A stretch of 64,000 bases of DNA from Lytechinus variegatus (taxonomy: Eukaryota > Echinodermata > Echinoidea > Temnopleuroida > Toxopneustidae): assembly GCF_018143015.1 (NCBI RefSeq), contig NC_054740.1:14648797-14712796 (forward strand), given 5' to 3'. Each line of letters opens with the position of its first letter. Positions within the stretch are counted from its first letter, which is position 1. The notes under the pieces were generated by a model. The model did not search any database. It saw only the letters and a program-made list of their open reading frames with translations, and had not been told where the DNA came from. The translations under genes were made by a program, and so were the position numbers. Positions 1 to 64,000 of the stretch are shown here, piece by piece.

Positions 1-1092
1 ATTGTTAAGGAATTTTTTATATAATGTATTTTTCTTTCTGATGTCTCTTAATAATTCAGGAGTAATCCATGGCTTACGTATAAACGTTTTCTTCTTCTTT
101 TGGAAAATCAAAGGCAAATTTTTATCATACAAAATGTTAAACTTATTCAAAAATATATCATAGGCACTATTTACTTCATTGCAAGAATACACTGATGACC
201 AATCAGTATCATAAAGTTCTTTTTGTAAATTTCTCACACCAGCATCAGTAATTTTACGTCTATATGTGTTATCGGTCCTTTGCTGATTATTTGAAAGCAA
301 GTCAGTTTTATTTAATATAAGAAATACAGGTAAATGATCAGTTATATCAACAGAAAAAATACCACTTTCCACATTTATTGCAAAGGCGTTTAAGAAAATA
401 TTATCAATAAGAGATGCTGTATTTAAAGTAATACGGGTGGGTTGATTAATGACAGGATGTAGACCAAAAGAAGAGTTCGTATTTAAAAACGAATTTGTGT
501 TATCTTCTTTTTCTTTCATCATATCAATATTAAAATCCCCTGTCATGATAATGTCTCTCTTATCATTACCAAGTATGCTAAGAGTTTGAGAGTAAAAATT
601 AATGAATGATATAACATCAGTACTTGGCTTTCTATAAAAAACACCTATGGTCAAATTATCCTTTTCATGTCTAAATAAGTCAATAAATAAGTATTCACAT
701 GTTTCTGTATCTGCAGACAGAAAAATGTCATTTCTTACAGAGAAATTTATATTAGTTTCAATGAAAAAACAAACGCCACCACCTCTGCCTGTTATTCTAT
801 CAAAGTTTACAAAATCATAACCATCTAAGTGAAATGGAATTAAAGGTGTGCCGGATATCCATGTTTCTGATATGGCTATTACCGAAAACCTATTTTCTAG
901 AGTAGACAAGAAATCTGAAATGCTATCAAAGTTTTTATGAAGACTACGCGCATTGAAATGTATCAGACTGAATTCATTATTATTTTGAAAATGTACATTG
1001 AACTCTGACGGTGTATAATAATTAGAAGTATATGCATTTGATAAACAGTTTACATTAAGTTCTGGATCAAGATCAACAAGAGGATTACTCAT
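1..1092 (-). CDS. LINE ORF2, endonuclease domain (partial)
   Basis: The frame is open for 364 codons from ATG at 1092-1090 to the left edge. It reads as an endonuclease/exonuclease/phosphatase (APE-like) domain. Visible motifs in order are FNARSLHKNFDS (metal-site Asn region), AISETWI (catalytic Glu), YRKPSTDV, GDFNID (Asp/Asn pair), LIDNIFLN and TDHLPVFL (the terminal Asp-His pair, with Thr in place of the more usual Ser). In this family the domain nicks target DNA for target-primed reverse transcription. The C-terminal end passes into the charged linker that normally precedes the reverse transcriptase, which is outside the window. No internal stop is seen. Confidence 0.88.
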   Translation of the reverse strand, partial: MSNPLVDLDPELNVNCLSNAYTSNYYTPSEFNVHFQNNNEFSLIHFNARSLHKNFDSISDFLSTLENRFSVIAISETWISGTPLIPFHLDGYDFVNFDRITGRGGGVCFFIETNINFSVRNDIFLSADTETCEYLFIDLFRHEKDNLTIGVFYRKPSTDVISFINFYSQTLSILGNDKRDIIMTGDFNIDMMKEKEDNTNSFLNTNSSFGLHPVINQPTRITLNTASLIDNIFLNAFAINVESGIFSVDITDHLPVFLILNKTDLLSNNQQRTDNTYRRKITDAGVRNLQKELYDTDWSSVYSCNEVNSAYDIFLNKFNILYDKNLPLIFQKKKKTFIRKPWITPELLRDIRKKNTLYKKFLNN

Positions 1093-1524
1093 ATATATAA
1101 AAATGTGTTTACTTTGATGTTATCATAGACTCTGAATAAAATACTTAAGAAATATATAAAGAAGAGGATTGCAGCTTTGCATATTGTAATATTGTAACAA
1201 CTCGTGTATATGTAATAAAAAAAAGACGAAAGTTGGTTCATAAGTCCTTTCATCACATTAAAATCACAAAAATGTAAACTTTGAGAAGTTTGACATATAA
1301 AACAATACAATACAAAAATATGATTGAACAGCATAACATAATAAAATTTTCAATCAATACAAGTAACAATAATGACAACAGTTTTTTAACTCCAAATGAG
1401 GAATATATATCACAAAATGTTTTACAAAATGAGAATGGTAAAAGTTCACTTTAACTTTATAAATAAAGAGAAAGTTCCTTCCAGGAGATTTAATAGTTTG
1501 TTTTTCTTCCACTTTCTATTATTC

Positions 1525-2271
1525 TCATAGTTTTCTCAGATCATCTTCATTTCTTATGACCTTTTTCTTATGTTCATTTCCTTTCAGTAGAGCGATTATT
1601 CTACCATCATTGCTCCAGGCAGCTTCAACATCGGGATGATTTTTCGTGGAGGTCAGGAGTTTTTGATTCGTAGTTGTAAGATCTTCAACTATCGCTCTTT
1701 TTTGTCCTTTCAATTTTCTTCTGTTTGCTATCACTTCTTGTCGTTTTCGATAGGACTTGAATTTCACTATGATTCCGCGTGGTGATTTAAGTGCCGATCC
1801 GGCTTCTGAAGCTTGCTCTGGTGGACCAACTCGGTGGCTTCTTTCTATGTCTTCAAGCTTTAGGTCGACCTTGAGGGTATCCTTGACAATCTTCATCACT
1901 ATATTGTCTGTACTTTCACCTTTTCTCTCAGGACATCCAAAAAATCGGAGACAGTTTCGACGTGAATATTGTTCTTGTGCGTTGATGCTGTGGCTGATCC
2001 CTTTCATCTTGTCTGTCTGCTCATTTACTCTTTTCTTTAGGCCTTCTATTTCCTTTTCTTTGGTAGCTTTGCTGATCTGTAAGTCCATTATCTCTGATTC
2101 CTGCTTTTCAATAGTTTCTTCCAGGACTCTAATCTTCTTGTTAATTGAGTCATGAACCAATGCAATAAAGCCTTTGTTCTGTAGGAGATCCTTAATGACT
2201 TCTTCTGTGAGAGTTGAGTTTTCCTTTGAACGTGATCTGGTGGTCACAGGAGAGGTTGACATGCTGGACAA
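1525..2271 (-). CDS. LINE ORF1 RNA-binding protein
   Basis: A 248-residue ORF of the type found as ORF1 in L1-like and related LINEs. A short Ser/Thr/Arg-rich N terminus is followed by a coiled coil at about residues 40-100 (heptads rich in Glu, Lys, Leu and Ile). The block EQYSRRNCLRFFG then introduces an RRM-like domain (NIVMKIVKDTL, SHRVGPP, RGIIVKFKSYRKRQEV), and a C-terminal region follows. In this family the protein trimerises through the coiled coil and coats the element's RNA. It sits 432 bases upstream of ORF2 in the same orientation, as expected for a two-ORF LINE. The frame is intact. Confidence 0.85.
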   Translation of the reverse strand: MSSMSTSPVTTRSRSKENSTLTEEVIKDLLQNKGFIALVHDSINKKIRVLEETIEKQESEIMDLQISKATKEKEIEGLKKRVNEQTDKMKGISHSINAQEQYSRRNCLRFFGCPERKGESTDNIVMKIVKDTLKVDLKLEDIERSHRVGPPEQASEAGSALKSPRGIIVKFKSYRKRQEVIANRRKLKGQKRAIVEDLTTTNQKLLTSTKNHPDVEAAWSNDGRIIALLKGNEHKKKVIRNEDDLRKL

Positions 2272-2310
2272 TCAGAAGCATATCTTGAGTAGATTGGAAA
2301 GTCTTGCTAT

Positions 2311-2402
2311 ATGTAACATGCCCTTTCTTGAAAAAGACATCCTTTTTACGTGTTTTTTTGGTTGCGCATGGTATCCACTCATCAATGTAAGTTCCCCCCC
2401 GC
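2311..2402 (+). mobile_element. Terminal fragment of the CCACTTCCATTCACGAGTGG MITE family
   Basis: The block from TGTAACATGCCC through GCGCATGGTATCCACTC to AAGTTCCCCCCC matches the right end of the complete copies at 20929-21463 and 27279-27847. Only the last ~90 bases are present, and the LINE 5' end abuts it on the left. The simplest reading is that the LINE inserted into, or was recombined with, a resident MITE. Confidence 0.75.
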
Positions 2403-2556
2403 GCCCCACACGAGGGGAAAAATATTGTTTTTTCCCAAGTAGAAGTGTATTTAGAGGAAGTGTACATGGATGTAGGGGAAAAAATTTAAACATTAGACAT
2501 TAAGATATTAAAGTTAAGTAGGCCTACATGCATTTCTATGGCTTAAATATATGTTA

Positions 2557-3238
2557 AGCCCCTTTTACACCTTCACGGAAGCAACACAGATCATCCCGGA
2601 TTGTCAATCTGGGGTCATCCGTGTACAATCCGGGACTACCGTGTACACTCCGGCTACTCATCCGGCGCCATCCTTGATGTACCGGCATGTCCGGAAGAAA
2701 AATTGAACATGTTCAATTTTTCATCCCGGAGTACACGGACTGATAATCCTCCGTGTTCATCCTCGTAGCCTCCTTGTACATCCGTGTAGCTACCGAATGC
2801 ATCCGGGAGGCTCCTTGTAAGAACCGGGTGATCCTTGTTGATACCGGCTTTATCCGGGGTCAAATGTTTGTATTGTTTGCGTACATGAACAATAGTCCGT
2901 ATTCATAACCAAGCACGAGCATGCTCCAGATGCTGCAAAGAGGGACGAAACTTCATTCTAGCAAGATGCCGGCGACAAGAAGTGGTAAGGTCCGTGTAAA
3001 GACCCAGTAACATCCGTGATCATCCGGGTATTCCGTGTTGGCTCCGGGAGCATATCAAACAGGATCCCTATTGCTACCTTGCCTATCCTTGTAGACTCCG
3101 TACTTTTCCGTACATATCCGTGTTAATAACCAGTTAACTCCGTACTCACTCCGGGAATGCTAGGAAAATACAAATTTGGCACCCCGGATCATCACGGACT
3201 GAGATCCGTGTTGCATCCGTGAAGGTGTAAAAGGGGCT
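2557..3238. mobile_element. 682-bp TIR element, PIF/Harbinger-like MITE
   Basis: The element begins AGCCCCTTTTACACCTTCACGG and ends with its reverse complement (CCGTGAAGGTGTAAAAGGGGCT). It is flanked by TTA on both sides (2554-2556 and 3239-3241), a 3-bp duplication of the kind made by PIF/Harbinger transposases. No transposase ORF is present, so it would be non-autonomous. The interior is GC-richer than its surroundings and is packed with short words such as CCGTG, CCGGG and CCTTGT every 10-15 bases. Superfamily assignment rests on the 3-bp duplication only. Confidence 0.75.
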
Positions 3239-3508
3239 TTACACCTCACAAAATATAAAATGACCTACCACTCAATCCTTGCAGACTCAATGTAATCACA
3301 TTATTTAAAACTGAACGACAAAAATGGATCTATGAAGGGGGGGGGGGGGGTAGGGTATCCTTTGGAAAAATCAAGTAGGGGTAGGGGTGATTGATGATAT
3401 ACTCTCATGATCATTGTACTTTGTTTATCACTTGTTCATGTATGATGTTTATTTCATTATTTTGTTTGAAAATTTAGTTATATAAATAATTCAAATAATT
3501 GTTGTACA

Positions 3509-3745
3509 TGTAATCATTACCATCATCATCATCACCACCACCATCTTTACATCATCATCATCATCATCACCACCATCATCTTCACATCATCATCACCATC
3601 CTCCTCCTGATCATCATCACTATCAGCATCCTCCTCATCATCACCACCCTCATCATCATCTTATTCTTCACTATCATCATCACAGACATCGCCATCACCT
3701 TTATCATCAAAAACAACACCATCATCATCATCGTCATCAAATACA
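3509..3745. repeat. CAT/CATCAC trinucleotide array
   Basis: An imperfect (CAT)n/(CAC)n array fills the intron right up to about 40 bases before the 3785 splice acceptor of the SelJ-like gene. A run of 14 G lies upstream at about 3336-3350. Confidence 0.9.
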
Positions 3746-3784
3746 ATCAGTCACTAAACCGGTCTTGATTGAATTTAATTTCAG

Positions 3785-6700
3785 GTCTTGACGTAAAAGA
3801 TTATGCTACGACTCAGTATTGCTACTTTGGTCCCGAATCCAAGTATGAAAATAAACTGAATGCAGCGTTTGTGATCAAATCGGGCGTCCAGAAAAACTTT
3901 CCCATCCACGGACCATGGAGAGACAAAGTCCTCAAAGATTTCCTTGTCAAATATGCAACAAAGGAGGAGGAAACAGGTAGGTCAGGGTCTTGTATCAAAA
4001 AGCATAGCAAACGATCATTAACATGATTATAATTGATAGCACTGACCACAGTGTACAATAAGTCATGAAAATCAGTTGTACAATCGGTCAATAGGCTTTG
4101 TGATACAGGACTTGGATGTAAGATATGCATTGATGTATTTATAGCTACTACATGTACTAGTGCTTTCCTCGTGTAAATGAGATTTGGTAGTGGCTATGTC
4201 GAGGGTTCACAAACAGGAGGCTGTAACTGGAGGAAATATGATTTCGAGAAGAGCAGATTGAATTCTTTGCCAAGCAAATTTATTGAGTTAAGTTTTTCAT
4301 GACAGCCAATAGGAATGCTAAAGCTTATGGTTTTCAGAATTACTTAATAGTGTTACTTCACAATTTTGTACCAAAATCTCCAGACAGACCCTATATCAAT
4401 TTTGTTTGCTTCTACATATGCTGTTAATGTATTGTCTTGTAATTTATATGCTGCTTCAAAAGGGGTGATGTAGAAACAAGAACATAATATACAGTTGTGC
4501 TAAAAGTTAGTGAACCCCATCACAAAATGCAATCTTTCATGCTGAGTGATGAATGGAAACAACAACACTGCAATGTTCTGTCAGCCAAGAGAAACAAACT
4601 TTATTGAATGTAAAATTTTACCACCTGACTTCTCAATTAGATATCTGAAACTTGCCGAACTTGAACAGGTTAAATATGGTCATAAATATATTCATTCTGG
4701 TCGTGAGGTTCACTTACTGTTGAGCACCCTGTATGTCCTTACAGACTTTACACTGATATCTGTCTTGTCTTTCATATACTTTCTCATGACAGGGAGCAAT
4801 GATATGACTGATATGCATGCTGTCATCCAGGTCGTTCCCATCGTTTCTCTCTATGCTGGCCAGCCAGAGATGCTAGAGAAGGTGGAAGAAGCAGTCTCCG
4901 TTACCATGACAGCGGATGAAGCCATTGTTCACAGCCTGGTAGCCGCTAGGTGAAAGAAATTTGAAATGCACAAAGTCCACTCAGTATCAAAGGCAAGACC
5001 TGTGGTCTGTAACACAAAGCTTAACGATGATCGTAGAGCTTTTCCATTTGATTGCATTGACTACAATATACAATCAATCATGAAAATCAAGTGTAAGATT
5101 AATCACTAATCTTTGTGTTACCAGACCTTGGTCTTGGAGGATTATTATAAACCTCTGATCCTCCGGCGAAGTCGCTGAAAGACCAATGACTGCAATGATT
5201 AATTTTCTCTCAACCGATCGGATGCAAGAATTTGCAGTAGCGTACAAATATAACATATATCGATGAAACCTACTGATAAAATTCTTCATGAGACTTTTCT
5301 CAAGCATTTAGCTTTGCTTTGCTATCAATTTAATTCACGACTGGTGTAAATCAACATTCAAAGTATTAGTATTGGTTCTTTTGACACATTAACATTTGCT
5401 ATTGCTCCAGGCAAATAAGAACTATAGTAGTCTGCCCTTGAAGTTAAATTTCTTGGGACCTCGGGAATATGCTCTACATGTAGATGTAGGTGAAATTTGA
5501 CTAACAGAAGGTAAATAAAATATGTTTTGCACAATCAAGTCTAAAAATTGATTTGACTTGGGTGAATATTCAACTTATAGAAGATCAACTTATAATGAAG
5601 AGTTGACTGTACTTCAAAGGTATTGTATAAATATCAATGATGCCCACACCAAATAATGGATACATTTCTTTCATTTCCTTTTAATCCAATGCAGGATTCT
5701 GGAATACTTCATCTTGAACGGAAGCAATGGCAATGTCCTAGATGATGTCATCAAGGAGCTTAGAGATCCCAACAGGACATGTCCACATTCTTTAGACAAG
5801 GCCGTCATAGGATTCTTGGAGAAGGTCAAGAGGAACCTTACTGTTCCGCACTTCAATGCAGCCACCAAAGTCTTCAAAAATAACTGATGTAAGTTAGGTT
5901 TCAAATATTCTATATTCTGTATCTCTTATTTGAAGAAAATATTCAAAAAGTTTGCATTTTTGTGTTTTCCAGCCTTTAATTAAGAAACTGCCATTGTACT
6001 TGTAGTTGTCGAAAATAGGCCAAGGCTGAAATAATACCACCTATTAATTGAAAAAAAAGTCTTGTATTGCAAGAAAAGAATCAGATCACTTCATTCCATT
6101 TTTAAGACTCCACCCACTGTACATTTTCTTATGTATTTTATTGTTTTTTGCAATTTCTCATGTATTTCTTTGTTTTTTGACCTTTTGTTTTTCATTATTT
6201 TTTCCAATATAATTTGTTGGGGACTCTTCTGTGATCATAAAAAGCATGAAATAAATACATTTAGACCAGCAAAACTAAAAATAATCATACATTTATGAAT
6301 TTTGGTTGAAAACACAATTTGCATTGACTTTGTAAACGAAATCACGTTTTTGAGCAATTTTCGGTCTGACATACACTTACATACATGTAATGTTACGTGA
6401 TTTCGGAACCAGGTACCCGGGTGAAAAAATTGCGCAAGACTTGAAAATAAAAAATCAGCGAGCGGCGCGGTCCAAAAATTTTCGCGCGGCAAAAATATTG
6501 CGCGATACGTTGAGGGGGGGCCTCTGAGGCCCCCCCTTCCCCGGCCTAGGTAGGGTTAATGAACTGAATGCACGAGCGCTGAGAGGCAGCTCAAGCTAAA
6601 GCCGGGTAATAATAATAATAACATTGCGCCTTGGAATAAATTGTTTCTAGATAGATGGCGCTATTATTTTTATTACTACATTGTTCTCAAAAGAACTAAA

Positions 6701-7738
6701 GAACTGTTTGAGGGCTCAGCATATGCATATGGGAGTAACAGCGATCTTATAGGAATTTTGGGTCAAAGGTCAGGTCATAGATGTTATTACACACATTGAA
6801 GTAAGAAGTTGATTGGATTTTATTTCAGATTTGCCCGGGGCGTTTCAGTCCGCCCTACATGCCCTGTTTAACAGCACCGACTATGCTGAGGGAATCCGAC
6901 TGACCTTGAAGGCTGGGGGCTGTAACGCAAGCCGTGCTGGATTCATAGGAGCTTGTCTTGCAGCACGGGTGAGTCACAAAGCCACAATGTCAAAACCACT
7001 TAAAATAGCACCATGTACCCCATTGCAACTCTGCATCCATATCCAGGATAAAATATTTCAATATGTAGTAATCATTGATACAATGATGAGTAATTTTTTT
7101 CCCTAATCTTGATTAATTGAATTATTCATCAAGAATATCACAGGTGATTACAATGAATCTTAAGAATACCTTGACAGGATAGCCCATGAAAGCTGAAAGG
7201 CTTATTTCCAACGGGGGTCATATTACAGCATTTATTCCAAAGTATTTAGCAATAATTGTATGCCTTTAGTATACTTCCATGCATTTTCTTTTTAATAAAA
7301 ATTAAATAACCTTCATATTAACCCCCCCCAAAAAAAAAATAATTAATTTCTGATTGATAAAAGGATACAATATCCTTTACATATCTCCATGGTAGGAAAT
7401 TCACTATGTTCACACTGCAGCGCCCCTTTCTGGAAAGCAGATATGGAATTCCTTTCTTATCGGTTAGGCGATTCCACAAATTATACATTTCCTAAAACAC
7501 TGTTTTTGCTTTGGTAACGTTAAGGTGAGATTTAAGGTCGCACTTTGCGAAACAACTTCCAGACATAACTTGAACTTGGAATTGTTTTACATTGTGTTCA
7601 TTGCTTTCAATTTCAATTTGGTTTTTATTCTAGAATGGCATGGAGAACATTCCTGAGGATTGGAAAGCCAAGACATTGTGCACCGAGAAAGCAATGGAAC
7701 TTTGTGAACAACTGAAGGATCTTAGGAAGGATTATTAA
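3785..7738 (+). CDS. selJ: Selenoprotein J-like, 3' five exons (ADP-ribosylglycohydrolase / J1-crystallin fold)
   Basis: Five exons: 3785-3976, 4793-4949, 5695-5888, 6829-6968 and 7634-7738. All have AG/GT borders and consistent phases (1,2,1,0) and encode 261 residues to TAA at 7736-7738. Family marks are GPESKYENKLNAAF, DMTDMHAVIQVVPIVSLYAG, YLPGAFQSALHALF and GGCNASRAGFIGACLAA. The last block is where true ADP-ribosylglycohydrolases carry the metal-binding GGDTDT; here it reads GGCN, as in J1-crystallins, so hydrolase activity is doubtful. The frame meets TGA at 5885-5887, exactly where the family has Cys (NNxYLPGAF), and coding resumes in phase for 81 residues. This fits selenoprotein J with selenocysteine at that site. 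The N-terminal third lies left of the window beyond the LINE. No clear SECIS was found by eye. Confidence 0.85.
5885..5887 (+). other. selJ: In-frame TGA, probable selenocysteine codon
   Basis: The TGA sits at the end of the third visible exon, one base before the donor GTAAGT at 5889. The split codon T|AT (Tyr) and the LPGAFQ motif follow in the next exon. As I remember the family, the residue here is Cys in cnidarian homologues and Sec in fish. Intact splice sites and conserved coding on the far side argue for readthrough rather than a pseudogene stop. Confidence 0.75.
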
Positions 7739-8180
7739 ACTTATCTCTCATTCCAATAATACAATAGAAGTACATAACACAATCCGTAATGCTTGTTTCT
7801 TAAATCTATGTTTGAAAATTTCATTTGTTGTCAATTTTTAATCTAAATAAATCTGTTTTATATTATCAGAGATAAATATATAATTATTATAAAATAATCA
7901 TAACAGATTTCATGTGCCTTGTTTTCATAAATGCAAAATTGTAATTGATCCAATTAAGTGTACTTATGTATGAACATTATATGCTTATAAAAAAATAATG
8001 TACACATATATCTAGACTACCCGTGTTAGTTACGATACTATAGTAAATATAAAGTCTAGGCCATATAACATATAAACACCTCTTGATTTCAGGTGACGAG
8101 GCAATCGAGATGTAATTGCTATCTTTTCTGTGCCGGAATGGCCTTGGTTATGGCCAAAATTAGTTGATAATAACAGTAAT
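7739..8180 (+). other. Presumed 3' UTR of the SelJ-like gene
   Basis: AT-rich sequence after the TAA. The first AATAAA is at 7846-7851. A selenoprotein mRNA must carry a SECIS hairpin in its 3' UTR. I looked for an ATGA...AA...GA quartet with a 10-12 bp helix and saw none that is convincing, so transcription may extend further right or a spliced UTR may exist. Confidence 0.4.
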
Positions 8181-8390
8181 AATATATTTCATCACTTGTA
8201 CATCACATATCCTGTACCATTTAATGTCTTTTTATGCTTCGAAAGTGATATGTGGTTGCGTTTGCCCAGCAAGCCTTTTACAGCACAATTGCATTTCAAG
8301 GTATAGTTTCCTGCCAGGTTCCAATTTACTTCAGCTAGATCTAGTCTAGCACAATGTGGATCAATTTTTTTGCTGAAGAAAAATATGTAA

Positions 8391-8460
8391 TGACCGGGCT
8401 TTGAACCCACGACCCTCTGTTTCAAAGTCAGAAGACTAAATCCATTGGGCCACAACACTT
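8391..8460 (-). repeat. tRNA-related SINE head
   Basis: Read on the minus strand, GTGGCCCAATGG resembles a pol III A box and GTGGGTTCAAAGCCC a B box, spaced as in a tRNA. The acceptor stem does not pair, so this is a tRNA-derived SINE rather than a tRNA gene. The element extends leftwards an unknown distance. Confidence 0.55.
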
Positions 8461-9414
8461 GACATTTGCAATGTCTATGAACCTCAAAGTTGTATAGATT
8501 CACAGAACTTTCAGGGCAAAGCCACATTCTAGCAGTATGGATTATGACTGCTACAAGTTTGATATGAAGGACACAAAATCCAATGTAATATACAGTTGAT
8601 GTAGATTTATTCTAATCAGTCAGAGCTGTGAAAAACTTGTTGTGCGGACAACTTAATGTTTGGCAGTCAAAAGTAGACAATAGATAACCAAGGGATTGAA
8701 AGAGACCAAAGGAAATCCTCCCTCTCAAAATCAAATCTTTGCAAAAGTGACAAAACTCAAATTGAAATAGTTGTTTTGGTTGTTTAATACGGTTGTGTGT
8801 AGCTCAAAGTGAAATCACAAGGGCGCAACAAAAGGCATGGGAAGCCAGGCGCAGACCCAGCTGAAACCAGTACGGGGGCAGCCACATGAATATAAGTATC
8901 TCAGGCCATTAAAAAGAGCACTGTGGCATTCATTAAATCCCAGAACAACTAAATGTTGTGATAATGAATTCATATGTAAAAAGTGCAAATTTCTTTAAGT
9001 GATTGTGACTGCCATCTACTATGATTTTCAATACCAACCTTTTTTTCAATACCTCATCAAAATGAATTTTTCTTTATGTCTGCACCATGCTAAATTACTA
9101 CCTGAATGTGTGCTTCTTTCTTCTGTATCTTTATCAGTACTTGTACGGGTATTGTACCTACACTCAGCAATATGCACATGAAATATAAAGCAATATCTCA
9201 GATATGTTTTCATGTCTAGAGTTGGATGATATGTCATGACTAAATACTTTTGAAAGTTGGTTGTCACATTGATGGAATTTCTTTATCATGAAGACACATT
9301 TGATAACTAGTTTTATATTTCTGTCATGCATTATTAAAGAAGTCATTACCAAAACTAATATATTATCTTACATGTATGTAGCATATTACTATTTAATGAC
9401 CAAATTTGTCTGTT

Positions 9415-9570
9415 TGTCGTTTGTAAGTTAAGAGTGACTTTAAGAACGACTGGTGATCCTTTCTTGTGGTAAATGGCATAATAAATTGGCGATGTTTTAG
9501 TACGTAAGAAAAGATCACCAGTCGTTCTTGAAGTTGCTCCTAACTTACGAATAGCTTTATGAAATGGCAC
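9415..9570. repeat. Short foldback with GATCACCAGTCGTTCTT arms
   Basis: AAGAACGACTGGTGATC near 9440 returns inverted as GATCACCAGTCGTTCTT near 9515, with TAAGTTA-type outer arms. Related sequence recurs at about 39885-40020 (CACCAGTC...CGTAACTTACGATCAGC) and about 59570-59670, so this is a dispersed MITE family. Confidence 0.65.
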
Positions 9571-9603
9571 CGGATCTTTCTGGTGTCACTCTACATGTAT
9601 ATA

Positions 9604-10238
9604 CTGAGTTGAGGCCAAAAGTTTACATACTGTACACCCATGGAATTCAGTGAAATTTGTTCGCTTGCCAAACATCGCAACATTTACTATATCTTCAGAA
9701 ACATAAGTACTACAATGATGAATTTGGTATCAAATGATAGAGCGTATTAAGCTCTTTCACATGACTAATTTGGATGCCCTTGGGATTAAAGTATCAGTTG
9801 GAATTTTCTTTGAAAAAAAAGGTGATATTTGTGCCAAATGTACTCTATTCTCAAACATCGTTTCATAGAAATATGTAAATGTCAAATCTGTGATTTATAT
9901 TACATTTTTGATCATGACATGTCACCACTGAACAAAACCATGTAATCTGAAGTGTTTGTGTTGAGAAGTAACTAGCACAAATATGAAATGTTTTTGTCAA
10001 GTTTTTTATATTTGATTTGTCTAAAATGAAGATTTTAGAGGAAAAATGACACCCATGAAATATTTTCAGCTCCTGATGACAAAGCAATGTGATGAAGGGC
10101 ATGACATATACCCATTTGTGTGATATCAAATTCATCATGATAGCACAAATATTTTATAAGATGCAGTAAATTTTATGTTTGGCAAGTGTCAACTTTTCTT
10201 TTAATTTCCTGGGTGTATGTGAACTTCTGGCCTCACTG
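9604..10238. mobile_element. Tc1/mariner-type foldback MITE (635 bp)
   Basis: The left end CTGAGTTGAGGCCAAAAGTT and the right end (read inverted) CAGTGAGGCCAGAAGTTCAC are terminal inverted repeats of Tc1 style. TA lies on both sides (9602-9603 and 10239-10240). The inversion continues inward (for example GATGAATTTGGTATCAAATG near 9716 and its inverse near 10120), so the whole element can fold back. No transposase ORF is present. Confidence 0.8.
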
Positions 10239-10374
10239 TATATATATAGTATATCTATGTGTGTGAAATAGAAGTATAAAAGAAATAAAAGATCTGTACT
10301 TTCCATAGCTAAGGTAGTTGAAGAATTTTGATTCCATGTTTTCTTTTACTGTTAAAGTCGATCTCTGAAGAATG

Positions 10375-10450
10375 GTGTGGTGGTACAGTTGGTAGAGCAT
10401 CCATCTCACAACCAGGAGGTCAGATTTCAAGCCCTGGCTGCATCAGACCA
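10375..10450 (+). repeat. tRNA-derived SINE head
   Basis: GGTGTGGTGGTACAGTTGGT (A-box region) is followed by GGTCAGATTTCAAGCCC (B-box region) at tRNA-like spacing. The acceptor stem is not preserved and pseudo-tRNA sequence continues into a unique tail, so this is a SINE rather than a functional tRNA. Confidence 0.55.
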
Positions 10451-11180
10451 AAATGATGTTAAAAGATAGGAGTTGCTGCTACCCCCTGTTGTGGTGTTTG
10501 ACGATTTAAGGGGTGCAGGTGCTGCACAGTGGTTGCCGGGGCCAATAGTTTTGGTAGAAAGAATTTTTAAAGGATTCCTATTTTCTAATTTCTATTTCGA
10601 AAAATATATGGATTATTTGAATGAGAGTGAGTGATGATAGTGATTTTTTACCCCCTGCTCTAGCGACTGAGCTTTCGTGCTTCCCTCATGTGGACAAGAC
10701 AGGGGAAGCAAGGGTTGGGGGGGTGGCAAGATAAAATTGGCTATGCTCTCAAATTTCTCTAGTTCTTATTTTCACCCAACAGAGAGGATGGATTACTCCA
10801 CTCAAACATATAGACAAGAATAATGAATCAGATGTTTGTCTTAATTATTATTTTAATACAATTTTATCATGTAGTTGAAAAGAAATTAATACATAATTCA
10901 CTCCAAGTTTCCTAGATGGTTTAATACCAGTTGTAAGTTGCATGTAGGCCCTATACAAGAAAATGTAGGCCTATTTAAATTCATAATTGGTATAAAATTA
11001 GACTGAAAAATCATCTTGAGAATCGTCCTTATTACAATCCTATGAGTTTTAAATCCTTGGATAGATGGAGTGATTGTGGATTATTTCAAATCTAGGATAT
11101 TAAATTGTTTACAGTATAAAAACTCTTTATTTCTGTGGAGTCAAATTTGACTAGGAAATTTGCAAGCTGTGCATGGGAGT

Positions 11181-11283
11181 CAGTGGCGGACTGTGGCCGG
11201 AGGAGACAAAGCAATGGAGGGGCAACAATGCTGTGCCCCTCCCCTCCAATGCTTTGTCTCCTCCGGGTCACGGTCCGCCACTG
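11181..11283. mobile_element. hAT-type mini-MITE, copy 1 (103 bp)
   Basis: Begins CAGTGGCGGAC and ends GTCCGCCACTG. The arms pair over most of the length (GGAGGAGACAAAGCAATGGA against TCCAATGCTTTGTCTCCTCC). An exact 8-bp duplication ATGGGAGT flanks it at 11173-11180 and 11284-11291, which matches hAT-type insertion. A sister copy lies at 56899-57012. Confidence 0.9.
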
Positions 11284-11700
11284 ATGGGAGTCGACACTGT
11301 TTCGAGTCAAAGTTACTTGTTTCTGAGTCAAATATTGACTAAAAATTGAGTGATACTTTTGCTGATGCCACTCCACTCTTGAGTTAATTTCATTTGAAAT
11401 CTGACTCAATTCAAATAGGAATAGATTTGACTCCCTACTGGCACTGGTGAGAGTCAAACTTGACTCAAAGAAATAAGAGTGTATACATGTACATGATCTG
11501 ACATTCATAATACACTCTAAAAAGATGCAGATATTGCTTATTCAAAAATATTTTCACTTTCAATTTTAAGAAATAACAAGTAAATCTATCACAGTATACA
11601 TATAAGCAGTCAGGGGCGGAGCCACAGAGAGGTTGGGGACACGCCCCCACATTGTGAAAGGGGGGGCGGGGAGGATAGAAGTGATAAAGTAAATGATTAA

Positions 11701-12214
11701 AGGGATGCTCTAGGTTGAAAATAATATGATTTAATCTGATAAAGAAAAATCAGACAAACAAAATACTGAAAATTTGATCAAAATCGGACAAGGAATAAAG
11801 TTACGGCATTTTAAAGATTTGAATTATTCTGATGAAACAGTTCCAGGCATGTTTCATGATTATTCAGTGAGCAAATTGATGATGTAATATCCCCAATTGT
11901 TATTTTGTATTTTATTTTATGAAATTAGGTTTATTCAATTTTTTTCTACCAAGAACTGAAAAAATCGGATTGAAAACTGATTTAATACATTAGATATTCA
12001 TTGCTGCAATTTATTTTCATTATAAAGGAGACACGTTCTTCAAACAAGTATGAAAAAATGAAACAATTACGATTTAATGATGATGTGCATATTTTCACAA
12101 AATATTGCTAAACTTTAAAATTCAATAACTTTGTTCCGATTTTGATGAAATTTTCAGCATTTTGCTTTGTGAATTTTACTTTATTTAGATTTAGATATTT
12201 TCAGCCTGGACCAT
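11701..12214. mobile_element. Foldback MITE with TTAA flanks
   Basis: The left arm contains AATTTGATCAAAATCGGACAAGG; the right arm contains the inverse type CCGATTTTGATGAAATTTTC. The ends AGGGATGCTCTAGGTTGAAAATA and TATTTTCAGCCTGGACCAT are inverted relatives. TTAA stands immediately outside both ends (11697-11700 and 12215-12218), as for piggyBac-type target sites. No coding capacity is seen. Foldbacks at about 15210-15800 and 46029-46613 share the CAAAATCGG...AAGTTAT motif. Confidence 0.7.
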
Positions 12215-12327
12215 TTAAGAAATGATGTCAGAAACAGAAGAAGGCAATGTAATCAATCTCAAGCGTTTTGAACACTCTCTCCAAAAAACTTTGGCCGATG
12301 TGTGTAGTAATATGTCAAGAAGAGTAA

Positions 12328-12706
12328 ATTGCCAATTCGTCTACTGCAAACTCATCCACTCACAACATGGTCTGCATTCGTTTAGTCTAATTTATCAATC
12401 AATATTTCGTCTAACAACAATTTGGTCCAATTATCACTTCGTCTACGACCTTTTCGTCTCATAACCAGTTGGTCTAATATCCATTTTAATTTCATTCATC
12501 TTGCACTATGAACACTTATTCCAATTTGACCAAATGGTATATGGACTAAATGGCTATTGGGCCAACTGGTTATTAGACAAGATGGTGATGAGTGGACGAA
12601 TTGGCAATTAGACAATGTGGATAGTGGACCAACTGATGGTAGACCAAATGATAGTAGACGAGTTTGCAATTGGATGAATTGGCATTAGACGAATTGGGAA
12701 TAAGCC
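12328..12706. repeat. TCGTCTAA/TTAGACGA periodic foldback, copy 1
   Basis: The left half repeats degenerate ~18-22 bp units containing TCGTCTAN or TGGTCTAA (AATTCGTCTACTGCAAAC, CGTTTAGTCTAATTTATC, AATTTGGTCCAATTATCAC). The right half carries the inverse units (GGACGAATTGGCAATTAGAC, TAGACGAGTTTGCAATTGG). The two halves form a large imperfect hairpin. A second copy lies at 54118-54472. Confidence 0.8.
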
Positions 12707-13851
12707 GTCACAAAGTATACATGTATATAGCTTTCATTACTAAATGCATATTCATAAATTCATTTCCACCTATCATTATCATTATTACGCATTGTATATG
12801 ACATGTATGAGTTATCAATAACTTAAATCATTTTCAAAAGTGAGCTGCATGCTTCATTTCTCTAATTTCCTAACAAAGGGCTACCATTGATTATTTACGT
12901 CAAAATGTCTTAAACTGAAATCTACTCTACTTGCGATCTTAGTATTAAGCTTTTTTTATTTCAGTCATTTATATATTCATACAAATATTCATTACCAATG
13001 TATTAAAATGTTTTATTGCACATTAATATATTCCTCCATAGTCAAATATTTATACTCTAAAAAGAATCTGGAAGGGAAAAATCCAAAACATTGGACGATA
13101 TTGCTATTCTGACCACTGAAGTTGAGTGATTAGTTTGTTTCTCAAACATTGACTTGGTTTTGATAAACTATTTCATGTATTTTTTTATCGATGAACTATA
13201 TCTCTAATTCCGCATTGTCAAAATTACAATCATGACATTACATCATACAGATTTTTGTTTTTAAAAATATGTTTTCACACAAGAAATTCGATCAATTAGA
13301 CTACATTGATTTTGTTTATATATATATAAATCAATGTAGGAAACATAAAGAAACTCATGAGTAGTAATAACACAAATATATTAAATAGATCTTATAAAAT
13401 AGGTATTAATACCTTGAAAGACATATAAATAGTAGATTTTCTGACATAGGATGGGTTAATTAGCTTTCCTATATGCCATTATACCCATAAACCGCATTAA
13501 AATGAATATGCATATTCTTTCCCTATATGCATGAAAGAGTATAGGCCTATGGCACATTTGGAATATATTGACTTAACTTTCATAATTTCGATCACCAATA
13601 TTTACAAATGAAGTCAAAATCAAGAGATTTTCATTATTTCAATGAAAGACAGACATAACCATCGTAATGGTCAGATATAGGACTACTATTTTATAGTTGA
13701 ATACATACATGTAGATTTCGCGTTATGCAATATCATACACTTGCTGATAGTACTGGCTCGATCCCATTAACAAATCAGTTTATATTTTGTACCATTTCCA
13801 GTTCGGGATGAGATGAAGGAATTCCATATGCTTGGTTCATTCTTAACTTAA

Positions 13852-44514
<30,663 letters not shown>

Positions 44515-46778
44515 TTCCACCAAAAATCATTCAGACCATTCTCCTAAATATGAATCCTTCGGAGTCTTTGAAATACAGTTCCTCTTTTTCTCCAACATTA
44601 ACGATCAAGAGATATTTCAGATATAAGCTCAGTTTTCTTGTAAGTGATGGTTTCACGCTATAGGCCCACCATAACCTTCTCAGTCTAAGGACAATCATTT
44701 GCAAAGTTTAATGTCCTCATTGTAACGTTGACCTGCACTTATCCATTAATATAATCAGGTGGAGTTCTGCAGTGCACCTGTAAAAGAATTAATTCCGACT
44801 CTTCATGCAGTCCACTGGTTTACTGAGACTGATACACTCGGGCGAAATGAATAACTGTAATGCTATTCTTATTTAGTTAATGCGGTAGGAGTAGGACCGT
44901 TAGCGGGCGCTCTCATATGCATGCTGTAAAATTTTAAAGGCCTCTTTTCTTTCATCACAAAAGATTTTATTGATTGCTGGGTACAATATTCAAATGTATT
45001 GTTACTTAACTGAGGCTTTAGGTTTGTGTATGATGGTCATGGGAAAACCAAGAACAGGCGAATTTTGAAACATTGTAGTATGTCTGTCAGCCATAAACTA
45101 GAAGAGGGCTGGGGGGAAGGGGCTCAAAATTTCAAATGGCATTATCACACAACCCAGGCGTTAAGTCTTTGTATGATGGACGTGTGGGACGAATTCAGTT
45201 TTGGAACAGTATATGCCAAATATAAAAAAGTAACCGGAAAATTTAAGGACGGGGAAGGCAAGGATACTTAGCAGAACTTGAGCCTAAATAAGTAAATTCC
45301 GCTATTTGTATATATAAACTTTTGTCTGAACTTCCACTTAAAGTTTAAAAAGCCCTACAATAAATCTTATATGTATCCAAAGTCTTATTACAAATTTGTA
45401 TCTATACGCTTTTATCAGTAATTGCAGAATGCAGAGATGGATATTTCTTATAGATGACCCTTTCACATTGGTAGCGGAACAAAATTCTAAATTTCAGATG
45501 GACGCCCCCCCCCCTCTTCCCCAATGGTCGTAAGCTCAGACAGACGACAGGTGAAGAGATAATGTGCATCGCCTCTCAGCATTATGCCCCCCCCTCAGTC
45601 TCTCTCTCTGTCCCTCCTGCTTGCGATGAGTGGGACATTTCTTCTTTCCAGGTTTTTCACTGCTTTCTTTTCAGATGTATTACTGTCATTATTATTTTTC
45701 TTATTCAATTTCAAGTTCATTTTATTTTTATTTTTTACTTATTTTGCATTTATTTTATCTATTCATTACTCTGCCCAATCATTTACGCATTTCATTTAGT
45801 CATTATTTATTAATCAGGGGAGTCTGATAAAATAAATTTTATTTTGAGCCGTTTCAAGTTGCCCCATTTTAAAAGGTTAATGTTGAATCTTTTTTTTTTG
45901 GGGGGGGGGGAGGTTGATTCTTTGTCATTTGTCAAGTAGAGTAGTAGTTTGTACCTTTGCTCTCTTGAACGATAATGTTCAATTATAATAATTGGCTCCG
46001 ATATTCTTTATGTAATTCCCCTTTTTTTACAGGAAACCAAAACCCAAGAAGAGAAGCAATCTTATTGGAAAGAGTAAAATGAGAGGAACAATTTAAAAAT
46101 AGTTTCATCAAAATCGGTTATGAAATTAGCAAGTTATGGACGATTAAAAAGTCTTGTAGTACTTACTATGTAGATCCTCAAATTGGCAAACGTGCTCAAA
46201 ATGGCTGATTCTGTGGACAACTGTCCATTTGTTTTGTACACATATTTTCAGATTTTCCCCTTTATTTTACATTTTTCACATGATCTCCTCCTGACCTTGA
46301 CATATCTGGTGTGGATTATATTTTCCCATGACATATGCTGTGCTCAGAAGGAGGCAAGATGCAATTTGAAAGATAACGAGGAAAATCTTAAAATTTGTGT
46401 ACAAAACAAATGGAGAGTTGTCCACAAAATCAGCCAATTAGTTCACGAATGACAATTTGAGGATGCCCATAGAAAGTAAAACAAGAGTTTTCAAACTCCC
46501 ATAACTTGCTTATTTCATAACCGATTTTAATGAAACTTTTTTTAAATTGTCCCTCTCATGTTACTCTTAATTCCAAGAAGATTACTTCTCTTTTTGGGTT
46601 TTGGTTTCCTTGTATCGGTATTATAGAATTTACATTTGCATAATGCTGTAGAATGAGTTATCTATAAAAGCTCATGTAAGATTTTATGTAAAATATTTAA
46701 TATCATAAGGAAGATAATCTTGGTTCTTCATCATAGAAGAACTCGAGTCCATGAAGGGGAAACAAAAAAAAACTAGGT
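44515..46778. other. Spacer between the divergent Mesh-like and AGA genes
   Basis: Presumed promoter side of the Mesh-like gene. It contains a polypyrimidine/T-rich stretch near 45600-45800, G/C runs near 45507 and 45900, and the foldback at 46029-46613. No TATA-type or other core promoter element can be assigned with confidence. Confidence 0.45.
46029..46613. repeat. Foldback MITE with ~215-bp arms
   Basis: The left arm starts AGGAAACCAAAACCCAA near 46031 and the right arm ends TTGGGTTTTGGTTTCCT near 46612. Between them CATCAAAATCGGTTATGAAA and TTTCATAACCGATTTTAATG, and CAACTGTCCATTTGTTTTGTAC and GTACAAAACAAATGGA, pair inverted. The short centre is unpaired. No coding function. Confidence 0.85.
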
Positions 46779-46850
46779 CTCCCGTGCCGGGAATCGAACC
46801 CGGGCCGCGTGGGTGAAAACCACGAATCCTAACCACTAGACCACACGGGA
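46779..46850 (-). tRNA. tRNA-Glu (UUC)
   Basis: On the minus strand the gene starts TCCCGTGTGGTCTAGTGGTT (A box TGGTCTAGTGG), has anticodon loop TTTTCAC with anticodon TTC, then B box GGTTCGATTCC and CACGGGA pairing with the 5' TCCCGTG over 7 bp. The discriminator base is G and there is no intron. A T-run pol III terminator follows at 46773-46765. It lies 321 bp upstream of the AGA start codon, in opposite orientation. Confidence 0.97.
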
Positions 46851-47170
46851 TTGCCATGTATGACGAGGTGAATGTAAGAAATATAAAGCTTACATATTGA
46901 CATAGTGGATAAAAACGGGAATAAATATACCATGAAATTAATCTGTTTGTCTAAATATCATTATTTTCGAAAATTTAATGTGCCTGTAAAGAATATTTAA
47001 GCATTTACATCAAATGCTCAAGTTAAATAAATCTGACAATATCACATGATTACTTTTAGCAAGTCAGGTGACCACTCAATAACATTAGGCACGCACGTGA
47101 TCGACCTAGTCGTCGAGCCTAATGCCATGGTATACCGGTACATGTTGCATGTTGAAGGCCCTACTCGGAC

Positions 47171-50100
47171 ATGTCGAAACTCCCGAAAATGCATATATTT
47201 TCAGTAACTCTTCTTTTTCTTTGGTTAAACGGGCTATATTTTGTGGAATGTGGGTTGCCACTTGTAATCAATACCTGGCCATTTACAAACGCAACAGAGA
47301 AGGGTGAGTAAATATTTTGTTTGGACAGTGCCACAGGAACAGACACAGCCACAGACCACTCATTCAATGAACAAGGTTATAATATAGGGGAAGGCGGGGT
47401 AAGTTGTGACAGTTTTTGCTTTTTGCATGTTAGAATTGATATGATTAATAATCTTGTCGAAATAAGTACCTTGCTTTGAAATTTCATTCTTCTGAAATAT
47501 TTTCCACCTATATATAACTTTCTACCCCAACACTGAAAGTCATCGTGACCTTTGAAAAAACCGATGTCAAATGGCTCAACTTGCCCCATATATGGGGTAA
47601 GTTTGAGCCACCTTCTGGGGTAAGTTGAGCCACAAAAACTATGTACAAAATGTATGGGGGAGAACCAGCATGTCAATGTTTTGTTTAAAGTCTTTTCACT
47701 TGCTAATTCTCTATAAATACTAACATCCTGTAAAAGGAAAAGAGCAGTCATGTTAATTTGCTCCTTTCAGCCTGTATTTCAATCGATTTTTATGGTTTGT
47801 TTGTTTCTTAAGATACATTACCATAGGAATTACCATGGCTCAACTTGCCCCATGCTGTTTGGCTCAACTTACCCCAGTCCGAACTTAGTGCGATAATTTT
47901 GTATCCACACATTTATCATGCATCCATCATATAAAAGACTATGACAAGAATGAAGATCCATACCTGGACTAATAATGTTGTTATCATGTCTTTATTATAT
48001 TTAAAGACGTGTGTGTTTATAAAGCACTTACCTATTTCACACTCTTTTTTACTTTTTTGGCTGAAATTCACATTTTTCCCTCTAAAAAACTACTTTTTGT
48101 TTCAAAGTTGGACACAATGTGGTGGGGTTAGGGGTTATGCTATGGGTCATCAATACATGACACCACCACAATGTCTGACTCATTCATTATTGGCCTGCGG
48201 CTGGTGGCTCAACTTGCCCCTATGCTCAACTTACCCCGCCTTCCCCTAACCTTGTTCTCACTTTATATTATCTCCATGTGTGGCCAAATAAGGGTGGCAA
48301 TGTTTGGCTTATTTTCTCTTTTTCTTTGGGGTAAATGCTTGATTTTTTACACTGACAGTTTTCATTAGACCTGTTAATATTCATACAGCTTGTGTAGGCT
48401 CTTATTTAAATTTGATTCTTTATCTCATTATTTCTTAATTAAAAATAGAGATCAAAAAATGAAAATTTTCTTGCCATGTTACTTTCCACCAATAGAGGGC
48501 GTACACAAAAATATGCCCAATAATTCAAGTTTTTGAGCGCTCTGGTGAATGAAAAAATTAGACCCAAGTTACTAATGATAAATAAATTAAAACTGTATGG
48601 AAATTAGTAATTTTGGTCACAAAAGTGATATTTTAAATGATTTTTTTAAATGTGTGCTCAATACAGCATTGGCATACCATAGTCCTACCTGTAGATTCTC
48701 CACAGGCCAGATTATAGCAGTGAACAAGTGACACAGACCACAGTGGACTTAATCAATCATGAGACTGAGTGAGTGACGAACGTGTGACTTGAAATTTGTG
48801 AGCGTCGCCCCGAAGCTGCCCCGTTAGAGTAGACTACGCCTACGGGGCGTAGCGCAGACAGCTGGCAGCCGTCTGTTTCAAGGAGATTTAAAAAAAAGAT
48901 TTTTAATCCTCGTACATAGTCGGCTCGCGATCGTGCAGCATGCAGCCGCCATTAGCATGATTAGGGGGTTAACAATGCAAAATATCCACAAAGGGGCTCA
49001 TCGATTTTTGTCTTTAATTATCATAATCATAAAATTAAAGTTAAAGTCAGAGATCTGGAGTAGCCAGGCGGCTTCTAGAGAGTAAAAATCATTTACTAAC
49101 GTAAGCTCTCATACGAAGCCAGGTCTTCCTGGTCATTGACCCACACGACGGAAGCCAAAACCTGAAACTTTCACCCCCGAGATTTCTACTTTCATTCTAA
49201 AAGATCTAGCCCTAAATCATGTACATGGGATAAAACTTCATGTCCGACATTTCTACACTCTCGTTGTTATTTTTTGAACAGGAACTCATCAAAAAAAATG
49301 AGAAAAATATTGTGAAAAGACGGAAGAGAGTTGCCCGATGTTTACGCCGCCATCTTGCTTCCTATTGTTCTTCACCAACGTTACCGACGCGTGCGTCGGG
49401 TAACGTTGGCGAAGAACAATAGGAAGCAAGGATGTCTTTTTCACGATAAGGCACGTTACGTACGTAACGTGATAAGTGTGTCAAAAACAAAAAAAATTAA
49501 GAAACTAAGAAAGGGTATCTATTTCGCTAGGAAAATTACGTGTTTAGGGTCCAATTTGCGGGGATAATAAAACAAAATTAAAATGTTTTATAAGGATGTC
49601 CTTTTTGCCCCAAAACTTCGTGTTTAGAGTCCAATTTTCGCCTAAAGAGGGCGCGCGATTTATATCCATATCAGAGACACGACAAGGGAAAGACTAGGCA
49701 CCTACACTACTTCTACACGCAAATCGACGCAAGGCATTACGCGAAGTCCGTGAAGTGTCCAATCTTTTCATTGTATAGACTTTGGGATACCCTATACGTA
49801 TTATTGAAGTTCGTTAAAGCTAGACAGCTGGCAGCCGTCTGTTTCGAGGAGTTTTTTAACATTTTATTTTTTTTTATTTCTCCTCGTACACAGACGGCTC
49901 GCTATCGTGCAGCCACCATTAGGGGACTTGCAATGCAAAATCCCCCCGTCGGGGCTCTTCAATTTTTGTCTTTAATGAATAAAAATTTTGAAAGTTAACA
50001 CAACCAAAATGCAAATTCATATTCCCTCTTGGCATTAATTGCCCAAAAACGGAGAAAAATCAAGTTAAAAGGAACAAAAACAGTGACTTACCTCGGCTGT

Positions 50101-53100
50101 CGCGCAAATTCACTTCCCCGTTTTATCCGATCTTAAGTACCGGTACATACACGTATGGCCATTGAGTCCCCTGTACAGATCGCGCTAGAACTTCGGTCTC
50201 TGTATTTGGTAAGTGAAGCCAACGGAGTTCAGCTGAACAACCAACATAACAGAGACCGAAGCTTTTGGTCTAGTTAAAGTTTGTACTGCTGGTTTCTTTC
50301 CAGGCACGTATATTATTTTCATTTTTTTTTATTAGTCATCTTTTTAAATTCATTGCAAATAAGTGGTGTCATCACCAATAATATAATCTTTAATTATGTT
50401 TTTGAAGGTATTTCATTCATTGGTGCCCATAATTAGTAAATTAATCATGAGGATTGCGCATTCAAAGAATTTAGATACAGTTATAAAATTACCGAGGAGC
50501 TGAATCAAAGTTGTGAAATTATTAGCGCCACCAACGGGCTTCCTTGTATTTCCGTGGAAGAGACAAGCAAAGTCACTTTCGAGGCAGAGGTATGCGAAAT
50601 TTGCTTTTTTTAATGATTATTATTTTATTATTATTTTCATATTTCTTCAATCTATTGCTACTTACCGGCAAGAGCCCCGGTGCGTAGCGAGAAGGAGTTT
50701 CGGCAAATATTACTTCAGCAATGAAGAGATGTTTGCAGACTACTTCGAAATCCAGGGTCAAACACGGTCTATTGTACGAGGTTAGTACATACTAACCTCG
50801 TACAATGTGTGAGTGGTTAAGGGTAGGGTTTCACACGCCAATACTTGTTAAGGGGTGCATTTTCAGAATATGGAAATTACGTGTTTAGGGTGCTTTTCGA
50901 GACCCCATGGTCGCGCATGGTATCCACTCGTGAATGGAAGTGGCCCCCCGGGCTTTTGATACAATGTAAGTTCGAAGAAAATATATGTTACCGATGAGTT
51001 ATTCCCCAGGTTATTCCTAATTTTTTTAATTTTCTGCCGGAGAGGAAAAATGGCAGGAAAAGGCTTTCCGATTAAATTTTTGATATCCTGGCCAATCAAT
51101 GCGAGCGATAAGTTCCGAACGCACACTTATCTACAAGCGCAAAGCAGCGGCACAAATCACGATATATAGCGACTGGTAAATATGTCTGTAAAGATGATGA
51201 CGTCATACTAGATGGCAACTTACGTTGACCAACGAAAGGATCGAAGATGACAATGTTTCGATCATCATTTGAAAGGAATTAGCAGTAACTGTGGTCTACG
51301 GTACGATATTTCAAAATTTTAAACATATTTTCGTAAATATGGATGTGATTTCTTTTTCATAATGTGACATTTTATGTACAAAAAAATGATCAGAAAATCA
51401 GGTTTCCGCTAGATGTTAATCCAACGTTACTGCTAATACGTTGTCTGTACGTACGGGCCTCCAAGCTCTTCAGTCTATGTATTGGTGAGTGAGCCAACGC
51501 AGTTCAGCGGAACAACCAAAATACAGAGACTGAAGCTTTTGGTCTACTGACTGAGTCCTGGCTGTACAGATCGAGTTAGAACTATGGTCTGTGTAGTTTG
51601 CCTACCCTGTGTCTCATCATTATTCCATGTTAGTTGTACAATGTGGACTTCAATTTTTTTTTACATAAAAGAATGTTAAGAATTTAAGAGCCAGTAAAGT
51701 GAGCAGGGAAGAAATTGACTTTTCTAACTTGATTTCATTGTAAATTGCATGATTATAATGTATATGTATTGGTCTCATTGTAAAATGCATTAATAATAAA
51801 TGATGTTTATGTTGTGATTATAATAATTATGATAAAGATTCTGATAATCACTGTAAATGTATATCAATTAAAAATGTCATTACAATTTGTACATTTTTTC
51901 ACCTTGATACCTGGCGGGATGATTGTACATAGCATACTCAAATCCAGAAAGTTTGGGAGGATTTATCCCCCTCTTCCCCTGCCCCCGCCGTCTATGCCCG
52001 GAGCCTGGTCCCATGAGATTGACTTTTTGATTCATGTTTCCTTCAACTTTTCAATAATTTTTCAAATTTCCTGAAGCTTGGAATGTAATTAACAGAGGGG
52101 CCTCTGTACTAGATGCTGTGGAGGAGGGTTGTTCAGTCTGTGAGGTAGAGCAATGTGACTTCACTGTTGGCTATGGCGGAAGGTAAGTAATCATCATAAA
52201 TGAAAAAAGAAAAATTATTGCTGGTGGATGACCTCTGATTAAGGGATACTTCGCCCGGATGATATAAATTCAATTTTTTGATGAAACAGGATGAATAAAT
52301 TTTTTTTGCATAGAACGGGGTACGAAATTGAGGTGTCTGATTATTATTTTATATTAGATGGGTCTGAATGGAATACCAGAAATATTGCAAGAGGTAGGGC
52401 AGATATTTCCATGAGTTGCAGATGAGTGGAATATTGGCTGTAATTGGTGAAATATTTCTGGTATTACATGAAATATACAGCCATCCAATATAATTATCTA
52501 TCCCACCTCACCCCCACCCCCCCCCCCCCAATTAAGGGATAAAAATTTGATTGAGCAACTCTTACCAATAATATAGTTAATATGGTCTCACTCCATAATA
52601 TCATAGAGATGTGACTTACATGTAGTTAATTACATGTATGATGTCATTAAATACATGTTTCATTGTGCTCTATGCTGCGGATTGCATTGCTTTCTTTGTT
52701 GTACGATTTGTATATTTCATAATATCATGCGCGCAAAACTGATGAATAAGGTCTCATATTGAACAGCAAGTTTTGTACAGGAGCCTATATTTGTTGGATT
52801 CTAGTCCTCTTAGGAATGCACTCTCATATTGAACAGGTAGTTGATGCATACCAAAGTACATATACATATGTGTTTCTGTGTAACTGATAACACTGTATGA
52901 TATCCACTGCACAAATAAAGTCACTTACATTTTTTGAAGAACTTGTATTTTGGGGAAATTGTATCAAACGAAATGTGGAGGAGGCGCTTGTCTATGATAT
53001 CACAAACTTAAAACTTTGAAAATTCCTTTCTTCATTATTTTATTGAGGATTTATCATAGATTTGATATCAATTTCTTCAATTTCAGCTCTCATACTATTA

Positions 53101-53807
53101 GTACTGAGTGGGGATAATTTTATTCTCAGCTTTCTTTTCTTTTGTTTCTGTTTCATTGTAGTCCTGATGAATATGGGGAGACCACACTGGATGCTATGAT
53201 CATGGATGGGTGAGGAATAGTTTTAATATATTTTATGTATATTCATTTAGAAACATCTTCTTCTGTAAGTGCTGGAGTCACTGGACATTAATATATTGAA
53301 GTAGTTTCTTACCCCATATAGTAATAATGATAGCAATGATGATATCAATATAGTGATGATGATGATAATGTAAATAGTGATGATGAGGGTGGTAATGATG
53401 ATAGTTGTGATAAGGATGACATACATGTAACCAATGATGATTGAGGAGGGTGTTGATAATTATTTTGATAATTGACTATGGTGATTATTATGATAATGTA
53501 CATGTAGTACACTGAACCAAACAACATTTCTGTTGCAGTTACATGTGCATGTACAGATCACTCACAAACTGAGCAATAATGTATTTTGAATCATATCTTG
53601 AATCTTTAATGAAGGGATACTCATACAGTTGGTTCTGTTGGGGGACTTCATCGCATTAAGAGTGCTATTTCAGTTGCTAGAGCTGTAATGATGTACACGA
53701 AAGAGACTTTGCTAGTGGGAGAATCAGGTTTGTACATTATTTTGTTCATACATGCATAGAAGTATTATTAGAAGTCCTACATGTAGTCTTAGTAGTAGTA
53801 ATTGTAC

Positions 53808-53890
<83 letters not shown>

Positions 53891-53917
53891 ATAGTAGTAG
53901 TGGTAGTAGTAGTGGTA

Positions 53918-53984
<67 letters not shown>

Positions 53985-53998
53985 AAGTAGTAGTACAT

Positions 53999-54059
<61 letters not shown>

Positions 54060-57000
54060 AAGTAGAAGTACATGTAGTAGTAGAAGTAGTAGTAGTAGTA
54101 ATAGTAGTCGTGGTAGTGGTAAATTGCAATTTGGCTACTGCCAACTCTTCCACTCACCACATCGTCTACTTTCATTTAGTCTAATGCCATTCTGTCTATT
54201 TAGTCCAATCATTACTTTGTCTAATTACCATTTTGTCTATGACCATTTCGTCTCATAACCAGTCGATCTAATATCTTTTTTCATTCATTTTGCACACTTA
54301 AACCAAATGGTATGGACTAAATAGCTATTGGACCAACAGTTTGAGACGAAATGATGATTGGAGGAAATGGCAGTTACCTACATGTGTGTGGATAGTGGAG
54401 GAACTGATGCCAAATGATAGTAGACGAGTTTACAGTTGGACGAATTGGCAATAGACAAATTCGAAATAATCCATAGTAGTAGTAGTTGTTGTAGAAATAC
54501 TGCTTGTTGTACAGTTACAATTTTATCAATATTGAATGAGTTTGTGTTTGACTAAAGAGAAATGAAGGTCACAGCTAAATTTTCAGATTAAAGATAAGCA
54601 AATGAATATAGCTATGTAGATATTAAAGTGTCATCAATCAAATACACTTATGAGTTTCTATGTGGAAATATACCCTTGTATTTATTTTGAAGTAACTTTT
54701 GTAAGACTATTATGCACTCTGATTTATGCACGATTGAGTTGTTCAGAAGTCATAATGTTTAGGATCATTTAGATTGTAATTCTTATGTTGTAATTGCATT
54801 CTTCTTTGTTTCTTAGCCACCAAATTTGCAATCGAAATGGGATTCAAGCAGGAAAATTTAACAACAAACAAATCAAGGTATGTAACATTACAAAAATATG
54901 AATTCAATCATTTCAATCACAAGACTCTCATAAAATTCAACAGTCAGTCAGCAAGCCCTCAAAAAGTAGCTTCTTTTATCCAAGTGATATTCATGACGAG
55001 AGTTTTTGCATTGTTAATGAGCTTGGTGTGAACCAATACTCCTCTTTTCATTCAGCCATTGCAGGCTTGCAGCTCTCTAAATATTGACCAAATTTCATGT
55101 TTTTTGGTATCTTTATAAAGAAGAAAAATCATTTTTTCAGGTAATTTGTTTGGATTTTTAAAAAGATTTTGTAATATAGGGAAAAGGTTTGATCTTAAAC
55201 ATGAAACAAAATAACTGTTTTCATGCAACAAAAGTTGGTGTTTTTACACTTGATTTCTGTTTGAGCCCAAATGATTTTTAGATCGTGATAAAGCTGAAGA
55301 TCTAAGCTGTAATATGTCTAAGAGGTATTTTAGATGGGTCAGCAGCCAGCTTTTTGTAGGCCAAGAATATTTAGCAGCTCAAAAACAAGAACACTGCGCT
55401 GTGATTGGTCATAGAGATCACACAACCATGCAAATTCCAATGTTCCCCACATTGGGCCTCTGCAAGGTCACACTCTCCATGTGGTAATCTCTTCAAATTA
55501 CCCGCGCCTGTTGTTTGAAAACATTCAGCCAATCAGAAGTCTAGATTTTATGCTACTCAGAAATTTCAGAAATCTTGTCTTGCATCTTGATGGAAATGGC
55601 TGGCTGCTGACTCATCTAAAAGATGCCACATATCAAGAGTGACATTTTAGTAAGAAAGTATAGAGTTTAAGCTTTCTGATGATACAAGTAATATTTGTGC
55701 CTAAAACACAAAATTTTGCACAATTTGCAAGAGAAAGCAAAGGAAGAACATTCCGTTTTAGGCATCTTTTCATGCCTGAAATTCACTTATCAAAATATTT
55801 TATTCCAAAAAAATAACCAACCAATATAAGAGTAGTTTACTCTTTCCTATGGTACAAAAATCATCAATTTTACTCAAGGAGAAAATGGTTAAATTCTTTG
55901 AGAAAGAAAGTCTCACAATTCATGAGAGTTTGCAGGGATATGAATTCAGCCATGAGAGGACTTGGATAAATCTTGCTAATTTGCTCATTAGCATAGGGAC
56001 TTGCAGACTGAATGTCAAATTTTACCATAAATACCCACAAATACATGTACCTACAAAAAATGAATATGTAAAAATTTTGCAGAAACCGTTTTTTTTTACG
56101 ATATCAGCTTCCAATCTGACCCTTATTAGCATGTGAAATATTTTGGTCACTTGAAAATGGTATTGTATTACCGAACGAGGTGAGCTCTAATTTACTGCTC
56201 GATAGTCTGAACTTTCCTTCGCTTTGTCTATCAGATTAAACTTCAAATTTTTGTTTCAGATACTGACTTTTTCTTTCTTTTTTTTAAAGGGGGGGGGAGG
56301 TGAGTGAGATTATGATAAAATCTGATTCTGATGATATTCCATTTACAGATCTATGTGGGAGGAATGGCGAAAATCAAATTGCCAACCCAACTTTCGACAG
56401 GTAAGTTCCATGTTTTTATTGGAAATCAAATGAATAAACAAAGTAGTCGCGGCACTGTACATATAGCTTCCTGGCAGAGTATATATAGCCTGCTTTTAGT
56501 ACATCTTTTGCTAATTTTACAAGAACACACTTGTAAAATTGTGGAGATTGGGTGGTCCTTTTTACGACCAACATACATGTACATATACGCCCTCAGAAGA
56601 ATACATGGTGTTCCGTGGAACCACTAAACCCTAATTCTCCGCCATGGAAATACCTAAATATTGCTGTTAAATTGTGATGTTTCAAATGCTTTTTGATTGA
56701 ACCTTTTATAAAATTAAAGGCCCATACTCTCAGAAGGGTTTTCAATTGTATCATGGATTATGCAGATTCTTGTATTATTAGCGCTTCAATTAAGCTGCCT
56801 TTGGTTTTGCCAAAAATGTGCATTTTTTATTGGACTTTTCTTAGTGAATGTGATGTAATAAGCATAATTTATGAACACAAATCTGCATAGTCCATGGTCA
56901 GTGGCAGACCATGACCCGGAGGAGACAAAGCATTGGAGGGGCACAGCATTGTTCACAAACAATACAGTGCCCCCTCCAATCATTGTCTGCTCAGGGTCAC

Positions 57001-57855
57001 GGTCCGCCACTGTCCATGGTTGTGTACCATGGTATAATTGAAACCTCTGGAGAATATTGGCATAAATATTCCTAGCAACAGGCATCGAACTTGTACCAAG
57101 TTCCACTGCATAGTTTCAATGTTTTTCAGGCTTTTGTCTAGTAGTTTAGAAAGTTGTTGCTTTGGATACTTAACTCAATGACAACATTTATTGATATAAG
57201 ACCATACATTTTAAAAATAGGTGATATTTGAGCAAATTTGGCTCCAAAACGGATGTATGTAATGTTATCCTTTGAAAGCGGTGACTTTTCAAGGTCTAAG
57301 TCATAAATATGGGGATTTTGTAGTATAGGTAGTCAAATCAGCAGTGGTTTCTTGCTATACACTTTAAAGAAAAATGAACCCAAAATCTAATAACACATAA
57401 TATCATGGAAAATTAGAGGATAATCAAAATGAAACTACTTTAATATACACTCATCCGATTTCCCAGTAAGGTGTAACCCCTAATTACAGTTGGGCCTCTT
57501 CAGGTTCAGAAAGAGGTCACCATTTTCGCGGGGTTAGTTGAAAGGTTTGACTTCAGCATCATGTTTCATTTTCCTTTAAGAATTGTACATGATCAAATTC
57601 AGACTGAGAGGATTTCTGAAAATTTCATTTAAATCTCTTTAAATACCTCTTACAGAATGTGTCCCCTGACCCGTCAAAATCATGCGGTCCATACACCCCA
57701 GTGAAAAGAGATCACGTGATGTCAAACGAGAGAGGGCGCTATAACAAGGATGTCAGCAGCAAGAATCATGACACAATTGGTATGATTGTGATCGACTCTG
57801 ATGGGCATATAGCAGGGGGTACATCCACGAATGGTGCCACTCATAAAGTGCCAGG
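47171..57855 (+). CDS. AGA: Aspartylglucosaminidase, first seven coding exons
   Basis: Exons: 47171-47303, 52077-52182, 53162-53209, 53615-53727, 54817-54877, 56349-56400 and 57656-57855, with AG/GT borders and matching phases; 238 residues of an expected ~346. The enzyme cleaves the GlcNAc-Asn bond of N-glycoproteins in lysosomes. Exon 1 gives a signal peptide ([17 protein letters not shown]) and [15 protein letters not shown]. Then come [99 protein letters not shown] and HDTIGMIVI. The Thr of HDTIGM is the autoproteolytic nucleophile of the family. The next expected motif (GRVGDSPIPGAGAYA) is absent up to 64000, so the 3' exons are to the right. Confidence 0.93.
47392..48248. mobile_element. 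TAGGGGAAGGCGGGGTAAG TIR element (AGA intron 1)
   Basis: The left tip TAGGGGAAGGCGGGGTAAGT and right tip ACTTACCCCGCCTTCCCCTA are exact inverses. Inside, GGCTCAACTTGCCCC and GGGGTAAGTTGAGCCAC recur in both orientations. No transposase is present. The element is a non-autonomous TIR repeat of unassigned superfamily. Confidence 0.82.
48855..49025. repeat. AGACAGCTGGCAGCCGTCTG repeat, copy 1
   Basis: AGACAGCTGGCAGCCGTCTG, TTTCAAGGAG, CCTCGTACA, CGGCTCGC, ATCGTGCAGC, AACAATGCAAAAT and TTTTTGTCTTTAAT recur in order at 49823-49980. About 150 bp, moderately diverged, same orientation. Confidence 0.8.
49354..49430. repeat. Near-perfect 77-bp palindrome
   Basis: CTTGCTTCCTATTGTTCTTC and the following CAACGTTACC pair with GGTAACGTTGGCGAAGAACA continuing ATAGGAAGCAAG. 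The arms are about 36 bases with one mismatch and a CG-rich centre (GACGCGTGCGTC). It directly abuts the truncated end of the MITE piece at 49431. Confidence 0.9.
49431..49642. mobile_element. CCACTTCCATTCACGAGTGG MITE copy C, first piece (inverted)
   Basis: GATGTCTTTTTCACG, CACGTTACGTACGTAACGTG, GGGTATCTATTTCGCTAGG, ACGTGTTTAGGGTCCAATTT, AAAATGTTTTATAAGGATGT and CTTCGTGTTTAGAGTCCAAT follow copies A/B in reverse orientation. The outer TIR is missing and the match stops near 49642. Confidence 0.82.
49823..49990. repeat. AGACAGCTGGCAGCCGTCTG repeat, copy 2
   Basis: Second copy of the 48855-49025 repeat, lying in the segment that separates the two pieces of MITE copy C. Confidence 0.8.
50140..50292. 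repeat. CTTCGGTCTCTGTAT hairpin repeat, copy 1
   Basis: ACTTCGGTCTCTGTATTTGGT pairs inverted with AACAGAGACCGAAGCTTTTG 50 bases on. CCCTGTACAGATCGCGCTAGAAC precedes. A related block lies at 51440-51605 (CTTCAGTCTATGTATTGGTG ... ACAGAGACTGAAGCTTTTGG, TGTACAGATCGAGTTAGAAC). Confidence 0.75.
50771..50806. repeat. Perfect 36-bp palindrome at a MITE breakpoint
   Basis: ATTGTACGAGGTTAGTA and its exact inverse TACTAACCTCGTACAAT, with CA in the centre. MITE sequence resumes 3-6 bases to the right. Confidence 0.95.
50809..50960. mobile_element. CCACTTCCATTCACGAGTGG MITE copy C, second piece (inverted)
   Basis: Resumes with GGTTAAGGGTAGGGTTTCAC and continues through AACACGTAA-type words to GAGACCCCATGGTCGCGCAT and the complete TIR GTGAATGGAAGTGGCCCCCC. 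It is in the same inverted orientation as 49431-49642. About 125 bases of the consensus between the two pieces are lost. Confidence 0.85.
51440..51605. repeat. CTTCAGTCTATGTATTGG hairpin repeat, copy 2
   Basis: Diverged copy of 50140-50292 in AGA intron 1, with the same hairpin arms and the CAACGCAGTTCAGC block. Confidence 0.7.
53785..54117. repeat. (AGT)n array, ~330 bp
   Basis: Nearly pure AGT trinucleotide repeat with GGT, AAT and ACATGT interruptions in an AGA intron. Poly-Ser, poly-Val, poly-Thr and poly-Tyr ORFs on both strands are repeat frames. Confidence 0.97.
54118..54472. repeat. TCGTCTAA/TTAGACGA periodic foldback, copy 2
   Basis: The left half has ATCGTCTACTTTCATTTAGTC, TTTGTCTAATTACCATTTTG and ATTTCGTCTCATAACCAGTC. 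The right half has TTTGAGACGAAATGATGATT, AGTAGACGAGTTTACAGTTG and GGACGAATTGGCAATAGAC. Same organisation as 12328-12706, and immediately adjacent to the (AGT)n array. Confidence 0.8.
54878..56348. other. AGA intron 5, nothing recognised
   Basis: AT-rich intron. A partial inverted pair, TTTTAGATGGGTCAGCAGCCAGC near 55330 and GGCTGGCTGCTGACTCATCTAAAA near 55599, brackets about 280 bp and may be another foldback element. No exon signal. Confidence 0.55.
56899..57012. mobile_element. hAT-type mini-MITE, copy 2 (114 bp)
   Basis: Begins CAGTGGCAGACC and ends GGTCCGCCACTG. It shares GGAGGAGACAAAGCATTGGA with copy 1 at 11181-11283. An exact 8-bp duplication TCCATGGT flanks it at 56891-56898 and 57013-57020. 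Confidence 0.9.
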
Positions 57856-60323
57856 GTAGGTCTAGTTCAAGTTTTGACTGTGAATGTTTGGATTCTTATC
57901 AGTCAGCCCGCAACACTGAGAAAAGTCCGCTATTTTATCGTACGCGTATGCAAGACTCTCGCCGGCTTGAATACGTAATGAGCTGGGAGACCGAATTTCT
58001 ACTGCCCTTGTAAGACCCGAAACCATATCCCAATTACGTTGAGTTATATACCATTCGAAAGCTTAAGAGTTGTTCTTTCTCGTAAACCTAACCAATTTGA
58101 AGAATTAAACATTTAAAATATGATTAATTCGGATGAAAACCATAAAAAAATATGAATATTTTTCACCTTTAAACATGGGTAAAATAGACCAGCGTAAAGA
58201 CCCGAAAGCAAAATGTTTGAGGTACAAGTTGAAAGAATATAATCTTACCTTTAAGAATAATGTCTGATTATATCACAAAATTGTTTGCACGGGTCAGGTG
58301 AACGAATAAATCATTGCCTTGCATAGTTAATTTTGACGAATATGACAAGATTCCAGGTTTCGCGAAAATGCGATCACCTGATTGGTCAGAGCTCCGAGTG
58401 CGACGATGAGAACGAACTTTCTCGAAGGACGACACTTTTTCCGTCAGGATTATTCCATGAAAACAAATGTTTTGTGAATGTCCCGTGCTAATTATGAAAA
58501 TAATTCTATCATTATTCAATTCAAGGGATAAAACTGTTCTTCTAAGACAAAATTAAGCTTTGGATTTTGGTTATTTAGCCCGTGATTAATTTCTTCGGTC
58601 CCACGTAACCAACTTAGTGTATGGATTTCGCAGCTGACCGGCCAGGCATACAGGCGTTGCCAGTAGATCTCTACCGCGGAGATCTATGCTTGGCCTGCAA
58701 TCTAGTTTCCCAGAAACAAAACCACATTTCGTATAAATTCTTGGATCCAGATATGAATGATAACATATTTTAAAAACAAAATTTAACAAACTAATAAAAC
58801 AGACTTCCTTCTTGGAATTTTAAACCGACTGTCGGATAGTTTCGTAGTAAACCCATGTTATCCATTGCAGTTGAAAAACAGGAGAAATCATATTTTAAAC
58901 TAAGGGGGAGGGGTTCAGATTGATCGAGCCATAGTGTTACATAGTGTTGTGCCTTGGGATTTACACCGATTGGATTCATGCAATGCACTGAATGACATGC
59001 AAAATCAATTTAACAATTAAATTTTTTTAAAGTTCTAGCATAGAATGTTGGATGAGTCTACACTGCATTTTTTACATTGGGGGGGTTGAAGCCAAAATTA
59101 TTTTGATAACTTATGTATACAATAACATGACTACCATTAAATGATTTTGTTTAGTTACATAGTCCCGAGTCCATTGCAGAAAGTTCTGATCAAACACAAT
59201 TTGCTTTTTAACCAATGAATGCACATAATTATAAGGAACTTGCGCTTGAAATTTGAGTTGCGTATAAACTTGACTCTTTCTGCAACGGGCCCCAGGAGAG
59301 TTCTAATAAAGCTATTCATAAAGCTACGCACAACTTCATGCACAACAGGAGCATATTCTCAAGCTTAGACGGCAGGGGGGGGGACCCGTCCCCCCTAAAT
59401 TTGAGGCGGGGGGACGACCCCCCCCCCTAAATTTTTTGTTCATAACCTTTTTGGGGGGGGGGGTGATTGTGGTTGATACCCTTCTTTTTTTTTGCTTTCA
59501 CATTTTTTACCTGCATCCATCCCATAATTTCAGGTGGTCCCCCTAAATTGTTTGCTTCTGCTCCCATTTTCTTAGGTGCTAATCCAGTTACAAAGAAATA
59601 TATCATTCAGCACAAGAAAGGGTCACCACTTGTGTGCAAAGTCATTTGTAACTTACTTTATGAAACATCCATCCGTTCTGAAAACTTGTGTCGATTATAA
59701 GTGTTTTCACATGGTATTCAGCACATACATCAACAACAACAAACAAAAACATATCTATTCACTTTCCCACTCTTACACAGCTTAAAACACTGAAGGTTCA
59801 AAGTCAAACATGCACACTTCATTTTATCTTATTACTCTGGAGGCTCACAAAAATAAAAGACAACTGCTCTATGAAATTTCCTGTTGATATAAAATGTTAA
59901 CACAACTTTATATAGAATAAAATCTTGAACACAATATTGCTACATGTAGGCACACATGAAAAATAGTGTCTGTAAGAGATCCTTAAATGCAATGGTAACA
60001 AAATGACTGCATACTAAAACGTTTGTTAAAAGGTAAAATATAATAGTCTCAGTATTGAATATCTTTTCACATTGCACTATGGTTTTCAGCCGAGAAAGAT
60101 ATCAAACCGATTTTGATACCGTTTTATAACAAAAATAGTTTCTGCCATTTCTTCAAAGACCAAACTGTCAAGAAAAGTTTGGTTTGACTTCGTGCAAATC
60201 ACGACACAGATAAATATATATGTACACATGTAGATCTCAGGTCTAACTCCAAGAAAAGAAAAAATCTTGATGAAACAAGGCATACTAACATACATGTGCA
60301 TGTAGAAATAAGTTCTTTAATTG
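57856..60323. other. AGA intron 7 (left part), repeats only
   Basis: No exon found. Contents: a short hairpin at 58660-58690 (AGATCTCTACCGCGGAGATCT), G/C runs at 59080, 59375-59465, a TGCAACGGGCCCCAGG element end near 59285 and a MITE trace at 59570-59670. The expected next AGA exon was looked for and not seen. Confidence 0.55.
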
Positions 60324-60677
60324 TCAAATTAGTTGACAGGTCTTATATTTGGAGACAGCAATTAGTACTGCAAACAAATTTGTGAGCTCTTGTAACAATA
60401 AAACTCCATATACATGTAACATACGATGCAAACACAGCACATTGTGTGTCTTTTTTCCCTCTCTTGAATCTAAAGTCGCTAATCTTCTACGCACTTTGGG
60501 TTTTCTTACCAAAGTGGCAGGCTGGGATTGATTCTCAATACTGAATGATGGTGATGGGTTGTCAATAGAGGATGTATCTGCCTGAACAGGACCTGCATAT
60601 TGCACATCAAGTTGCTCATTTTTGTGTAAAATTTCAGATGTTGGTTTTGGTTGCTGAGCCATGATGGATGTCCCATG

Positions 60678-62189
60678 TCAACTTCTAGATTTATCAAAAG
60701 TAACAGCAGCATATGGAGTGACAACATCAACATTATCAATGGACACAATGGTAAATGCAGATGTTTCAATTTCAGAGAGGGGCCCAGCTTGTGCACGTTT
60801 ATCATGAATATCCTGTAAGAATCGATCTAATGTACTTTCAGAGCAAGAAAATCCTATTTGATTTAAGATCTTTAACAACTTTGTTGAATGAGACATTTTC
60901 TTGACACAGTTGGCAACAATGACATGCAAAGGGTAGTTGTTCTCATCATTTATGATGAATTGCAACAAGAGTATTGTAGCAACTCTTCTCTGTTTCCTTC
61001 TGTGACTGGCCTGCCCTTTTTCAGATGGAAACTGTACATATTCTTTAACAATATTCATGTCAGATTGCTTGAAAAATTTGATCTCATCCTGAGTAGATGT
61101 TATGATACAAATAATGTTCCAAATAAGGGGGGTGAATAAATCAAAAGCAGTCTCAAATTTGAATTCAGCTAAGGACATTGGGTTCGCAATAAAATGAGCG
61201 GTTATGTCCCTTCCTTGTTTGCGTAATAATTCATTGCATTCCAGTGCAATTTTTCTGAACTGCATATTACAATCTGATTCGGTATTAGTGAAGGAAAAAG
61301 ATTCATCATCCATCATCTCAATATCATCACTTGATTGATTACTTTGGACCTTGTTGAGTTTTGAGTGTGACAAATGCCAAGCGCATAGAATATCTTCATG
61401 TGATAAATGTGAAGGATAATAAAACAAACCATATTTGCGTGCAATTCTGTGCGTAGACAAAAGATCACCAAACTTATGAATTATCCTACCGTTAAGATAT
61501 GAAGGGCTTTTCTTCATATGTTCATAATACATATCTTCCTTGCATATTATTCTCAGTTTTGAAACATAGTATTTGTATACAGTTAAAAGCAAAAAACATT
61601 TATCTTTTTCACATAATGTACATACATACGAATAAACATCATACAACACTTTGTCTGGTATTGTTTCCTGAGTTGTCTTGTTAATTTCATGTTGTGCAGC
61701 TTCAATTTTCAGCATTTTTTGTAGTTCATCAATTGATGAAGCTGGTTTATTCATTTGTTTCAAAGTGTATCTGTAACATGAACTGCATAAAATACTCTCG
61801 GCATTAAGAGACAGATTTTCATTTATATTGTTAAGTCTCTCTTTATCTATGTCAACCATCGTTGCACATGAATACCTTCTGTCTTCCGTTTTAATATAAT
61901 CTTCACAAACAGAACAGCATTCCCAATTCTGGAACCGTGACAGCTGTGTGCGGTGCTTTATACATAATGATAATGTTTCCGGGATTGAAATACATTTTAA
62001 GGAAAAACAATTATTGAATGATTCAAGAGTGCAATTACAATCTCTCTGAGATGTGTCAGTGCACATATCAAAAAACGATAAAAAACAAACACTCCTTTCT
62101 TTCTTCCTATGTTTTTGTGGAGTGTACATGGGATCCTTCAATTTTTTTGTGTATTTTGCCATGCATTTAGCACAAATACAACTTTCCAT
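60678..62189 (-). CDS. 503-residue ORF of the disrupted Cys-rich gene
   Basis: Starts MESCICAKCMAKYTKKLKD. The N-terminal half holds many Cys in CxxC pairs (CICAKC, CCSVC, CSSC, CTLC), probably zinc ligands. The C-terminal half (FDLFTPLIWNIICIITS, RRKQRRVATILLLQF, FSCSESTLDRFLQDIHDKRA, TIVSIDNVDVVTPYAAVTF) is helical then acidic. The upstream frame stays open without an ATG back to about 62350, so this Met is not necessarily the real start. The TGA that ends it is probably a nonsense change. Confidence 0.65.
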   Translation of the reverse strand: MESCICAKCMAKYTKKLKDPMYTPQKHRKKERSVCFLSFFDMCTDTSQRDCNCTLESFNNCFSLKCISIPETLSLCIKHRTQLSRFQNWECCSVCEDYIKTEDRRYSCATMVDIDKERLNNINENLSLNAESILCSSCYRYTLKQMNKPASSIDELQKMLKIEAAQHEINKTTQETIPDKVLYDVYSYVCTLCEKDKCFLLLTVYKYYVSKLRIICKEDMYYEHMKKSPSYLNGRIIHKFGDLLSTHRIARKYGLFYYPSHLSHEDILCAWHLSHSKLNKVQSNQSSDDIEMMDDESFSFTNTESDCNMQFRKIALECNELLRKQGRDITAHFIANPMSLAEFKFETAFDLFTPLIWNIICIITSTQDEIKFFKQSDMNIVKEYVQFPSEKGQASHRRKQRRVATILLLQFIINDENNYPLHVIVANCVKKMSHSTKLLKILNQIGFSCSESTLDRFLQDIHDKRAQAGPLSEIETSAFTIVSIDNVDVVTPYAAVTFDKSRS

Positions 62190-62332
62190 ATCTACATGAC
62201 ATAAATTCTTAATGAGTTCAACTAATTCAACTGATTTTACATTTAACAGATGGGAATATTTAACAGATTTACAATTACATATCTTGCAAGGACCACATTC
62301 CTGCTTCTGGCATGCAGGTAAAAGCCTTTTCT

Positions 62333-62716
62333 TTACCCCAACGATGGATTGGAAGTATTACATGTAACATCAGATCTCAGCAACAAGATTGGTTCAGGAG
62401 GCCTATCTGTTGGCTGGGTTGGTTGGCTGTCATTAAATGATGGCAAGCTTGATGGTGAGCATGGCAAAGATTGACTGGAGTGCAAGCCTAGCAAAGGTTG
62501 AGTGGATGGTAAGATAGATGGTGAGCATGGCAAAGGTTGGCTGGACGGCAAGCTTGATGGTGAGCATGGCAAAGGTTGGCTGGACGGCAAGCTTGGTGGT
62601 GAGCATGGCAAAGGTTGAGTGGACAGCAAGTCAGGTGGCCTTCCAGAGGGCTGACGAACAATGCTGTCCGTCATTTTGGAAGCAGGTGTAGGAAACAAGA
62701 TGGTCACTCCAGTAGC
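62333..62716 (-). CDS. Pro/Ser-rich exon with 13-residue tandem repeats (same disrupted gene)
   Basis: Acceptor TTTCTCTTCCAG lies just right of 62716. The exon reads ATGVTILFPTPASK and then about five copies of a ~13-residue unit SSQPLPCSPSSLP (39-bp DNA repeat, 62440-62620). It ends in a stop after NTSNPSLG. One extra G in the run at 62333-62337 would join it to the Cys-rich frame (VKKRLLPACQKQ...). Confidence 0.6.
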   Translation of the reverse strand, partial: ATGVTILFPTPASKMTDSIVRQPSGRPPDLLSTQPLPCSPPSLPSSQPLPCSPSSLPSSQPLPCSPSILPSTQPLLGLHSSQSLPCSPSSLPSFNDSQPTQPTDRPPEPILLLRSDVTCNTSNPSLG

Positions 62717-62854
62717 CTGGAAGAGAAAGGGGGAAAAATCATATTAACTCTTTTTAAAAAAAAATTCTTATTGTACATGTTATGTCATCTGCCCAGGTAA
62801 TGATATTCTTGCAAAGCTCTGAGACATATATACATGTACATGGTACTACTAATA

Positions 62855-62990
62855 CTACTACTAATAATAATATAGGATATTTATATTGCGCACATATCCA
62901 CCTTATTAGGTGCTCAAGGCGCTCCTATATTACCCGGCTAAGCTAGGCGTTCATAGCGCACACAGCTTTCTAAGGTATTACTTAATACTG
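62855..62990. repeat. (AAT)n-seeded TTATATTGCGCAC...GTGCTCAAGGCGCT repeat, copy 2
   Basis: CTACTAATAATAATATAGG is followed by TTTATATTGCGCACATATCC, AGGTGCTCAAGGCGCTCC and CATAGCGCACACAGC. Same family as 25540-25745. Confidence 0.6.
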
Positions 62991-63441
62991 GTACCCATGC
63001 TAACATGCGTACTAACATGCTTTCCTTTTTAACAAGGCATATAAGTATGACCATATACTGTTAAGATTATATTAATATTTTTGTTAAAATACACAAGCCT
63101 GAATTCTGCAATTGGTAATTTCTTCAGGGCAGTGTTTAGAGATAGAGACGGCCAAGATATAAAGTTCACAAAAACAGGGAATTCTTGATCCTTTTGGTTA
63201 AATATATTGAGCATGGGTAAGGGTAAGCTCTATCAACTTGGATGTACATGTACATATTTATTGTACAGCTACTTATATGATATCATTTTGTGACTAACTT
63301 ACATTTAATGAACCATCACTTGGCCTAGAACATGGAAACGTTGATGGCAAAGCACTATTTGGTGAATTTTCGGCAGAAAATGGTGACAGCTGAGATGGAC
63401 GAAAGTGGGACTGATCCGTGCTAGGGACAGCTGATGCCTGT

Positions 63442-64000
63442 CAAGAAACACAGAGTTATAGTGTGTTAATTCAAGATAAAAAAAGCCCCTGAATGCAGCA
63501 AATATGTCATTCACAGATAAAAGTTTACATGGAAATTAAATGTACATTATTTGGACGAGCCCATACATTAACTTCCAAACTCCCCAATGTGTGAAAAAAA
63601 AAAAATGTAGTAGGCCAATAGTGTTTGTAGTACTGAACAGTGTTGTATTAGTATATGTGCACATGTCATGGTATGCATCAGAAAGTAATTTCATAATCAT
63701 ACACACTCACAATTTTGCTACATCCGGGAAAAGGCAAAGCAAAGCCAGGGAACTTACAACAGTCAATAGAAAGCGAAAGATGATGAAAAATGTTTTAAAA
63801 AATATTTTCAGTCTTAATAATATTCCAAAAGTAATGAATGGTCAAAATAGCTCAACAGTGATTTTGTTTCCTAAAGTCTAACCAACACACATTTGGTAGG
63901 CCTAATACGATACATTTCATTTTCAAATTCAATCAAGTGACCAAGATTCGCAAGAAATATTTCACATGCATTTGCGAGGGGTCCGATAGGAAGCTACTAA
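63442..64000. other. Right end of window, nothing recognised
   Basis: AT-rich sequence within or beyond the AGA intron. A 113-codon plus-strand ORF at 63540-63881 has no splice context, start context or family similarity. Confidence 0.5.

What the first reader, a model, noticed from the sequence alone, without database searches (positions are those of the whole stretch)
5695..7738. Selenoprotein J in an echinoderm: in-frame TGA where the family has Cys
The exon 5695-5888 ends ...KNN-TGA-T|GTAAGT. The next exon supplies AT-TTG-CCC, giving NNxYLPGAFQSALH, the family motif in which x is Cys or Sec. Coding then continues through two correctly phased exons to a TAA 81 residues later, including the conserved GGCNASRAGFIGACLAA. 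SelJ has, as I recall, a very patchy distribution (ray-finned fish and sea urchin, Cys forms in cnidarians). An ordinary gene caller would truncate this gene at the TGA.
Basis: partly seen in the sequence, partly recalled or inferred. Interest (0 to 1): 0.9.

Follow-up and report, generated by a model that had tools for sequence, protein, structure and literature searches.

The report
Sea urchin selenoprotein J gene
This sea-urchin gene carries an internal TGA that is very probably read as the rare amino acid selenocysteine rather than as a stop, so it makes the known selenium protein J; the reading is right but the family is not new, and databases often cut such genes short at that codon.

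Summary
Five in-phase exons (3785-3976, 4793-4949, 5695-5888, 6829-6968, 7634-7738) encode 261 codons of an ADP-ribosylglycohydrolase-family protein, interrupted only by TGA at 5885-5887. It is 94% identical (over 69% of the query) to a Lytechinus pictus database protein that stops exactly there. By a rough pattern, 79 of 188 retrieved homologues end at that residue, including urchins, starfish, molluscs, Lingula, Owenia, amphioxus and fish; others have Cys (hemichordates, salmonids, an Aplysia and two amphioxus proteins). The 81 residues after the TGA are as conserved as those before it in 7 of 9 homologues compared. The missing piece is a form-2 SECIS-like stem-loop at 9217-9285, 1.49 kb past the TAA, with AUGA, AAA and UGAU correctly placed. 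It is below Rfam's cut-off (17.1 against 35 bits); 27 of 5000 shuffles do as well by a descriptor written after the candidate was seen. The wider point is that Sec-type SelJ looks common in starfish and molluscs, hidden by broken gene models. The first ~80 residues lie outside the window. No RNA or protein evidence was available.

The parts
3785..3976 (+). SelJ coding exon (first one inside the window)
   Evidence: AG/GT splice sites; 95% identical to L. pictus P0001 residues 81-145
4793..4949 (+). SelJ coding exon
   Evidence: AG/GT splice sites; matches P0001 residues 144-197 at 93%
5695..5888 (+). SelJ coding exon carrying the in-frame TGA
   Evidence: AG/GT splice sites; matches P0001 residues 193-260 at 91%
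5885..5887 (+). in-frame TGA, predicted selenocysteine codon
   Evidence: aligned with Cys in hemichordate, salmonid, amphioxus and Aplysia homologues; many homologous gene models end or jump here
6829..6968 (+). SelJ coding exon downstream of the TGA (YLPGAFQSALH...GGCNASRAGFIGACLAAR)
   Evidence: 66% identical to Acanthaster P0003 over 50 columns
7634..7738 (+). last SelJ coding exon, ends in TAA 7736-7738
   Evidence: 48% identical to Acanthaster P0003 over 27 residues
9217..9285 (+). SECIS candidate, form 2 (AUGA at 9226-9229, AAA at 9242-9244, UGAU at 9270-9273, small extra hairpin)
   Evidence: full-length Rfam SECIS_1 alignment, 17.1 bits, below the cut-off of 35; descriptor scans; folds
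9333..9338 (+). possible poly(A) signal ATTAAA just past the SECIS candidate
   Evidence: motif scan only
9480..9485 (+). possible poly(A) signal AATAAA, inside the loop of an inverted repeat
   Evidence: motif scan; repeat 9420-9551

Best explanation
This is the selenoprotein J (SELENOJ) gene of a sea urchin, probably a Lytechinus or close relative. The ribosome reads the UGA at 5885-5887 as selenocysteine, directed by a form-2 SECIS element about 1.5 kb into the 3' untranslated region, and goes on to the TAA at 7736-7738, giving a protein of about 342 residues with Sec at about residue 261 (length and position by analogy with L. pictus P0001). Shown here: the frame, the splice sites, conservation on both sides, Cys or model break at the site in homologues, and the SECIS-like geometry. 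Inferred: that the SECIS lies in the same transcript and works through the usual Sec machinery. The protein should have the ADP-ribosylglycohydrolase fold but lacks the acidic residues of the metal-binding motifs of catalytic relatives, so it is probably not an ordinary metal-dependent hydrolase. A redox or structural (crystallin-like) role is inferred and untested.
For: Open frame over five spliced exons with TGA as the only internal stop. Pfam ADP_ribosyl_GH 78.4 bits. Close homologues named Selenoprotein J or crystallin J1. L. pictus, S. purpuratus (two), Diadema, Patiria and Asterias proteins end at the residue before the site (the starfish matched by eye). Acanthaster's model lacks exactly two residues there and Bradybaena's exactly one. 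An unnamed protein, P0015, has Trp there, as expected if TGA was translated with a code that reads it as Trp (inference). Cys in three hemichordate proteins, salmonids, two amphioxus and one Aplysia protein. Identity is higher after the site than before it in 7 of 9 homologues with a C-terminal part. SECIS_1 full-length alignment, 17.1 bits; the only descriptor hit with at least 10 pairs in 64 kb, both strands; 27 of 5000 shuffles do as well. The model of the Cys homologue P0055 (pLDDT 92.5) matches MJ1187, DraG and ARH3 structures.
Against: The SECIS candidate is below Rfam's gathering score (17.1 against 35), is one of seven weak matches in its 121 bases, and was not listed when longer stretches were scanned. 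Its folding energy is no better than that of shuffles (103 of 200 fold at least as well). The descriptor was written after the candidate was seen, so 27 of 5000 is optimistic. An earlier AATAAA at 7846 could end the transcript before the SECIS. No RNA, no other individual and no orthologous DNA could be read: that the homologues' stops are TGA is inferred. None of the first 143 proteins retrieved holds the letter U, so a C in a vertebrate record could be a converted U. Some fish models show S, A, V, P, I or L at the aligned site, which I take for mis-spliced models but did not test.
Confidence: 0.94

Rival explanations
1. The TGA is a real stop and the gene encodes a shortened protein; the downstream exons are a remnant or belong to another isoform.
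For: Database models of four urchin proteins stop here; an early poly(A) motif at 7846 precedes the SECIS candidate.
Against: The 81 downstream codons are open, correctly spliced and more conserved than the upstream part in 7 of 9 homologues with a C-terminal part (slightly less in the other two, both fish). The truncated L. pictus model matches only positions 1-193 of the 287 of the Pfam domain.
Confidence: 0.03
2. The TGA is a sequencing or assembly error, or a rare allele, of a Cys codon (TGC/TGT).
For: One base change separates TGA from TGC or TGT, and Cys forms exist in related phyla.
Against: Separate gene models from L. pictus, S. purpuratus, Diadema, Patiria and Asterias end at the same residue, and a SECIS-like element is present.
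Confidence: 0.01
3. The TGA is passed by ordinary stop-codon read-through with another amino acid, not by Sec insertion.
For: The SECIS candidate is weak by Rfam score.
Against: Cys at the same residue in homologues is the mark of Sec, and read-through would not predict a form-2 SECIS-like element 3' of the gene.
Confidence: 0.02

Closest known systems
Selenoprotein J (SELENOJ/SelJ) of ray-finned fishes and amphioxus
   Same: Same domain, same Sec/Cys position, same downstream LPGAFQ and GGC-xx-SR motifs; near-complete fish proteins 40-43% identical over 95-97%
   Different: Echinoderm sequence; 5' exons not in the window; the SECIS here is a candidate only
SelJ of sea urchin (Castellano et al. 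2005, recalled; the paper is not held)
   Same: As I recall, the founding paper already reported the Sec form in sea urchin
   Different: This locus is probably another species, a Lytechinus or close relative; its exons and a SECIS candidate are mapped here
J1-crystallins
   Same: Databases name many of these homologues crystallin J1A/B/C
   Different: I saw no jellyfish protein in my listings; not compared
ADP-ribosylglycohydrolases (MJ1187, DraG, ARH3)
   Same: Same Pfam family; the model of a homologue has the same fold
   Different: GGDTDS of MJ1187 aligns with GGCNAS; WTDDT aligns with a stretch lacking those Asp residues, in a weak alignment of 8.4 bits

Membership tests
Selenoprotein J | ADP-ribosylglycohydrolase/J1-crystallin-type domain | tested here: met
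   PF03747 78.4 bits; hits include proteins named selenoprotein J and crystallin J1
Selenoprotein J | In-frame TGA at the position that is Cys in homologues | tested here: met
   TGA 5885-5887; Cys in hemichordate, salmonid, amphioxus and Aplysia homologues
Selenoprotein J | Conserved coding sequence after the TGA | tested here: met
   45 of 80 identical to Acanthaster, 43 of 77 to Glandiceps P0006
Selenoprotein J | SECIS element with AUGA/AA/UGA geometry 3' of the coding region | tested here: met
   9217-9285, full geometry, but 17.1 bits against a gathering score of 35; 27 of 5000 shuffles do as well. A candidate by geometry, not a proven SECIS
Selenoprotein J | SECIS in the same mRNA as the TGA | not testable with these tools
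   no RNA data
Selenoprotein J | Sec present in the protein | not testable with these tools
   needs mass spectrometry or selenium labelling
Metal-dependent ADP-ribosylglycohydrolase (catalytic) | Asp-rich metal-binding motifs (TDD and GGDxDT/S; their role is recalled) | tested here: not met
   GGCNAS in place of GGDTDS; no matching Asp pair at WTDDT, in a weak alignment and read on homologues, since that exon is outside the window
Metal-dependent ADP-ribosylglycohydrolase (catalytic) | All-helical ARH fold | tested here: met
   model of homologue P0055 against PDB: 1t5j TM 0.70/0.85, prob 1.00; the window protein itself was not folded

The most novel reading that the evidence does not exclude
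The Sec form of SelJ is the ancestral and widespread state across bilaterians (urchins, starfish, amphioxus, chiton, gastropods, bivalves, a brachiopod, an annelid), with scattered Cys relatives, and its reputed patchy distribution is largely an annotation artefact because gene models stop or jump at the UGA.
Probability: 0.7. Interest if true: 0.45.

Novelty: new member of a known kind. Interest (0 to 1): 0.3.

Why it matters
It shows where gene models of urchin SelJ are cut short, gives a mapped SECIS candidate for an urchin SelJ, and suggests that SelJ is commoner in marine invertebrates than two papers state (PMC3473315, passages: amphioxus the only one of six invertebrates in its table; PMC3828610, one passage: fish and amphioxus). 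It is otherwise an ordinary, expected selenoprotein.

Tried and rejected
Rfam scans of 16 kb and 1.9 kb up to E 10, and of the whole window at gathering level, list no SECIS; a 121-base scan does, below the cut-off. Of the 163 raw candidates of the first loose scan, 25 rows were printed; I set aside the one at 8391 because it looks by eye like a tRNA-derived repeat, the one at 10013 for its 4-base loop, and the rest by eye for poor helices or misplaced AA. Folding energy as a test of the SECIS was uninformative. A comparison of the SECIS candidate with phage records found nothing and was not a useful search. A search of the window's own genome for 5' exons, paralogues and other urchin SECIS elements as controls did not complete, so there is no positive control for the SECIS descriptor. 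The founding SelJ paper is not held. The homologue classes come from regular expressions and are rough: of 188, 79 end at the site, 22 Cys, 60 with a C-terminal part but an altered or skipped site, 27 other; four of the 27 (P0053, P0055, P0065, P0070) carry Cys, so at least 26 of 188 show Cys.

Full report
What is there. The window holds about the last three quarters of the coding part of a spliced gene on the + strand. Reading the sequence directly and in scripts, five exons are in phase: 3785-3976, 4793-4949, 5695-5888, 6829-6968 and 7634-7738, with AG acceptors and, for the first four, GT donors. Joined, they read 261 codons with one internal stop, TGA at 5885-5887, and end in TAA at 7736-7738. 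The first ~80 residues of the nearest homologue have no convincing match in the window (best E 0.069), so the 5' exons most likely lie outside it.

What the protein is. Pfam gives ADP_ribosyl_GH at 78.4 bits. A search of about 5.8 billion proteins gave 38 hits; the best is a Lytechinus pictus protein, 94% identical over 69% of the query, then S. purpuratus (81% over 69%) and Acanthaster (53% over 97%). Many fish hits are named Selenoprotein J. The window therefore comes from a sea urchin, most likely Lytechinus or a close relative (inference from the identity).

The TGA position. The L. pictus protein, two S. purpuratus proteins and the Diadema protein end at ...FKNN, the residue before the TGA. 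Acanthaster's model lacks exactly two residues there. A profile search (255 hits, 120 listed) and a search with the Acanthaster protein (95 hits) brought the total to 188 proteins. By regular expression 79 of 188 end at the site, 22 carry Cys, 60 have the C-terminal part but a skipped or altered site, and 27 are other; four of the 27 carry Cys. The enders include the starfish Patiria and Asterias, Lingula, Owenia, Liolophura, three Haliotis, Nucella, Babylonia, Littorina, Pomacea, Plakobranchus (whose source names it selenoprotein j), Aplysia, Biomphalaria, amphioxus and Latimeria. The land snail Bradybaena lacks exactly one residue, FKNN-YLPEA. Cys occurs in hemichordates (Glandiceps twice, Ptychodera), salmonids, two amphioxus proteins and an Aplysia protein; also in one protein whose label, Chlat1, I take for the alga Chlorokybus (recalled) and in several unnamed ones. 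No U occurs in the first 143 proteins retrieved, so a C in a vertebrate record might be a converted U; two of the salmonid-like C forms (P0042, P0045) come only from the unnamed source lgn, where I expect no such annotation. Some fish models show S, A, V, P, I or L at the aligned site; I take these for mis-spliced models. One unnamed protein, P0015, has Trp at the site, as expected if TGA was translated with a code that reads it as Trp. Cys against a broken model at one residue is the pattern expected of selenocysteine. PMC12822975 (passages) describes these annotation errors in vertebrates ('Stop codon' and 'Skipped') and puts SELENOJ among the three families with the worst status in Ensembl, under 1% well annotated.

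Selection beyond the TGA. Identity after the site against before it: Acanthaster 45 of 80 against 90 of 179; Mactra 41 of 76 against 72 of 175; Glandiceps P0006 43 of 77 against 71 of 179; Glandiceps P0055 37 of 76 against 67 of 173; amphioxus P0065 35 of 80 against 67 of 169; P0015 36 of 79 against 53 of 124; P0034 36 of 81 against 36 of 150; salmon P0040 33 of 80 against 79 of 179; fish P0013 33 of 78 against 71 of 154. It is higher after the site in 7 of 9 and slightly lower in the last two. This speaks against decay after a real stop.

SECIS. A loose scan of the 3' region (163 raw candidates) showed one with canonical geometry. Rfam's SECIS_1 model aligns end to end at 9217-9285 with 17.1 bits, E 0.47 for 121 bases and 4227 families, below the gathering score of 35; six other weak matches, also below their cut-offs, lie in the same 121 bases. 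For one family and the sense strand of the 1762-base 3' region that is about 8e-4 by my own scaling. Its elements are AUGA, an 11-base helix arm with one mismatch, unpaired AAA, a small extra hairpin (form 2) and UGAU. A descriptor finds it, one weaker sense-strand site in 64 kb and one weaker site on the other strand. In 5000 dinucleotide shuffles of 7739-9500, 111 have any hit and 27 have one with at least 10 pairs; an earlier run of 500 gave 1% with any hit. The descriptor was written after the candidate was seen, and no known urchin SECIS was at hand as a positive control. Against it: the longer Rfam scans do not list it, and its energy is average for its composition (z 0.04, 103 of 200 shuffles fold at least as well). 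Keeping the SECIS-specific bases unpaired costs 2 kcal/mol, -14.9 against -16.9. Poly(A)-like motifs follow at 9333 and 9480, but an earlier AATAAA at 7846 precedes it.

How it most likely works. UGA is decoded as Sec under direction of the SECIS (inferred, from established knowledge of eukaryotic Sec insertion). A model of the Cys homologue P0055 (mean pLDDT 92.5) matches solved ADP-ribosylglycohydrolases (1t5j, DraG, ARH3). GGDTDS of MJ1187 aligns with GGCNAS here, and its WTDDT with a stretch of the family profile that lacks those Asp residues, in a weak alignment of 8.4 bits; these are metal-binding motifs as I recall, so metal-dependent hydrolysis is unlikely. A Sec-dependent redox role, or the structural role suggested for fish lens (PMC11591929, one table row seen), remains possible and untested here.

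What is known. PMC3473315 (passages) lists SelJ in amphioxus only among six invertebrates; PMC3828610 (passage) says fish and amphioxus; [quoted passage not shown] PMC2375036 (passages) calls the occurrence narrow; PMC7539508 (passages) reports SELENOJ in algae, including a two-Sec form; PMC9087173 (passages) notes the homology of SelJ to the ARH proteins. The founding paper (PNAS 2005) is not held; I recall that it reported sea urchin and fish Sec forms and cnidarian Cys forms. Searches for SelJ or selenoprotein J with sea urchin, echinoderm and mollusc, and for selenoprotein with Lytechinus, list no paper whose title or shown abstract treats this gene or mollusc SelJ; the six Lytechinus papers listed were not opened. 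The window gene is thus a new member of a known kind, and the broad set of mollusc and starfish models that end at the site is the part that goes beyond what I could read.

Noticed in passing
window 2552-3243: Element of about 690 bases with 41-base, 93% complementary terminal inverted repeats, a transposon-like insertion upstream of the first SelJ exon in the window.
   Followed up: partly
window 9420-9551: Inverted repeat with 46-base arms, 87% complementary; its loop holds the AATAAA at 9480, so that poly(A) motif may have come with a repeat element.
   Followed up: partly
window 11179-11285: Strong GC-rich hairpin that matches several microRNA families far below their cut-offs; probably a palindromic repeat, not a microRNA.
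   Followed up: partly
window 1525-2271 (-) and about 1-1100 (-): An ORF of 248 aa and a broken stretch that look by eye like ORF1 and the endonuclease of a non-LTR retrotransposon; the ORF has no Pfam match, the stretch was not tested.
   Followed up: partly
window 8380-8460 and 10370-10440: Two stretches that look by eye like tRNA-derived SINEs; no tool was run on them specifically.
   Followed up: no
window 46779-46850 (-): tRNA gene match above Rfam's cut-off, 62.2 bits.
   Followed up: no
window 60678-62189 (-): Long uninterrupted ORF of 503 aa without a Pfam match.
   Followed up: partly
P0076 and P0122 (fish): Fish gene models join SelJ to a nucleotidyltransferase or eIF2B-like domain, probably run-through annotation of a neighbouring gene.
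   Followed up: no
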